64,000 nucleotides of DNA from Vulcanococcus sp. Clear-D1 (lineage in GTDB: Bacteria; Cyanobacteriota; Cyanobacteriia; PCC-6307; Cyanobiaceae). The notes under the pieces are model-generated. The model was not told the origin of the DNA. It made no database searches and was given only the letters and a program-made list of their open reading frames with translations. Shown here piece by piece: positions 1-64,000 of this stretch. The stretch is from positions 1 through 64,000 of the forward strand of contig NZ_JACVZV010000003.1 in the NCBI RefSeq assembly GCF_014654725.1, given 5' to 3'. The position numbers were made by a program, and so were the translations under genes. Position 1 is the first letter of the stretch, and each line of letters opens with the position of its first letter.

Positions 1-295
1 GATCACAGAGGGTAATTGTCCCGTGAATCGCTTCGGTTTTCCAGAGCCTCCCTAAGGGGCCTTCAAAGGCTTTGCTCCGACAACATCAAGCGGTGTTGCT
101 GGTATCGAGGCAGATGCCTGTCGACAACCCGTTCCCAACGATTTACTCGCTGACCAGCATAAGTAAGCCTGGTTTGCCAACAGCGGCAGATTGCCTACTC
201 CACTCTTCGCAACTTTTGTCGGTTTGGGCGTCTCTTGCAAGGGTGCTTGGCAGGCCGGTGCTTAGGGTCGTTGGCGAGTGTTTTTACTTCGCTCC
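1..295. other. leader region upstream of leuC, no gene recognised
   Basis: No convincing coding region is visible. Short open frames here have no recognisable motif, and the plus-strand frame reading into base 1 closes near base 56, so the 3' end of an upstream gene cannot be excluded. A small hairpin, CAACATC-AAGC-GGTGTTG (81-98), lies in the middle and has no T-tract. No clear promoter was found. Confidence 0.4.
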
Positions 296-1705
296 TTGAG
301 CAGCGCCACCCTCTACGACAAGGTCTGGGATCTGCATCAGGTGGCCCAGCTGCCCGGCGGTGCCACGCAGCTGTTCATCGGCCTGCACCTGATCCATGAG
401 GTCACCAGTCCCCAGGCTTTCGCGGCCCTGCGGGATCTGGGCTTGAGCGTGCGCCACCCCGAGCGCACCGTGGCCACCGTCGACCACATCGTGCCCACCA
501 CTTCTCAGGCGCGGCCCTTTGCCGATCCACTGGCGGAGGAGATGCTCGCCACGCTTGAGGCCAACTGCGCTGAGCACGGCATCACCCTGCATGGCCTCGG
601 CAGTGGCCGTCAGGGCATCGTGCACGTGATCGCTCCCGAGCTAGGCCTCACCCAGCCGGGCATGACCGTCGCCTGCGGCGACTCCCACACCTCCACCCAC
701 GGTGCCTTTGGTGCGATCGCCTTCGGCATCGGCACCAGCCAGGTGCGCGACGTGCTCGCCAGCCAGAGCCTGGCCATGGGCAAGCTCAAGGTGCGCCGCA
801 TCTGGGTGGATGGCCAGCTGCAGAGCGGCGTCTACGCCAAGGATTTGGTGCTGCATGTGATCCGCACCCTCGGCGTGAAGGGCGGTGTGGGTTACGCCTA
901 TGAATTCGCCGGCCCGGCGATCGAGGCGCTCTCGATGGAAGAGCGCATGACCCTCTGCAACATGGCGATCGAGGGCGGCGCCCGCTGCGGCTACGTGAAT
1001 CCCGATCAGGTCACCTTCGATTACCTGAAGGGCCGGCCCTTTGCCCCCGCCGGTGCGGCCTGGGATCAGGCGGTGGCCTGGTGGAGCAGCCTGGCCAGCG
1101 GCGTAGATGCGTCGTTCGACGACGAGGTGCGCTTCGATGCCGCCGCCATCGCTCCCACCATCACCTGGGGCATTACCCCGGGCCAGGGCATCGGCGTGGA
1201 TGAAACCGTGCCCACCCTGGAGCAAACCGAGCCCGACGAGCGGCCCCTGGCTGAAGAGGCCTATCGCTACATGGATCTGCAGCCCGGCACCCCGATCGCC
1301 GGTACCCCGGTGGATGTGTGCTTCATCGGCAGCTGCACCAACGGGCGCCTCAGCGATTTGCAGGCCGCGGCGGCCGTGGCCAAAGGTCGCAAGGTGGCAC
1401 CCGGGATCAAGGCCTTTGTGGTGCCGGGCAGCGAGCAGGTGGCCGCAGCGGCCGAAGCTGAAGGCCTCGACAAGGTGTTTGTGGAAGCAGGTTTTGAGTG
1501 GCGCGAGCCCGGCTGCTCGATGTGCCTGGCGATGAACCCCGATCGCCTGGAGGGCCGCCAGATCAGCGCCAGCTCCAGCAACCGCAACTTCAAGGGCCGC
1601 CAGGGTTCGGCCAGTGGCCGAACCCTCTTGATGAGCCCCGCGATGGTGGCTGCCGCCGCCATCAACGGCCGCGTGAGCGACGTTCGCACCCTCCTCAACG
1701 CCTGA
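296..1705 (+). CDS. leuC: 3-isopropylmalate dehydratase large subunit
   Basis: Isomerises 2-isopropylmalate to 3-isopropylmalate in leucine synthesis, working with the LeuD small subunit. It belongs to the aconitase superfamily. The three [4Fe-4S] cysteines are visible: Cys347 in GSCTNGR and Cys407/Cys410 in [19 protein letters not shown] is also typical. Length (469 aa) is normal. I chose the TTG at 296, which gives the conserved beginning [13 protein letters not shown]; a GTG at 278 would add six unconserved residues. The gene ends 4 bases before leuD, so the two subunits are almost certainly co-transcribed and translationally linked. Confidence 0.95.
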
Positions 1706-1709
1706 TCCG

Positions 1710-2345
1710 ATGACCACCTCCACACCGTTCCCCTCCGGTCCGATCCGCAGCGTCAGCGGCACCACCGTGGTGGTGCGCGGCGATGACATCGACACCGATC
1801 GGATCATCCCGGCCCGTTTCCTCAAATGCGTCACCTTCGATGCGCTGGGTCCTGCAGCCTTCGCCGATGACCGCGCTGAGCTGGCGGGCAGTGATGCCGG
1901 CCCCCACCCATTTGATCGCCCGGAGCATCAGGGCGCTTCGATCCTGCTGGTGAACCGCAACTTCGGTTGTGGCTCGAGCCGTGAGCACGCGCCTCAGGCA
2001 CTGATGCGCTGGGGCATCCGCGCGGTGGTGGGCGAGAGTTTTGCGGAGATCTTCTACGGCAACTGCCTGGCGCTCGGAATCCCCTGCCTGGTGGCTGACC
2101 ACGACACCATGCTGGCGATTCAGGCCGCGGCGGAGGCCGATCCGGCCGCCAGCGTTGCGGTGGATGTGGCGGAGGCGCGGCTCAGCTGCGGCGATCAGAG
2201 CTGGCAGCTCGATCTGGCCGCTGGTCCGCGCCAGATGCTGGCCACCGGTCAGTGGGATGCCACTGGTCAGCTGCTGGCCAACGCCGAAGCGCTGGCTGCG
2301 ACGACTGCGCGCCTCCCCTATCTGAACGCGTTCAGCGTCGCTTGA
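1710..2345 (+). CDS. leuD: 3-isopropylmalate dehydratase small subunit
   Basis: Swivelling-domain partner of LeuC in leucine biosynthesis. The motif NFGCGSSREHAPQAL is the family signature and lies about residues 75-90. The early DDIDTDRIIPARF stretch is also diagnostic. It is 211 aa, which is normal for the small subunit, and starts with ATG 4 bases after the leuC stop. The next plus-strand gene begins about 70 bases later and is functionally unrelated. Confidence 0.95.
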   Translation: MTTSTPFPSGPIRSVSGTTVVVRGDDIDTDRIIPARFLKCVTFDALGPAAFADDRAELAGSDAGPHPFDRPEHQGASILLVNRNFGCGSSREHAPQALMRWGIRAVVGESFAEIFYGNCLALGIPCLVADHDTMLAIQAAAEADPAASVAVDVAEARLSCGDQSWQLDLAAGPRQMLATGQWDATGQLLANAEALAATTARLPYLNAFSVA

Positions 2346-2418
2346 GCCTGCTGGCACCGCCAGTCGTGGCGGCCACTCGCGCAAGTGTCTATCAAGGAGA
2401 GAGGACGGTCCGTGGCCG

Positions 2419-2913
2419 ATGCGCTTCCTCTCTTCTGTTCAGCCGGCCCTAGCGGCCCTTCTCCTGATCGCCCCGGCGGCCGTGGCGGCGGCTCAGCCCC
2501 TGGTTGTTGAGCCCTACCGCTCTCCTGCGACGCAGGGCTCTCCACCCTGGCCCCAGTGCCGTGGTTGTGACCTGCGCGGTGCCGATCTCAGCGGCTTGCT
2601 GCTCAATGGCCTTGATCTGCGGGAGGCGGATCTGCGCGGTGCTGATTTGCGCGGCAGCAACCTGGAGGGTGCGGATCTCAGTGGTGCTGATCTGCGCGGC
2701 GCACTGCTGCAGCAGAGCTGGCTGAGCAACGCCGATCTCAGTGATGTGGATCTGCGCCAGGCCAATTTGCGCGATGCCGTGTTGATTCAGGCCCTGACCC
2801 CTGGTGTGCAACTCGAGGGCGCTGTGTTGATCGGTGCCGACTTCACCGGCAGTGATCTGATGATTGGCGGCGAGGAGGCTGGCCCTGATCCGCTTCCCCC
2901 GCTGCGCCCCTAG
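2419..2913 (+). CDS. secreted pentapeptide-repeat protein
   Basis: A 164-residue protein with an N-terminal signal peptide (hydrophobic run about residues 8-25, likely cleaved after AVAAAQ). It is followed by a PQCRGC pair of cysteines and then roughly twelve pentapeptide repeats of the A(D/N)LRG type (about residues 48-140), predicted to form a right-handed quadrilateral beta-helix. Such proteins are abundant in the cyanobacterial periplasm and lumen and mostly have no known function. A purine-rich stretch (aaggagagagg, 2394-2404) lies about 14 bases upstream of the ATG, farther than usual for a ribosome site. The gene ends tail-to-tail with the LptD-like gene, overlapping it by 4 bases. Confidence 0.8.
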   Translation: MRFLSSVQPALAALLLIAPAAVAAAQPLVVEPYRSPATQGSPPWPQCRGCDLRGADLSGLLLNGLDLREADLRGADLRGSNLEGADLSGADLRGALLQQSWLSNADLSDVDLRQANLRDAVLIQALTPGVQLEGAVLIGADFTGSDLMIGGEEAGPDPLPPLRP

Positions 2914-5900
2914 AAGCCGCGGCGTTGAATGGCCTGATCCTGCGCCAGGCCAGGCGGGGTGTAGGGCACGAAGGGCACACCGGTGCCGCGGAAGTTGAAG
3001 TCGTTGAGCTTTACCCGCACGCCGCCGATGCCCTGATAGGGGCTGTAGTAAACGGCCAGCTCATAGGCACGCCGCTGCCAGCGCAGCTCCACGTAGGAAT
3101 CCACCACATCACCGAAGAACTCGGAGTTGGGATCGGTGTTGACGCCGATGCCGCCGCTCAGCATCAGCGGTCCCACCAGCTGCTGGGTGAGCCCCAGGCC
3201 GATGGTGCTGAGATCCACGATGCGATCAAAGCTGAAGGGGCTGACGCCCTGGCGCAGCGTGCCACCGCCGGTCACGGTGAACTGGGTGTAGTCGAAGAAG
3301 TTGTTCTGCAGGTGTCCCAGCGTGAGGGTGGGGCCGCCGCTGATGCTGAAGGCCTGCTGACTGGTCCCATCGCCGTAATAGGCTAGGTTCATGTTCAGGT
3401 TGGTGTTGATGGCCAGGCCTGGCACGATCGGCGTGGAGCTGAAGCGCGTGGCCAGTTCCGTTTCGGGATTGAGTGGTTTGCCGGTCCAGAGCGGCAGCCG
3501 GCTGTTGATCGAGCCGTAGACGTTGGCTCGCCACAGATCCGCCAAGTTCACGGAGTTGAACTCAGTTCCCTGGAAGTTGCCGAAGCCAGCGCGCCAGAAC
3601 ATCGTGTTGGTGAGTTTGCCCAGGTTGGGGAGATCGCGGGTTTGCTCTAGCGAAGCCCCCAGAGCGGAATACACGTCCTGCTCACCGAGGGAGCCGTTCC
3701 ACACCCGATAGCGATAGGCCCCGAAGCCACGGGCCGTGGTGCGGCCGATCACCGGCAACCGGAAAGAGCGGCTGATATCCCCCCAGCTGCGGGTGCCATT
3801 GGCGAAGTTGCTTGGATCAAATGTGGAGAAATCACCCACCACATCGATCTTGAGCCCGAGCACGCGCGTGTCGAAGCGCGCCAGCAGGCCGAACAGATCG
3901 CCGATGCGGGTGGGTTGGCTCTGGGGAGAGCTGCCGATTGGCAGGCCCGGCAACACATAGCTGCTGGTGGTGCCATCGAGGGCCCGGCGCACCATGAACT
4001 GGGGCTGCAGATTGAGGGTGCCGCGCTTGCCCACTTCCAGTGGCTTGAGGTTGTAGCCGAGGTAGAAGCCATCTCGATCTTCTGAATCCACCGCCATCAC
4101 CCAGCGGTTTTCCACTTCGCGGTCTTTCTCGAAGCGCTGGTTGCGTTGCAGCGCAATCGGCAGGCGATCTTCCAGGATCAGTTGATTGCTCTTGGCCTGA
4201 ATCACCAGATCGCCATTGGGCTCCTGGCGTGCCACCACACCACTGGCATCCACCCACGACTGCGCCGGTGTGTAGGGGTCATTGGTGAAGGCAGCTCGAT
4301 CGGCCCGCCAGCCGTCGGGGGTCACGCTCAGCCGGTTGGCCTGGATCCGCCAGCGGCTGATGGTGCCGCTCACGAACTTATTGCCAATCTCAGTGTTGAG
4401 TGGTTGAAGCTGTTGTGGGCGAACTTGTCCGTAGGTCACTTCTGCTTCCGTGATGAGATCAGCATCAGGATCCACACCTGCTCTTCGTTCAACGGAGAGG
4501 CTCTGCTGGAACTGCAGGTCACTCACCCGCTGATCGACCGCTGCGGCAATCGCCTTGTGCCGCAGTGCTTCCTGCCGCCCCGGGCTGAGCGCGCTGGAGC
4601 GGCTCCCAGCGTTGGGCACGTCCAGCGGCGTTCCTGTGGCTTGCTGGGCTGAACCGAGGGCCACCTGATTGAGCTGATCGCTCAATGGTTTGGATTGCGG
4701 CTGCCCCCCGCCCGGGCAGCCAGCCGGTGGCTGCATCGCCACGCTGAACCGTGGCGACGGGCTGCTGCCGAAGCGATAGCGCATGCCCACCAGGTAGGCG
4801 TTGCTGCCTTCGCTCACCCCGCTGTAGGTGCCGTAGGCGCCCGATCGGTGGTGGATGCGGCCCACCAACGACCATTCCGGCCGGATCAGGGCCTCTACCT
4901 CAAAGCCGAGGTAGTTCAGAAACGTGGTGTAGTTCTCGCGGAACGTTTTCTCGTAATTGCTGACGTTGGTGTTGAGGCTCACGCCCTCAAAGAACGCCAG
5001 GCTCAGCCAGGGCTGCAGCCAGGCCCGCACCCCGAAGCTCCAGGTGAACTCGCCGAAGGTTTGGGCTGGTGTGTTGGCGTAGGGAACCTTTTGGTTGAAT
5101 TCACCGCCCTGTTGTTCGTAGGCGTGGTGCAGCAGGGCGTTGGAATCGAATTCCAGAGCCAGGGGGCCGGCGCGCAGCAGGCGCTTGTTCAGGCCTGCAC
5201 CCCAGAGGTATTCCGGCCGCATGCGGCCGTTGAACAAAAAGGTGTCGCCGAAGTTGGCGCTGATCATCTGGCCGCCCCAGACGGTGGCGGCCCATGGGTA
5301 GGGGCGCCAGTTCGGCACCGGGGGAAGCGGCGGCGGGCAAGCCATCGTCTGGGCCTGCGGTGATAGGGCCACCGGAGGCATTTGCCAGGCATCAGCCGGA
5401 ATGGCTTCCGGAAGGCCGGAGGGGAGGTTGAGCGCTGCGCTCTCCCCGTTGAGCGGTGTTGCACTCAGCTCATCCGCCACCCGCGCATCGGGATCCGGCA
5501 GCGGTTCAGCGTCGAAGCTCACATCGGCATCGAACGGTGGCGCCGACGCTGACCAGTAGCTCAGCGGGAGGAGCGGGGCTGCGGGTGTCTCGCTTGGGTT
5601 GAGATCGAGGGCGGCGCTGTCGAGATCGACAACGCCGTAGACCTCGTCGATCTCACCGCTGTTTTCGATCAGGCTGTAGCGGAGCTTGCTCGCCTGCAGG
5701 TATTGATTGCCGCGTTGGAAGCGAACCCGGCCACTGGCGTAGATCGTGCGGGTGGCGCTTTCGTATTCGATCCGATCCGCCAACAGGCGGCCGCCGGCCA
5801 GGATTACCTTCACGTTGCCAACCGCCACAAACCGATTGGCCAGTAGGTCGAAACCCTGGCTGTCGGCGCTGAGGTCGATGTCGATGGGTGGCTTCTGCGC

Positions 5901-6071
5901 CGGAGTGGCCTCAATCAGGCCAGCAGCAGACGATGGGCGAGCTGGCTGGTCGGAGGCCGCAGGCGCCGCGGGTGATGGCTGCTGCTCGGCTGCAACAGCG
6001 TGACCACCGATCAGAACCGATGCCGATCCCAGCACCGCAATCAAACGGCGGACGCGTTGCGGGACAGGCAC
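2910..6071 (-). CDS. LptD/OstA-like outer membrane protein (DUF3769) with an extra internal barrel-like region
   Basis: This 1053-aa protein has a signal peptide (about 1-28) and an LptA/OstA-like beta-jellyroll region (about 62-150, with VGNVKVILAGGRLLADRIEY). A long middle region precedes a second OstA-like part (about 545-640) and a C-terminal stretch of alternating hydrophobic strands expected to form the LptD barrel. It probably inserts LPS or related glycolipid into the outer leaflet of the outer membrane. Residues about 255-436 look unlike LptD: they resemble a small outer-membrane barrel ending with RIHHRSGAYG and GSNAYLVGMRYRF, reminiscent of PagL lipid A deacylase. psbI lies 71 bases upstream on the same strand. 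The DUF3769 assignment is firm; the nested-domain idea is inference. Confidence 0.8.
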   Translation of the reverse strand: MPVPQRVRRLIAVLGSASVLIGGHAVAAEQQPSPAAPAASDQPARPSSAAGLIEATPAQKPPIDIDLSADSQGFDLLANRFVAVGNVKVILAGGRLLADRIEYESATRTIYASGRVRFQRGNQYLQASKLRYSLIENSGEIDEVYGVVDLDSAALDLNPSETPAAPLLPLSYWSASAPPFDADVSFDAEPLPDPDARVADELSATPLNGESAALNLPSGLPEAIPADAWQMPPVALSPQAQTMACPPPLPPVPNWRPYPWAATVWGGQMISANFGDTFLFNGRMRPEYLWGAGLNKRLLRAGPLALEFDSNALLHHAYEQQGGEFNQKVPYANTPAQTFGEFTWSFGVRAWLQPWLSLAFFEGVSLNTNVSNYEKTFRENYTTFLNYLGFEVEALIRPEWSLVGRIHHRSGAYGTYSGVSEGSNAYLVGMRYRFGSSPSPRFSVAMQPPAGCPGGGQPQSKPLSDQLNQVALGSAQQATGTPLDVPNAGSRSSALSPGRQEALRHKAIAAAVDQRVSDLQFQQSLSVERRAGVDPDADLITEAEVTYGQVRPQQLQPLNTEIGNKFVSGTISRWRIQANRLSVTPDGWRADRAAFTNDPYTPAQSWVDASGVVARQEPNGDLVIQAKSNQLILEDRLPIALQRNQRFEKDREVENRWVMAVDSEDRDGFYLGYNLKPLEVGKRGTLNLQPQFMVRRALDGTTSSYVLPGLPIGSSPQSQPTRIGDLFGLLARFDTRVLGLKIDVVGDFSTFDPSNFANGTRSWGDISRSFRLPVIGRTTARGFGAYRYRVWNGSLGEQDVYSALGASLEQTRDLPNLGKLTNTMFWRAGFGNFQGTEFNSVNLADLWRANVYGSINSRLPLWTGKPLNPETELATRFSSTPIVPGLAINTNLNMNLAYYGDGTSQQAFSISGGPTLTLGHLQNNFFDYTQFTVTGGGTLRQGVSPFSFDRIVDLSTIGLGLTQQLVGPLMLSGGIGVNTDPNSEFFGDVVDSYVELRWQRRAYELAVYYSPYQGIGGVRVKLNDFNFRGTGVPFVPYTPPGLAQDQAIQRRGF

Positions 6072-6142
6072 CGAAGGGAATTAAGAGGGCGTGATCCTGA
6101 CACGCCTGCGGCCGGAGCGCCGATCAGGCTCCTGAGGGCGGA

Positions 6143-6262
6143 TCACTCCTCCAGGTCTTTACGGCTGGGGGTGCGGCTGGGATCGCTGGCCAAGAAGCCG
6201 AACACGAAGATCCCGATGAAGAAAAAGACGACGGAGTAAACCGAGATCTTGAGGGCGAGCAT
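6143..6262 (-). CDS. psbI: photosystem II reaction centre protein I
   Basis: A 39-residue single-span protein beginning [20 protein letters not shown] and ending with the conserved [14 protein letters not shown]. This is an end-to-end match to the PsbI family, which sits next to D1 in the PSII core and helps early assembly. It starts with ATG at 6262. The LptD-like gene follows 71 bases downstream on the same strand, and the divergent GH38 gene starts about 100 bases away. Confidence 0.97.
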
Positions 6263-6362
6263 TGGTTCTGTCCGGCGGTGACAGGGAGTAACGGGCGCCA
6301 AGTGGGCCCTGAGTGACCCTGCGGCAGCTGCATCATCCTATGGGTCGTGATCGCGTTGACCG

Positions 6363-9300
6363 ATGCCGGAGGGCCCAGACAGCGCTGTTCGCTCCTGGAT
6401 TGAAACGTTTCAGGCCCAATCCAGGCTGGATCTCAGGCCGCTCTGGCGGCGCGCAACCCCATCGGGCGGGAGCGATGTGGCGTTGTTGGATCCCTGGGGA
6501 GCCCGTTGTCGCCCCGATTGGCATGCCCGCGGTCTGGTGATCTGGCCCCGCGGTGGGCAGTGGCTGCAGTTGGAATTGGAACTGCTCTGCCCGCCGGCCT
6601 GGCAGCAGCGCCAGCAGGGCGATCGCCTGGCGCGTCTGGTGCTGCGCTGGTGGGCCGATGCCGTGGAGCTGCGGGTGGATGGCGAGCGGGTGCATCAGGG
6701 CGATCTGTTCGATACCGCCTGCCGTTGGCCCCTGCCGGCGGCTTGGTGGAGCGGGCAGCCGCTGCAGCTGGAGTTGCGTCTGCGCTCCCCCCTCCATGAC
6801 GACGGTGCACTGATCGCCAGTGCGGTGGAGCAGGAGCCCCTCGATCCGGCAGACCCCACCGGTGTGCTGGTGGCGCCGCGGCTGGCCCTTGCGGCCCAGC
6901 GCCTGCCGGCGGATGCCCAACCGGGACTGCTTCAACAGCTCCAAGCTTTGGATCCTGTCGATCCCGCTGCTGCTGCTGCGGCTGCTGCGCTGGAGCCCTG
7001 GCTGCGGCAGCAGGTTCAGATCCATCCGCCCAATGCGGTGCAGGTGCTCGGCCATGCCCACCTGGATCTGGCCTGGCTCTGGCCGGTGGCGGATACCTGG
7101 CAGGCGGCAGTGCGCACCTTTGAATCGGCGTTGGCGCTGATGGAGCGCTTCCCGCAGCTGCATTTCGCCCACTCCACCCCGGCGCTGTACGCCTGGATCG
7201 AGCAGCACCGACCAGCCTTGTTCGCTCGGCTGCGAGCGGCGATGCAGGCCGGGCGTTTTGAGCCGATCAACGGCCCCTGGGTGGAGAGCGATTGCGTGCT
7301 GATCGGCACCGCCTCGTTGCTGCAGCAATTCGCCCTGGGCCAGGCCTACAGCCGCACCCGTTTCCCTGAGTGGGAGCACAACCTCTGCTGGCTGCCCGAC
7401 AGCTTTGGCTTCAGCGCCGGGCTGCCGGCGGTGGCCCGCAGCACCGGGGTGGAATGGTTCTGCACCCACAAGCTCGCTTGGAACAGCGGCCAGCCTTTCC
7501 CCCACCGCCTCTTCCGCTGGCGCAGCCGCTGCGGCAGTGAGCTGTTGGCACTGGCCACCGCGCCGATCGGCACCGACGGTGATCCGCTGGCGATCGACGC
7601 CTACAGCCGCGCCTGGCAGGCCGCCACAGGGGTGGAGCAGGCCCTGTGGCTGCCCGGCGTGGGCGATCACGGCGGCGGGCCCACCGCCGAGATGCTCGAG
7701 CAGCTCCAGCTCTGGCAGCAGCAACCCTTGGCCTGCCCCCAGACCCACGGCAGCCTGCGCCAGTACCTGGCGGGGTTGAAGCCGCTGGCACCGCAGCTGC
7801 CGGTGTGGCGCGATGAGCTCTATCTGGAGTTGCATCGCGGCTGTGCCACCAGCCGGCCGGATCAGAAGCGCCATAACCGCAGCCTGGAGCGACTGCTGCG
7901 GCAGGCGGATCTGGCTCTGGCGCTGCAGCACCTGTTCGCTGCGCAGGGGGCACCCGTGGCACCCGCCGACTGGCGGCCTCTGCTGTTTCAGCAGTTTCAC
8001 GACATCCTTCCCGGCACCTCCATCCCGGAGGTGTTCGAGCAGGCCGAACCCCAGTGGCGTGCCGCCCGGCGGCAGGCGCGTCGTTGCCGCGATCAGGCGT
8101 TGCAGGCTCTGCTTCCCGAGCACAACGGCTGGTGGTTGGCCCAATTGCAGCTGCAGGCTGCCGGGCCCTGCACCCTGCGCCTGCCAGCGGGGGTCTGGCG
8201 ATTGAGCGATGCCGAGGCCGCCCTGCCCCAGCAGCCGGCCCCAGGAGGCGGCACCTGGGTGCAGCTCGCCCTGCCGGCCGGTGTGGCAGCAGTGCCCTTG
8301 GAGCGGGGGCCGAGCGAGGCAGTGCTGGCGCTGGAGCCGGCTGAGCTGCAGCATCCGGTGGCTCTTCACACCAGCGAGCAGGGCTGGCAGCTCAGCAATG
8401 GGCTTGTGCGGGCACAGTTCGGCCCTGCTGGCCTGGAGCAGCTCTGGGGGGCGGATGGTGTGCCGCAGTTGGCGGGGCCGTTGGCCTGGTGCCGCTGGAA
8501 CGACCACGGTGAGTTTTGGGATGCCTGGGATCTCGCCGCGGATTACCGCCAGCACCCGCTGCCGCTGCAATGGCAGAGCGGCCCCGATCTGGCGGAGCAG
8601 GGGCCGCTGTGTACGCGGTTGGTCTGGCGCGGCCGTTGCGGCAGCAGTCGGCTGCGCCTCGATGTGCAGCTGCGCGCGGCATCGCCCTGGCTGGAGCTTG
8701 TGCTGCAAGTGGATTGGCGTCAGCGCCATGAGCTGCTTCGCTTGGAGCTGCCCCTCGCGCAACCGGCTTGCCGCTACGCGGCTGACACGCCCGGCGGCGT
8801 GATCGAGCGCCCCGCTGCTGCCGTGAATGGCCGCGAGCAGGCCCGCTGGGAAGTGCCTGCCATCAGTTGGCTTGCCTCGCAGGCGGAGGCCGGTGGCGGT
8901 CTGGCCGTGCTGCTGGATGGTCCCCAAGGGGTGTCGGCGGAGCGTGAGCGCCTGGGGGTCTCGCTGCTGCGGGCACCCACCTGGCCAGATCCTTCAGCGG
9001 ATCAAGGTCTGCATCGACTGCGGCTGGCCCTCTCGCCCTGCGCCCAGGGCTGGCGCCAGCAGGCGGTGCCCCAGCAGGCCCAGCGCTTCCGGGAGCCTGT
9101 CTGGTTGCGCCCTGCTTCGGGTGGTGACGCGCCCGGGGGATGGCCGGATTTGGATCTGGGCTCTGAGGCACTGCAGATCGTGCAGCTGCAACCGCTGGAG
9201 CAACCCGGAACGGCGCGGCTGACGTTGCAAAACCTCAGCCCGCAGCGCCAACAGCTGCGCTGGCCTGAGGGTTGGAGCGCCCGCCGCGAGCTGGCTCCTG

Positions 9301-9410
9301 AGCCAGTGGCCTCCACAGCGTCTGCAGGAGCGGCCGATCGGCTGCTGCCCTGGCAGCTCGGCAGTTGGCTGGTGAGCTGTGGGAGTGGCCCTCTTGATCA
9401 GTCGTCGTGA
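6363..9410 (+). CDS. glycoside hydrolase family 38 alpha-mannosidase
   Basis: A 1015-aa class II alpha-mannosidase. The catalytic domain shows the zinc-binding motif GHAHLDLAW (His231, Asp235). The nucleophile is in WLPDSFGFS (Asp346). Further ligand/active-site histidines are seen in CTHKLAW and GVGDHGGGPT. A middle helical part (RRLLRQADLAL region) and a long C-terminal beta-rich domain follow. There is no signal peptide, so it should be cytoplasmic and act on alpha-mannosides or recycled glycans. It lies between psbI and psbN, and its last 13 bases overlap the 3' end of psbN on the other strand. The physiological substrate is unknown. Confidence 0.88.
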   Translation: MPEGPDSAVRSWIETFQAQSRLDLRPLWRRATPSGGSDVALLDPWGARCRPDWHARGLVIWPRGGQWLQLELELLCPPAWQQRQQGDRLARLVLRWWADAVELRVDGERVHQGDLFDTACRWPLPAAWWSGQPLQLELRLRSPLHDDGALIASAVEQEPLDPADPTGVLVAPRLALAAQRLPADAQPGLLQQLQALDPVDPAAAAAAAALEPWLRQQVQIHPPNAVQVLGHAHLDLAWLWPVADTWQAAVRTFESALALMERFPQLHFAHSTPALYAWIEQHRPALFARLRAAMQAGRFEPINGPWVESDCVLIGTASLLQQFALGQAYSRTRFPEWEHNLCWLPDSFGFSAGLPAVARSTGVEWFCTHKLAWNSGQPFPHRLFRWRSRCGSELLALATAPIGTDGDPLAIDAYSRAWQAATGVEQALWLPGVGDHGGGPTAEMLEQLQLWQQQPLACPQTHGSLRQYLAGLKPLAPQLPVWRDELYLELHRGCATSRPDQKRHNRSLERLLRQADLALALQHLFAAQGAPVAPADWRPLLFQQFHDILPGTSIPEVFEQAEPQWRAARRQARRCRDQALQALLPEHNGWWLAQLQLQAAGPCTLRLPAGVWRLSDAEAALPQQPAPGGGTWVQLALPAGVAAVPLERGPSEAVLALEPAELQHPVALHTSEQGWQLSNGLVRAQFGPAGLEQLWGADGVPQLAGPLAWCRWNDHGEFWDAWDLAADYRQHPLPLQWQSGPDLAEQGPLCTRLVWRGRCGSSRLRLDVQLRAASPWLELVLQVDWRQRHELLRLELPLAQPACRYAADTPGGVIERPAAAVNGREQARWEVPAISWLASQAEAGGGLAVLLDGPQGVSAERERLGVSLLRAPTWPDPSADQGLHRLRLALSPCAQGWRQQAVPQQAQRFREPVWLRPASGGDAPGGWPDLDLGSEALQIVQLQPLEQPGTARLTLQNLSPQRQQLRWPEGWSARRELAPEPVASTASAGAADRLLPWQLGSWLVSCGSGPLDQSS

Positions 9411-9538
9411 TCGTCGAACGGATCGGTGAGGCCCTTCGACGGCGGGCCGAAGGCGGTATAGATGCCAAAGCCGGTGAGGCCCAGCAGCACAGCCAGCACG
9501 GCCAGTGCCACCGACATGGCTGGGGACGACGTTTCCAT
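9398..9538 (-). CDS. psbN: PsbN protein
   Basis: A 46-residue single-span protein: [15 protein letters not shown] followed by the conserved [16 protein letters not shown] and an acidic C-terminus DPFDDHDD. PsbN is not a stable PSII subunit but is needed for assembly of the PSII reaction centre. It is divergent from psbH, as in most cyanobacteria and chloroplasts. Its 3' end overlaps the GH38 stop region by 13 bases. Confidence 0.95.
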
Positions 9539-9623
9539 CACAACTCTCGACAGGCACAGCCGCGGCGGCTGCCGCGGCCCTTACAGTAACGAGACTGACC
9601 CTTGCCAGAGAGCACAGCCCGTC
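9539..9623. promoter_or_regulatory. psbN/psbH divergent promoter region
   Basis: This 85-base gap separates the divergent starts of psbN and psbH and must carry both promoters unless either is read through. TACAGT at 9581-9586 (within cccttacagtaacgag) is a plausible -10 for psbH. I could not identify a matching -35 with confidence. Confidence 0.35.
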
Positions 9624-9824
9624 ATGGCTCAACGCACCCGCCTGGGAGATCTGCTGCGTCCCCTCAACTCCGAGTACGGCAAGGTTGTTCCCGGTTGGGG
9701 CACCACCCCGGTGATGGGTGTGTTCATGGCCCTGTTCCTCGTGTTCCTGCTGGTGATCCTGCAGCTGTACAACAAGTCGCTGCTGCTCGACGGCATCACC
9801 GTCAACTGGAACGGCGTCGGCTGA
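9624..9824 (+). CDS. psbH: photosystem II reaction centre protein H
   Basis: A 66-residue PSII core subunit with one membrane span. It begins [20 protein letters not shown] and has the conserved [18 protein letters not shown] segment; the C-terminus is lumenal. It is needed for stable QA-QB electron transfer and CP47 association. tatA starts 4 bases after the stop, so psbH-tatA are probably in one transcript. Confidence 0.97.
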
Positions 9825-9828
9825 TCGG

Positions 9829-10125
9829 ATGAACGTCTTCGGAGTCGGACTGCCGGAGCTGGCGGTCATCGCGGCCATCGGACTTCTGGTTTTCGGCCCG
9901 AAGCGTTTGCCCGAGTTGGGCAAAACCCTTGGACGCACCCTGAAGGGCTTTCAGAGTGCCTCCAGCGAATTTGAGAAGGAATTTCGCAAGGCCGTCGACA
10001 CGGTTGAAGCCGAAGTCACCGCAACGAGCGTGCTTCCTGCTGAGCAGGCTCAAGCGAGTGCTGCTGAATCCGCTGCCAAGCCGCAAGCGTCCAGCGCCTC
10101 GTCTGAGCCCGCCTCAGAGGCCTGA
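9829..10125 (+). CDS. tatA: Sec-independent translocase subunit TatA/TatB-like
   Basis: A 98-aa protein with an N-terminal membrane helix (about 7-22), the FGPKRLPELGKTLGRTLKGF hinge and amphipathic helix of the TatA/B/Hcf106 family, and a variable acidic/alanine-serine tail. It forms the pore-type component for export of folded proteins across the thylakoid or plasma membrane. Sequence alone does not settle TatA versus TatB; cyanobacteria usually carry two such proteins. It lies between psbH and pth with very small gaps. Confidence 0.88.
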   Translation: MNVFGVGLPELAVIAAIGLLVFGPKRLPELGKTLGRTLKGFQSASSEFEKEFRKAVDTVEAEVTATSVLPAEQAQASAAESAAKPQASSASSEPASEA

Positions 10126-10144
10126 GCTGCGCAGCTGAACCTTG

Positions 10145-10795
10145 ATGGCTGGCCCTGAAGGCATCGCCCCCCTGCAGCTGCTGGTGGGCCTCGGTAACCC
10201 TGGTGACAAATACGCCGGTACACGCCACAACGTGGGCTTTATGGCGCTCGAGCGCTTAGCAGCCCAAGCCGGTGGCAGCTTCAAGCAGCAGAGCAAGCTG
10301 CATGGCTTGTTGGCTGAGGTGGGTGTGGGAGCCAGGCGGCTGCGCCTGCTGATGCCGCAGACCTTCATGAACGACAGCGGCCGCTCGATTCGCGCCGCTC
10401 TCGATTGGTTTGATCTTGAACCCGCCCAGATGCTGGTGCTGGTGGACGACATGGATCTGCCACTGGGTCGTTTGCGCTTGCGCACCAGTGGTGGTGCCGG
10501 CGGCCACAACGGCCTGCGCAGCACCATTGCCCATCTGGGCGGGCAGGAGTTTCCGCGCCTGCGCATTGGCATCGGTGCGCCGGCTCTCAATCCCGTGGAG
10601 CGCAAGCAACGCACGGTGGGCCATGTGCTGGGCCGGTTTGCGCCCGCCGAGCAGCCGGTGCTCGATCAGGTGCTGGAAGAGGTGCTCCAGGGCGTCGACC
10701 TGATTCAGCGGCTGGGCTTTGAGCGTGCCGGTAACCGATTGAACGGGTTTGTGGCGCCGGCTGCGGCCAAGCTGGTTGAAGCCCCGCTTGGCTGA
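10145..10795 (+). CDS. pth: peptidyl-tRNA hydrolase
   Basis: Releases tRNA from peptidyl-tRNA that dropped off the ribosome. The family signature GLGNPGDKYAGTRHNVGF carries the catalytic Asn and His. MNDSGRS and DDMDLPLGRLR are further conserved blocks, and GGAGGHNGLRS binds the substrate. I chose the ATG at 10145 over a TTG directly before it. The protein is 216 aa, slightly longer than usual because of a C-terminal extension. It follows tatA by 19 bases. Confidence 0.95.
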   Translation: MAGPEGIAPLQLLVGLGNPGDKYAGTRHNVGFMALERLAAQAGGSFKQQSKLHGLLAEVGVGARRLRLLMPQTFMNDSGRSIRAALDWFDLEPAQMLVLVDDMDLPLGRLRLRTSGGAGGHNGLRSTIAHLGGQEFPRLRIGIGAPALNPVERKQRTVGHVLGRFAPAEQPVLDQVLEEVLQGVDLIQRLGFERAGNRLNGFVAPAAAKLVEAPLG

Positions 10796-10806
10796 GGAGC
10801 GCCGCT

Positions 10807-11064
10807 GTGAGTCGTTTGCCTACCACCACGGCTCAGTTGCGGGTGCTGCACCAGAGCTTCAGCCAGCGCCTGCTTGAGGGGGAGGTGAGCGCTGGAGGCT
10901 TCCAGTGGACCTTCAGCTGGTTCTTTGATCGTGGTGAGCTGTTGGTGGAGCCCTCCCTCGGCCGGGCCCTGATTCACGATGCGCTGCTGAGGTTTCTGCT
11001 CAAGGCCGATTACCAGCTCGAACCCGGCGGCGATTACGCCTTCACGGTGCGGGCCAAGTTTTAA
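10807..11064 (+). CDS. DUF3146 family protein
   Basis: An 85-aa cyanobacteria-specific small protein with a GTG start. Recognisable features are the aromatic core FQWTFSWFFDRGELLVEPS and the C-terminal YQLEPGGDYAFTVRAKF. No signal peptide or membrane span is seen, and the function is unknown. It follows pth by 11 bases and is probably co-transcribed. It converges with the RNase H-fold gene, 3 bases apart. Confidence 0.75.
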   Translation: MSRLPTTTAQLRVLHQSFSQRLLEGEVSAGGFQWTFSWFFDRGELLVEPSLGRALIHDALLRFLLKADYQLEPGGDYAFTVRAKF

Positions 11065-11067
11065 AGC

Positions 11068-11499
11068 TCAGCGGCTGAGCAGGCGCAGGCTGCCTGGGCG
11101 CTGCAGCAGCGTGCCGAGGTGGCGTTCCAACAGGAGCTGAGCCACCACATCGTCCACGTCGCGAGGAGGGATGCGCAAACCGCGCGGCAGCCATCGCCGC
11201 CAGCTGCGCGCGGGCTCCAGCTGCCAGTAGCGCTCCCGGGCGGCGAGGGTGGTTCCCGCTTCCGGGATCAGCAGCGCGGCGAATTGCTGGGCGCTGAGCC
11301 ACTGGCGCCAGGGCTGGCTGCCGGTGCCATCGCCCAGCAACACCGTGCTGAAGCTGTGGGTGTTGCTCCACTCCAGCAGCAGCTCCTGGCAGCGCTGCGG
11401 CGGCAGGACCCCCGCCGCCAGCACCTCAAGGCGATTGCTATCCGCTAGCACCAGGCCGCATTTGCTGCGTCCGGGGTCGATCGCCGCCAGCTGGCTCAA
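11068..11499 (-). CDS. RuvC/YqgF-like RNase H-fold protein
   Basis: A 143-aa protein that opens with AAIDPGRSKCGLVLAD, the first strand and catalytic-type Asp of the RuvC/YqgF RNase H-like fold. It contains a GDGTGS turn and ends with a helix carrying DVDDVVAQLLLE, where a second pair of acidic residues would complete a metal site. Cyanobacterial members are often annotated as resolvase-like. Its start overlaps the stop of the DUF3084 gene by 4 bases, so it is translationally coupled and at the end of the rph-ntcA-DUF3084 series. The substrate is unknown. Confidence 0.65.
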   Translation of the reverse strand: MSQLAAIDPGRSKCGLVLADSNRLEVLAAGVLPPQRCQELLLEWSNTHSFSTVLLGDGTGSQPWRQWLSAQQFAALLIPEAGTTLAARERYWQLEPARSWRRWLPRGLRIPPRDVDDVVAQLLLERHLGTLLQRPGSLRLLSR

Positions 11500-12653
11500 C
11501 GCGGTACAGCCCGTAGTTCCACGGCCACTGGATCCACCAGATCGCCGTTGCGCAACGACACCGCTTGCAGTTGCACCACCTGCCCAGCGGGCCGGTTGGT
11601 GAGGGCGTTGCTGAGCTGATTCACGCTGGCGGCATCGAACTGCAGGCCGCTGGCCAGGCTCCCCGCCCGCTGCACGGTGTTGTAAGCCGAGGCCAGCAGC
11701 ACATTCAGGCGGCTGCGCACCTGCTCCGCACTGCGTTCATCGCCCTCCAGCACGGTGGTGGCCAGTTGCTCGCCCGCTTTCACCACCTGCCTGTTGCGGC
11801 GGACATCGGGAAACGCAACCACCTGCCGTTCGCCCTTAAGCACGTTGGCGGCTGAGATCAGGCTCACCACCCAATCACCGCGTTTGCTGAGGATGCCCTC
11901 CAGCTTGGTGATGTCGCTGCGCGGAACGAGCAGGATCTGGCGGTTGGGTGTCTGGCCGGGCAACACCCGCTGGTACACGTTGGTGTTGGTCTGGCGCAGC
12001 AGCGCTTCGATCACCACCTTGGCCTGCTCGGGTTTCTCGATCCGCACCTTGGCGATCTCCAGTGGCTGGCCGCTGCTGATCACCACATCGCCCCGGCGCA
12101 GGGCGATCAGGTTGGTTTCGAGCTGCTGCAGCTCCTTGGCGGAGGCGCTGATGCGGTTGTTCAGCCGTGCCAGTTCCTGGCGGTTGCGCTGGATGTCGGC
12201 ATCCTTGGCGCCGATCTCGCGGCTGAGCTGATCGCGTTCCTGCTCCAGCAGCCGGCGCTGTTGCAACAGCGGTGCCAGCTCCCTGCGCAGCGAGGCGGCC
12301 TGCGCTTCCACCATGGTCAGCTGGCTGCGGGCCTGCTGGCGCCCCTGTTCGGCCGCTGTCAGTTCGCTCTGGCTGCGATGCAGGGCTTCGCGCCCCTCCC
12401 GCAGGCGCCGCTCGAGCTGGTCGAGTTCAAACAGGCCGGTGCGCAGCCGATCGCTCACCAGCAGCATCAGGCCGAGCGAGATGGCACTGATCAGGCTGCC
12501 GGTGAGCACCGTGATCACCACCGCCGTGCGGCGCGGCCGCATCCCCAGCAGGCTCAGGCGGGCCTTGCCCACCTTGGAACCGAGCCGATCGCCGAGGGTG
12601 GAGAGCACTCCACCCAGCAGCAGCAGCGCCAGGATCAGCAGCCAGCCCGACAC
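11496..12653 (-). CDS. DUF3084 membrane/coiled-coil protein
   Basis: A 385-aa cyanobacterial protein. An N-terminal membrane helix (about 2-20, followed by LGDRLGSKVGKARL) and a second one (about 46-68) precede a long coiled coil (about 75-190, rich in E, Q, R and L). A globular C-terminal domain contains GDVVISSGQPLEIAKVRIE and FPDVRRNRQVVKAGEQL. It probably anchors to the membrane with the coil in the cytoplasm. The function is unknown. It begins about 38 bases after ntcA on the same strand and overlaps the RNase H-fold gene, so it may follow nitrogen control. Confidence 0.75.
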   Translation of the reverse strand: MSGWLLILALLLLGGVLSTLGDRLGSKVGKARLSLLGMRPRRTAVVITVLTGSLISAISLGLMLLVSDRLRTGLFELDQLERRLREGREALHRSQSELTAAEQGRQQARSQLTMVEAQAASLRRELAPLLQQRRLLEQERDQLSREIGAKDADIQRNRQELARLNNRISASAKELQQLETNLIALRRGDVVISSGQPLEIAKVRIEKPEQAKVVIEALLRQTNTNVYQRVLPGQTPNRQILLVPRSDITKLEGILSKRGDWVVSLISAANVLKGERQVVAFPDVRRNRQVVKAGEQLATTVLEGDERSAEQVRSRLNVLLASAYNTVQRAGSLASGLQFDAASVNQLSNALTNRPAGQVVQLQAVSLRNGDLVDPVAVELRAVPR

Positions 12654-12691
12654 AACCTTGCGCGACGACGCTCAGTATCGGTGGACAGCGT

Positions 12692-13432
12692 TCAGCTGAA
12701 CCGCTTAGCCAGGGCCAGCGGATCAAACACTGTGATCTTCTTGCGATCGATCTGCACCAGGCCGGCATTGCGCAGGTCGCCCAGTAGTCGGGTGATCGTC
12801 ACCCGCGTCGAACCAATCGCCTCGGCGATCGCTTGATGCGAAAGGCGTAGATCGATGGTGATCCCTTCGCTGGTGGGCACGCCGAAATCGCGGCAGAGCA
12901 CCAGCAGGAAGCTCACCAAGCGCGACGACATATCGCGGTGGGTGAGGGTTTCGATCATCGTTTCGGTCTGCAGGATGCGCGAGGAGAGGCCTTGCAGCAT
13001 CAGCAGGCCCACGCTGGCGTCGAGCTCGATCGCCTTGCGCACCGAAGCGGCCGGGGCCGTGACCATCTCCACGCGGGTGAAGGCCACAGCGTGATAGAAG
13101 CGGTCGGAGCGCTGACCGGTGAGCAGCGACAGCACCCCGAACAGGCTGTTTTCCCGTAGCAATGCCACGGTGATTTCCTCGCCGGATTCATACACGCGCG
13201 AGAGCCGTACAGCGCCTCGCCGCAGCAAATACACCTTCTCGGCTGGATCGCCGGGGAAGAAGATCGTTTTGCCGCGCTCCACCGTCTCGGTGGTGCTGCC
13301 ACTCAGGCCTCGGATCACGTCCAACAGGGTGGCGTTGGATGCCGTGGGAGATCCGGCCACCGGTGAGAGCCCTGCGGCGCCGGTGGTGGGGCTTGGTGAG
13401 TAGCGGCTGAAGCCTGGTTGGGCGCCGACCAT
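12692..13432 (-). CDS. ntcA: global nitrogen regulator NtcA
   Basis: CRP/FNR-family transcription factor that senses 2-oxoglutarate and controls nitrogen assimilation. A cNMP-binding-type beta-roll (about 35-140) includes [22 protein letters not shown]. The dimer helix is followed by a winged helix-turn-helix, [26 protein letters not shown], matching NtcA closely. The protein is 246 aa because the N-terminus (residues 1-30) is a low-complexity extension. The ATG at 13432 lies shortly after an NtcA-type promoter (13456-13497). Confidence 0.95.
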
Positions 13433-13455
13433 AACGGCGGGGCAAGGTGAGGCGG

Positions 13456-13497
13456 ACCCTACGGATCACCCCTGCGGGCTCTTGTAGTGATTGACAC
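13456..13497 (-). promoter_or_regulatory. NtcA-activated-type promoter of ntcA
   Basis: Read on the minus strand: GTG-N8-TAC (13497-13484), then exactly 22 bases, then the -10 hexamer TAGGGT (13461-13456), which fits TAN3T. The NtcA box sits inside a perfect TAGTG-TCAAT-CACTA palindrome (13499-13485). This matches the known layout of NtcA-activated promoters (GTAN8TAC, 20-24 bases, TAN3T) with one change (GTG for GTA). It implies autoregulation of ntcA. The upstream half overlaps the rph stop codon. Confidence 0.7.
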
Positions 13498-14231
13498 TAT
13501 TTCGGGGCTTGCTCCAGCGCCTCCCTCTGACTGTGCCGAAGCTGCTGCAATCCCTCATCCGCCAGATCGAGCAGCGCATTCAGCTGTTGGCGCGAGAACG
13601 GAGCGCCTTCGGCGGTGCCCTGCACCTCCAGCAATTGCCCCTGGCTGTTCATCACCACATTGAGATCCACCTCGGCCCTGCTGTCTTCGCTGTAGTCGAG
13701 GTCGAGCAGGGCTGCGCCATCCACCAGCCCCACCGACACCGCCGCTACCTGCTCCAGCAGGGGTGAGCGGCTCAGAACGCCGCGAGCTTCCAGGCGCTGC
13801 AGCCCAAGGGCCAGGGCCGCCCAGGCGCCCGTGATCGAGGCGGTGCGGGTGCCGGCGTCGGCCTGCAGCACATCGCAGTCGATGTGGAGGCTGCGTTCGC
13901 CCAGGGCTTCGAGATCAAGGCAGGCCCGCAGGCTGCGGGCGATCAGTCGCTGGATCTCCTGGGTGCGGCCCGAGAGTTTCATCAGCTCCCGCGGCTGCCG
14001 GCTGGGTGTGCTGGCGGGCAGCAGGCGGTAATCGGCGCTGAGCCAGCCTTTGCCAGAGCCCTGGCGCCATTTCGGCACGCCTTCCTCCAGGCAGACACTG
14101 CAGATCACGGCGGTGCGGCCGGTGTACACGGTGACGGAGCTGAGGGCGAAGCCCATCGGATCCCAGCTGAAGCGCGTGGGGCGTAGATCGTTCGTGCGCC
14201 GGCCGTCGCTGCGGGAGGGGGCTGCGGGCAT
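13497..14231 (-). CDS. rph: ribonuclease PH
   Basis: Phosphate-dependent 3'-5' exoribonuclease that trims tRNA 3' ends. It shows the RNase PH fold with DLRPTRFSWDPMGFALSSV at the start, GWLSADYRLLPAST, the RLIARSLRA block and the DCDVLQADAGTRTASITG active-site segment. The 244-aa length is normal. It is divergent from the CobO-like gene across a 122-base region with a palindrome. A possible -10, TACCAT, lies at 14265-14260 on the minus strand. ntcA follows 64 bases downstream but has its own promoter. Confidence 0.95.
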   Translation of the reverse strand: MPAAPSRSDGRRTNDLRPTRFSWDPMGFALSSVTVYTGRTAVICSVCLEEGVPKWRQGSGKGWLSADYRLLPASTPSRQPRELMKLSGRTQEIQRLIARSLRACLDLEALGERSLHIDCDVLQADAGTRTASITGAWAALALGLQRLEARGVLSRSPLLEQVAAVSVGLVDGAALLDLDYSEDSRAEVDLNVVMNSQGQLLEVQGTAEGAPFSRQQLNALLDLADEGLQQLRHSQREALEQAPK

Positions 14232-14259
14232 GGGCTGGGCCTGGTTCTGCGTGATCTCG

Positions 14260-14325
14260 ATGGTACGGGTGTTTGCACTACCGGTAGTGGCAGTTGCTTG
14301 CTCACCGGTCTGACACCGCTACATT
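14260..14325. promoter_or_regulatory. rph / CobO-like divergent promoters with a 14-bp palindrome
   Basis: A perfect palindrome, CACTACCGGTAGTG, occupies 14276-14289. To its right on the plus strand, TTGCTC (14298-14303), 16 bases, then TACATT (14320-14325) make a plausible promoter for the CobO-like gene. To its left on the minus strand, TACCAT (14265-14260) is a plausible -10 for rph, which would place the palindrome over the rph -35 region. It is therefore a candidate shared operator. The regulator is unknown. Confidence 0.45.
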
Positions 14326-14353
14326 CAGGTACCAGCGCGGCGGCCAAGCGGAG

Positions 14354-14974
14354 ATGACGGCGAGCATTGCAGCCCTTCCCGGCAGTGGCTCCAGCGGCCC
14401 CTTTCGCCCTGGCCATCGTGCGCCGGGTGGCCGCGCCCTCGGCTCGGCGCCGTCCACCGCCGGCCGCAGTCTGCGGCTGGTGGCCCAGCAGGAAGGTCTG
14501 CTCCAGGTGCACACGGCTCCGTTTCGCGGCAGCTTCAGCGGGGTGTTGAGTCAGGCCTTGCGCAGTGCCGGTCTGGGCAGCCGTGTGTTGATCAGTCAGT
14601 TCCTCAAGGGTGGTGTTGACCAGGGCCTGGAGCGCAGTGTGTGGTTGTGCGGACGCCTTCAGTGGCTGCGCCCTGCCGTAGCCAGTTGCCTTGCGGAGCC
14701 TGCGTCCGCTGATCAGGCCGGATTTGCTGCCTGTGAGGCCGTTCGCGACGTGTGGACCTTCACCCGCGAGCAGATGCTGGCTGGCCAGCTGGATCAACTG
14801 GTGCTCGATGAGCTGGGCCTGGCTGTCGAGCTGGGATACCTCGAGGAAGCGGAAGTGCTGTCTGCCCTCGAGCAGCGGCCCTCCCACCTGGATGTGATCC
14901 TGACGGGGCCCTCCATGCCCAGCTCCCTGCTGGCGATGGCGGATCAGGTCACCCAGCTGCGCCGAGGTTTCTGA
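14354..14974 (+). CDS. CobO/CobA-like P-loop-fold protein with a degenerate nucleotide-binding loop
   Basis: A 206-aa relative of cob(I)yrinic acid a,c-diamide adenosyltransferase. The fold is recognisable from QALRSAGLGSRVLISQFLKGG and from LVLDELGLAVELGYL and the C-terminal RPSHLDVILTGPSMP. Where CobO has its Walker A loop (TGNGKGKTT type), this protein has HTAPFRGSFSG (about residues 53-63), with no lysine, so ATP use and adenosyltransferase activity are doubtful. The ATG at 14354 follows a purine-rich gcggag. Its TGA overlaps the dcd ATG (ATGA), so it is coupled to dcd. The role is unknown. Confidence 0.7.
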   Translation: MTASIAALPGSGSSGPFRPGHRAPGGRALGSAPSTAGRSLRLVAQQEGLLQVHTAPFRGSFSGVLSQALRSAGLGSRVLISQFLKGGVDQGLERSVWLCGRLQWLRPAVASCLAEPASADQAGFAACEAVRDVWTFTREQMLAGQLDQLVLDELGLAVELGYLEEAEVLSALEQRPSHLDVILTGPSMPSSLLAMADQVTQLRRGF

Positions 14975-15567
14975 TGCTCAAAAACGACCGCTGGATCAAT
15001 GAGCAAGCCGCAGCGGGCATGCTCGAGCCCTTCCAGCCCAAGCTGGTGCGTCACCTCGATCCGGATAACGGCGTACAGCCGGTGCTGAGCTTCGGCTGCT
15101 CCTCCTACGGCTACGACCTGCGCCTTTCCCCCCAGGAATTTCTGATCTTCAAGCATGTGCCGGGCACGGTGATGAACCCCAAGCGGTTCAATCCGGCCAA
15201 CCTTGAGCCTGCGCCCCTGCACCGCGACGACGACGGCGACTACTTCATCCTCCCTGCCCATTCCTATGGGCTTGGCGTGGCGCTGGAGAAGATGAAGGTG
15301 CCAGCCAACATCACGGTGATCTGCCTCGGCAAGAGCACCTATGCCCGGCTGGGAATCATCGTGAACACCACGCCGGCGGAAGCCAGCTGGGAAGGGCACC
15401 TCACGCTGGAGTTCAGCAACTCCTCGGGAGCTGATTGCCGCATCTATGCCAACGAAGGCATCTGCCAGCTGCTCTTCTTCGAAGGCGATCCCTGCGAAAC
15501 CACCTACCAAGACCGCGCCGGTAAATACCAGCACCAGCCCGAGCGGGTCACCCTCGCCAAGGTCTAA
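14974..15567 (+). CDS. dcd: dCTP deaminase
   Basis: Deaminates dCTP to dUTP, supplying the dUMP precursor for thymidylate. Diagnostic stretches are CSSYGYDLRLS near the start, LGKSTYARLGIIVNTTPAEA with the catalytic region, and EGHLTLEFSNSS. The 197-aa length is normal. It begins inside the stop codon of the CobO-like gene and converges with thyX with a 4-base overlap, so the next dTTP enzyme is encoded on the opposite strand. Confidence 0.95.
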   Translation: MLKNDRWINEQAAAGMLEPFQPKLVRHLDPDNGVQPVLSFGCSSYGYDLRLSPQEFLIFKHVPGTVMNPKRFNPANLEPAPLHRDDDGDYFILPAHSYGLGVALEKMKVPANITVICLGKSTYARLGIIVNTTPAEASWEGHLTLEFSNSSGADCRIYANEGICQLLFFEGDPCETTYQDRAGKYQHQPERVTLAKV

Positions 15568-16286
15568 GGCGCGAGCCGTGCCTTATGCAGGCGGCTCTTC
15601 TCGTACCAAGCAGCGATCTCCGGGGCCCAAGCCTGCATGTGCGGCCACATCAGATCGCAGAGCACCCGGATCTCCTCCTGGGCATCGAGCTTCGCCCGCA
15701 GGTCCATGAAGTGCAGGAAGGCCCGCAGCGAGAAGCTCACCACGAAGTGCTGGCGGTAGTCGAAGGGGAGGATGCCGCGGGCGTGCTCCTCAGCGAAGCC
15801 GGCCGCAAGCATGTCGCGGTAGCGCTCGGCAGCCAGCCGGCAGAGCTCGAGATCCTTGCTGCGCTCCTCAGCGGTGTAGGCGTATTTCTTGCCCTGGCGA
15901 TCGCTGTAGTGGCCTTCCGGGCGCAGATAGAACACCTCCTCGAGCTCAAGCTCGCCGTTGGCGGCCCTGCAGATGCGATCGCCCGTGTAGCGCATCGATT
16001 GCACATCGAAGCTCACGCCCACCCGATGGGTGCGGGCCTGTTGCATCACCGAATGGGGGAACCAGCCCACGTTGAGCACGATCTGAGCGTGCTCGAGCGG
16101 TCCGTAGTGGCCGCGCTCCCCAGCCAGCAGCCGCTTCACGCAGATCTCGCCGGCTTTGGTTTCATCGGGCCATTCGGCGCGATCGGCGGCCACGAACCCC
16201 TCGCTGTAGTCCTGGTGCATCGCGGCGTAGATGCACTGCTGCGGGTTGGGGGTGGCGGCGATCAGCTCAACCCGGAAGCGGTTCAT
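15564..16286 (-). CDS. thyX: flavin-dependent thymidylate synthase
   Basis: Makes dTMP from dUMP using FAD and methylene-THF. The ThyX signature region reads RTHRVGVSFDVQSMRYTG (about residues 81-98). EHAQIVLNVGWFPHSVMQQ and LPFDYRQHFVVSFSLRAFLHF are also typical. The protein has 240 aa and an ATG start. Picocyanobacteria generally rely on ThyX rather than ThyA. Convergent with dcd, which feeds the same pathway. Confidence 0.95.
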   Translation of the reverse strand: MNRFRVELIAATPNPQQCIYAAMHQDYSEGFVAADRAEWPDETKAGEICVKRLLAGERGHYGPLEHAQIVLNVGWFPHSVMQQARTHRVGVSFDVQSMRYTGDRICRAANGELELEEVFYLRPEGHYSDRQGKKYAYTAEERSKDLELCRLAAERYRDMLAAGFAEEHARGILPFDYRQHFVVSFSLRAFLHFMDLRAKLDAQEEIRVLCDLMWPHMQAWAPEIAAWYEKSRLHKARLAP

Positions 16287-16346
16287 GGGGAAGGTGCCGG
16301 CGCCCGCCGGACTGCGGTGGCTGCAGGGTAGGCGGGGTTGGTTGGA

Positions 16347-16907
16347 TCAGCCGTGGCTGCGTGGACCCGCCATCGGCGATGCCGCCAGGGTGGGTTGCAG
16401 GCTGCTTTGGCTGGCGAGGCCCGCCAGCTGCGGCAGCGGGGTTTCGGCGATCAGGGCTGTGGTGAGGGCTTCAAGCTCAGGTTTGCTGCGGGCGCCGAGG
16501 GCACGGCCGATGGCGTCGCCGGAGGCGTTGAACAGTTCCAGCTGTGGAATCCCGTTCACCTCATAGCGGTCGATCTCCGGTTGCCAACGCGGGTTGTCGA
16601 CATTGAGGAGCACCACGTCGAGTTGGCCGTGGTGTTGCTGTTCGATTGTTTCCATCGCTGGTGCCATGGCCTGACAGGCCTCACACCAGTCGGCGTAGAA
16701 CTCCACCAAGGTGGGGCGTCCGTCTCCAAGGGCTACGGAGAGGTCGAGGGATTGGCGCGCCAATTTCTCCAGGGGGGCGGCCGGTTGCAGTCCCCCCCGC
16801 AGGGCAAACAAGGCCAGCGCCAGCACGGCGCCAAGAGCAGCCAGCAGCATGCGGGCGCGGCGTCCAAGCAAGGGTTGGTCCGGGGAGTCGGGCGTGGGTG
16901 CGCTCAA
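16347..16907 (-). CDS. txlA: membrane-anchored thioredoxin-like protein (TxlA/HCF164 type)
   Basis: One N-terminal membrane helix (about 21-38) followed by a thioredoxin domain with the active site WCEACQ and the cis-Pro region GIPQLELF. HCF164/TxlA proteins pass reducing power across the thylakoid membrane for cytochrome b6f assembly. The start is uncertain: no ATG precedes the membrane helix, and I propose TTG at 16907 (SAPTPDSPDQ, 186 aa), with TTG codons about 20 bases upstream as alternatives. It is divergent from the NIL ferredoxin. Confidence 0.8.
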   Translation of the reverse strand: MSAPTPDSPDQPLLGRRARMLLAALGAVLALALFALRGGLQPAAPLEKLARQSLDLSVALGDGRPTLVEFYADWCEACQAMAPAMETIEQQHHGQLDVVLLNVDNPRWQPEIDRYEVNGIPQLELFNASGDAIGRALGARSKPELEALTTALIAETPLPQLAGLASQSSLQPTLAASPMAGPRSHG

Positions 16908-16985
16908 GGGGGGAGCCTGATGGCGGATCAACAATCTGCCAGTCTTCTCGCTCTGATTAGCCTGTAGGCCGGCGGGCCAGCCAGT

Positions 16986-17402
16986 GTGAAGCGCCGCATC
17001 ACCCTCCATTTCCCCCGCGAGGCGGTGCATCAGCCGATTGCCTATCGGTTGGCCGTGGAATTCGATATCGCCGCGAAGATTCTGCGGGCCCAGATCGCGC
17101 CGAATCAGAGCGGCACGATGGTGGTGGAGCTCTCCGGCGACATTGATGATCTCGCCGCCGCGGAGCATTGGTTGGAAAGTCAGGGGCTCGGCATCAACCG
17201 TGCCTCTGGCCAGATTCGGGTGGATGCGGAGCGCTGCGTCGATTGCGGCATCTGCACCAGCGTCTGCCCCAGTGGCGCCCTGAGCAGCAGCGCTCCCTCT
17301 TGGCAGTTGCAGTTCGACGCGCAACGCTGCCTGGTGTGCGAACAATGCATTCCCACCTGTCCGTTCGAGGCCATCGCCCTGGTGCTGGAGCCATCCCCGT
17401 GA
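16986..17402 (+). CDS. NIL-domain 2[4Fe-4S] ferredoxin
   Basis: A 138-aa protein. The N-terminal NIL domain (about 1-75) is a ferredoxin-fold ligand-binding module also found in methionine transporters. The C-terminal bicluster ferredoxin has CVDCGICTSVCPSGAL and CLVCEQCIPTCPFEAI, each giving C-x2-C-x2-C-x3-C. It starts with GTG. Its TGA overlaps the GTG of the next gene, suggesting that the electron carrier works with the membrane protein encoded there. In cyanobacteria, NIL ferredoxins have been linked to sulfur metabolism, but the partner is unknown here. Confidence 0.85.
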   Translation: MKRRITLHFPREAVHQPIAYRLAVEFDIAAKILRAQIAPNQSGTMVVELSGDIDDLAAAEHWLESQGLGINRASGQIRVDAERCVDCGICTSVCPSGALSSSAPSWQLQFDAQRCLVCEQCIPTCPFEAIALVLEPSP

Positions 17403-17905
17403 GAGCTGTGTTTGGTCTGTTGCTGCTGCCGCTGCGGGCACCGATGTTGTTGGTGCTGCTGCTGGTGAGCGGCTACATGGGGCTGCATTGGGCGGAGGTA
17501 GCTCCCCTGCTGCTCACCCGGGCTGAAACCCCTCTGCAGTTGGAATTGGCGGGGCCGCTCTTCTGGCCCCTGCAATGCCTGCAGGCTCTGGTGGTGGTGG
17601 TGTTCTGCGCCATGCCCGATCTGCTGCTGCGGGAGTTGTCGCAGCTGATGGCCGCCAGCAAGGCGCTCACTCTGGTGGTGACGCTGCTGATCGTGATCAC
17701 CGGGGGGCTTTACCTGCTGCACCTGGCGGTCTTGGCCGAGGTGCTGGTGTTGGCGTCGTCTGTGCTGCTGGCCCGCCTGGATCTGAGCCGTCTGCGCCTG
17801 GCGCCAGCTCCGCTGATGGGAGCTCTCGGACTAAGCGTGTGGGTGCTGGTGGGGATCAGCCTGGGGGCTGTGGTGCACGACCGCCTCGCCCCTCTATTCG
17901 CCTAG
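17399..17905 (+). CDS. small integral membrane protein, function unknown
   Basis: A 168-aa protein with about four predicted membrane spans (near residues 5-25, 48-65, 78-105 and 135-155) and few charged residues. It starts with GTG at 17399, overlapping the ferredoxin stop (GTGA). A longer in-frame reading back to 17168 runs inside the ferredoxin gene and is not credible. I recognise no family. The overlap implies co-regulation, and perhaps an electron-transfer role with the ferredoxin. It converges with the lytic transglycosylase with a 4-base overlap. Confidence 0.6.
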   Translation: MRAVFGLLLLPLRAPMLLVLLLVSGYMGLHWAEVAPLLLTRAETPLQLELAGPLFWPLQCLQALVVVVFCAMPDLLLRELSQLMAASKALTLVVTLLIVITGGLYLLHLAVLAEVLVLASSVLLARLDLSRLRLAPAPLMGALGLSVWVLVGISLGAVVHDRLAPLFA

Positions 17906-19893
17906 TTCCCTTGGCAGATCTGGGCTGGATCTCCCTGCAGCAGTTGGTAGCTCCAGCGGTTCCCCAGCACCTTTTTTACATAGAGGCGCGTTTCTGGGTA
18001 GGGGATGGCCTCGCTCCAGAGTTCTGGCTCCTGCTTGGGGTCAGGCAGGGCTGGCTTCAGCCAGCTCGCCACTGCGCCTGGCCCGGCGTTGTAGCTGGCC
18101 ACCGTGAGGAAGGGTTGGTTGGGCCAGAGCTGCTGCAGGCGTTGCAGGTAGCGAGCACCCAAACGCGCGTTGAGGGCTGGGCTCTGCAACTCCTCGGTGC
18201 TCACCCTTCGGCCAGCCAGTTCGGCGGCTGTATCGGGCATCAGTTGCAGCAGCCCCACGGCACCCACCGGCGAACTCACGCCCGGGCTGAAGCGTGATTC
18301 CTGCCGCGCCACGGCCCAGAGCAGCTCCTGATCCACGCCCTCGTCCTGGGCAGCCATGCCCAGTTCCGCCTGGAAGCGCCTTGGGTGTTGCTGCGCGGCC
18401 CGTTGCCACTGCTGGCGGCAGTCGCTTTGCGGCAGTCGCAGGTTGGCGAACTCCAGTTGGCCGAGGCCGGTCCAGTCATCGCCGATGCCGGTGCGAAGGC
18501 GCCCTTCCAGCAGCAACTGCTCAGGGCCCTGGGGCGAGCGGCCACCACGCTGATGCCGCCAGCTCTCCCAGGCCTCCAGGGCCTGCCCGGTGCGCCACAA
18601 CGCATCCAGCCGCGGGTTGCCGCTGCCCAGGGGTTGCCAGGTGAGTTCGGGCTGGTTGCTGCCGGTTGCTGCCCGTGCGGCGGTCGGCAGCGGCTGTTCG
18701 AGCCGCACCATGGCGCGCCAGCTGTAGTAGCCCACGGGCTGGGTGTGCAGCAGCGTGTGCCAGAGCTCCTTCGCCCGAGCGCTCTGGCCTTGCTTCTGGG
18801 CGATGTAGCCCTGCCAGAACAGCTGCCGCGCCGCCAGGACTGCCGGCAGCTTGGCGCTGGAGATGGCCCCCAGGATCTGATTGGCCTCCGTCCAGCGCCG
18901 CTCAAGCAGGGCCTTGCGAGCCAGTTGCCACTGCAGTTCCCAGCTGCTCGGTTCTTCAGGCCACCGTTGCAGTACTGCTTGCCAGGGGATGCGTTGCTCC
19001 AGCGCCAGCCGGGCCTGCACGGCTGACCCGTTGCGCAGGTTGGCGGGCAGTTGCTCCAGCAGCGCGAGCGCTGCGGCGCCGGGCTCCTCGGCCAACAGGG
19101 CGGTTGCTTCTGTGCCAACCGGGCTGGTGGGGTGCTGGAGGGCGAGCTTCAGCAGCAGCTGTTGGCCTCGCTGCTGTTCGGCGCTGTTGCCCCGCAGCAG
19201 GCTGCGCCCCAGGCTGAGGCCCAGCTCCGGCGATGGCGGTTGACCCGCCAGGCAGCGCTCGGCTGGCTCCCATTGCCCCAGCTGCAGCAGTCCGCTGGCC
19301 AGCTGCTGGCGTTGCACGGGGGTGAGCGGTTGTTTGGGGTTCTGGCAGGCGCTCAGCAGCAGCGCTTCAGCGCCGGGCCAGCGGGCACCCCAGCGGGCCA
19401 GATGCAGGCTGTCGCCGGCTTCCACTGCTGCGGCCAGGGCGGCGGGATGGGCGGGGAAGCGGCGCAACAGCTGCGGGTGCTCGCCCAAGGCGTAGAGCGC
19501 ATCTGCGCTGGCGGGTTCCTGCGGGAAGCGGCGCTGCAAGGCTTGCCACAGGGCCTGAGCACGCGGCCCCTGGCCCAGGGTTGCTGCGCTCTGGGCGGAT
19601 TGCTTCAACACCACGGCGGCCAGGGGCCCCTGACCCCAGCCCTGACCCTGGAGCAGCTGTTGGCGTTCCTTGGCCGTGCGCTCGGGCTGGGCGCTGAGCA
19701 GCAGCGCCGCGTCGCGCCGGCGCTCCGGATCGAGGCTGCCCCAGCGAGCCGCTTGCAGTGTGGCGGTGCTGTTGCTGGGGTTGAGAGGTGGTGCCAGCTG
19801 GATCAGCGCCTGGCGCGCTGCGGCCAGCGCGATCCCGCTACCCAGGCAGGTGGCACCGATCAGCAGGACGGCGGAGGGGCGCAGCTGGGGCAA
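17902..19893 (-). CDS. slt: soluble lytic murein transglycosylase (Slt70-like, GH23)
   Basis: A 663-aa protein with an N-terminal signal/anchor (about 7-26), a long alpha-helical TPR-like superhelix (about 40-470), and a C-terminal GH23 domain. The catalytic glutamate is in WAVARQESRFSP, followed by SPVGAVGLLQLMPDTA and the conserved SYNAGPGAVASW. It cleaves peptidoglycan glycan strands to anhydro-MurNAc products. It starts with TTG at 19893. Its nearness to glmM and a GlcNAc-kinase-like gene hints at cell-wall turnover but is not an operon. Confidence 0.88.
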   Translation of the reverse strand: MPQLRPSAVLLIGATCLGSGIALAAARQALIQLAPPLNPSNSTATLQAARWGSLDPERRRDAALLLSAQPERTAKERQQLLQGQGWGQGPLAAVVLKQSAQSAATLGQGPRAQALWQALQRRFPQEPASADALYALGEHPQLLRRFPAHPAALAAAVEAGDSLHLARWGARWPGAEALLLSACQNPKQPLTPVQRQQLASGLLQLGQWEPAERCLAGQPPSPELGLSLGRSLLRGNSAEQQRGQQLLLKLALQHPTSPVGTEATALLAEEPGAAALALLEQLPANLRNGSAVQARLALEQRIPWQAVLQRWPEEPSSWELQWQLARKALLERRWTEANQILGAISSAKLPAVLAARQLFWQGYIAQKQGQSARAKELWHTLLHTQPVGYYSWRAMVRLEQPLPTAARAATGSNQPELTWQPLGSGNPRLDALWRTGQALEAWESWRHQRGGRSPQGPEQLLLEGRLRTGIGDDWTGLGQLEFANLRLPQSDCRQQWQRAAQQHPRRFQAELGMAAQDEGVDQELLWAVARQESRFSPGVSSPVGAVGLLQLMPDTAAELAGRRVSTEELQSPALNARLGARYLQRLQQLWPNQPFLTVASYNAGPGAVASWLKPALPDPKQEPELWSEAIPYPETRLYVKKVLGNRWSYQLLQGDPAQICQGN

Positions 19894-19942
19894 CGCGGTG
19901 CAACAGGTGTTGGCATTCTTGGGGAGATCTCATCCCCAGGCC

Positions 19943-20167
19943 ATGGGCCGGCTGCGTCTGCCTTCGCTTCCGCCGAGCCTCACCGTGTTGCCGGGGTGGC
20001 GGCAACGGCGGCGGGTGTTGCAGGTTTGGGCCCTGGCGGGTGTGCTGATGCTGCTGCGCCCGCTCTGGCCGCTGCAGCTGCTGCCCGGCTGGCTGGTGGG
20101 CAGCGTGCTGCTCTGGGCGGTGGTGGAGCTGGTGCTCTGGGCCTGGCGGCCCCGGCGCTGGCGCTGA
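19943..20167 (+). CDS. small membrane protein, function unknown
   Basis: A 74-aa protein starting at ATG 19943. It has two hydrophobic segments (about 27-43 and 46-67) and basic ends (RQRRR and the C-terminal WRPRRWR). I recognise no family. It is divergent from slt (49 bases) and 43 bases upstream of glmM on the same strand. Confidence 0.45.
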   Translation: MGRLRLPSLPPSLTVLPGWRQRRRVLQVWALAGVLMLLRPLWPLQLLPGWLVGSVLLWAVVELVLWAWRPRRWR

Positions 20168-20210
20168 GGCCTCGGCCTAGCCTGCAGGCCGCCTCAGGTG
20201 CGTTGGTGTG

Positions 20211-21623
20211 ATGGCCGATTCGGCAGCGTTCTCCCTGGCTGCGTTCCCGCTGGGAACTCCCTTGCCCCAGGGCACAGCTGCGTTCGGCACCGATGGCATC
20301 CGCGGCCGGGTTGGGCATCAGATCACTCCGGCGCTGGCGTTGCAGTTGGGCTATTGGTGCGGCCAGGTGCTGCCGGAGGGTGGTCCGATCCTGCTGGGCA
20401 GCGATTCGCGCAGCAGCGGGCCGATGCTGGTGGCGGCTCTGGCCGCTGGCCTCACTGCGGCGGGGCGCGAGGTGCTCGATCTGGGCCTGTGCCCCACCCC
20501 GGCTGTCCCGGGGGCGATCCGCCAGCTGGGCGGCAGCGGCGGCCTGATGGTGAGTGCCAGTCACAATCCCCCCCACGACAACGGCATCAAGGTGTTTGGC
20601 GCCTGCGGCGCCAAGCTCGGTAAGGAGCAGCAGGCGGCGATCGAGGCTGGATTGCATGGCGTAGCGGACCGCTCGTGCGGCAGCGGCTTTTGCGGCACCG
20701 GCCGGCTGCAACAGCGCCCCGACCTGCTGGAGGCCTATCAGCAGCGTCTGCTGGAGAGCGTCGCGGGTGCGCGCCTTGATGGTTGCCGCATCGTGCTCGA
20801 CCTCTGCTGGGGTTCAGCCAGCAGCTGCGGCGAAGCGCTGTTCCGCGCCCTGGGGGCCGATCTCACCGTGCTGCACGGCGAGCCGGATGGCAGCCGCATC
20901 AACCAGAACTGCGGCAGCACCCACCTCGATCCGTTGCGGGCCGCGGTGCTGGAGCGGGGTGCAGCCATGGGTTTTGCCTTTGACGGCGATGCCGACCGGA
21001 TGCTTGCGGTGGATGGCCGCGGCCGGGTGGTGGATGGCGATCAGATCTTGTATCTGTGGGGCCAGGCCCTGATGGCTGAGGGCGCTTTGCCCGAGAACCG
21101 GATCGTGGCCACGGTGATGAGCAATCTTGGCTTCGAGCGCGCCTGGCAGGCCTCAGGCGGGCTGCTGGAGCGCACCGCTGTGGGCGATCAATATGTGCAC
21201 GCCGCCATGGAAGAGCTGGGAGCGGCGCTGGGCGGCGAACAGTCAGGTCATATCCTCTCGGCCCGCCATGGCATGAGCGGCGACGGCCTGCTCACCGCTC
21301 TGCAGGTGGCCACCTTGATTCAGGCCCGCGGTGGTTCCCTTGCCGATTGGATGGACAGCAGCTTCCACCCCTACCCCCAGAAGCTGGTGAATGTGACCGT
21401 GCCCGATCGGGGGCGCCGCACCGGCTGGCAGAGCTGCTCTCCGCTCAGCGAGGCGGTGCAGCAGGCTGAGGAGGCCATGCACGGTTCCGGTCGCGTGTTG
21501 GTGCGCGCCAGTGGCACTGAGCCCCTGCTGCGCGTGATGGTGGAAGCGGCGGAGCAGGGGGATGTGGACCATTGGAGTGAGCATTTGGCCGCCCTGGCGG
21601 ATCAGTACCTCAACGCGGCTTGA
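20211..21623 (+). CDS. glmM: phosphoglucosamine mutase
   Basis: Converts glucosamine-6-P to glucosamine-1-P for UDP-GlcNAc, feeding peptidoglycan and LPS. Alpha-D-phosphohexomutase motifs are visible: FGTDGIRGRVG, the catalytic serine loop SASHNPPHDNGIK, the metal loop DGDADR, and the C-terminal phosphate-binding RASGTEPLLRVM. It is 470 aa from the ATG at 20211; a GTG lies just before. It converges with the BadF-type kinase with a 14-base overlap. Confidence 0.95.
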   Translation: MADSAAFSLAAFPLGTPLPQGTAAFGTDGIRGRVGHQITPALALQLGYWCGQVLPEGGPILLGSDSRSSGPMLVAALAAGLTAAGREVLDLGLCPTPAVPGAIRQLGGSGGLMVSASHNPPHDNGIKVFGACGAKLGKEQQAAIEAGLHGVADRSCGSGFCGTGRLQQRPDLLEAYQQRLLESVAGARLDGCRIVLDLCWGSASSCGEALFRALGADLTVLHGEPDGSRINQNCGSTHLDPLRAAVLERGAAMGFAFDGDADRMLAVDGRGRVVDGDQILYLWGQALMAEGALPENRIVATVMSNLGFERAWQASGGLLERTAVGDQYVHAAMEELGAALGGEQSGHILSARHGMSGDGLLTALQVATLIQARGGSLADWMDSSFHPYPQKLVNVTVPDRGRRTGWQSCSPLSEAVQQAEEAMHGSGRVLVRASGTEPLLRVMVEAAEQGDVDHWSEHLAALADQYLNAA

Positions 21624-22578
21624 TCGCGGCCTGAGCGGCGAGGCTGAGCGCTCCGCTGCAGGCATCACCGGCAGGATCCTGCAGCCTGGCCGCCGGGAGA
21701 TGCTGCTGCAGCTTTGCCCGGAAACCCTGCCGGAGCTGCTGCAGGTGGCGCAGGGCACCCCCAACGCCGCAAACCGCTGGCTGCGCCAGGTGTAGTTGAG
21801 CCGCCACGCTCTGCACCATCAGCGCCAGGGCCTCAGCGGACTGGGCGATGACGCACTGGGCGTGGCTGTCGCCGGCCTGGGCCAGCGCATCGACCACCGG
21901 GGCGAGACGGGCAAAGCCCGCGGCGCCGAAACCCGGTGCCACCACCGCCGCCTTCACCGCCTGGGCTGAATCAGCGCCCAGCGCCTGCCAAAGCGCCGGC
22001 CGCAGCGGGCTGTCTGCCAGGCGCCCATCCGCCATTTGCACGCTCACGGCCAGGCCATCGCGGCCGATGTCCATGGCGGAGCCGGCCCCATCCAGCAGCC
22101 ATCCCCAGCCGCCGCAGCGGTGCATCTGCCCTTGGCCATTGCTGCCCACGGCGATGCAGCCAGTGCCGCTGATCACCAGGATGCCGGCGCCACCTTCAAA
22201 GGCACCGGCCAGGGCGGTGCGCTCATCGCCCACTACCACGGCGTGCTCGCTGGAGAGCCCGAGGGATTGAGCGGCCAGGGCTGTGGCCTGGCTTTGCACA
22301 GGGCTGCCCGCTTCGATGCCGCTGGCGCCGATGCCTGCCGCCGTCAGGCTGGTGCCTGGTTTCAGCTGCGCCGCAGCTAGGGCGGCCGTCAGGCTGCTGC
22401 GCAGCGCCTGTTGAAACCGCTCGGCGCCGCTGGCTGCCGCTAAGTGGGTCACACCGCTGCCCTGGCCCTCGGCGAGGGCTTGCCACGAGCCATCGCTGTG
22501 GAGGGCCGCCAGCCGGCAGGTGGTGTGGGTCTGGCCGGCATCGAAGCCGGCGATCAGGGGTGGCTGGGCCTCAGGCAT
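21610..22578 (-). CDS. BadF/BadG/BcrA/BcrD-family ATPase, GlcNAc-kinase-like
   Basis: A 322-aa ASKHA-fold kinase. It begins with the phosphate-1 loop GFDAGQTHTTC, has VVGDERTALAGAF, the phosphate-2/adenosine segment GILVISGTGCIAVG, then GGWGWLLDGAGSAMDIGRDG and a late VCGVGGALRHL. These are hallmarks of N-acetylglucosamine kinase-type members. The ATG at 22578 overlaps the ictB stop by 8 bases, so it is the last gene of FIST-trmB-ictB-kinase. Convergent glmM supports an amino-sugar role, but the substrate is inferred. Confidence 0.75.
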   Translation of the reverse strand: MPEAQPPLIAGFDAGQTHTTCRLAALHSDGSWQALAEGQGSGVTHLAAASGAERFQQALRSSLTAALAAAQLKPGTSLTAAGIGASGIEAGSPVQSQATALAAQSLGLSSEHAVVVGDERTALAGAFEGGAGILVISGTGCIAVGSNGQGQMHRCGGWGWLLDGAGSAMDIGRDGLAVSVQMADGRLADSPLRPALWQALGADSAQAVKAAVVAPGFGAAGFARLAPVVDALAQAGDSHAQCVIAQSAEALALMVQSVAAQLHLAQPAVCGVGGALRHLQQLRQGFRAKLQQHLPAARLQDPAGDACSGALSLAAQAAIKPR

Positions 22579-23893
22579 CGCCGCTGGCCTGAGCGCTGCG
22601 GCTGACGCTGAGGGTGGCCAGGCAGAACCAGCCGGTGAGCTGCACTTCGGGGCGGAAAAAGATCGTGTCGGTGATGCCTTGCACGCACAACCCGGCGATC
22701 GCCGCCAGCGCGGCCAGGGCCGGCAGCGCCCAGCTCGACTCGCCCTTGAGCTGCGCCCAGCCGGCGCGGATGCTGGCCGCCAGCAGGCCAAGCCCAGCCA
22801 GCAGGTTGGGGATGCCGCCTTCCACCAGCAGCTCGAGCGGAACCGAATAGGCGCTCAGCGCGTTGAACTTGGGTTGCTGATACAGCGGATAGATCAGGTT
22901 GAAAGCGCTGTTGCCGGGGCCGATGCCCAGCCACGGCCGGTCCTGGACCATCTCGATGGCGGCGAGCCACACGTTGATCCGGAAGTTGTTGGAGCTGTCC
23001 TGCCGGCCGGCAACCAGGCTCATCACGCGGATGCGCAGCGGCTCGATCTGGGTCACGGCCACCACCAGCACCGCTACGGCGGCGCTCACCAGCAGCAGCG
23101 GAAACAGCCGGCGCCAGAGCGTGGGCCATTGGCGGGTCTGCCGCAGCACCAGCAGCAAGACAACCGCGCCCAGGGCTGCGAGCATCCCCAGCCAGCCGCC
23201 ACGGCTGTAGCTCAGAAACAGCGCCGCAGTGCCGGTGAGCAGCGAGGCCGCGGCAAACAGCCGCTGCGGCCAGGTGCGCCAGCGCAGTAGCGCCACCAGC
23301 GCGATCGGCAGGATCGGGATCAGATAGCCCGCCAGCAGGTTGGGGTTCTCGAGTGGGCCGTACACGCGGATCGTGCCGTCGGCCACGGAGTTCGGGTCAG
23401 CCCAGCGGGCTAGCTCGGTGGTGTCGCCATACAGCTGCCGAATCGCCATCACGGCGCTGACCAGTTCACCGGCCAGCAGGGCCGCCACGATCCGGTTCCA
23501 CCACTGCGGCGCTCGGGCCAGCAATTCGCGCATCAGGGCGTAGACCCCGAGGTAGCTGATCAGTTTCAGCAGCCCTTTAAATGCCGCCATCGGCACCGGC
23601 GAGAAGCCGGTCGCCAGCACGGCAACGCCGAGCATCACGAGCAACCAGCCGCTGATGCCGCCGATCCGTCCTGCTGGGGTGCAGAGGGCCCACAGCAGCC
23701 AGAGCAGCCCCGCGGCGAGGATCAGCAGGCTCAGGCCGCCGCGGGTCACCAGCGGCAGACCTGCCATCAGCGCGCACAGCACGATCCCGGCCAGCAGGCT
23801 GAAGCGTGAGCTGATCGGACCTGAGGCGGAACCGGCCAGCAGGCCTTGCCAGCGCAGCAGCCAGGGGGTGGACGGCACCGGGGCCAGGCTCAT
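22571..23893 (-). CDS. ictB: IctB-like O-antigen-ligase-family membrane protein
   Basis: A 440-aa polytopic protein with about ten to twelve membrane spans. It carries the Wzy/WaaL-type periplasmic loop with [20 protein letters not shown] and [10 protein letters not shown], and [20 protein letters not shown] in the middle. Cyanobacterial IctB was originally proposed to act in bicarbonate accumulation, but its fold is that of O-antigen ligases, so a glycan-transfer role is equally possible. It overlaps trmB by 4 bases and the kinase by 8, so it is translationally coupled to both. Confidence 0.82.
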
Positions 23894-24603
23894 GCCGTGG
23901 GGACTGCGGAATCGAGCGGATTATCGGTGGCTTCTAGCCATTGCTCCAGCACCGCCAGCTCCGGCAGCGGCGCTTCGTTGCGTTCATAGAGCACGCGGTA
24001 CACCGGCAGCCCTTGGTTGAGCACGTAGGTTTCACGCTCTGTGGGCACCTGCAGGGGGTTGCTCGCGCGCCAGGGGCGGGCGTCGATCGCGGGGCGGCTG
24101 AAGCACCCGCATGCCTCGGTGAGCGCCACCATCGGATCGATCACGGCGGGCACATCGCTCTGGATAAAAAAGTGTTTGCCCGGGGCGAGGGCCGCGGCGA
24201 TCGCCAGCAGCAGCTCCGGTTGCAGCACCCGCCGCTTGTGGTGCTTTTTTTTGAACCAGGGATCCGGGAACTGGATCGACACCAGATCAAGCTGGCCGGC
24301 TGGCAGCGCCGCCATCCAGGCCTGCAGGCTCACATTGGCGTTGCAGAACAGGTAGTGCAGGTTGCCCAGCGCCAGGGCCTGGCGGTCGGCTTCAGCGGCT
24401 TGCACCAGCGCCCGGCGGATCTCCACACCGAGGTGATTCACCGCGGGTTGCTGCTGGGCCAGGGCGAGTAGGAAGCGGCCGCGGGCACAGCCGATGTCGA
24501 GATGGATCGGCTGGCTGGGATCGCTAAACAGCGCTGCCGGCGCGGGCAGTTCCAGCGGCAGTTGGAAGAAGCGGCTGAGGGGATTGACGTGCTGGCGCAC
24601 CAT
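23890..24603 (-). CDS. trmB: tRNA (guanine-N7)-methyltransferase
   Basis: SAM-dependent methylation of G46 in t[16 protein letters not shown] is the SAM-binding loop, [10 protein letters not shown] follows, and the signature [21 protein letters not shown] contains the catalytic and tRNA-binding residues. It has 237 aa with an ATG start. It begins 5 bases after the FIST gene stop and ends inside the ictB start, so it is in the same operon. Confidence 0.95.
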
Positions 24604-24608
24604 GCGGC

Positions 24609-25922
24609 TCAGGAGGCAGGGCTGTCGGCGGGGGGATGGTTGGGCACGAGGAAGCCCCAGCTCGCGGTGTAGCCGTGCAGGTGGGTGGCGCCAGCCACCG
24701 GGCCGATCTCACCGTTGCAGAACGCCCCGGCTACCGGCACATGATCAAACTGCTCGCGGCAGGCGCTCACATCGCCATCGGGTTGGCCGTACAGCCCCTC
24801 ACCGCGCCCCAGGCAGGCAAACAGCAGAGCGGCGAGCGGCTCCGGCTGCCGGCGGCGTTGGCTGCTGAGCAGCTGCCGCTGCTCCTGGCGGGAGGCGTTG
24901 GCATCGCGCAGCTGGAATTGCACCCGCTGGCCCACGCGCAGCCGCTCACCGACGGCCACCGAGCCGGTGCGGGGATCGACGCCGATCAGATTGCGCACCA
25001 GAAAGGCGGCGTCATCGGGGGTGTCGCTGCTGCTCAGCTGAAAGCTGCTCTTGGCCACGCCAAGAAATAAAGAATGGCGCACCAGCTCCCGCTCCTCGGG
25101 ATTGAGCTGCTCGAGGATTGCCTGCAGGCAGGCCACAGGGGTGCCCTGGTGATCGCCATCGCTGAGCCGTTGCACCACATTGCGCTCGGCCTTCTCCACC
25201 TCAAACACCGGGCCAATCGGGCGGCAGCCCTGGGCCACCACAGGATCGATCCGCCAGGCACCGCTGATCAGGCAGCCCACAGCGCCTTCCACAACCTGGT
25301 CGTCGAGCAGCAGGGAGCCGTGGCTGGCGTTGTGCTGGCCCGCAATGCCGCCCACCTTGGCCGCCTGGGGATAGGCGTAATCGAGGCCGCTGATCAGGTC
25401 GTTGATTGCCGGGCAGCCCGGATCGATGAACAGCAGCATCGAATGGGCTTCGTCGGGCTGAGCCCCCACCCAGTCGATCCATTGTTGGCTGGGGCCATCG
25501 AGATCCGGCAGGCCGCCGGCCTCGAGATGAAACAGCTGCAGCTCGGATCCCGGTAGCTGCAACAGGCTGACGCTGATGCCGGGCTGATGCTCCAGTTCAT
25601 GGGGTTGACCCTGGGCATCGGTGCCCACCACTCCACCACCGGCACAGCCGATCCAATGGCGGCTGGGAATGGCCTCGCGCAGGAGCGGCAGCAGGCGTTG
25701 CAGATCGGTGGCGTAGGCGGTGGAGCAGAACACCAGCGCCAGATCCGCGCTGCCGCTCTGTCCACCTGCGCGCAGCTGCCGGCTCAGGTCAGCTACCGCC
25801 GCTTCCAGGGCGGGTTGATTGCTCAGAGCTGTGCAGCAGCGGGCCTGCCGGCGGCTTCGGCGTCGCAACAGCGGGCCGATCCTGGACTGCAGCGAATGGG
25901 GGAGGCGAAACGTCCGAGCCAT
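24609..25922 (-). CDS. FIST N/FIST C domain sensory protein
   Basis: A 437-aa protein with the FIST_N domain (about 55-230; [17 protein letters not shown] and [10 protein letters not shown]) and the FIST_C domain (about 235-420; [22 protein letters not shown], then [12 protein letters not shown] near the end). FIST is a ligand-sensing module thought to bind small molecules such as amino acids, usually fused to or near signalling proteins. Here no output domain is attached. It is the first gene of FIST-trmB-ictB-kinase and is divergent from the DUF3177 gene. Confidence 0.82.
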
Positions 25923-25962
25923 GGCTGGACCCTACTGCTGCTGGCTGCAGCGTCAGGCTCGG

Positions 25963-25968
25963 GATAAT
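25963..25968 (+). promoter_or_regulatory. candidate -10 of the DUF3177 gene
   Basis: GATAAT in the 69-base gap between the divergent FIST and DUF3177 genes is close to the TATAAT consensus and lies 23 bases before the GTG start. No convincing -35 was seen. Confidence 0.3.
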
Positions 25969-25991
25969 GAGGGCTTGCCGCCCCCCTCTGC

Positions 25992-26609
25992 GTGCCAGAC
26001 CTGCTGCTCTACCGCACTCTTGTCTGGCTGGACTATCGCCTGGCTGCGGTGTTTGCGGTGGGGCTGCCGCTGGTGCTGTTGGTGTGGGCGGCCTGGAAGC
26101 GTGAGCAGGCTCTGGTGCGCTTGATGGGCATCTATTGGAAGGTGGCCAGCTTGCTGTTGATCACGGTGCTGCTGCTCACCGATAACAAGCCCCTCGGCTA
26201 TCTGCTGGCGTTTCTGGCCCAGTTGCTGGTGGTGCTCAGCGTGTGGTTCTGGGTGGATCTCAACGAGGAGCTGGATGATCTGCCCCCTTGGCGGCCGTTG
26301 CCGTTTGCGGTGCGCTCCTGGCGCTGGGGCTTGAGTGTGTTTGGGGTGCTGGGGGCTCTGCTCAGTGCACGCGCCCTGGATTGCGTGCGCGGCGGTGTCA
26401 CCCGCCCGGTGTGCCGGGTGTGGCTGGAGGCCCCGGATGATCTGCATGGTGGTGTGGCCAGCTTTTTCAACTTCGTGTTTGGCGGCAGCTGGACCGGAAC
26501 GATCGCGGCCTTTGTGGGCTACGTGGCCCTGGTGGCCTACGGGGTGGGTGCGTTGCAGTGGTTGCTGGTGAGGCTGCCGAAGCAGGGGCGAGTGGCCGGT
26601 GGTTTCTGA
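25992..26609 (+). CDS. DUF3177 membrane protein
   Basis: A 205-aa cyanobacterial membrane protein starting with GTG. About four spans are visible (near residues 16-34, 50-82, 110-130 and 165-195), together with WVDLNEELDDLPPWRPLPF and the C-terminal FGGSWTGTIAAFVGY. The function is unknown. Its last 11 bases overlap the next short gene, so the two are likely coupled. Confidence 0.7.
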   Translation: MPDLLLYRTLVWLDYRLAAVFAVGLPLVLLVWAAWKREQALVRLMGIYWKVASLLLITVLLLTDNKPLGYLLAFLAQLLVVLSVWFWVDLNEELDDLPPWRPLPFAVRSWRWGLSVFGVLGALLSARALDCVRGGVTRPVCRVWLEAPDDLHGGVASFFNFVFGGSWTGTIAAFVGYVALVAYGVGALQWLLVRLPKQGRVAGGF

Positions 26610-26907
26610 ATTGCTGGCGCAGTTGGAGGAGCTCAGCCGCAGCCGCCCCGACCGTGTGTTGCGGCTCACCGGTGAGCTGCCGGGCGATGGCGGCGGGATT
26701 GAACCCTTTGAACTGCTGATCTTCCGAGGTTTCTCCAGCAGCGTCAGCCATCCAACCGCCTTTGATCCCGATCAACCCGCTCTGCCTGAATCGGCTCGCC
26801 TGATGAGGGCTGAGCTGTTGCAGGGGCCTCTCAACCCGGCAGCTGAACAGCGTGTGGCTGGCCCGATGGATCCTGAGCTGTTGCTGGAGCCCGATCGCTG
26901 GGGTTGA
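26599..26907 (+). CDS. conserved small cyanobacterial protein
   Basis: A 102-aa soluble protein starting with GTG inside the end of the DUF3177 gene. The central block PFELLIFRGFSSSVSHPTAF resembles a short family shared by cyanobacteria and plastid-targeted plant proteins (possibly DUF7734, from memory). No catalytic motif is seen and the function is unknown. Overlap with the upstream membrane-protein gene suggests co-translation. Confidence 0.6.
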   Translation: MVSELLAQLEELSRSRPDRVLRLTGELPGDGGGIEPFELLIFRGFSSSVSHPTAFDPDQPALPESARLMRAELLQGPLNPAAEQRVAGPMDPELLLEPDRWG

Positions 26908-26911
26908 GCCT

Positions 26912-27397
26912 TCAGTGCTGGCTGCAGAACTGGCGCCAGTCGCCGCAGAGCTGGGTGAGTGCGGCATCGTGCGCAGCCAGCTGATTGGCGTCTGCCAGCT
27001 CGAAATCGGCAAAGTCGAAGCCGGGAGCCACGGTGCAGCTCACCAGGCTCCAGGCACTGCCTCTGGCGGGTTCAGCGGCAAACCAGTGGCCGGCTGGCAC
27101 CACGTGTTGGGGGTGTTCTCCGCGGCTGATCTCAATCCCCAGCGGCGTGGTCTGGGTAAGGCCGCTCGGGCTGATCTCATGCACGAGAAGCCCGCCACCG
27201 GCATGGAAATGCCAGGCCTCGTCGGAATGGAGCCGATGCCAGTGGGAGCGCTCGCCTGCGCGCAGCAGAAACAGGATGGCCGTGCTGGCCGGCCGGGGGC
27301 CGCGTGGTGTCTGCACCGTTTGGCTGGCCCGGTAGGTTTCGCGGAAGTGGCCACCCTCCGGATGCGGGGAGAGCTGCAACCGCTCGATCAGGTGCAT
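26912..27397 (-). CDS. cupin superfamily protein (DUF985)
   Basis: A 161-aa single-domain cupin. LSPHPEGGHFRETYRAS at the N-terminus, SHWHRLHSDEAWHFHAGG (cupin metal-binding histidines), and WSLVSCTVAPGFDFADFEL at the C-terminus are typical of the DUF985 family. Some relatives are proposed to be sugar-phosphate epimerase-like, but the substrate is not known. It is 7 bases downstream of ileS on the same strand. Confidence 0.8.
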   Translation of the reverse strand: MHLIERLQLSPHPEGGHFRETYRASQTVQTPRGPRPASTAILFLLRAGERSHWHRLHSDEAWHFHAGGGLLVHEISPSGLTQTTPLGIEISRGEHPQHVVPAGHWFAAEPARGSAWSLVSCTVAPGFDFADFELADANQLAAHDAALTQLCGDWRQFCSQH

Positions 27398-27404
27398 GCG
27401 CTGA

Positions 27405-30338
<2,934 letters not shown>

Positions 30339-30362
30339 GGCGCCTGGGGCAGCAAGGGCCGA

Positions 30363-30968
30363 TTATCCCGCTTGGCTGACGGCGGCTTGGAGCAGCTGAT
30401 CGATTTCGGCGAAGGAGCGCACCACTGGCGTTGCTTGAGCTATGGGCGTGACTTCAGCTGTGCGCTCAGGTGTGGAGGCTGCGGCCTCATCGGGCTGACT
30501 GGGCTTTCGAGCAGGCTCCCCGCTGGACGCGCCATCGTCTGAGCGCACCCAGCGTTTGCCACTGCTGCCCTTCCTGCCGCCACCGCGCTGGAGCGCGGCC
30601 AGTACCGTGCCTGAAGCGGCGCTCACCGCGGCGATGCCCCGGGCCACGCTCTCCAGGAGTTCGCTCAGGCTCGTTTGCCAGCGCTCCAGCGAGAGCAGGC
30701 GTTGCTGCTCCTCGCTGGTGAGTGCCCTCCAGCGCAGCTGCAGCACCTCAAGGCCAAGGCGGCCGATCAGCAGGCCACCACACAGCACGGCGAGCATGGG
30801 TGAGCCGGTGAGCCGGTCGGCGCTGGTGACCAGGGTGAGCCCCAGCAGCAGCACCACCGCACCCCACATGGCATCGCGGGGGCGCGAGAGCTCGCTTGCC
30901 AGCAAGGGCAGCAACAGCACGGCCAGGCCGACCACCAGGGCAAGCGTTCCGCTGAGGCTGGCAACCAT
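30363..30968 (-). CDS. ycf66: Ycf66-family protein
   Basis: A 201-aa protein with two or three N-terminal membrane segments (about 7-22, 35-48 and 53-70, GSPMLAVLCGGLLIGRLGLE) and a basic, low-complexity C-terminal half. The membrane part resembles Ycf66, conserved in cyanobacteria and some plastids, with unknown function. I start at the ATG at 30968; a longer frame would run into tRNA-Leu. It is 24 bases upstream of ileS on the same strand. Confidence 0.6.
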   Translation of the reverse strand: MVASLSGTLALVVGLAVLLLPLLASELSRPRDAMWGAVVLLLGLTLVTSADRLTGSPMLAVLCGGLLIGRLGLEVLQLRWRALTSEEQQRLLSLERWQTSLSELLESVARGIAAVSAASGTVLAALQRGGGRKGSSGKRWVRSDDGASSGEPARKPSQPDEAAASTPERTAEVTPIAQATPVVRSFAEIDQLLQAAVSQAG

Positions 30969-31019
30969 GGCTGGGTTGAGATTGACCGCATTCTCGGTGC
31001 ATCCGTACAGTCGCGCCAT

Positions 31020-31101
31020 GCCCACCTGGCGGAATTGGTAGACGCGCTGGGTTTAGGTTCCAGTGGCTTCGGCTGTGGGGGTTCAAGTCCCCCGGTGGGC
31101 A
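31020..31101 (+). tRNA. tRNA-Leu (UAG)
   Basis: Cloverleaf of 82 nt: acceptor stem GCCCACC/GGTGGGC with discriminator A, D arm GGCGGAATTGGTAGACGC, anticodon arm CTGGG-TTTAGGT-TCCAG with anticodon TAG, a long class II variable arm (TGGCTTCGGCTG) and T arm GGGGG-TTCAAGT-CCCCC. The 3' CCA is not encoded. It is divergent from ycf66. Confidence 0.95.
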
Positions 31102-31161
31102 TCGGGGTGAAGGCCTCAACTTCCTAAGGTGGCCTGAACGTTGGCCGGTGCAGCCCAGGGA

Positions 31162-32187
31162 ATGACGCAAGCTCTGGTTCAGTCACCGGAGATGGAGGGG
31201 GGGCCTCGGGAGCTGCGCGCATCGGTGAGCGCAGTGCCGCGGGAGTTTCTTGACCCCCCATCGGCCTGGAATCCCACGGTGGCTCTGTTCCTGGGCGGGT
31301 ATGTGTTGGCTGGGATCACGATTGCCGGATGGTTTGCCTGGCAGTGGCCGTTGTTGCCGCTGCTGACCACCGGTTTTCTGGCCCTCCACCTTGAGGGCAC
31401 GGTGATTCATGACGCTTGCCATAACGCGGCCCATCCCAATCGCTTCTGGAATGCCTTCATGGGGCACGGCGCCGCGCTGCTCCTCGGCTTCAGCTTCCCA
31501 GTGTTCACGCGGGTGCACCTGCAGCACCACGCGCATGTGAACGATCCGAAGAACGATCCGGATCACATCGTGAGCACCTTCGGGCCGCTGTGGCTGATTG
31601 CTCCGCGTTTCTTCTATCACGAGTATTTCTTCTTCCAGCGCCGCCTCTGGCGCCGCTACGAGCTGCTCGAGTGGGGGCTGGGCCGCGGCATCTTCTTCGC
31701 GATCGTGTTTGCCGGTATCAAATATGGCTTCATTGATTTCATCTTCAACTGCTGGTTTGCGCCTGCTCTGATGGTGGGGGTCACTCTGGGCCTGTTCTTT
31801 GATTACCTGCCCCACCGTCCCTTCCTCTCACGCAACCGTTGGCACAACGCCCGGATTTACCCCGGCAGGTTGATGAATTGGTTGATCATGGGCCAGAACT
31901 ATCACCTCGTTCATCACCTCTGGCCTTCGATTCCCTGGTTTGAATACAAGCCTGCCTATGAGGCAACCAAGCCGATCCTGGATGCCAAAGGTTCGCCTCA
32001 GCGGCTGGGCTTGTTCGAAAGCAAGGCCGATTTCACCAATTTCATCTACGACATCCTCCTGGGCGTGCGAAGCCACAAGCGCCGCCGCAGCAAACTCAGG
32101 CCGATCGCTGGTCTGCTTCCGAGCTTCAAGGCGCGGCGCCATGTGGTGGCGCTCCTGCACCGCACCGCTGTTTCACCGAAGCGCTGA
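31162..32187 (+). CDS. crtR: beta-carotene hydroxylase
   Basis: A di-iron membrane hydroxylase making zeaxanthin from beta-carotene. Histidine boxes are HDACHN, HLQHHAHVND and YHLVHHLWPSIPW, as in the fatty-acid-desaturase-like CrtR family. Membrane segments flank them (about 37-75, 95-115 and 165-200). The ATG at 31162 follows cccaggga, a reasonable ribosome site; a TTG 21 bases upstream is the alternative. Length is 341 aa. It is transcribed in the same direction as tRNA-Leu. Confidence 0.92.
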   Translation: MTQALVQSPEMEGGPRELRASVSAVPREFLDPPSAWNPTVALFLGGYVLAGITIAGWFAWQWPLLPLLTTGFLALHLEGTVIHDACHNAAHPNRFWNAFMGHGAALLLGFSFPVFTRVHLQHHAHVNDPKNDPDHIVSTFGPLWLIAPRFFYHEYFFFQRRLWRRYELLEWGLGRGIFFAIVFAGIKYGFIDFIFNCWFAPALMVGVTLGLFFDYLPHRPFLSRNRWHNARIYPGRLMNWLIMGQNYHLVHHLWPSIPWFEYKPAYEATKPILDAKGSPQRLGLFESKADFTNFIYDILLGVRSHKRRRSKLRPIAGLLPSFKARRHVVALLHRTAVSPKR

Positions 32188-32223
32188 GGCGAGGCGGCGT
32201 CAGGCTTCGGCTTGGCTGGCGGA

Positions 32224-32517
32224 TCAGTCGGCCAGGATCTTCGGCACGCGGAAGAAATCACCCTCACGCTGGGGTGCTTCATCGAGGAGCTGTTCGCGCA
32301 CCTCAGTCGGCACCACCATGTCGTCGCGGGTCACGTTCACCACTTCCACGGCGCGGGTGGTGGGGGGAACCCCTTCGGTATCCACGGCCTGGAGGTGATC
32401 CACGTAGTCGAGGATCCGCTCCAGTTGGGTGGTGTAGGTGGCGATCTTCTCCTCGGGCAGCTCGAGGCGGGCCAGCTTGGCCACCTTGCGGACGTCGTCG
32501 GCGCTGATGTTGCTCAT
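32224..32517 (-). CDS. gatC: Glu/Asp-tRNA(Gln/Asn) amidotransferase subunit C
   Basis: A 97-aa small subunit of GatCAB, which makes Gln-tRNA(Gln) by transamidation. The N-terminal [17 protein letters not shown], the central [22 protein letters not shown] and the C-terminal [13 protein letters not shown] cover the whole family. GatA and GatB lie elsewhere. It begins 9 bases after the creatininase-like gene on the same strand. Confidence 0.95.
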
Positions 32518-32526
32518 GGGCAGAAC

Positions 32527-33303
32527 CTAGCTGGAGGGCTCTTCAAGGAAGCGTTGTAGATCGGCGGCGAGGGCCGTAGCGGCCACATCCAGGAAGCGAT
32601 GGCCTTGCTCGGCGGTGGCAAGCGATGGGTCGGAGCCCATCCGCCCATCGGGATGGCGGCGGCGGAAGTCGTCGGGGCCGTGGATGGGGCCTGCGGGTGC
32701 CGCCTCCGGCAGGGGTTTCTGCTTGGCTTGCAAGCTGGGCTCCAGCGCCAGGGTGATCGCGATCTCGCTGGGGGTGGCGTGGTGGCCTTCGCGGTCGCCG
32801 TAGAGATCCTTGGCCAGGCCCATCGCTTCAGGGGCCATGAACCAGTTGGCCAGCTTGCAGCGCAAGTTGGCGGCGCTGGTCAGGCCGCGGCTGGCGGCGG
32901 TGCCGTAGGCCTGGGCGAAGGCGGCCTTGGTGGTGGCGATGTTGCCGCCATGCCCGTTGATCACATAGATGCGCTCGAAGCCATGGCGGGCCAAGGAGAG
33001 CACCAGATCGTGCATCACCGCCAGCAGCGTGGAGGGCTGGAGGCTCATCGTGCCGGCAAACCCCAGGTGGTGTTCGGCCATGCCGAAGGCCTGGGCGGGG
33101 GTGACGAGCACACCACTGCGGCGCCCCACTTCCAGGGCCACAGCTTCGGCGGTGAGGGCATCGGTGCCGATGGCTCCCGTGGGCCCGTGCTGCTCGGTGG
33201 AGCCCAGTGGCACGATCACGCCTTTGCAGCGCTGCAGATAGGCCTCCACCTCCGGCCAGCTGCGCAGCTGCAGCCGGATCTCCTCAGCACTGGTGGCAAC
33301 CAC
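32527..33303 (-). CDS. creatininase/MftE-like amidohydrolase
   Basis: A 258-aa metal-dependent amidohydrolase of the creatininase family. PLGSTEQHGPTGAIGTDALTA carries metal-binding Glu, His and Asp. YVINGHGGN and GDREGHHATPSEIAI supply further conserved residues. In picocyanobacteria the substrate is unknown; related proteins cleave cyclic amides or act in cofactor maturation. It starts with GTG. It is divergent from a short conserved gene and upstream of gatC. Confidence 0.82.
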   Translation of the reverse strand: MVATSAEEIRLQLRSWPEVEAYLQRCKGVIVPLGSTEQHGPTGAIGTDALTAEAVALEVGRRSGVLVTPAQAFGMAEHHLGFAGTMSLQPSTLLAVMHDLVLSLARHGFERIYVINGHGGNIATTKAAFAQAYGTAASRGLTSAANLRCKLANWFMAPEAMGLAKDLYGDREGHHATPSEIAITLALEPSLQAKQKPLPEAAPAGPIHGPDDFRRRHPDGRMGSDPSLATAEQGHRFLDVAATALAADLQRFLEEPSS

Positions 33304-33372
33304 GACGGCAGATCAGCTCAGATTGGCTCAGTATCCCTAGGATCGAGCTCAGGTGGTTCCTGAGGGCACCCC

Positions 33373-33672
33373 ATGCTGCAGCGCAAGCTCTACCGCTTCC
33401 AGTGCGAGCAACGGCCAATCTGGGTGTTTCTGCGCGATCAGCAGCGCTGGATTGAAGAAGCGCTCGTTGTGGAACTCGAGGGCGACCTCGTTACCCTCCG
33501 CTATGACGCGGAAGATGACGACGAACTCCACAGCTGGGAGGAGTGTGTGCGCCTCGATTCCATTGGTGCGGTCAGCACGCGGCTGGCCTACTTCAGCCGC
33601 TCCGCCCTGCCAGAAGATCTTGAGGTCACCGGCGACTGCCCTGAGTCTGAACAGCTGCCCAGCCAGGGCTGA
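33373..33672 (+). CDS. conserved cyanobacterial protein (possibly DUF6679)
   Basis: A 99-aa soluble protein, well conserved at its start: MLQRKLYRFQCE, then IWVFLRDQQRWIEEA and GDLVTLRYDAEDDDELHSWEE, followed by VRLDSIGAVSTRLA. The C-terminus is acidic and variable. I recall this pattern as a short cyanobacteria-specific family (DUF6679 from memory). The function is unknown. It converges with a 46-aa membrane protein gene. Confidence 0.65.
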   Translation: MLQRKLYRFQCEQRPIWVFLRDQQRWIEEALVVELEGDLVTLRYDAEDDDELHSWEECVRLDSIGAVSTRLAYFSRSALPEDLEVTGDCPESEQLPSQG

Positions 33673-33680
33673 GACTGGGC

Positions 33681-33821
33681 TCAGTGGGCGGTGCCGTTCC
33701 CGTCGTACTGATCGGTGTCGTAGTAGCCGCCCTTGGTGCCAAAGAACAGCGTGGCAAGCACGAACAGCCCACTGCCGCCGATCAGCACGGTGGCGAGGGT
33801 GAAGCCGGAGCTGTGATCCAT
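33681..33821 (-). CDS. 46-aa single-span membrane protein, unknown
   Basis: Starting with ATG at 33821, this reads MDHSSGFTLATVLIGGSG and then LFVLATLFFGTKGGYYD, ending DQYDGNGTAH. One membrane helix (about 7-28) is followed by a short polar tail with YYDTDQY. The size and layout recall small thylakoid subunits (PsbX, PsbY or NDH small subunits), but it matches none that I know. Codon usage looks coding and the stop is 8 bases from the convergent gene's stop. Confidence 0.65.
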   Translation of the reverse strand: MDHSSGFTLATVLIGGSGLFVLATLFFGTKGGYYDTDQYDGNGTAH

Positions 33822-33879
33822 CGATCCGTTGCCGTGATCTGGTCAGTCTGCTGGAGTTCAACCTCCCTGGGGAGTGGTT

Positions 33880-34539
33880 GTGTCGGGCTGTGATCCAAAG
33901 CGCACAGCGTGGTTGCCGGCGCCCCTGCCCCAAGCCTTCTTCGCCCGCCCCGCCGAGCAGGTTGCCCCCGACCTGATCGGCTGCCTGCTGGTGAAACGCC
34001 AACCCGATGGCGACCTCCTTTGGGGCGCGATTGTGGAAACGGAGGCGTATTCCCAAGACGACCCCGCCTGCCACGGCTATCGCCGCCGCACCCCCAGCAA
34101 CGAAACGCTATTTGGTGAGCCAGGGCGTTTCTATGTGTATGTGAGCTATGGCATTCACCACTGCGTGAATGTGGTGACGCATCGGGCGGATTGGGCCAAC
34201 GGTGTGTTGCTGCGGGGTGTAGCTCTGCCCCACGAACCGGAGCGGGTGGCGGCCGGGCCCGCGTTGCTGGCGCGGCGGTTCGGGATTGATCGCCAGCACG
34301 ATGCTCAGCCTGCGGACCCGGAGGCAGGTTTGTGGCTGGCCGCCAGGCCTCCGGGATGGACGGCCCTTGAGCCCAGCGATCTGGTGCAGACCACGCGCAT
34401 CGGCATCAGCCAGGGGCAGGATCTGCCATGGCGCTGGTATCTGCGCGCCAGCCGCAGCGTGAGCAAGCGGGCGCGGGGGGATCGCACGCCAGCCAGGGCC
34501 GACGCTCTTGGCGTGGCCGCGTTGCCAATGGGCTTCTAG
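33880..34539 (+). CDS. 3-methyladenine DNA glycosylase (AAG/MPG family)
   Basis: Base-excision repair enzyme that removes alkylated purines. AAG-fold blocks are visible: [54 protein letters not shown], and late [11 protein letters not shown]. The catalytic glutamate is in IVETEAY. GTG at 33880 is preferred because gggag lies about 6 bases upstream; a GTG at 33874 is in frame. About 219 aa. pyrB starts 26 bases downstream on the same strand. Confidence 0.9.
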
Positions 34540-34565
34540 CCTGAAGCTGTCTCTCGCAGCCCACC

Positions 34566-35576
34566 TTGAGCGACTGGACCCACCGCCATGTGTTGGATCT
34601 GGCGGCCTTCTCGCTCGAGGATTACGCCACGGTTCTGGAGCTGGCGCAGCGCTTCCGCGTGATGCCGACCTCCGGCGCCCGCAAGCTGCCGGCGCTGCAG
34701 GGCCGCCTGGTCACCACCCTGTTTTTTGAGCCCAGCACCCGCACTCGAAGCAGCTTTGAGCTGGCGGCCAAGCGGTTGTCGGCTGATGTGCAGAGCTTCT
34801 CGCCGTCGTCGAGCTCACTGAGCAAAGGCGAAAGCCTGCTCGACACAGTGCGCACGTACGTGGCCATGGGCGCCGATCTGCTGGTGGTGCGTCACCGCTG
34901 CACCGGCGTGCCCGCTGCATTGGCCCGCGATCTCGATGCCAGCGGTGATCGGGTGGCTGTGCTCAATGGCGGAGATGGTCTTCACAGCCATCCCAGCCAG
35001 GGCCTGCTGGATCTGTTCACCCTGGCGCGCCACTTCTCTCCAGAGGCCCCCACGCCCGAGGCTTTGCGTGGCCGGCGCATTGCGATCGTGGGTGACATCC
35101 TTCATTCCCGCGTGGCCCGCTCCAACCTCTGGGCGCTCACGGCCTGCGGGGCGGAGGTGGTGCTCTGCGGGCCGCCCACCCTGTTGCCCGATGCCTTTGC
35201 GCACTTCGTGGCGGCACCACCCCCTGGGCAGGCGGTGGACCCTGTGGTGAAGCGATCGGCGATCCGCGTGGAGCGCGACCTGGCTCGCGCACTCGATGGT
35301 GCCGATGCGGTGATGACGCTGCGGTTGCAGCAGGAGCGCATGAATCAGAACCTGCTCACCAGCCTGGAGAGCTACCACCGGGCCTATGGGCTCACCCATG
35401 AGCGCTTACAGGTGTGCGCGCCTGGGGTGCCTGTGCTGCATCCAGGCCCGGTGAACCGCGGCGTGGAGATGAGCGGAGCATTGCTCGACGATCTGCAGTG
35501 TTCGCTGGTGGAACAGCAGGTCACCAACGGCATCGCCGTGCGCATGGCCCTGCTCTATCTGATGGCGGCAAGTTGA
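34566..35576 (+). CDS. pyrB: aspartate carbamoyltransferase catalytic subunit
   Basis: First committed step of pyrimidine synthesis, joining carbamoyl phosphate and aspartate. The carbamoyl-phosphate loop [18 protein letters not shown] is intact, as are [11 protein letters not shown] (second CP lysine), [12 protein letters not shown] and [11 protein letters not shown]. It starts with TTG at 34566, directly before [11 protein letters not shown]. Length is 336 aa. No PyrI is encoded next to it, as is usual in cyanobacteria. Confidence 0.95.
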
Positions 35577-35591
35577 GGGGCTCCCTGGCCT

Positions 35592-35939
35592 TCAGAGCAA
35601 CTTGAAGCCCTCAAGCAAGAGCCCATAGCAGAAACCGATGCGGGTCATGTCGAGCAGTTGCAGGCCCAACCTGTCGCCAGGGAGGCGTAGCAGCGGTTTG
35701 CGGGCCCGAACAGCAACTTCGATCAGCACCACGCAGATCAGTGCCGCCGGTGGATCAAGGAACGCCCGCGCGCCAATGAGAGTGCTCACCGCGTTGCCGA
35801 TGAAAAACGTGCTCAGCAGCACGATCAGCAGCAGTGAAAGCCGCCGCCAGGGATTCCGGGCCCATTGCTCAAGCCTGGGCCAGGCCCCACCAAGGCTCTG
35901 CTGGAGCCGGGTGCGCTGCAGTGGGCGGGAGCTGCTCAA
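35592..35939 (-). CDS. ycf20: Ycf20 (DUF565) membrane protein
   Basis: A 115-aa protein of the DUF565/Ycf20 family. Two hydrophobic segments (about 34-52 and 62-77) flank GNAVSTLIGARAFLDPPAAL, and the C-terminal LLDMTRIGFCYGLLLEGFKLL is characteristic. In algae Ycf20-like proteins affect non-photochemical quenching; the cyanobacterial role is unknown. It starts with TTG at 35939. It is 7 bases downstream of the 65-aa gene and converges with pyrB. Confidence 0.78.
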   Translation of the reverse strand: MSSSRPLQRTRLQQSLGGAWPRLEQWARNPWRRLSLLLIVLLSTFFIGNAVSTLIGARAFLDPPAALICVVLIEVAVRARKPLLRLPGDRLGLQLLDMTRIGFCYGLLLEGFKLL

Positions 35940-35946
35940 TCAGCGC

Positions 35947-36144
35947 TCAGCCGTCGGAATCCTTCTTGCGGGAGCCCTTGCCTTCCAGCAGCTCGAGCAG
36001 GGCTTCCATCTGGGCCATCACACCGCGTACCTCACCGGCTTCCGGCAGCAGGCCGTCGTCCATCACACCCTGGTGCATCTCGCGCAGTTCCTGGCGGATG
36101 TAGCGCAGATGGCTCACGACCTGCTCGCGCTTCGACTGCGACAT
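35947..36144 (-). CDS. 65-aa conserved hypothetical protein
   Basis: A short soluble helical protein with an ATG start. MSQSKREQVVSHLRYIRQEL and a later leucine/glutamate-rich helix (VMAQMEALLELLEG) suggest a helical hairpin, followed by a basic-acidic tail GSRKKDSDG. I do not recognise a family. It lies 7 bases upstream of ycf20 and is probably in one transcript with it. Confidence 0.5.
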   Translation of the reverse strand: MSQSKREQVVSHLRYIRQELREMHQGVMDDGLLPEAGEVRGVMAQMEALLELLEGKGSRKKDSDG

Positions 36145-36260
36145 GCGTTCGACCGGGGACGGACTGATCTGTCCCTTTTACCGCATCGCCCCTCTAGCAG
36201 AGACTGGGCCATGGTCAGCCCCTCGAATCTCACAGTGATCCGGCGGCTGCCCGCCAAGCC

Positions 36261-36422
36261 TTATTTCTGGCCGAATTGCGCTTTGGCCTCTTCATAAAAG
36301 GCTAGATCGATCGATTCGCGGCCGGCCTCCCCAGCCAGAGCCTCGATGCGCTTGCGCACAGCCGGGCGCACAAAAAACGGAATCTCCTTGAGCTTGGCTT
36401 CAGCGTCAGGGCTCCAGTTCAT
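36261..36422 (-). CDS. stand-alone PCP_red domain protein
   Basis: A 53-aa protein starting with ATG at 36422: MNWSPDAEAKLKEIPFFVRP then AVRKRIEALAGEAG and a final YEEAKAQFGQK. This matches the small PCP_red domain (also found at the C-terminus of the light-independent protochlorophyllide reductase subunit ChlB), here as a free-standing protein. The IPFFVRPAVRKRIE stretch is the core. Its function is unknown. tRNA-Ala lies about 30 bases upstream on the same strand. Confidence 0.8.
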   Translation of the reverse strand: MNWSPDAEAKLKEIPFFVRPAVRKRIEALAGEAGRESIDLAFYEEAKAQFGQK

Positions 36423-36452
36423 CGCTGCCGCTGCCTGGCCTCTTGGGGTGGA

Positions 36453-36525
36453 TGGAGAATAGGGGACTCGAACCCCTGACCTCTGCGGTGCGATCGCAGC
36501 GCTCTACCAGCTGAGCTAATTCCCC
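36453..36525 (-). tRNA. tRNA-Ala (CGC)
   Basis: A 73-nt cloverleaf on the minus strand: acceptor GGGGAAT/ATTCTCC (one G-U pair), discriminator A, D arm GCTCAGCTGGTAGAGC, anticodon arm CTGCG-ATCGCAC-CGCAG with anticodon CGC, and T arm AGGGG-TTCGAGT-CCCCT. It decodes GCG. CCA is not encoded. The HIP1 octamer GCGATCGC (36490-36497) spans part of the anticodon stem and the anticodon. Confidence 0.95.
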
Positions 36526-36603
36526 TGCAGACCCCTGCTGAGGGCTGTGGCGAGAACTTATCAGTCTTTGCTGGTGGCGTTGCCGCCCTGTTCCCCTCCC
36601 CCC

Positions 36604-36819
36604 ATGACCCAGCCCGCTGCCATCACGCCCGAGCTGCTTGCCTCCCTTGATGAGGAGGCGGTGGCGGCGCTGGCTCGGCGTCTTGAGGAGGACGACTACC
36701 CCAGCCCCTTCGCTGGGCTGCAGGACTGGCACCTGCTGCGCGCCGTGGCGATTCATCGCCCTGAGCTGGCGCGGCCCTACGTGCATCTGGTGGATCAGGA
36801 ACCCTTCGATGAAGACTGA
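36604..36819 (+). CDS. DUF2555 family protein
   Basis: A 71-aa cyanobacterial protein from ATG 36604. DEEAVAALARRLEEDDY, then FAGLQDWHLLRAVAIHRPEL and a final YVHLVDQEPFDED match the DUF2555 family. It is soluble, helical and acidic. The function is unknown. Its last 11 bases overlap the coaBC start, a strong sign of translational coupling that is also typical of cyanobacteria. Confidence 0.8.
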   Translation: MTQPAAITPELLASLDEEAVAALARRLEEDDYPSPFAGLQDWHLLRAVAIHRPELARPYVHLVDQEPFDED

Positions 36820-38065
36820 GCAGCCGGCGCTGGCCGCTGCCTTGGATCCACTGGCGGGAAGGCGCATCCTGGTGGGCATCAGCGGCAGCATTGCGGCGGT
36901 GAAGCTGCCGCTGCTGGTGAGCGCTCTGGCCAAGCGCGGCGCGCAGGTGCGTTGTGTGCTCACACCCAGTGCTGCCCAACTGGTGAGCCCAGTGGCGCTG
37001 GCCAGTCTCAGCCGCGAGCGCTGCTATCTCGACGCCGACCAATGGAGCCATGCAGCTCCGCGCCCGCTGCATGTGGAGTTGGCTGAATGGGCGGAACTGC
37101 TGCTTGTGGCGCCGCTGAGTGCCACCACCTTGGGGCGATGGGTGCATGGTCTGGGCGACACGCTGCTGGCTTCCACGCTGCTGGCCACCGAGGCGCCGGT
37201 GCTGGCTGCCGCCGCGATGAACACGGCGATGTGGAGCGCGCCGGGTGTGCGCGCCAACTGGGATCAGTTGCAGGGCTTTGAGCGGGTGTTGCCTTTGGGT
37301 CCGGCTGAGGGATTACTGGCCTGTGATCGCCAGGGGTCGGGGCGGATGCCGGATCCTGAGCTGTTGCTGTTGGCGCTGGAAAGCCTCGCCAGCTGGGGTT
37401 GGCGGCGCGATTGGCATGGTCGCCGTTTGCTGGTGAGCGCCGGGCCCACCCGGGAATGGCTCGATCCAGCCCGCTGCATCAGCAATCCCAGCACAGGTCG
37501 GATGGGGGTGTTGCTGGCTCAGGCGGCACGCTTGCGTGGCGCGCAGGTGGATCTGGTACACGGGCCGCTGCAGCTCGATCCCTCCTGGCTGGAGGGCCTC
37601 AACCGGCATCCGATTGATACGGGAGCTGAGCTGCAGCAGCTGTTGCAGCATCTGCAGCCGCAGATGGATGCCATCGCCATGGCTGCGGCTGTGGCGGATC
37701 ATCGCCCTGCCGTCACCCTCAGTCACAAACCGGAGAAGGCCGCGGTTGCGGCGGCCATGGCCGCGGCTTGGGAGCCTGTTCCCGATCTGTTGGTGGAGTT
37801 GGTGGGCCGCAGGCCAGCGGGCCAGCGCATCCTCGGTTTTGCTGCCCAAAGCGGCGATGTGGTGCCCCAAGCGCAGGCCAAATTGGCCCGCAAGGGTTGC
37901 GATCTTTTGTTTGCTAATCCGATCGATCAGGCTGATGCCGGCTTTGGCAGTGCCACCAATCAGGGCTGGCTGCTCGGGCCGGGTGCGGCGGTGGAACGTC
38001 TGGAGCCGATGGGCAAATTGCCTCTGGCCCACCGACTGCTCACGGCGCTGGGAGGACTGATCTAG
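36809..38065 (+). CDS. coaBC: bifunctional phosphopantothenoylcysteine decarboxylase / phosphopantothenate-cysteine ligase
   Basis: Two consecutive steps of coenzyme A synthesis. The CoaC half is an FMN-dependent flavoprotein (about 15-190) with GISGSIAAVKLPLLV, the catalytic-type His in PLHVELAEWAELLLVAP, AAAMNTAMW (PAMN motif with Ala for Pro) and CDRQGSGRMPDP (substrate clamp Cys). The CoaB half (about 200-418) begins with SAGPTREWLDPARCISNPST. The ATG at 36809 overlaps DUF2555. Length 418 aa. It converges with a 112-aa gene with a 3-base overlap. Confidence 0.93.
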   Translation: MKTEQPALAAALDPLAGRRILVGISGSIAAVKLPLLVSALAKRGAQVRCVLTPSAAQLVSPVALASLSRERCYLDADQWSHAAPRPLHVELAEWAELLLVAPLSATTLGRWVHGLGDTLLASTLLATEAPVLAAAAMNTAMWSAPGVRANWDQLQGFERVLPLGPAEGLLACDRQGSGRMPDPELLLLALESLASWGWRRDWHGRRLLVSAGPTREWLDPARCISNPSTGRMGVLLAQAARLRGAQVDLVHGPLQLDPSWLEGLNRHPIDTGAELQQLLQHLQPQMDAIAMAAAVADHRPAVTLSHKPEKAAVAAAMAAAWEPVPDLLVELVGRRPAGQRILGFAAQSGDVVPQAQAKLARKGCDLLFANPIDQADAGFGSATNQGWLLGPGAAVERLEPMGKLPLAHRLLTALGGLI

Positions 38066-38400
38066 GCGGCGAGGGCCGAGCCGGAGTCGCCGTTCTGCAG
38101 CAGATCCATAAAGGTGCGCAGCTGAAGCCTGGGGATGTAGGGCCAGCCGCCGCTCTTCTCCATGCCCTGCAGCAGATTGAACAGGGCGCCGCGGTCGGCT
38201 GGCAGGCTGGCGCGGAAGGGGCCGTCCTGAATGGAGCGGTGCAGCTCCTCGAGCCGGCGCAAGAGCAACAGCAGCGCTTCGGGCTCGCCATCCACCTCAT
38301 CCGCCAAGGCCTGGAGGCTCATCAGTTCGGCGCTGAGCCGCGCTTCCCAGTCGCCTGCCGCAAGGCTGCGGGTGGAATCAATGGAGCTGCCGTCGTTCAT
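38062..38400 (-). CDS. 112-aa conserved hypothetical protein
   Basis: A soluble, largely helical protein starting at ATG 38400 (MNDGSSIDSTRSL). LSAELMSLQALADEVDGEP and LLLLLRRLEELHRSIQDGPF form amphipathic helices, and GGWPYIPRLQLRTFMDLLQN closes the fold. No family is recognised. It is divergent from psbO over a 139-base region. Confidence 0.6.
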   Translation of the reverse strand: MNDGSSIDSTRSLAAGDWEARLSAELMSLQALADEVDGEPEALLLLLRRLEELHRSIQDGPFRASLPADRGALFNLLQGMEKSGGWPYIPRLQLRTFMDLLQNGDSGSALAA

Positions 38401-38478
38401 TCGGTCTGGATCCGCGGCTCTCGCATACAGGTTGTTGAGAGCCGCGACATGGTACGCGGAATGGGCTTTTTGCACCGG

Positions 38479-38484
38479 TAGTAT
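38479..38484 (+). promoter_or_regulatory. candidate -10 of psbO
   Basis: TAGTAT, preceded by ccgg, lies 55 bases upstream of the psbO ATG in the 139-base gap. It is the only TATAAT-like hexamer I found there. No good -35 is visible at 16-18 bases. Confidence 0.3.
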
Positions 38485-38539
38485 CCGCAGCGGGCGCACC
38501 CCATCCAGAGGTTTTCCCCTGTCAGACCGGCTTCTCCCC

Positions 38540-39361
38540 ATGCGTTTCCGTCCTCTGCTGGCCCTTGTGCTGGCGCTCTGTCTCACCCTCGTGACCGCCT
38601 GCAGCGGCGGCGCCAAGGCTGTTGATCGGGCCAACCTCACCTACGACGACATCCACAACACCGGTCTGGCCAACGACTGTCCGACCCTGCCGGATTCGGC
38701 CCGTGGTTCGATCAGCCTGGATGCGGGTACGAAGTACCAGCTGCGTGAGATCTGCATGCACCCCTCTGAGGTGTACGTGAAGGGCGAGCCCGCCAACAAG
38801 CGCCAGGAAGCGCAGTTTGTGGAGTCGAAAATCCTCACCCGTTTCACCACCAGCCTCGATCAGGTGTATGGCGATCTGGCGGTGACCGGCAATGGCATCA
38901 ACTTCCAGGAGCAGGGCGGTATCGACTTCCAGATCGTGACCGTGCTTCTGCCCGGCGGCGAAGAAGTGCCCTTCACCTTCTCCAGCAAGGAGCTGAATGC
39001 CACCGCTGATGGCGCCGCCATCACCACCAGCACCGATCTGAATGGCACCTACCGCGTGCCCAGCTACCGCACCTCCAACTTCCTGGATCCCAAGGGTCGC
39101 GCTCTCACCACCGGTGTGCAGTACGCCCAGGGTCTGGTGGCTCTCAACGGCCAGGACGACGAACTGGCCCGTGAGAACGCCAAGCGCTACATCGATGGCA
39201 CTGGTGAGATGAACCTCTCCATCACCAAGGTGGATGCCTCCACCGGTGAATTCGCTGGCGTGTTCACCGCGATTCAGCCTTCCGATACCGACATGGGCAG
39301 CCATGACCCCGTCGACGTGAAGATCACTGGCCAGCTCTATGGCCGCCTGGAGAAGGCCTGA
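38540..39361 (+). CDS. psbO: photosystem II manganese-stabilising protein
   Basis: Extrinsic lumenal PSII protein that stabilises the Mn4CaO5 cluster. The mature part starts near LTYDDIHNTGLANDCP; Cys in NDCP and in REICMHP should form the conserved disulfide. VLLPGGEEVPFTF and FLDPKGRALTTG are typical. The signal peptide ends with LTLVTAC-SGG, which is a lipobox (Cys21), so the protein may be a lipoprotein. It runs 273 aa from ATG 38540. A strong terminator follows (39404-39428). Confidence 0.96.
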   Translation: MRFRPLLALVLALCLTLVTACSGGAKAVDRANLTYDDIHNTGLANDCPTLPDSARGSISLDAGTKYQLREICMHPSEVYVKGEPANKRQEAQFVESKILTRFTTSLDQVYGDLAVTGNGINFQEQGGIDFQIVTVLLPGGEEVPFTFSSKELNATADGAAITTSTDLNGTYRVPSYRTSNFLDPKGRALTTGVQYAQGLVALNGQDDELARENAKRYIDGTGEMNLSITKVDASTGEFAGVFTAIQPSDTDMGSHDPVDVKITGQLYGRLEKA

Positions 39362-39403
39362 TCAACGCCTCAGCGTGATCTTGCATCGCTTTCTGACATC
39401 ACG

Positions 39404-39428
39404 AGGGGCCTTGAGGGGCCCCTTTTTT
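39404..39428 (+). terminator. Rho-independent terminator of psbO
   Basis: Stem AGGGGCC (39404-39410) and GGCCCCT (39417-39423) around a 6-base loop, followed by a run of six T (39423-39428). It begins 43 bases after the psbO stop. Confidence 0.85.
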
Positions 39429-39516
39429 CATGCCTGGACGGGCGGGAGCGTGGGGGATGCCGGCGGCGAGGCCTTGCTCTGGGAGAATCGCCCGCAACGA
39501 TTGACCTCCCGCCGCC

Positions 39517-40683
39517 ATGACGAGCACCGTCGCCTTCTCCAAAGGCCTGATTGCACCCCATGGCGGCAGCCTGGTGGATCTGCGGGTTCCGGCCGAGCAG
39601 CGCGACGCGGCCAAGGCCGGTGTGGATCACGTGGTGGAGTGCTCCGATCGCAACGCCTGCGACGTGGAGCTGCTGATGGTGGGCGGCTTCTCGCCCCTGC
39701 GCGGCTTCATGCACCAGGAGGATTACCAGTCGGTGGTGGAGAGCAACCGCACCACCAGTGGCCTGCTGTTTGGTCTGCCGATCGTGATGGACACCCAGCG
39801 CGACGACATCGCGGTGGGCCAGAAGCTGCTGCTCACCTACCGCGGCCAGGAGCTGGCGGTGATGACGGTGGAAAGCAAGTGGGAACCCGACAAGGCCCGC
39901 GAGGCCGTGGGTTGCTACGGCACCTCCTCACTCGAGCACCCTGCCGTGAAGATGATCGCCACCGAGCGCGGTCGCTATTACCTCGGTGGTGCCATTCAGG
40001 GCCTGGAGCTCCCCAACCGTGTGTTTCCCTGCAAAACCCCGGCTGAGGTGCGCGCCACCCTCCCCGAGGGGCAGGACGTGGTGGCATTCCAGTGCCGTAA
40101 TCCCATCCACCGCGCTCACTACGAGCTGTTTACCCGCGCCCTCGACGCCAGCAACGTGAGCGATCAGGGCGTGGTGTTGGTGCACCCCACTTGTGGTCCC
40201 ACCCAGGACGACGACATCTCCGGCGAAGTGCGCTTCCAGACCTATGAGCGCCTGGCTGCTGAGGTGAACAATCCCCGCATCCGCTGGGCCTACCTGCCCT
40301 ACTCGATGCACATGGCTGGCCCCCGTGAGGCGCTGCAGCACATGATCATCCGCAAGAACTACGGCTGCACCCACTTCATCATTGGCCGCGACATGGCGGG
40401 CTGTAAGTCGTCGATCAGTGGCGACGACTTCTACGGTCCCTACCAAGCCCAGGATTTCGCCCGCGACAACGCTCCAGAGCTAGGCATGGAAACCGTGCCC
40501 TCGCTCAACCTTGTGTACACCGAGGAGGAGGGCTACGTAACGGCTGAACACGCCGATGCCCGCGGCCTGCACGTGAAGAAGCTCAGCGGCACCCAGTTCC
40601 GCAAGATGCTGCGCAGCGGTGAGGAGATCCCGGAGTGGTTCGCTTTCCGTAGCGTGGTGGACGTTCTGCGGGCCGCCGCCTGA
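39517..40683 (+). CDS. sat: sulfate adenylyltransferase (ATP sulfurylase)
   Basis: Activates sulfate to APS, the first step of assimilation. This is the single-chain (PAPS-reductase-partner, Sat/Met3) type with 388 aa. The nucleotide-binding QCRNPIHRAHYEL (QxRNP-HxxH), GPTQDDDIS, the second MHMAGPREALQHMIIRKNYG and IGRDMAGCKSS are all present. It has an ATG start. Transcription is isolated from psbO by the terminator. ftsH begins 37 bases downstream. Confidence 0.95.
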   Translation: MTSTVAFSKGLIAPHGGSLVDLRVPAEQRDAAKAGVDHVVECSDRNACDVELLMVGGFSPLRGFMHQEDYQSVVESNRTTSGLLFGLPIVMDTQRDDIAVGQKLLLTYRGQELAVMTVESKWEPDKAREAVGCYGTSSLEHPAVKMIATERGRYYLGGAIQGLELPNRVFPCKTPAEVRATLPEGQDVVAFQCRNPIHRAHYELFTRALDASNVSDQGVVLVHPTCGPTQDDDISGEVRFQTYERLAAEVNNPRIRWAYLPYSMHMAGPREALQHMIIRKNYGCTHFIIGRDMAGCKSSISGDDFYGPYQAQDFARDNAPELGMETVPSLNLVYTEEEGYVTAEHADARGLHVKKLSGTQFRKMLRSGEEIPEWFAFRSVVDVLRAAA

Positions 40684-40720
40684 GAGCGGTTAACATTCCT
40701 TAATCACAGCGGAGATCCAA

Positions 40721-42565
<1,845 letters not shown>

Positions 42566-42575
42566 TCCCTCCGGC

Positions 42576-43187
42576 TTGATCAGTGGCCTGCACCGTCAGC
42601 CTTTGCTGGCGGTGCTCAGGCCTCATTCCCCTGAACAGGCTCGCCTGCAGCTCCAGCAGCTGCACCAGGCGGGCCTTTGTCATGCCGAGTTGGCTGTGGA
42701 TCCCACGCCGGCGTGGGTGGCGATGTCGCGCGAGTTGGTGAGCGACTTCCCCGAGCTGCGGCTCGGGGCTGCTTCGGTGCGTTCTGCAGCGGGTCTTGAA
42801 GCCGCCTTGGCCGCGGGGCTTGGCTACGTGGTGTCGCCGATCCTCGATCGCGCTCTGCTCGAGCAAGCTTCGGCTGCGGCGATCACCCTGGTGCCGGGCG
42901 TGTTCAGTCCTACGGAGATTGCGACGGCCGTGCAGTGGGGAGCGCCGGCGGTGAAGCTGTATCCAGCGGCGAGCCTGGGGCCTGGTTATTGGCGTTCCTT
43001 GGCGGGGCCGCTGGGGCCGTTGCCGTTCTGCATCGCGGCCGGTGGGCTTGCTGTTGCCGATGCCGCCGCCTGGTATGCGGCGGGTGTGGATGCCATCGCT
43101 TTGGGCGGCACCTTATTCAGCGGCGATCGGCTCGATCCGGCGCTGCACCAACTTGTTGTCAGCCTGAGATCAAAGTGCTACCCCTGA
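42576..43187 (+). CDS. eda: KDPG/KHG aldolase-like protein
   Basis: A 203-aa class I aldolase-fold protein of the Eda family starting with TTG. The Schiff-base lysine is Lys127 in PAVKLYPAASLGPG, and the catalytic Glu is at position 38 in CHAELAVD. The Arg that binds the substrate carboxylate in E. coli Eda (Arg49, TLRT) is replaced by Asp42. The usual GAGTV and PTGG loops are GAASV and AAGG. Entner-Doudoroff activity is therefore uncertain. It lies 10 bases after ftsH and 19 bases before the basic protein gene. Confidence 0.72.
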   Translation: MISGLHRQPLLAVLRPHSPEQARLQLQQLHQAGLCHAELAVDPTPAWVAMSRELVSDFPELRLGAASVRSAAGLEAALAAGLGYVVSPILDRALLEQASAAAITLVPGVFSPTEIATAVQWGAPAVKLYPAASLGPGYWRSLAGPLGPLPFCIAAGGLAVADAAAWYAAGVDAIALGGTLFSGDRLDPALHQLVVSLRSKCYP

Positions 43188-43190
43188 GAT

Positions 43191-43204
43191 AGACGATGTT
43201 GTCT
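43191..43204. promoter_or_regulatory. short inverted repeat before the H1-tailed gene
   Basis: AGAC-GATGTT-GTCT lies 2 bases before the start codon of the basic-protein gene. Arms are only 4 bases, so it may be chance. Its position over the expected ribosome-binding region would suit an operator. Confidence 0.2.
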
Positions 43205-43206
43205 CT

Positions 43207-43848
43207 ATGTCTCAGCTCACGATCAAGCTCAGCGACAAGGCCGATGCCCTGATCGCTCAGCTCCAAAAGGAGATCTTCAACCGCCGCCGCAAGAAGGTGT
43301 CAGCCGCTGGCGTGGTGGAGACCCTGGTGGAGAGCGGCGCCAAATCGCAATCCGACAAGCGCTTTGCCACCTCCTGGAAGAATCTGATCAGCGACATTGA
43401 GAAAGCTGCCAAGCTGGCCAATGCCCACGGCAGCAAGCCCGCGAACCTCAGCGATGCCGAATGGGCGTTGGTGCTCAGTCACCGCGCTCGCTCTGGGGGA
43501 GCAACACCCAGAGTGCAGTCCGCTGCCAAGGCCCCGGTCAAACCGGCCGCGAAAACCACGCGCCGCAGTGCTGCCGCTAAGCCAACCGCTCAAGCAGCCG
43601 CCGCGAAGTCAGCGGCCAAGTCGGCAGCCAAGCCTGCTGCGAAGGCCAAACCCAAACCGGCGAAGGCAGCTCGCAATCCGGTGAAGAAGACCGCGGTGAA
43701 GGCTTCGCCGAAAGCGAAGGCCACAGCGAGCAGCACGGCAGGGTCCTCTGCGGCACGTCGCATGGCGAAGGCGGTGAGTCGTCTGAGTGCAGCAGCGCCG
43801 GTGCTGGCCAGCAGCAACGGCGTCGCGCAGCTCACTGGCGTGAGCTGA
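43207..43848 (+). CDS. basic protein: RHH-like N-terminus with histone-H1-like Lys/Ala tail
   Basis: A 213-aa protein. The N-terminal LTIKLSDKADALIAQLQKE, RRRKKVS and VVETLVESGAK segments resemble a strand-helix-helix (ribbon-helix-helix) DNA-binding fold. Residues about 96-213 form a tail of Lys, Ala, Pro and Ser with no acidic residue at all, built of PAAK, SAAK and KPK units, as in histone H1-like bacterial proteins. This suggests a nucleoid-associated DNA-binding protein. It follows the eda-like gene by 19 bases. No homologue is recognised by name. Confidence 0.6.
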   Translation: MSQLTIKLSDKADALIAQLQKEIFNRRRKKVSAAGVVETLVESGAKSQSDKRFATSWKNLISDIEKAAKLANAHGSKPANLSDAEWALVLSHRARSGGATPRVQSAAKAPVKPAAKTTRRSAAAKPTAQAAAAKSAAKSAAKPAAKAKPKPAKAARNPVKKTAVKASPKAKATASSTAGSSAARRMAKAVSRLSAAAPVLASSNGVAQLTGVS

Positions 43849-43872
43849 CGGCTGCTTGCCGCGAACGGCTGA

Positions 43873-44961
43873 TCACCACAGGCTGCACTGGCCTTGTTGG
43901 CGCAGCAGGTGATCAGCCAACACCAACGCCACCATGGCTTCCACCATCGGCACGGCCCGGGGCAGCACACAAGGGTCGTGCCGGCCTTTGGCTTCCAGCG
44001 TGGTGGCCTCGCCCTTGGCGTTGATCGTTTGCTGGGCTTTGCGAATCGTGGCCGTGGGCTTGAACGCCACCCGGATCACAATCGGTTCGCCGTTGCTGAT
44101 GCCGCCTTGAATGCCACCGGAGTTATTGGTGGCGGTGTGGAGCGATCCATCGCCGGTGGGCAGAAAGGCATCGTTGTGCTCGCTGCCTTTCTGCAGCGTG
44201 CCCTCAAATCCTGAGCCGATCTCAAAGCCCTTCGTGGCCGGGAGCGACATCACCGCCTTGGCCAGATCGGCTTCGAGCTTGTCGAACACCGGCATGCCCA
44301 GACCCACCGGCGCATGACGCACCACACACTCGATCACGCCGCCGCAGGAATCGCCATCGCGGCCGATTGCCTCAATCCGCTCGATCATCTGCTCCGCCAT
44401 GGCGGCATCCGGGCAGCGCACAATGTTGCGCTCCACATCCTCCAGGCGCACCGTGACTGGATCAACGGCGGCCTCGAGGGTGTGAATTCGCTTCACCCAG
44501 GCGATCACCTCGGTGCCATGGGCCTTGGCCAGCAGTTGTTTGGCGATGGCACCGGCTGCCACCCGCCCGATCGTTTCGCGGGCTGAGGCGCGCCCGCCGC
44601 CACTGCGGGCCTGGATGCCGTATTTCGCCTGATAGGTGGCATCGGCATGGGAGGGGCGGAAGGCCACCTCCATTTCCTTGTAGTCCTGCGGGCGCTGATC
44701 CTTGTTGCGCACCACCATCGCGATCGGCGTGCCAAGGGTGACGCCATCGAGGAGACCGCTGAGGATCTCAACGCGGTCGTCTTCCTTGCGGGGTGTGGTG
44801 ATCTTGCTCTGACCAGGTTTGCGCCGATCCAGCTCTGTCTGAATTGCTTCGAGATCCAGTTCCAGCCGCGGCGGGCAGCCATCCACGATCACACCCACCC
44901 CACCGCCATGGGATTCACCGAAGGTGCTGATGCGGAAGAGATCGCCGAAGCTGCTGCCCAT
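43873..44961 (-). CDS. aroC: chorismate synthase
   Basis: Last shikimate-pathway step, EPSP to chorismate, with reduced [40 protein letters not shown], the [20 protein letters not shown] signature and [13 protein letters not shown] are all present. I start at ATG 44961 (GSSFGDLFR; 362 aa); a longer frame upstream is unconserved. It is divergent from nth over about 59 bases. Confidence 0.95.
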
Positions 44962-45020
44962 GGGCTGAATGCGCTGCAGCGAGCCTACAAACTGGGCCTT
45001 GAGAACAGTCTGACGCGACG

Positions 45021-45674
45021 GTGAGGAAAGAGGAGCGGGCCGCCTTGATCCTGCAGCGGCTGGAGCAGCACTACCCCACCACACCGGTGCCGCTCGATCA
45101 CAGCGATCCTTTCACTTTGTTGATTGCCGTGTTGCTCAGTGCCCAGTGCACGGATAAGAAGGTGAATGAGGTCACGCCAGCTTTGTTTGCAGCCGGGCCG
45201 ACTCCGCAGGCGATGGCTGCACTGCCCGAGGCCACGATCCTGGGCCACATTCGGCAGCTGGGGCTGGCGACAACCAAAGCCCGCAATGTGAAACGCCTTG
45301 CGGAGTTGTTGCTCGAACGCAACAACGGTGAGGTGCCAGCCAGTTTTCAGGCCCTGGAGGCTCTGCCTGGTGTGGGCCACAAGACGGCGTCGGTGGTGAT
45401 GGCTCAGGCGTTTGGCGTGCCCGCTTTCCCGGTGGATACACATATCCATCGTTTGGCTCAGCGCTGGGGCCTGAGCAGCGGTGTGAGCGTGATGCGTACC
45501 GAAACAGATCTCAAGCGCCTGTTCCCCAAACACGCCTGGAACAAGCTCCACCTGCAGATCATTTTTTACGGCCGCGAATTCTGCACCGCCCGCGGCTGCG
45601 ATGGCACGATCTGCCCGCTCTGCCGTGAGCTGTATCCCAAGCGCCGTAAGCCGGTGGCCTGGATCAAGGCCTGA
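45021..45674 (+). CDS. nth: endonuclease III with atypical iron-sulfur cysteine spacing
   Basis: A bifunctional DNA glycosylase/AP lyase for oxidised pyrimidines. The HhH motif [12 protein letters not shown] carries the catalytic lysine, and [13 protein letters not shown] carries the catalytic aspartate. At the C-terminus the four cysteines read [15 protein letters not shown], spaced C-x4-C-x4-C-x2-C, not the usual C-x6-C-x2-C-x5-C. The protein is 217 aa with a GTG start. It converges with psbA, separated by the psbA terminator. Confidence 0.9.
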
Positions 45675-45724
45675 ATCGCCAATCGCCGAGCGGCGTCTCG
45701 AGCCGCGCCAGGTATCCGCCCAAC

Positions 45725-45749
45725 AAAAAGCCCCCGCTAATGCGGGGGC
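45725..45749 (-). terminator. Rho-independent terminator of psbA
   Basis: Read on the minus strand: stem GCCCCCGC-ATTA-GCGGGGGC (45749-45730) followed by TTTTT (45729-45725). It begins about 42 bases after the psbA stop. The plus strand lacks a T-tract, so it serves psbA. Confidence 0.9.
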
Positions 45750-45790
45750 CTTCCGATCCAACCAAGGTTGAACCGTGTTGAGGATCAACC

Positions 45791-46870
45791 TCAGCCGATG
45801 GCAGGTGCAGTCAGAGCCACGGGGGTGGCTTCTGCAGCAGCCAGGTCGAGGGGGAAGTTGTGAGCGTTGCGCTCGTGCATCACTTCCATGCCCAGACCAG
45901 CGCGGTTCAGCACGTCAGCCCAGGTGTTCAGAACACGACCCTGGGAATCCAGGATGGACTGGTTGAAGTTGAAACCGTTCAGGTTGAAGGCCATGGTGCT
46001 CACGCCCAGGGCGGTGAACCAGATGCCAACCACGGGCCAGGCAGCCAGGAAGAAGTGCAGGCTGCGGCTGTTGTTGAACGAGGCGTATTGGAAGATCAGG
46101 CGACCGAAGTAACCGTGGGCAGCCACGATGTTGTAGGTCTCTTCCTCTTGGCCGAACTTGTAGCCGTAGTTCTGGCTCTCGCTCTCGGTGGTTTCACGCA
46201 CCAGGGAGGAGGTCACCAGCGAGCCGTGCATGGCGGAGAACAGGGAGCCACCGAACACACCAGCCACACCAAGCATGTGGAAGGGGTGCATCAGGATGTT
46301 GTGCTCAGCCTGGAACACCAACATGTAGTTGAAGGTGCCGGAGATACCCAGGGGCATGGCGTCCGAGAAGGAGCCCTGACCGAAGGGATACACCAGGAAC
46401 ACAGCAGAGGCAGCAGCCACGGGTGCGCTGTAAGCAACGCAGATCCAGGGACGCATGCCCAGGCGGTAGGAGAGTTCCCACTCACGACCCATGTAGGCGT
46501 AGATGCCGATGAGGAAGTGGAAAACAACCAGCTGGAAAGGACCGCCGTTGTACAGCCACTCGTCGAGGCTGGCGGCTTCCCAAATGGGATAGAAGTGCAG
46601 ACCGATGGCGTTGCTGCTGGGGATCACAGCGCCGGAGATGATGTTGTTGCCATACATCAGGCTGCCGGCCACAGGCTCACGGATGCCGTCGATGTCGACG
46701 GGGGGAGCTGCGATGAAAGCAACGATGAAGCAGATGGTGGCTGCCAGCAGGCAGGGGATCATCAGAACGCCGAACCAACCCACATAGAGGCGGTTGTCGG
46801 TGCTGGTGACCCACTCGCAGAACTGGTTCCACGCAGAAGCGCCTTGGCGCTGCTGGAGAGTGGTGGTCAT
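45791..46870 (-). CDS. psbA: photosystem II D1 protein, Glu130 form
   Basis: Reaction-centre D1 precursor of 359 aa from ATG 46870 ([17 protein letters not shown]). The five membrane helices are all present, and [17 protein letters not shown] is the QB region. The C-terminus has the processed extension after Ala344 ([19 protein letters not shown]). Residue 130 is Glu (GREWELSY), as in high-light D1:2-type copies, rather than Gln. It is one of probably several psbA genes in the genome. The terminator is downstream and a 200-base promoter/leader region is upstream. Confidence 0.97.
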
Positions 46871-46975
46871 GAGTACGGGATACGTAGTGCTCAGCGGCAA
46901 AACCTGAAATCAGGTCCAGCGCCGGAGCGGGAAGGAAGGACAGGCCGGTAACCCGCCCTGCCAAGACCCAATGTA
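46871..46975 (-). promoter_or_regulatory. psbA leader with candidate promoter and inverted repeat
   Basis: On the minus strand TACATT (46975-46970) is a plausible -10, which would give a leader of about 93 nt; no clear -35 was found. The leader contains ACCTGA-TT-TCAGGT (46915-46902), an inverted repeat with 6-base arms that could form a small hairpin upstream of the ribosome site. The region is conserved in principle for light-responsive expression, but that is inference. Confidence 0.4.
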
Positions 46976-47077
46976 ACGGATGTTTGCGCCGTGTGACGCG
47001 CTCTTAAGGGAGTGGATGGGTTGCCCCGGCACCAGCGGTGCTTATCTCAATGATCAGCTGCGCTTGTAGCCCCTGTG

Positions 47078-48055
47078 ATGGCAGGCGGTCTCGTCACCTG
47101 GAGCCCCAGCGTCACCCTTGTGCCCACCCAGGGGTGTTTCAACGCCTGCAGCTACTGCAGCTTTCGTGTGCCCCTGGAGCAGGCGGTGCCGTTGTCGCAG
47201 CGCGAGGCCCTCGAGCAGCTGCAGGCGCGCCCTGCGGCCGCTGAGGTGTTGCTGCTCAGCGGTGAGGTGGCGCCTAACGCGCCCTCCCGCGGGGAATGGT
47301 TTTCCCGGTTGCGACAGTTGAGCGCTCTGGCTTTGGCCCAGGGGCGCCTGCCCCACACCAATGCCGGCCCGCTTTCGCTGCGTGAAATGGCGGCGCTGGG
47401 CCGCCTGAATCCCTCCATGGGATTGATGCTGGAGGGCGTCGGGCCTGCCTACGACGCGCTCCATCGCCACGCGCCCAGCAAAACTCTGGCCAGTCGCCTG
47501 GCTCAGCTGGAGCAGGCCGGCCGGCTCGGGATTCCTTTCACCACGGGGCTGCTGCTTGGTGTGGGCGAAAGCATGGAAGAGCGCGTTCAGGCGCTGGAGC
47601 TGCTGGTTGGGGTGCAGCGCCGCTGGGGTCACCTTCAGGAGGTGATCCTGCAGCCCTGGCGCCCTGACGGGGAGGCGGCCCGGCCGCTCAGCCCTTCCGA
47701 ACAAGCCGACCTGCTGGAGCTGATCGCTATGGCCCGCCAGCTGCTGCCGCCAGAGGTGCATCTGCAGACGCCTCCCAACCTCTGGCCTCTGGAGCAGCTG
47801 CCCGCGGTCTTGGAGGCTGGCATCAACGACCTCGGCGGGATCGACACGGTGGATGTGATCAATCCGGCCTATCCCCAGCCAGCACCCGAAGCCCTGCGCC
47901 AGCTGCTGGTCTCACGGGGTTGGCGTCTTGAGCCGCGCACCTGCGTGCATCGCCACTGGTGGTCTTGGCTGCCTGCCGTTCTGCGGCGGCGCGTGGAGCA
48001 GCGGGCGCGCTTGTTAGCGTCCGGACCGGCCCTGGCCAACGCGCCCCACCTCTGA
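47078..48055 (+). CDS. cofG: 7,8-didemethyl-8-hydroxy-5-deazariboflavin synthase subunit CofG
   Basis: Radical-SAM enzyme making the F0 chromophore (8-HDF) with CofH. The cluster motif is CFNACSYC (Cys20, Cys24, Cys27). TNAGPLSLREMAALGRLN, MGLMLEGVGPAYD and the RPDGEA and DLGGIDTVDVINP stretches match CofG. In cyanobacteria F0 serves as antenna of DNA photolyase. I use ATG 47078 (325 aa); a GTG is 3 bases upstream. A second radical-SAM gene follows 6 bases downstream. No cofH is in the window. Confidence 0.88.
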   Translation: MAGGLVTWSPSVTLVPTQGCFNACSYCSFRVPLEQAVPLSQREALEQLQARPAAAEVLLLSGEVAPNAPSRGEWFSRLRQLSALALAQGRLPHTNAGPLSLREMAALGRLNPSMGLMLEGVGPAYDALHRHAPSKTLASRLAQLEQAGRLGIPFTTGLLLGVGESMEERVQALELLVGVQRRWGHLQEVILQPWRPDGEAARPLSPSEQADLLELIAMARQLLPPEVHLQTPPNLWPLEQLPAVLEAGINDLGGIDTVDVINPAYPQPAPEALRQLLVSRGWRLEPRTCVHRHWWSWLPAVLRRRVEQRARLLASGPALANAPHL

Positions 48056-48061
48056 CTCACT

Positions 48062-49648
48062 GTGCGACACGCCTCCCAGGAGGATCAGCGGGTGCTGCTG
48101 GTGCGCCTGCCCTGCAACCCCATCTTCCCGATCGGCCCGGTGTATCTGGCCGATCACATCCACAAGCAGTTTCCCGCGCTTGAGCAGCGAATCCTGGATC
48201 TGGCGGCGGTGCCGCTGCTGGATGTGGAGCGTGTGCTGCAGCAGGAGATCGAGCAGTTCCAGCCCTCGCTATTGGTGTTCTCCTGGCGCGACATCCAGAT
48301 CTATGCCCCGGTGGATGGGCGCGGCGGCAACCCGCTGCAGAACTCCTTTGAGGTGTTTTACGCCCGCAATCCGCTGAAGCGTCTGCGGGGTGCCTTCGGC
48401 GGCCTGCGATTGATGGCCTCGTTTTATGGCGAGCTCTGGCGCAATCTGCGACTGGTGCGGCGTGGCCTGCGCGCTGCCCGCCGCTTCCAGCCCGGCGCTC
48501 GGGCCGTGCTCGGTGGCGGTGCCGTGAGCGTGTTTTACGAACAGCTCGGGCGCAAACTGCCGCGCGGCACTGTCGTGTCGGTGGGGGAGGGCGAACCGCT
48601 GCTGGAGAAGCTGATCCGCGGTGAATCGCTCGAGGGTGAGCGCTGCTTCATCGCCGGGGAGGCCCCCCGGCCCGGTCTGATCCATGAGCAGCCCGCTGGC
48701 ATGGAGAAAACCGCCTGCGATTACGGCTACATCGCTTCGATTTGGCCGCAGCTCGATTGGTATCTCGATGGCGGCGACTTCTACGTGGGCGTGCAGACCA
48801 AACGCGGCTGCCCCCATAACTGCTGTTACTGCGTTTACACGGTGGTGGAAGGCAAGGCGGTGCGCGTGAATCCCGTGGAGGAGGTGATCGCCGAGATGCG
48901 TCAGCTCTACGCGAAAGGGGTGCGTGGTTTCTGGTTCACCGATGCCCAGTTCATCCCGGCTCGCCGCTACATCGAGGACGCCAAGGAGCTGCTGCGGGCC
49001 GTGCAGGCCCAGGGCTGGCACGACATCCGCTGGGCCGCCTACATCCGCGCCGACAACCTCGATGCCGAGCTGGCGGAGCTGATGGTGGCCACCGGCATGG
49101 ACTACTTCGAGATCGGCATCACCTCCGGCTCCCAGGAGCTCGTGCGCAAGATGCGCATGGGCTACAACCTGCGCACCGTGCTGGAGAACTGCCGCCTGCT
49201 GGCGCGGGCCGGATTCCGCGAGCACGTGTCGGTGAACTACTCGTTCAACGTGATCGACGAGCGCCCCGAGACAATCCGCCAGACCGTGGCCTATCACCGG
49301 GAGCTGGAGCGCATCTTCGGCGCCGACAAGGTGGAGCCGGCGATCTTCTTCATTGGCCTGCAGCCCCACACCCACCTGGAGCAGTACGGCTTCGATCAGG
49401 GCCTGATCAAGCCCGGCTACAACCCGATGAGCATGCTCCCCTGGACTGCGCGTCAGCTGCTCTGGAACCCGGAGCCGATGGGAAGCACCTTTGGTCGCAT
49501 CTGCCTGGAGGCGTTCGAGCGCAACCCCGCTGATTTCGGCCGCACGGTGATGGACCTGCTCGAGCGCGACTACGGCTTGGCGCCTCTTGAGGAGGCATTG
49601 CATGCTCCGGTAGAGGGTCGCGGCGCTTTGGCTACAGCGATCCGCTGA
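48062..49648 (+). CDS. B12-binding-domain radical SAM protein, function unknown
   Basis: A 528-aa protein. The N-terminal region (about 8-190) has a Rossmann-like cobalamin-binding fold (VLLVRLPCNPIFPIGPVYLA; LGGGAVSVFYEQLG) without the DxHxxG motif. The radical-SAM core has RGCPHNCCYC (Cys250, Cys254, Cys257) and FTDAQFIPARRYIEDAK. A C-terminal part ends near GLAPLEEAL. It is 6 bases downstream of cofG, so the two are probably one operon. BchE-, HpnP- and methylase-type members exist in this class, and I cannot say which. Confidence 0.75.
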   Translation: MRHASQEDQRVLLVRLPCNPIFPIGPVYLADHIHKQFPALEQRILDLAAVPLLDVERVLQQEIEQFQPSLLVFSWRDIQIYAPVDGRGGNPLQNSFEVFYARNPLKRLRGAFGGLRLMASFYGELWRNLRLVRRGLRAARRFQPGARAVLGGGAVSVFYEQLGRKLPRGTVVSVGEGEPLLEKLIRGESLEGERCFIAGEAPRPGLIHEQPAGMEKTACDYGYIASIWPQLDWYLDGGDFYVGVQTKRGCPHNCCYCVYTVVEGKAVRVNPVEEVIAEMRQLYAKGVRGFWFTDAQFIPARRYIEDAKELLRAVQAQGWHDIRWAAYIRADNLDAELAELMVATGMDYFEIGITSGSQELVRKMRMGYNLRTVLENCRLLARAGFREHVSVNYSFNVIDERPETIRQTVAYHRELERIFGADKVEPAIFFIGLQPHTHLEQYGFDQGLIKPGYNPMSMLPWTARQLLWNPEPMGSTFGRICLEAFERNPADFGRTVMDLLERDYGLAPLEEALHAPVEGRGALATAIR

Positions 49649-50953
49649 TCAGCTCTGAGGCAGGTGCAGTTCCGCCTGCAATCCCCCCAAGCCGGAGCGG
49701 TTGAGAGCCAGACGCCCACCGTGCAGCTGGCAGCAGCGTTCCACGATCGAGAGTCCCACCCCAGATCGGTTGCGTTGCTGGCGATCGTTGGCAGGGGGGA
49801 TTCTCGGCATTCCGAGCAGGTTGGCGCTGCTGAGCCCGGGGCCGCTGTCTTCCACCATCAACACCACGCTGGCCCGTTGCTGTTGGGCCGCCAGGCGGAG
49901 CGGCGCCCGGCCGTAGCGAATCGCGTTATCGATCAGGTTTTGTAGAGCCCGCTCGATCAGCGCTTGATCCAGCCGCACGAGCAGCCGCGGCACCGCCAGC
50001 TCGATCGGCTGCTGGGGGTAGCTGGCCACCACCCGTTCACACAGTTCATCGAGGGCGCTCAACCTCGGTCGGAACGGTTCGGTCTGTTCCCCAGCGGCTT
50101 CCTGCAGCAGATGGGTGAGGCTGATCAGCCGGTCGATCTCCACCCGAAGCTGTGGCAGCGCCTCATCCCAGGCGGTGGGGTCGGCGGGGTGGTCTTCCAG
50201 CCGCTCCACCCGCATCGAGAGCCGGGTGAGCGGACTGCCCAGATCGTGGGCCAGGCCCTGCAGAAAGCGGCGGCGCGATTCGTGCTGCTGGTTCAGCTGC
50301 TCGAGCACGCGGTTGATGCGGATGCTCAGTTCACGCATCGCCCCCATCCCTGCTTCAGGCACCAGTTCCAGCTCGCCGGAGGGGATGGCGGGAAGTTGTT
50401 TGAGCAGTTGCTGGATCGGCCGTTGCAGCTGCCATTGCAGAAACAGCGCCACACCACTGCTGCCTCCCAGCAGCAGGCTGCCAAGGCGGATGGCAGGCCA
50501 CAGCCAGGGCAGGGCGGTGCCGGGGCTGGCGTACACCCACAGCTGCCGGCTGGCTGTAGAAGAGCGCTGCACCGCCAGCCAGTAGCCCCCCAACCAGCTG
50601 CCTTGGCTGGGAGGATCCCGGCGCAGGTCGCCGTTGAGGCCTGCATCTTGAAGGGTGCGCCGCAGGGCATCCGCCTGTTGGCCCGTGGCGGGCTGGCTCT
50701 GGGGCGGTGGGTTCACGGCGGCCCAGAGCCGGATTGGGCGGTCTTCGTGCTTGCCAGTTTGTTTCCCTTCCAGCTGCAGGGCCTGCCGGGCCAGGCTCAG
50801 GCTGATTGCCTGGGTGGTGGTGGTTTGCAGCAGTTGGGGCATGCCCAGGCTGAGCAGGGTGAAGCTGCCGGCCCAGGCACAGCCCACACACACCAACAAG
50901 CGCAGGCTGTCGCCGAGGGTGAAGCCTCGAAATCGTTTTGCACCGGCCACCAT
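49649..50953 (-). CDS. membrane histidine kinase
   Basis: A 434-aa sensor kinase. Membrane helices lie about 16-40 and 148-174 and flank a periplasmic loop of some 110 residues. A HAMP-like linker follows. The phosphoacceptor His236 sits in the H-box LQGLAHDLGSPLTRLSMR, which reads HDLGSP rather than HELRTP. The N-box QNLIDNAIRYG, G1 DSGPGL and G2 RSGVGLSIVERC are intact. It starts 4 bases after the response regulator. The signal is unknown. Confidence 0.88.
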   Translation of the reverse strand: MVAGAKRFRGFTLGDSLRLLVCVGCAWAGSFTLLSLGMPQLLQTTTTQAISLSLARQALQLEGKQTGKHEDRPIRLWAAVNPPPQSQPATGQQADALRRTLQDAGLNGDLRRDPPSQGSWLGGYWLAVQRSSTASRQLWVYASPGTALPWLWPAIRLGSLLLGGSSGVALFLQWQLQRPIQQLLKQLPAIPSGELELVPEAGMGAMRELSIRINRVLEQLNQQHESRRRFLQGLAHDLGSPLTRLSMRVERLEDHPADPTAWDEALPQLRVEIDRLISLTHLLQEAAGEQTEPFRPRLSALDELCERVVASYPQQPIELAVPRLLVRLDQALIERALQNLIDNAIRYGRAPLRLAAQQQRASVVLMVEDSGPGLSSANLLGMPRIPPANDRQQRNRSGVGLSIVERCCQLHGGRLALNRSGLGGLQAELHLPQS

Positions 50954-50957
50954 CTGC

Positions 50958-51722
50958 TCAGGCCTGGGGCTCGATCTGCACCTCGGTATTGAGGCGATAG
51001 CCCCGGCCGCGCACGGCTTCGATCATGCGGCCGCTGCCGCGTTTGCAGCTGTTGAGCAGTTTGCGCAACTTGGAGATGCGCACATCGATGCTGCGGCTGT
51101 TGGTGGCATCCACCAGGCTGCCTGTGGCCTGGCACAACTGCTCGCGCTCGAAGGCGATGCCTGGCGAGAGGCAGAGGAAGCTGAGTAGCGAGGCATCGCC
51201 GCGGCTGAGGCTGTTGATCACCCCCGTGGGGCCCTCGAGCTCCAGCCGCGCCGGATCAAACACAATGGTGTTGATCCGGAAGCGCTGCTCCGGCGGGCGT
51301 TGGGGAGTGAGTTCGCGGCGGTAGTCGAGCAGGCGCTCAAGCCGCAGCTGCAGCTCGCGCCAGAGGAAGGGTTTGGCCATGTAGTCGTCGGCCCCGGTTT
51401 CCAGCCCCTCGATCCGTTCATCGGCGGCCCCCAAGGCGGAGAGCATCAGCACCGGAAAGCGGTGCCCCTGCTTGCGCAGCCGCTCCAGCAGGTGGGTGCC
51501 GCTCTGACCAGGCAGCAGCCGATCCAGCACGAGCACGTGTGGCATGTCGTCGCGCAGGGCTTGATCGAGCCCCTCGCCATCGCCAAAGCTGCGGGTTTTC
51601 CAGCCGCACTGCCCGAAGCGCTCCTCCAGCAGGGTGAGCAGTTCCTGATCGTCGTCGACCACCCACACCCGAGCGTCGGGATGGCTCGACATGGCAGGCC
51701 TTTGGGCGGTGCTGGCCGTCAT
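50958..51722 (-). CDS. OmpR-family response regulator
   Basis: A 254-aa regulator. The receiver domain (about 18-130) has the acidic pocket VVDDDQE (Asp23-25), the phosphoacceptor Asp67 in VLVLDRLLPGQSG, Ser in MLSALG and Lys in DYMAKPF. A winged-helix DNA-binding domain (about 145-245) contains NSRSIDVRISKLRKLL and a final RGRGYRL. ATG 51722 overlaps the stop of the CPBP protease gene (ATGA). It pairs with the histidine kinase just downstream. Confidence 0.9.
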   Translation of the reverse strand: MTASTAQRPAMSSHPDARVWVVDDDQELLTLLEERFGQCGWKTRSFGDGEGLDQALRDDMPHVLVLDRLLPGQSGTHLLERLRKQGHRFPVLMLSALGAADERIEGLETGADDYMAKPFLWRELQLRLERLLDYRRELTPQRPPEQRFRINTIVFDPARLELEGPTGVINSLSRGDASLLSFLCLSPGIAFEREQLCQATGSLVDATNSRSIDVRISKLRKLLNSCKRGSGRMIEAVRGRGYRLNTEVQIEPQA

Positions 51723-52540
51723 GGCGTCGTGGTGTGGGTGCCCTCATTCCACCAAGGGCGGCGGGCCAGGAGCAACAGGGCAAGACCCAGCCAGCCGATC
51801 ACCCCGCCGATGGGGTTGTCGGGGCCCATCAGCCAGGCCGGTGCACTGGGTTGGATCGATACCAGCCCCTGATGCAGCACAAACCAGCCCGCCACCAGGC
51901 CGCCATGCAGTCCGATCGCGCCCCAGAGCAGGCCGCCATCGGCCCGGCGCTGTAGGCCCAGGGCCAAGCCGAGTAGCAGCAGGCCCACGAGCAGGCCGAT
52001 CAAGGGGATTGGGGGCAGGTTGAAGCGGGTGTGCACCAGGCTGAACAGGGCTGCCTGCAGCCACAGCCCCCGTTGCGGCCCCACGAGCAGGCTGATCTCC
52101 CCCATGAGCCAGCCCCGGAACAGCAGTTCTTCGGCGAAGGCCACCCCGAGCCCCAGGGCGACGGCGTTGAGCAGCAGGCCGGCGTTGAGGCGGGGCATCC
52201 AGCTGAGTTGGCCGCTCAGCGCCAGGGCGGCGATCACCAGGGCCAGCAGGGCGATCGCCTTGAGCGCGCCCCGCAGCAACGCCTTGGCCACGGCTGCCTT
52301 GGCACCGAGCACCCCCAGCCGCCGCCAGGGCTGCGATTCATTCCAGCAGCGCCGCAGGCGAACGGGAAGGCTGAACAGCAGGGCAGCCACGGCTGGCAGG
52401 GCCGCCAGGCTGGCCTGCAGAGCGCCGGGCACCCCCAGGGCCTTCAGTAGTAGTTGCCCACCCAGAAACACCGCCACCAGCGCGGCCGGATAGAGCACGG
52501 TGCCCCACCAGTGCAGCCGCAGCCCGGCGCTGGTGGCCAT
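51719..52540 (-). CDS. CPBP (CAAX-like) intramembrane protease
   Basis: A 273-aa polytopic protein with about eight membrane spans. The glutamate motif is FAEELLFRGWLMG; a phenylalanine/histidine motif, FSLVHTRFN, and a third, IGLHGGLVAG, complete the Abi/CPBP active site. These enzymes cleave within membranes or act in export and bacteriocin immunity. ATG 52540 overlaps the clpS stop (ATGA), and its own stop overlaps the response-regulator ATG. The substrate is unknown. Confidence 0.85.
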   Translation of the reverse strand: MATSAGLRLHWWGTVLYPAALVAVFLGGQLLLKALGVPGALQASLAALPAVAALLFSLPVRLRRCWNESQPWRRLGVLGAKAAVAKALLRGALKAIALLALVIAALALSGQLSWMPRLNAGLLLNAVALGLGVAFAEELLFRGWLMGEISLLVGPQRGLWLQAALFSLVHTRFNLPPIPLIGLLVGLLLLGLALGLQRRADGGLLWGAIGLHGGLVAGWFVLHQGLVSIQPSAPAWLMGPDNPIGGVIGWLGLALLLLARRPWWNEGTHTTTP

Positions 52541-52887
52541 CAGCTCTCCGGCTCGATCGTGCTGGTGAGGCCCTTGGCTTTGAGCGTTTCGCTGTAAAAC
52601 TCCGCCGGTTCGATGTCGCACACGATCACCAGGCCCACGCCGGTGTTGTGGGCCTCGAGCATCACGGCGATGGCGTCCTGCTCACTCAGCGACGGCACCA
52701 CCTGGCGCAGGGTGCCCACCACGTATTCCATGGTGTTCACCGGATCGTTGTGGAGCAGCACCTTGTAGCGGGGCGAGGGCTTGCGCACCCGCTCCGGGGC
52801 CTTCTCCATCACGGCAGCGCCGCCGCTCTCACGGCCAGGCGACTGGGTGGCGGTGAGAGCAGCTCTGCAGGGGGTGGATCGGTTCAT
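52540..52887 (-). CDS. clpS: ATP-dependent Clp protease adaptor ClpS
   Basis: N-end-rule adaptor that delivers substrates to ClpAP/ClpCP. The core YKVLLHNDPVNTMEYVVGTL has the conserved HNDPVNTMEYV, with VMLEAHNTGVGLVIVC following. ATG 52887 is preferred because ggag lies upstream at a suitable distance; GTG and ATG at 52908/52905 are in frame. The N-terminal extension (about 40 residues) is variable. The stop overlaps the CPBP ATG, so it heads an unusually tight operon. Confidence 0.92.
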   Translation of the reverse strand: MNRSTPCRAALTATQSPGRESGGAAVMEKAPERVRKPSPRYKVLLHNDPVNTMEYVVGTLRQVVPSLSEQDAIAVMLEAHNTGVGLVIVCDIEPAEFYSETLKAKGLTSTIEPES

Positions 52888-52931
52888 CCTGTCCAGCTCC
52901 GGCATCACGACAGCGGACTTTAGGCAGCGGA

Positions 52932-54182
52932 TCAGGCCGCAGCGGCTGCTGGGGCCAGGGCTGCCTGAATGCGGCGCATGGCCTCCAGCACGTTTTCGCG
53001 GCTGTTGAAGGCCGAAAGGCGGAAATAACCCTCGCCGGCGGCGCCGAAGCCACTGCCGGGGGTGCCCACCACGTTGGCCTGGCTGAGCAGCAGATCAAAG
53101 AAGCCCCAGGAATCCACGCCCGCGGGAGTTTTGATCCACACGTAGGGAGCCTGCTCACCGCCATACACCTGAAGCCCTGCAGCGCTCAATTCGCGGCGGA
53201 TGATCGCGGCGTTCTCCATATAGAAGGCGATCAGCGCCTTCACCTGGGCTTGGCCCTCGGGCGAATACACCGCTTCGGCGCCGCGCTGAACGATGTAGCT
53301 CACGCCGTTGAACTTCGTGCACTGGCGACGGTTCCACAGGCCCCACAGCTCCACCGGTTCGCCGTTGGCCGCGGTGCCCATCAGACCGCGGGGCACCACG
53401 GTGAGGGCGCAGCGGGTGCCGGTGAAGCCGGCGTTTTTGGAGAAGGAGCGGAATTCGATCGCACACTCGCGGGCCCCTTCGATCTCATAGATCGAGTGGG
53501 GCAGCGCTGGATCCTGGATGAAGGCCTCGTAGGCGGCGTCAAACAGGATCAGGGAGCCGTTGGCGCGGGCGTAATCCACCCAGGCCTTGAGCTGCTCCTT
53601 GCTGGCCACCGCACCGGTGGGGTTATTGGGGAAGCAGAGGTAGATCAGATCCACCTTTTCAGTGGGGATCTGGGCGGTGAAGCCGTTTTCGGCGCTGATC
53701 GGGAGGTAGGTGAGGCCGCCGTACTGACCGGCGTCATCGGCATCGCCGGTGCGGCCCGCCATCACGTTGCTGTCCACATACACCGGGTACACCGGGTCGG
53801 TGACGGCGATGCGGTTGCCGGCGCCGAGGATGTCGAGGATGTTGGCGCTGTCGCACTTCGAGCCGTCCGACACGAAGATCTCTTCGGCCGAGATCTGGCA
53901 GCCGCGAGCCTGGAAGTCGTGTTGGGCGATCGCTTCGCGGAGCCAGAGGTAGCCCTGCTCGGGGCCGTAGCCGTGGAAGCCTTCACGGGTGCCCATCTCA
54001 TCCACGGCCGCCTTCATGGCATTGCGGCAGGCCTCGGGCAGCGGTTCGGTCACATCGCCGATGCCCAGACGAATGATCGGGGCGTTGGGGTTGGCTTCGC
54101 TGAAGGCCTTCACCCGCCGGGCGATCTCGGGGAACAGATAACCAGCCTTGAGTTTGAGGTAATTGCCGTTGACCTGGGCCAT
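52932..54182 (-). CDS. dapL: LL-diaminopimelate aminotransferase
   Basis: PLP enzyme making LL-DAP directly from tetrahydrodipicolinate in lysine and peptidoglycan synthesis. The PLP lysine is in [48 protein letters not shown] and [20 protein letters not shown] are typical of DapL. It has 416 aa from ATG 54182. clpS lies 44 bases downstream on the same strand, and a radical-SAM gene is divergent. Confidence 0.95.
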
Positions 54183-54307
54183 GTCGCGTGCGGGCCGCGC
54201 GGGCCCCTGGGTACTGGGCGCGATTGTCCTATGCGGCGGATGCCCGCTGGAGCGATCAGCGCGATCGCGTTGCTGCATACGATCGATTCAGCACTGCCTT
54301 CGTCGCC

Positions 54308-57001
54308 GTGACCGTTGCTCCCGTTCAGCCGGTCGGCTCTTCTGCGGAGGCGCCTGTGGATTTCGCGGCCCTGGTGGATCGCACCATCGCCAAGCCCGGC
54401 CGCTACCTCGGCAATGAGCTCGGGGTGCAGCCGCGCGATTGGGATCAGGCCTGGCCGGCCGCCGGCGTGCGCTGGGCGCTCACCTACCCCGAGATCTACG
54501 AGGTGGGTTCGAGCAACACCGGCCACATCATTCTCTATTCGATCCTCAACAGCGTTCCCGGTCAGCTGTGCGACCGCAGCTATCTGCCCGGGCCGGATCT
54601 GGCGGAGCGGTTGCGCGAGCGAGGTGAGGCTCTCTTCGCGGTGGAGAGCCGCCGGCCTCTTCCCGCCTTCGACATCCTCGGCTTTTCGCTCAGCTACGAG
54701 CTCGGCGCCACCAACATCCTCTCGATGCTGGAGCTGGCCCAGGTGCCCCTCCGCTCCGCTGATCGCGGCGATCTCCCCCTGGCGGATCCGGCGGCGCCGC
54801 CGCTGATCTTTGCCGGCGGCCCCACGGCCACCAGCAACCCCGAGCCGTTTGCGGCCTTCTTCGATTTCGTGGTGTTGGGCGATGGCGAAGAGGTGTTGCC
54901 GGAGATCGGGCTGGTGGTGGCCGAAGCCAAGGCGGCAGGCCTCTCGCGCCGCGAGCTGCTGATCGATCTGGCTCAGGTGCCGGGGGTCTACGTGCCCGCG
55001 CTCTACGGCCCCGGCCCCGATGGCATCACCCAGGTGCCGCAGGTGGAGGGCATCCCTGTGCGGGTGTTGCGGCGCACCGCCACGCCGATGCCCCACTACG
55101 CCATGGGCCTGGTGCCCCACATCGAAACGGTGCACGACCGGCTCACGGTGGAGATCCGCCGCGGCTGCACCCGCGGTTGCCGCTTCTGCCAGCCGGGGAT
55201 GCTCACCCGCCCCGCCCGTGATGTGGACCCCGAGGCGGTGATTGAGGCGATTGAAACCGGCATGGAGCGCACCGGCTATTCCGATTTCTCGTTGCTCTCA
55301 CTCAGCTGCTCCGATTACCTCGCCCTCCCGGCGGTGGGTGTGGAGCTGCGTAACCGCCTGGCCGATCAGAACGTGAGTCTCACCCTGCCGAGCCAGCGGG
55401 TGGACCGCTTCGACGACAACATCGCCCACATCCTCGGGGGCACCCGCAAGGCGGGCCTCACGTTTGCACCGGAAGCCGGCACCCAGCGCCTGCGCGACAT
55501 CGTGAACAAGGGCCTCACCGACGAGGAGCTGTTGCGCGGCATCCGCACCGCCATGGAGAGCGGTTACCGCAAGATCAAGCTCTATTTCATGATCGGCCTG
55601 CCCGGTGAAACCGATGCCGATGTGCTCGGGATTGCCGAAACCTGCTGGCAGTTGCAACAGCAGTGCCGCGATCTGGGGCGGCTGGAGCTGAACCTCACCA
55701 TCAGCAATTTCACGCCCAAGCCGCACACGCCGTTTCAGTGGCACAGCGTGAGCACGGCGGAATTTCAGCGGCGTCAGCAACTGCTGCGTGATGCCCTGCG
55801 GCGGATGCGCGGCATCAAAACCAATTACACCGATGTGCGCCTCTCCGCGATGGAGGACTTCGTGGGCCGCGGCGATCGCCGCCTGGCGCCGGTGATCGAG
55901 GCGGCTTGGCGCGCTGGCGCGGGCCTTGATGCCTGGTTTGAAGCGGCGGATCGCACCTATGAAGCCTGGACCTCAGCCATCGAAGCCGCCGGCCTGGGCG
56001 GCCGCTATCGCGAGCTGGAACTGGGTGAATGGAGTGCCGTCGAAGGCATGGACCCCGACGATCTGGCCGTGTTCTGCAGCCAGCCCCTGCCCTGGGATCA
56101 CATTGATTCCGGGGTGGACAAAGGCTGGCTGGCCGACGACCTACGCCAGGCCCTCGCCGCTGCGGTGGTGCCCGACTGCTCCTTCGATGGCTGCAGCAGC
56201 TGCGGCGTGTGCGGCCCCGAGTTGGGGCACAACGTGGTGGTGCCGCCGCCAGCCATTCCTGAGCAGCGCCCCCAGCGGGCGCCGGCCAGTGAGCGGGTGG
56301 CGCGGCTGCGCTTCCGCTTCAGCAAAACCGGCTCCCTGGCTCTGCTCAGCCACCTGGATCTGGTGCGGCTGATGGAACGGGCCCTGCGCCGCAGCGGCTT
56401 GCCGGTGAGCTTCACCGGTGGCTTCCATCCATTGCCCCGGGTGCAGTTCGCCTTGGCCCTGCCCCTGGGGGCGGAGGCCGATGGCGAATGGATGGATCTT
56501 GAGTACACCCAGCCGATTGATCCGACTGAGGCTTTGCAACGGCTTCAGGCCCAGTTGCCTGCTGGCTTCGCCCTGCTGCAGGTGGAGGCGGTGGAGGTGT
56601 CTGCCCCCAGCCTGTCGCAGGAGTTGATGGCTGCTCACTGGCAGCTGCAATTGCGACCCACGGGCACCGGTACTGACGGCACTGTGCCGCCGCTGGCGGC
56701 TTGGCAGGCTGCAGCGGCCGAGCTGCTGAGCAGCTCATCCTGGATTTGGCACGACACCGACAAGAAAGGGCGGCCGCGGCAGCGCGATTGCAGGCCCTTC
56801 CTGCAAAGCCTGGCGGTGGAGGGCGTGGAGCAGATGCCGGCACTGGTAGAGCTTCGCTATGAGGCCCTTGTGGATCCCGCTGGCCGCAGCCTGCGGCCGG
56901 AGCAGCTGCAGCACTGGTTCGCCCAACAGCTCGATGCGGGCCTGGAGATGGTGAGCCTGCGCCGCGAATCCCTGCAGCTTCGGCAGAGCCCAAAGGCTTG
57001 A
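54308..57001 (+). CDS. TIGR03960-type radical SAM protein fused to DUF2344
   Basis: An 897-aa protein from GTG 54308. The N-terminal part (about 1-640) is a B12-binding-like domain plus radical SAM with RRGCTRGCRFCQPGM, SRRPLPAFDILGFSLSYE and MIGLPGETDADVLGIAETC. The C-terminal quarter (about 665-897) is the TIGR03936/DUF2344 module: LRFRFSKTGSLALLSHLDLV, then FTGGFHPLPRVQFALALPLG. Fusion of the two modules is known in bacteria. The reaction has not been defined. It is divergent from dapL over 125 bases. Confidence 0.88.
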   Translation: MTVAPVQPVGSSAEAPVDFAALVDRTIAKPGRYLGNELGVQPRDWDQAWPAAGVRWALTYPEIYEVGSSNTGHIILYSILNSVPGQLCDRSYLPGPDLAERLRERGEALFAVESRRPLPAFDILGFSLSYELGATNILSMLELAQVPLRSADRGDLPLADPAAPPLIFAGGPTATSNPEPFAAFFDFVVLGDGEEVLPEIGLVVAEAKAAGLSRRELLIDLAQVPGVYVPALYGPGPDGITQVPQVEGIPVRVLRRTATPMPHYAMGLVPHIETVHDRLTVEIRRGCTRGCRFCQPGMLTRPARDVDPEAVIEAIETGMERTGYSDFSLLSLSCSDYLALPAVGVELRNRLADQNVSLTLPSQRVDRFDDNIAHILGGTRKAGLTFAPEAGTQRLRDIVNKGLTDEELLRGIRTAMESGYRKIKLYFMIGLPGETDADVLGIAETCWQLQQQCRDLGRLELNLTISNFTPKPHTPFQWHSVSTAEFQRRQQLLRDALRRMRGIKTNYTDVRLSAMEDFVGRGDRRLAPVIEAAWRAGAGLDAWFEAADRTYEAWTSAIEAAGLGGRYRELELGEWSAVEGMDPDDLAVFCSQPLPWDHIDSGVDKGWLADDLRQALAAAVVPDCSFDGCSSCGVCGPELGHNVVVPPPAIPEQRPQRAPASERVARLRFRFSKTGSLALLSHLDLVRLMERALRRSGLPVSFTGGFHPLPRVQFALALPLGAEADGEWMDLEYTQPIDPTEALQRLQAQLPAGFALLQVEAVEVSAPSLSQELMAAHWQLQLRPTGTGTDGTVPPLAAWQAAAAELLSSSSWIWHDTDKKGRPRQRDCRPFLQSLAVEGVEQMPALVELRYEALVDPAGRSLRPEQLQHWFAQQLDAGLEMVSLRRESLQLRQSPKA

Positions 57002-57377
57002 AAACACCCGTGCTAGCGTCTGTCCATCGGTACAACCTGAAGCAGGCTCAGCGATCTAGCTCGGCTCAGGCATCAGGGTCCGCATCAGTTTTCACGAACC
57101 TCTCTTCCTGAAAGCTGCCCGATGCGGCGCCGTAAGACGGGTTCCACTCAGATCTGGATCTCGCAAGCAACGGGCCTAGGCCCACTCTCACGAAGGCTGT
57201 AAGCCTGCCGCCGTTGTTTACCCGGCGTTTTCACTGAATTTTTCAAGCACCGCTGCTTCGTTTCTCCTCTTGCATCGGCGATGCATGCAGGGTTTTGCAG
57301 CCACGCGGTCCGGCGCTGAGCGCCAGCCTCTGCTTCCCATTCCGGCCTGCTTCCTGCAGGTCTTCTCCTGACCTTCC
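57002..57377 (+). promoter_or_regulatory. long 5' leader/promoter region of rne
   Basis: 376 bases with no coding sign. It contains a perfect palindrome GGGCCTAGGCCC (57172-57183), two T-rich patches (gttttcactgaatttttc, about 57229-57246), and several short stems (GCATC-GGC-GATGC; GGCGC-TGA-GCGCC near 57314-57326). In Synechocystis and E. coli the rne 5' UTR is an RNase E-cut autoregulatory element, and the T-rich patch here would suit a similar role. No confident promoter was found. Confidence 0.45.
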
Positions 57378-59423
57378 ATGCCTCAGCAGATCGTCATCGC
57401 CGAGCAGCTGCGCATCGCCGCAGTGCTCACCGATGACCGTGTGGATGAACTGGTGGTGGCCCAGGGCCGCTATCAGATCGGTGATGTGTATCTCGGCACG
57501 GTTGAAAATGTGCTGCCGGGCATTGATGCCGCCTTCGTGAATATCGGCGAAGGAGAGAAGAACGGCTTCATTCACGTCACCGATCTGGGGCCGCTGCGCC
57601 TCAAGAAAGGAACGCTGGGCATCACCGAGTTGCTCGAGCCGCGCCAGAAGGTGCTGGTGCAGGTGATGAAGGAGCCCACCGGAACCAAGGGTCCTCGCCT
57701 CACCGGCAACCTCACCCTGCCCGGTCGCTTTCTGATCCTCCAGCCCCATGGCCAAGGGGTGAACATCTCCCGGCGGATCAACGCGGAAAGTGAGCGCAAC
57801 CGCCTCCGCGCCCTGGGTGTGTTGATTAAGCCCCCCGGCGCGGGCCTGCTGATCCGCACCGAGGCCGAGGGGGTGAGCGAGGAGCTGCTCATCGACGACC
57901 TCGAAGCCCTGCTGCGCCAGTGGGAGGCGATTCAGACTGCCGCCGAGGCGGCTTCACCGCCGGTGCTGCTCAACCGCGACGAAGACTTCATTCATCGCAT
58001 CCTGCGCGATCACTACAGCCCGGATGTGGCGCGGATCGTGCTCGATAGCGCGGATGGCGTGGGCCGGGTGAATGCCTTCCTGGGGGCTGATCAGAGCCAG
58101 GTGCAGGTGGAGCAGCATCTCGACTCAGGCGAGATCCTTGAGGCGTACAAGGTGAACGCCGCTATCCGCGATGCCCTCAAGCCGCGGGTGGACCTGCCCT
58201 CTGGTGGGTACGTGATCATCGAGCCCACCGAGGCGCTCACGGTGATCGATGTCAACTCGGGCTCCTTCACCCGTTCTGCCAATGCGCGTGAAACGGTGCT
58301 GTGGACTAATTACGAGGCCGCCACGGAGATCGCCCGTCAGCTGAAGCTGCGCAACATCGGTGGTGTGGTGATCATCGACTTCATCGATATGGAGTCGCGC
58401 CGCGATCAGCTGCAGCTGCTGGAGCACTTCACGGCCGCGATTCGTCCTGATTCGGCGCGCCCGCAGATCGCCCAGATCAGTGAGCTGGGCCTGGTGGAAC
58501 TCACCCGCAAGCGCCAGGGCCAAAACATCTACGAATTGTTCGGCCGGGCTTGCCCCAGCTGTGGTGGCCTCGGCCATGTGGCCGTGCTGCCCGGCAAGGA
58601 CAGCCTCCAGCCCCTGGCCGCCGCTCCAGGTTTGGTGCGCTCTGCCGCCTCCGCCCGGGCAGAAGTGTTCAGCCCTGCTGGCGCCGAATCCGGTGGTGGC
58701 CGCCGCCGCCGCGGTGGTCGCGCCGGCCGTGGCGGCAGCGAAGCGCCTGAACTCACCAGCTACGACGACACCACCACAACCGCCGGCAGCTCGCATGAGG
58801 CCGCCACGGCAGCGGCGGAACCCGGTTCCCGGCGTCCGGAGCCTGAATTGGTGGCGGTGCCGATGGACTCTGCGCAGGAGCTTGTGTATGGCTGGTTGGG
58901 CCTGAATCCTGCGCTGTTGCTCGATCCGGTCCCCGCTGCCGACAACCTGGTGGTGCGGGTGGTGCGTCCCGGAGAGGATGCCGAAGCAGTGCTTGAGGAA
59001 GCGCGCCAGCAACTGGCCGCCGCAGGCCCCCGTCGCCGCCGCCGCGGTCGTGGTGGGGCCAGCACCAACGGTGCCGGTTCTCCAACGGCTGATGCTCCAG
59101 CCCCCAGCGAGAGCCTGCCCGTCACCGTGGAGATCACGCCGCTCCCGGTGGAAACCTTCCCGGCCTTCCCCACCGTTCCGGTGTTGCCTGATAGCGGTCT
59201 GGAGTTGGTGGCGGCAACGGCGGAGCCCGAGCCGGCCAACGGTCGCCGCGTTCGCAGCCGCCGACGCAGCGACGCTCCAGCCAGTACGCCTGCCACCAGC
59301 ACGGCCGTGGCGGTGTTGCCTGTGGTGGAGCCCGAGCTGGCCGCTGCCGCTGCGCCCGCCGAAGCTGAAGACGATGCCTCGGAACCCCGCCGCCGCCGCC
59401 GCCGCTCGTCGGCAACCGAGTGA
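57378..59423 (+). CDS. rne: ribonuclease E
   Basis: Essential endoribonuclease of 681 aa. The S1 domain lies about 38-120 (GDVYLGTVENVLPGIDAAFV). The catalytic DNase I-like domain has VIDVNSGSFT and VIIDFIDME, holding the metal-binding Asp residues. The zinc link is ACPSCGGLGH (about 393-402). The last 260 residues are low complexity with four arginine patches (GGRRRRGGRAGRGGS, GPRRRRRGRGG, RRVRSRRRS and the C-terminal RRRRRRSS). In other cyanobacteria a terminal poly-Arg motif binds PNPase. rnhB starts right at the stop. Confidence 0.96.
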   Translation: MPQQIVIAEQLRIAAVLTDDRVDELVVAQGRYQIGDVYLGTVENVLPGIDAAFVNIGEGEKNGFIHVTDLGPLRLKKGTLGITELLEPRQKVLVQVMKEPTGTKGPRLTGNLTLPGRFLILQPHGQGVNISRRINAESERNRLRALGVLIKPPGAGLLIRTEAEGVSEELLIDDLEALLRQWEAIQTAAEAASPPVLLNRDEDFIHRILRDHYSPDVARIVLDSADGVGRVNAFLGADQSQVQVEQHLDSGEILEAYKVNAAIRDALKPRVDLPSGGYVIIEPTEALTVIDVNSGSFTRSANARETVLWTNYEAATEIARQLKLRNIGGVVIIDFIDMESRRDQLQLLEHFTAAIRPDSARPQIAQISELGLVELTRKRQGQNIYELFGRACPSCGGLGHVAVLPGKDSLQPLAAAPGLVRSAASARAEVFSPAGAESGGGRRRRGGRAGRGGSEAPELTSYDDTTTTAGSSHEAATAAAEPGSRRPEPELVAVPMDSAQELVYGWLGLNPALLLDPVPAADNLVVRVVRPGEDAEAVLEEARQQLAAAGPRRRRRGRGGASTNGAGSPTADAPAPSESLPVTVEITPLPVETFPAFPTVPVLPDSGLELVAATAEPEPANGRRVRSRRRSDAPASTPATSTAVAVLPVVEPELAAAAAPAEAEDDASEPRRRRRRSSATE

Positions 59424-60014
59424 GTGGCCCCCTTGCCGCAGCGCATCGCCGGCGTTGACGAGGTCGGCCGCGGCTGTTGGTTTGGCCCGGTGTTCGCCGG
59501 GGCGGTGATCCTCCCCGATCAAGCCCGGGCCACCCTGGCCGCCGCCGGACTCACCGACAGCAAGAAGCTCACGGCCCGTCGCCGCGCTCAATTGGTTCCG
59601 CTCATCCAGCAGCAGGCCTGCAGCTGGGCCTTGGGGCAGGCATCAGCACGGGAGATTGATCAGGTGGGAATTCGCGTCGCCACCGAGAGGGCGATGCTGC
59701 GTGCCTTGCAGCGTCTTGCCGGGGCACAGCCTGAGCTGGTGCTTGTGGATGGGGTGTTGCCCCTGAGGCTCTGGCCTGGCCCACAGCAAACCGTCGTGCG
59801 CGGCGACAGCGAGCACCTGGAGATCGCCGCCGCCAGCGTGCTGGCCAAGCAGGCCCGCGATGCCCTGATCACTCGGCTGGCTCAGCGTTATCCCGCCTAT
59901 GGCCTCGAGCGCCATGCCGGCTATGGCACCGCGTTGCATCGTGCAGCCGTTTTGGAGGCAGGCCCCAGCCCCCTGCATCGGCGTTCCTTCCTGGGCAAGG
60001 TGCTCGCGGCTTAA
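59424..60014 (+). CDS. rnhB: ribonuclease HII
   Basis: Removes ribonucleotides from RNA-DNA duplexes. The catalytic acidic motif [19 protein letters not shown] is complete, with LTDSKKL and ELVLVDG following and [16 protein letters not shown] carrying further active-site residues. It has 196 aa with a GTG directly after the rne stop, so it is co-transcribed with rne. It converges with the DUF1997 gene (4-base overlap). Confidence 0.95.
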
Positions 60015-60532
60015 CGGCTGGCGGGTGCCAGGCACCAGGCTTCGAAATCCTGCAGCAGTTGCTGTTGCACCCTGGTTTTGATCCCCAGCAGGATGCCCGC
60101 CAGCAGGGAGCGGCCTGTGGCTTCGAGCATCTTCACCGGAATCAAGCGCAGCAGGCTCGGCTGGCTCACGCTCACCGCCAGACAAGCTTCGCCGTTCAGG
60201 CCCTCGTCGCTCGCCTCAAGCCACGATTCGAGGGTGAGCTGAAAGTCGTCGACGATGCCCAGCCCCTCCAGCTGGCAATCGACTGCTTCGAGATCGATCC
60301 GGTTGGTGCTGCGGCGGGCCACCAGCTCCACCACCGGTTGAATCTGCAGTTGGAACACCTGCAGCCGCGTCACGGTGTAGCGATAGCGGCCGTTGCCGAG
60401 GCTCTCCAGCTGCTGGGGATCGAGCAGGGCGCCAATCACCCGCTCCTCATCGTTGAGGTAGTCGGGCAGGAGATCGGCCTTCTGCGGCACCGACAGCTTC
60501 AGGGCTTGGCTGGCGCTGAAGGCCAGAGTCAT
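60011..60532 (-). CDS. DUF1997 family protein
   Basis: A 173-aa soluble protein with an ATG start. [20 protein letters not shown] at the beginning and [20 protein letters not shown] match the DUF1997 family of cyanobacteria and plastids; the pattern of alternating strands suggests an SRPBCC-like fold. The function is unknown. It is divergent from pheA over about 53 bases. Confidence 0.75.
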
Positions 60533-60585
60533 GGCTCGTTGGCCGGCGCGTCATGATCCTATCCAGCACGGCCCGCAACGCCTGT

Positions 60586-61428
60586 ATGCGCATCGCATTT
60601 CTTGGTCCTGTTGGCACCTATGGGGAGCAGGCGGCGATCCGACTGTGTGCGCTTGAGGGGATTGAGGCGCCGCAGTTCATGCCCCAGGTGGGCATTCGGG
60701 CGGTGGTGAAAGCTGTGGCCGAGGGCCGTTGTGAAGCAGCGGTGGTGCCGGTGGAGAACTCCGTTGAAGGTGGGGTCACCGCCTGCATGGATGCCCTCTG
60801 GGAGCACCCTGAGTTGCGGGTGGCTCGGGCCCTGGTGCTGCCGATCCGCCACGCGCTGCTCGGTTCCGGTCCGCTGGAGGGGGTGAGCGAAGTGCTCTCC
60901 CACCCTCAGGCTCTCGCGCAATGCAGCCAGTGGCTGGGTGAACAGTTGCCCGCGGCTCTGCAACTGCCCACCAGCTCCACTGCCGATGCAGCCCGGATGG
61001 TGGCCGGTAGCCGCTTTCGCGCTGCTATCGCTTCCCTGCAGGCCGCCGAGGAACATGGCCTGGACGTGCTGGCCTACCCGATCAACGATGTAGCTGGCAA
61101 CTGCACCCGCTTTTTGTTGCTGCGCCAGGGGGACCGCACCTTGGCAGGCCCAATGGCCAGCCTGGCCTTCTCGCTGCACGCCAACCGCCCGGGCGCACTG
61201 CTGGAGGCGCTGGCCTGCTTTGCCCACCGCGATCTCAACATGACGCGGATCGAATCACGCCCCTCCAAACGAGAGATGGGCGAATACATCTTTTTTGTGG
61301 ATCTGGAACTTCCCCAAGGCGAGGTGCCCCTGCAGCAGGCGCTGGAGGAGCTGCGGCCGTTGTGTGAGCACCTGGCTGTGTTTGGGGCCTACCCGATCAC
61401 CCAAGTTGAGGCGGCAGAACCGGTTTAA
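60586..61428 (+). CDS. pheA: prephenate dehydratase
   Basis: Converts prephenate to phenylpyruvate for phenylalanine. The catalytic domain (about 1-180) shows FLGPVGTYGEQAA, VVPVENSVEGGVTACMDAL and, before the ACT domain, NDVAGNCTRFLLLR. The C-terminal ACT domain with HANRPGALLEALACFAHRDLNMTRIESRP supplies phenylalanine feedback. It has 280 aa from ATG 60586; an upstream in-frame ATG would add 11 unconserved residues. It converges with the methyltransferase (4-base overlap). Confidence 0.94.
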   Translation: MRIAFLGPVGTYGEQAAIRLCALEGIEAPQFMPQVGIRAVVKAVAEGRCEAAVVPVENSVEGGVTACMDALWEHPELRVARALVLPIRHALLGSGPLEGVSEVLSHPQALAQCSQWLGEQLPAALQLPTSSTADAARMVAGSRFRAAIASLQAAEEHGLDVLAYPINDVAGNCTRFLLLRQGDRTLAGPMASLAFSLHANRPGALLEALACFAHRDLNMTRIESRPSKREMGEYIFFVDLELPQGEVPLQQALEELRPLCEHLAVFGAYPITQVEAAEPV

Positions 61429-62414
61429 GCGGGTTTGCGGGCTCGGAAGACGCCGAACTGCATCATTCCAGTGGCAAATCCCCAGTGCATCAGTAGCAGC
61501 GTGGGGGTTTCGCGCAGACCCATCAACACGGCACGGGGGCCTAACCCCAACACCGCTGCCGGCCGCCGCAGGCCTTCCAGGATCGAATCAATCCAGGAGG
61601 GAAGCGTTTCGCGGCTCCAGTCGCTCGTGTCCACCTCCAGGTGGGTGTGGTTCTGGCCCTTGCCCCAGCGGCTCTGCTCCAGGTTGCGGCGGAAGCCAGG
61701 GATGCTGGCGAATTCAGGGTGAGCCCACTGCACCAGCAGTTGATGCATCACCCAGCGCTCGAGCCGATTGAGCGGCTGGACAGCCGGGTCGCGGCGGTTC
61801 CAATCGGCCACAGCCAATCGCCCCCCGGGCTTGAGGACCCGCAGCAATTCATCGGCATAGCGCTGCTTATCCGGCATGTGGGGGCCCGCCTCCACGCTCC
61901 ATACCGCATCAAAGCTTTGATCGGGTAGATCGAGGGCTAAGGCATCCATGACCGCAAAACGGCAGTTCAGACCTTCGGGGGTGAGGGCTTCGGCCCGCTG
62001 GATCTGTCCAGGGCTGATGCTGATGCCCAACACGTTGAGGCCGTAGTCGCGGGCCAGGATGCGGGCGCTGCCACCGATGCCGCAGCCCACATCGAGCACG
62101 GTGCTGCCGGGGGGGAGCTGATCCAGGCCGCTCCAACGCACCAGCTCATGCACGAAGTCTTCCTTGGCCCGGCGGAAATCACGGCGCCGTGGCGGCTGAC
62201 CGTAATGGCCCAGATGCACATGCTCGCCCCAGAGCCGCTCGAGCAATTGATCGTCGGTCCAGCGGTCGTAGGCGTCAGCCACGCTGGCTGTGCTGGTGAA
62301 AGCGCGATCGCGCCAGCTCCACACCAACAGCCCGAGCAAGAGCAGCGCCGCCAGAACGGCGACCATCAGCATCAGACCCCCCGCCAGGGGGGTGAGCACA
62401 GCAAGGATCGGCAT
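61425..62414 (-). CDS. 2-methyl-6-phytyl-1,4-benzoquinone methyltransferase-like protein
   Basis: A 329-aa SAM methyltransferase with an N-terminal membrane helix (about 12-34). The SAM loop is TVLDVGCGIGGSARILA, followed by SISPGQIQRAEALTP, DQSFDAVWSVEAGPHMPDK and VLKPGGRLAVADWN. The anchor and GEHVHLGHYG are as in cyanobacterial Sll0418-type enzymes of tocopherol and plastoquinone synthesis. It starts 7 bases after the Lon-domain gene on the same strand. Exact quinone specificity is inferred. Confidence 0.8.
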   Translation of the reverse strand: MPILAVLTPLAGGLMLMVAVLAALLLLGLLVWSWRDRAFTSTASVADAYDRWTDDQLLERLWGEHVHLGHYGQPPRRRDFRRAKEDFVHELVRWSGLDQLPPGSTVLDVGCGIGGSARILARDYGLNVLGISISPGQIQRAEALTPEGLNCRFAVMDALALDLPDQSFDAVWSVEAGPHMPDKQRYADELLRVLKPGGRLAVADWNRRDPAVQPLNRLERWVMHQLLVQWAHPEFASIPGFRRNLEQSRWGKGQNHTHLEVDTSDWSRETLPSWIDSILEGLRRPAAVLGLGPRAVLMGLRETPTLLLMHWGFATGMMQFGVFRARKPA

Positions 62415-62421
62415 CAGTGGT

Positions 62422-63096
62422 TCAGCGATCCGTGTCGTCGCCGGGGTCCTTCAGATCCCGGAAGGTGTCTTGCAGCACAGTACGGGCCGCGAGCTGACGG
62501 CGGGTTTCATCCAGCAGCTCGAATTCTTGGCGCAGGCGCTCTTCGGTGTCGGTGATTTCGAGCAGGGTCTGCTGCTGATCGGCCACAGGCCCGCCCAGAT
62601 GGGATCCGATCCAAAAGGAGAGTTCCCGCGGTAGATCCGGCAGATCGGTGGGCAGGCTGGTGGGTTTGCCCATCAGCTTTCCGGTGAGTTCCACCACATC
62701 CTTGAGCGCTTGCTCCACCTCGCTCGAGAGTTCGCTCAAGCGATCGTGGCTCTGGGGGTGCTCGTCTTCAATCCAGCTCACCAGCCCCACCTTGAACGGC
62801 GCCTCGCGCACCACCTCCAGCACGCGGAAGCGCTGTTGACCAAGGGTCACGATGTTGCTGCGCTCATCAGCCTGGGTCTGGCACTGGAGGATCTCGGCGC
62901 AGCAGCCCACGTCGGCCATACGGCCTTCCTGGGGATCCCAGCGCACCACGCCAAAGCGCCGGTCGGTTTCGAGCACCGTGCGCAGCATCATCCGGTAGCG
63001 CGGCTCAAAGATGTGCAGCGGCAGCACTTCCTGAGGGAACAGCACCACGTCGGGCAACGGGAACAGTGGCAGCTCGCGCACGGCCAGTTGCGTCAC
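62422..63096 (-). CDS. Lon N-terminal (LAN) domain protein
   Basis: A 224-aa protein whose N-terminal part is the substrate-binding domain of Lon protease (LPLFPLPDVVLFPQEVLPLH, FEPRYRMMLRTVLETDRRFG, VTLGQQRFRVLEVVREAPF). No ATPase or protease domain follows; the rest is helical (LSSEVEQALKDVVELTG). GTG start at 63096. Such stand-alone proteins are common in cyanobacteria and of unknown role. It is downstream of rpsJ behind a terminator. Confidence 0.85.
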   Translation of the reverse strand: MTQLAVRELPLFPLPDVVLFPQEVLPLHIFEPRYRMMLRTVLETDRRFGVVRWDPQEGRMADVGCCAEILQCQTQADERSNIVTLGQQRFRVLEVVREAPFKVGLVSWIEDEHPQSHDRLSELSSEVEQALKDVVELTGKLMGKPTSLPTDLPDLPRELSFWIGSHLGGPVADQQQTLLEITDTEERLRQEFELLDETRRQLAARTVLQDTFRDLKDPGDDTDR

Positions 63097-63200
63097 GTGG
63101 CAGGGAGTTCAAGGAGGCTCGAATCCTAGAGAGCGTTGCTGAGCGCCGCGCGGGCCTTTGGTGTTCGATACCTCGCTGGTGTGCCGCTGGGGTGGCCAGC

Positions 63201-63224
63201 AAAAAAGCCCGCCTTGCGGCGGGC
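63201..63224 (-). terminator. Rho-independent terminator of rpsJ
   Basis: Read on the minus strand: stem GCCCGCC-GCAA-GGCGGGC (63224-63207) followed by TTTTTT (63206-63201). It lies about 30 bases after the rpsJ stop and closes the tuf-rpsJ end of the str-type operon. Confidence 0.9.
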
Positions 63225-63253
63225 CTGGGTCTGATCCTCTCGGAGTCAGCAGG

Positions 63254-63574
63254 TCAGAGCTTCACCTCGATGTCGACGCCGCTGGGAAGGTCCAGCTTCA
63301 TCAGGGCATCGATGGTTTTGGCCGAGGGGCTGTAGATATCGATGATCCGGCGGTGGGTGCGGGTCTCGAAGTGCTCACGGGAATCCTTATCCACGTGGGG
63401 CGAGCGCAGCACGCAATAGATCTTGCGCTTGGTGGGCAGGGGGATCGGGCCGATCGCGGTTGCAGCGGTGTGATCGGCCGTTTCGATGATTTTTTCGCAG
63501 GAAAGATCCAGCATGCGGCGGTCAAACGCCTTCAGGCGGATGCGGATCTTCTGCTGAGCGATAGCGGTGGACAT
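63254..63574 (-). CDS. rpsJ: 30S ribosomal protein S10
   Basis: Ribosomal protein uS10 (106 aa), also the NusE component of antitermination. Sequence blocks [40 protein letters not shown] and [12 protein letters not shown] match throughout. ATG at 63574. It follows tuf by 160 bases on the same strand, in the usual str-operon order, and ends before a terminator. Confidence 0.97.
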
Positions 63575-63661
63575 GGATCAGGCGGGAGAGGTCAGCAAGG
63601 ACCAGCGCTCGTCGAAGACGAGAGAGCTGGGAAATGGAAGCTGGATTGTCGAGGTGCGGAA

Positions 63662-63702
63662 TGGGATGGAGAAGCGAGGACGAATCCCCGATCTCCATCC
63701 CA
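63662..63702 (-). repeat. hairpin between tuf and rpsJ
   Basis: Perfect inverted repeat with 11-base arms: TGGGATGGAGA (63662-63672) and TCTCCATCCCA (63692-63702), around a 19-base loop. It has no T-tract on either strand. It starts about 33 bases downstream of the tuf stop, in the 160-base tuf-rpsJ spacer. A processing or stabilising site, or a regulatory hairpin, is more likely than a classic terminator. Confidence 0.75.
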
Positions 63703-63734
63703 GAACCTAGATCACGGCCGAAGCCGGATCAGGA

Positions 63735-64000
63735 TCACTCGATGATCTTGGACACCACGCCGGCACCGATGGTGCGGCCGCCTTCGCGGATAGCGAAGCG
63801 CATGCCCTGCTCGATGGCCACCGGGCAGATCAGCTCGCCGGTCATCTTGATGCGGTCGCCAGGCATCACCATCTCCACGTTGGAGCCGTCGTCGGCGGTG
63901 AAGGCGGTGATCTGACCGGTCACGTCGGTCGTACGGATGTAGAACTGCGGGCGGTAGCCAGCAAAGAAGGGGGTGTGGCGGCCGCCTTCTTCCTTCTTCA
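63735..64000 (-). CDS. tuf: elongation factor Tu, C-terminal part (runs off the window)
   Basis: Only the last 88 codons are inside the window. The sequence [18 protein letters not shown], then RTTDVTGQI and [20 protein letters not shown], then [20 protein letters not shown] is the C-terminal beta-barrel (domain 3) of EF-Tu. The N-terminal GTPase domain lies beyond base 64000. The gene reads toward rpsJ. Confidence 0.97.

Follow-up and report, generated by a model that had tools for sequence, protein, structure and literature searches.

Known systems

The LptD proteins of the DUF3769 branch are the LPS inserters of cyanobacteria and consist of an LptA-like repeat, a jelly-roll half and a large barrel. 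Two further proteins of the outer membrane (OM) are of interest for the locus described here. The lipid A deacylase PagL is an eight-stranded barrel that works with a Ser-His-Glu triad. The second one is OMPLA, a barrel of twelve strands, for which PMC5043575 gives the residues His142-Ser144-Asn156 on the barrel exterior.

The protein analysed here is encoded in the window, i.e., the whole stretch of 64,000 nucleotides from Vulcanococcus sp. Clear-D1 (contig NZ_JACVZV010000003.1, positions 1 to 64,000). It has all three parts in common with the other LptDs of the DUF3769 branch, but adds to them an eight-stranded barrel and a flanking cysteine pair in the periplasmic linker. This nested-barrel architecture is a new variant of LptD, and no description of a barrel nested in LptD was found in the open-licence literature, as judged by titles and abstract openings among the matches listed.

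The LptD protein of the window

The following features describe the host protein and the position of the barrel in it:

2910 to 6071, minus strand: lptD homologue with LptA-like repeat, nested eight-stranded barrel and DUF3769 barrel (open reading frame, Pfam)
5607 to 5888, minus strand: LptA/OstA-like periplasmic repeat, residues 62–155 (weak Pfam matches, model strands and alignment with 20 LptDs lacking the insert)
5337 to 5339, minus strand: Cys245, before the barrel, in 67 of 67 full-length sequences
4770 to 5294, minus strand: predicted nested eight-stranded barrel, residues 260–434 (AlphaFold2 model, VIA-align)
4716 to 4718, minus strand: Cys452, after the barrel, in 67 of 67 full-length sequences
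2994 to 4367, minus strand: DUF3769, the LptD jelly-roll half and large barrel, residues 569–1026 (Pfam)

The frame starts with GTG and codes for 1053 amino acids, and by its DUF3769 profile the product is judged to be a member of the DUF3769/LptD family, the match reaching E 5.6e-123 over positions 2–444 of the 444 in the profile. Pfam matches in the LptA-like part are weak (LptD_N on residues 98–133, E 0.052; OstA_2 on residues 68–141, E 0.087), and the strands of the repeat are present in the full-chain model. This model was aligned on E. coli LptD (9ia0_A) with Z 14.3 over 411 residues in the model range 6–967, at an rmsd of 11.9, and the other long alignments on solved LptDs had high rmsd as well. 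As for the neighbours of the gene, a pentapeptide-repeat-like frame (2419–2913) is convergent with lptD and overlaps it by four bases, while the large frame adjoining lptD (6363–9410) reads by eye as a glycosyl hydrolase of the alpha-mannosidase kind.

Fold and position of the nested barrel

The initial annotation, made from the sequence of the window, had proposed that a PagL-like barrel is nested at residues 255–436 (4764–5309), and the segment does lie there, with the quoted C-terminal strands and the residues His408, Ser410 and Glu421 all present in the translation. AlphaFold2 prediction of the barrel segment (78 sequences) gave eight strands with a mean pLDDT of 91.5 and pTM of 0.86, located at full-length residues 260–271, 283–301, 304–317, 337–353, 356–367, 384–397, 400–410, and 422–434. 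The model of the 994-residue chain (residues 60–1053, mean pLDDT 75.2) has the eight strands in the same places as one unit, and with separate strands in both predictions the claim of a distinct barrel inside an LptD-like protein is borne out. On the evidence of these models it is near certain that residues 260–434 form a separate barrel nested in the periplasmic half of LptD. The surrounding segment (residues 250–440) gave no usable match in Pfam, NCBIfam, PHROGs or PDB sequences.

The barrel occupies the linker that joins the LptA-like repeat to the DUF3769 barrel; in the barrel-less LptDs (20 read) the LptA-like repeat is followed by a shorter linker and then by DUF3769. The nested barrel is presumably inserted in the membrane, and its placement in the linker is topologically possible because a barrel with eight strands has its N- and C-terminus on one side, which here would be the periplasmic one. 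The view that there is no second barrel at all, the segment either belonging to one LptD barrel or having arisen from faulty assembly, can be considered highly improbable. The eight strands stay together in the full-length model, and the DUF3769 match extends over nearly the whole profile even in LptDs that lack the segment. Nor is the arrangement a product of chance: 177 relatives were found in the search of genome contigs, and in the best 80 of the 177, which were analysed, the domain is located in one long open frame (at least 490 amino acids) in 80 of 80 loci; 70 of these 80 frames are complete and measure 950–1205 amino acids, and 7 end at a contig edge after the domain, leaving the LptD part partial or unseen.

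Proposed active site and comparison with PagL and OMPLA

The residues below were counted in 67 full-length fused sequences and in an 18-row family alignment:

4857 to 4859, minus strand: Arg405, three residues before His408, on the lumen side as predicted by alternation; 67 of 67 fused copies
4848 to 4850, minus strand: His408, proposed catalytic histidine, end of strand 7; 67 of 67 full-length sequences, 18 of 18 family rows
4842 to 4844, minus strand: Ser410, proposed nucleophile; 67 of 67 full-length sequences, 18 of 18 family rows
4809 to 4811, minus strand: Glu421; 67 of 67 fused copies, 2 of 8 stand-alone proteins
4800 to 4802, minus strand: Asn424, proposed third residue of the triad, start of strand 8, in the register of PagL Glu140; 67 of 67 full-length sequences, 18 of 18 family rows

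Strand alternation in the model would put His408, Ser410, and Asn424 on the lipid side, where they may be in contact with each other and share their face with Trp, Leu, Gly, Ile, Tyr, Val, Met, and Phe, and would turn Arg405, His407, and Arg409 to the lumen. The place of Arg405 is taken by Gln in the stand-alone proteins of Aminobacter and Chelativorans.

In the initial annotation His408, Ser410, and Glu421 were set parallel to His126, Ser128, and Glu140 of PagL. The conserved His-x-Ser pair agrees with this in fused sequences and family rows alike, and Glu421, too, is invariant among the fused copies; however, Glu421 was rejected as the catalytic acid because it stands in the wrong register and occurs in so few of the stand-alone proteins, and it is Asn424 that takes the place of Glu140. 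In register, the end of strand 7 reads V-G-V-R123-A-I-H126-Y-S128-N-A in PagL and L-V-G-R405-I-H-H408-R-S410-G-A here, and the start of strand 8 reads D137-G-I-E140-S-Y-S-L-F and E421-G-S-N424-A-Y-L-V-G, respectively; the aligned range ends ten residues beyond E140 or N424. The Glu140 place is itself variable in 12 PagL homologues (Glu in 3, Asp in 5, Asn in 3, Thr in 1).

The likeness to PagL thus includes eight strands, an Arg-x-x-His-x-Ser at the end of strand 7 with Arg405 corresponding to Arg123, a third residue where strand 8 begins, and, by alternation, the presence of all three site residues on one hydrophobic face. The barrel of the window differs in having Asn instead of Glu and a loop longer by two residues and in sitting inside another protein. 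Asn129 and Asn136 of PagL, invariant in 12 of 12 homologues aligned, are missing from the nested-barrel family, where the Ser is followed by Gly (or Pro) and the loop lacks such an Asn. The resemblance to OMPLA consists in the His-x-Ser…Asn triad, placed on the barrel exterior in OMPLA and, by alternation, probably also in the nested barrel, so that judging from sequence His408-Ser410-Asn424 would be a Ser-His-Asn site of the OMPLA kind; the distance from His to Asn is 14 in OMPLA versus 16 here, and OMPLA has twelve strands as compared with the eight of the nested barrel.

In structural comparison PagL is narrowly the best match of the predicted barrel. VIA-align, used as a second look at the Foldseek matches, was run with the domain on 999 chains and placed PagL (2erv_B) first with Z 16.5 at 1.9 Å and 135 of 146 residues aligned, followed by a designed barrel (15.3; 1.5 Å, 115 residues), OprF (15.1; 3.0 Å), and OmpA (14.8; 3.2 Å). 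With the whole-chain model PagL was fourth at Z 16.1, tied with four small barrels (16.9, 16.6, 16.4, and 15.5). In Foldseek itself OmpA, Ail, and NanC were leading and PagL was not among the 50 matches listed, where the TM-score by query length was at most 0.55.

The profile evidence was not specific for PagL. The search of the segment against the PagL profile (PF09411), proposed together with the nested-barrel claim, gave no match in Pfam for the protein, the segment, or any of 14 family members, the sole barrel-family hit among these 14 being OMP_b-brl with E 0.0039. Two alphaproteobacterial stand-alone relatives reached E 0.026–0.027 against PF09411 (about 15 bits versus a cut-off of 23), which was not accepted as proof. 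In hhalign the family matched PagL with P 0.0037 (P 0.0013 with 21 rows), and the score was 28.3 against 12 PagL proteins versus 28.0 (P 0.0033) against 17 generic cyanobacterial OMP_b-brl proteins; the eight stand-alone rows alone scored 27.2 with PagL versus 24.3 with the OMP_b-brl control, and alignment A4 alone gave E 0.39 against PagL. Reversed controls scored 12.0 and 13.3 and, further, 14.3 and 17.4. When PagL match columns only were used, the score went down to 20.2, a value reached by 4 of 200 column-pair shuffles. Since the OMP_b-brl control scores the same and PagL itself scores 52.6 against OMP_b-brl, the resemblance was rejected as evidence specific for PagL.

The motif R-x-x-H-x-S-x-A-loop-G-x-[E/D/N]-strand-[F/Y/W/L], relaxed so as to cover both families and missing some stand-alone members, was found in 952,654 residues of distinct frames in 140 frames of the nested-barrel family, 11 PagL, and one spurious frame. 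A PagL (PF09411, E 2e-16, above the cut-off) is present in one cyanobacterium (L030, 1486–2406, minus strand); at E 0.001 the 292 genomes searched in the phylum gave no other PF09411 match.

Of the PagL-like claim, therefore, the structural match and the His-x-Ser pair stood, while the PF09411 profile, the sequence specificity, and Glu421 did not. The barrel may work like PagL or OMPLA, yet it cannot be filed as PagL, because it has no profile match and the profile comparison is no better than that with OMP_b-brl.

Conservation of the barrel

The suggestion in the initial annotation that the barrel could be an inactive relic is contradicted by its conservation. Mean identity to the window protein in 66 relatives was 69.7% for the barrel, compared with 59.5% for the LptA-like part, 57.5% for DUF3769, and 37–40% for the linkers. 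Pairwise dN/dS of the barrel was 0.035–0.245 in six comparisons; it stayed below the DUF3769 value in 6 of 6 pairs and below the value for the LptA-like part in 5 of 6, the exception being L039 (0.086 versus 0.056). Decay was rejected on the basis of the low dN/dS and because no other region of the protein is conserved as well as the barrel, which, with His408, Ser410, and Asn424 invariant in it, is considered no relic.

Distribution and history

The nested barrel is carried by many Synechococcus and Cyanobium and by some Prochlorococcus. When the barrel protein was used as a query in 60 relatives, matches were obtained in 28, of which 26 were in LptD-type frames (the window included; two cut by contig ends) and the other two were a stand-alone gene in G047 and a 144-amino-acid frame with three stops in G048, which was not counted. 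DUF3769 itself was detected in 55 of the 60 relatives and in 42 of 42 genomes of good quality. In the genus of the window the barrel is present in 21 of 25 genomes; the four without it are all 62–86% complete, three of them having no DUF3769 match and one only a fragment. The family profile matched 23 of 291 genomes of the class: 19 of 36 in the family of the window, with frames of 947–1226 amino acids, and 4 of 255 outside this family, where the frames of 207–363 amino acids are stand-alone genes. The 20 cyanobacterial LptDs read that lack the barrel belong to six genomes in the family of the window and to fourteen genomes of other cyanobacteria. Two records met in this survey deserve mention: L065 is titled as a Bifidobacterium breve MAG, a name that is probably wrong since the record contains the fused LptD of cyanobacteria, and in G042 (C7:137507-138984) the DUF3769 match is in three pieces, which suggests a broken or misassembled lptD.

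Stand-alone relatives, characterized by the HHRSG motif, were found in alphaproteobacteria and a few cyanobacteria. They represent the same domain with 22–38% identity to the window segment (five measured) and are free-standing, with a signal peptide recognized by eye, whereas the window barrel is inside LptD. The alphaproteobacterial genes lie on plasmids of Skermanella, Aminobacter, Chelativorans, and Agrobacterium and are recorded as "hypothetical protein" or unannotated; the cyanobacterial ones belong to four genomes (L027 913-1980, L243, L244, and L245). The gene of G047 (L027) has a long proline-rich N-terminal region and is followed downstream by a frame that looks by eye like isoleucyl-tRNA synthetase. 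The HHRS…N… end is common to eight stand-alone proteins, the last residue being aromatic and once Leu. No relative of the barrel was found in the phages and viral contigs searched. These stand-alone homologues suggest themselves as the source module of the nested barrel.

In the DUF3769 tree (37 rows) the presence and absence of the barrel needs three changes, and the starred branches force at least two. Five barrel-less rows of the family, i.e., all except G032, are within a branch that also holds the barrel-bearing Prochlorococcus L072 (strain MIT 0701), L074, and L114, and from this position they would be Prochlorococcus as well. The patchy distribution, as far as sequence comparison goes, fits one gain after the split of the G032 lineage with one or two subsequent losses; most simply, the barrel was inserted once, in an ancestor of the group of Synechococcus, Cyanobium, and Prochlorococcus. 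The tree position of G032 is less sure because of its long branch.

Cys245 and Cys452 are the sole cysteines of the window protein, one on either side of the barrel, and probably form a disulfide. A cysteine pair at this place is absent from 19 of the 20 barrel-less LptDs, some of which have cysteines elsewhere, and the barrel-less LptD of G032 (L172, C13:13500-17400) has two Cys-Pro motifs at the flanking place with 28 residues between them. A simple reading of these sequences would be that the disulfide loop is older than the barrel, which was later placed in it; alternatively, the barrel was possibly lost later from the G032 lineage.

Lipid A and possible function

LpxC and LpxD are present in the genome and no LpxL/M-type acyltransferase was found in it, and lipid A is therefore expected to have no chains other than the primary ones. 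There should be four of these, including two that are O-linked, and three would remain after the action of a 3-O-deacylase. Tri-acylated forms of lipid A have reportedly been described for Synechococcus. In the reviews PMC4113827 and PMC4515613 lipid A of Synechococcus CC9311 and WH8102 is given four acyl chains, which corresponds to the undeacylated product of the pathway and is a point against constant and complete deacylation.

The reading preferred here, at a tentative level, is that of an LptD with a tethered, lipid-facing serine esterase that would act on lipid A. A small OM barrel was inserted, most simply a single time, into the periplasmic linker of LptD, and one chain would cross the OM as two barrels, the eight-stranded one with its ends in the periplasm coming first and the large one of LptD second. 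Below the membrane the LptA-like repeat would thereby come close to the jelly-roll half, the Cys245-Cys452 disulfide probably holding them in place. On the exterior of the small barrel, at the depth of the outer leaflet, the three site residues would make up a serine esterase site of the PagL/OMPLA kind, and its most likely job would be to act on lipid A next to the LPS gate of LptD and to cleave off an acyl chain in ester linkage (3-O, PagL-like).

The barrel could instead be structural, with a non-catalytic His-x-Ser, and either anchor the LptA-like domain to the OM by the LptD gate or aid LptD folding, perhaps replacing LptE. This would agree with the PagL-specific similarity not borne out by profile, with the two missing PagL asparagines, with the open LptD frame kept in the six barrel-less genomes of the family, and with the four acyl chains given for the two Synechococcus strains in PMC4113827 and PMC4515613, but a structural role alone leaves unexplained why an apparently lipid-facing His-x-Ser…Asn is invariant and is retained even in stand-alone proteins free of LptD. 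The same three residues in relatives unfused to LptD, together with the Ser-His-Asn triad described for OMPLA in PMC5043575, would also suit an esterase of outer-leaflet glycerolipids that clears misplaced membrane lipids round the site of LPS release; the number of strands, however, is the eight of PagL and not the twelve of OMPLA, and the fusion to an LPS inserter would point to LPS as the substrate. Because the four chains count against complete deacylation, activity on lipid A is placed a little under an even chance, a structural role is regarded as possible though doubtful, and action on glycerolipids as unlikely.

Significance

LptD is a core machine of the OM, and a barrel nested in it raises the question how two barrels of one chain fold. 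The broader picture, in which a two-barrel polypeptide would unite the LPS inserter with a lipid A deacylase so that each LPS can be edited while leaving LptD, may be held as a rather doubtful possibility; it would be a covalently linked machine for insertion and modification, carried by many Synechococcus and Cyanobium and lost from a part of the Prochlorococcus branch. If the barrel is an enzyme, a single molecule would link the export of LPS with the remodelling of lipid A, and this in photosynthetic cells that are very abundant. Since a part of the Prochlorococcus branch lacks the barrel, its effect on lipid A can be compared among natural strains.
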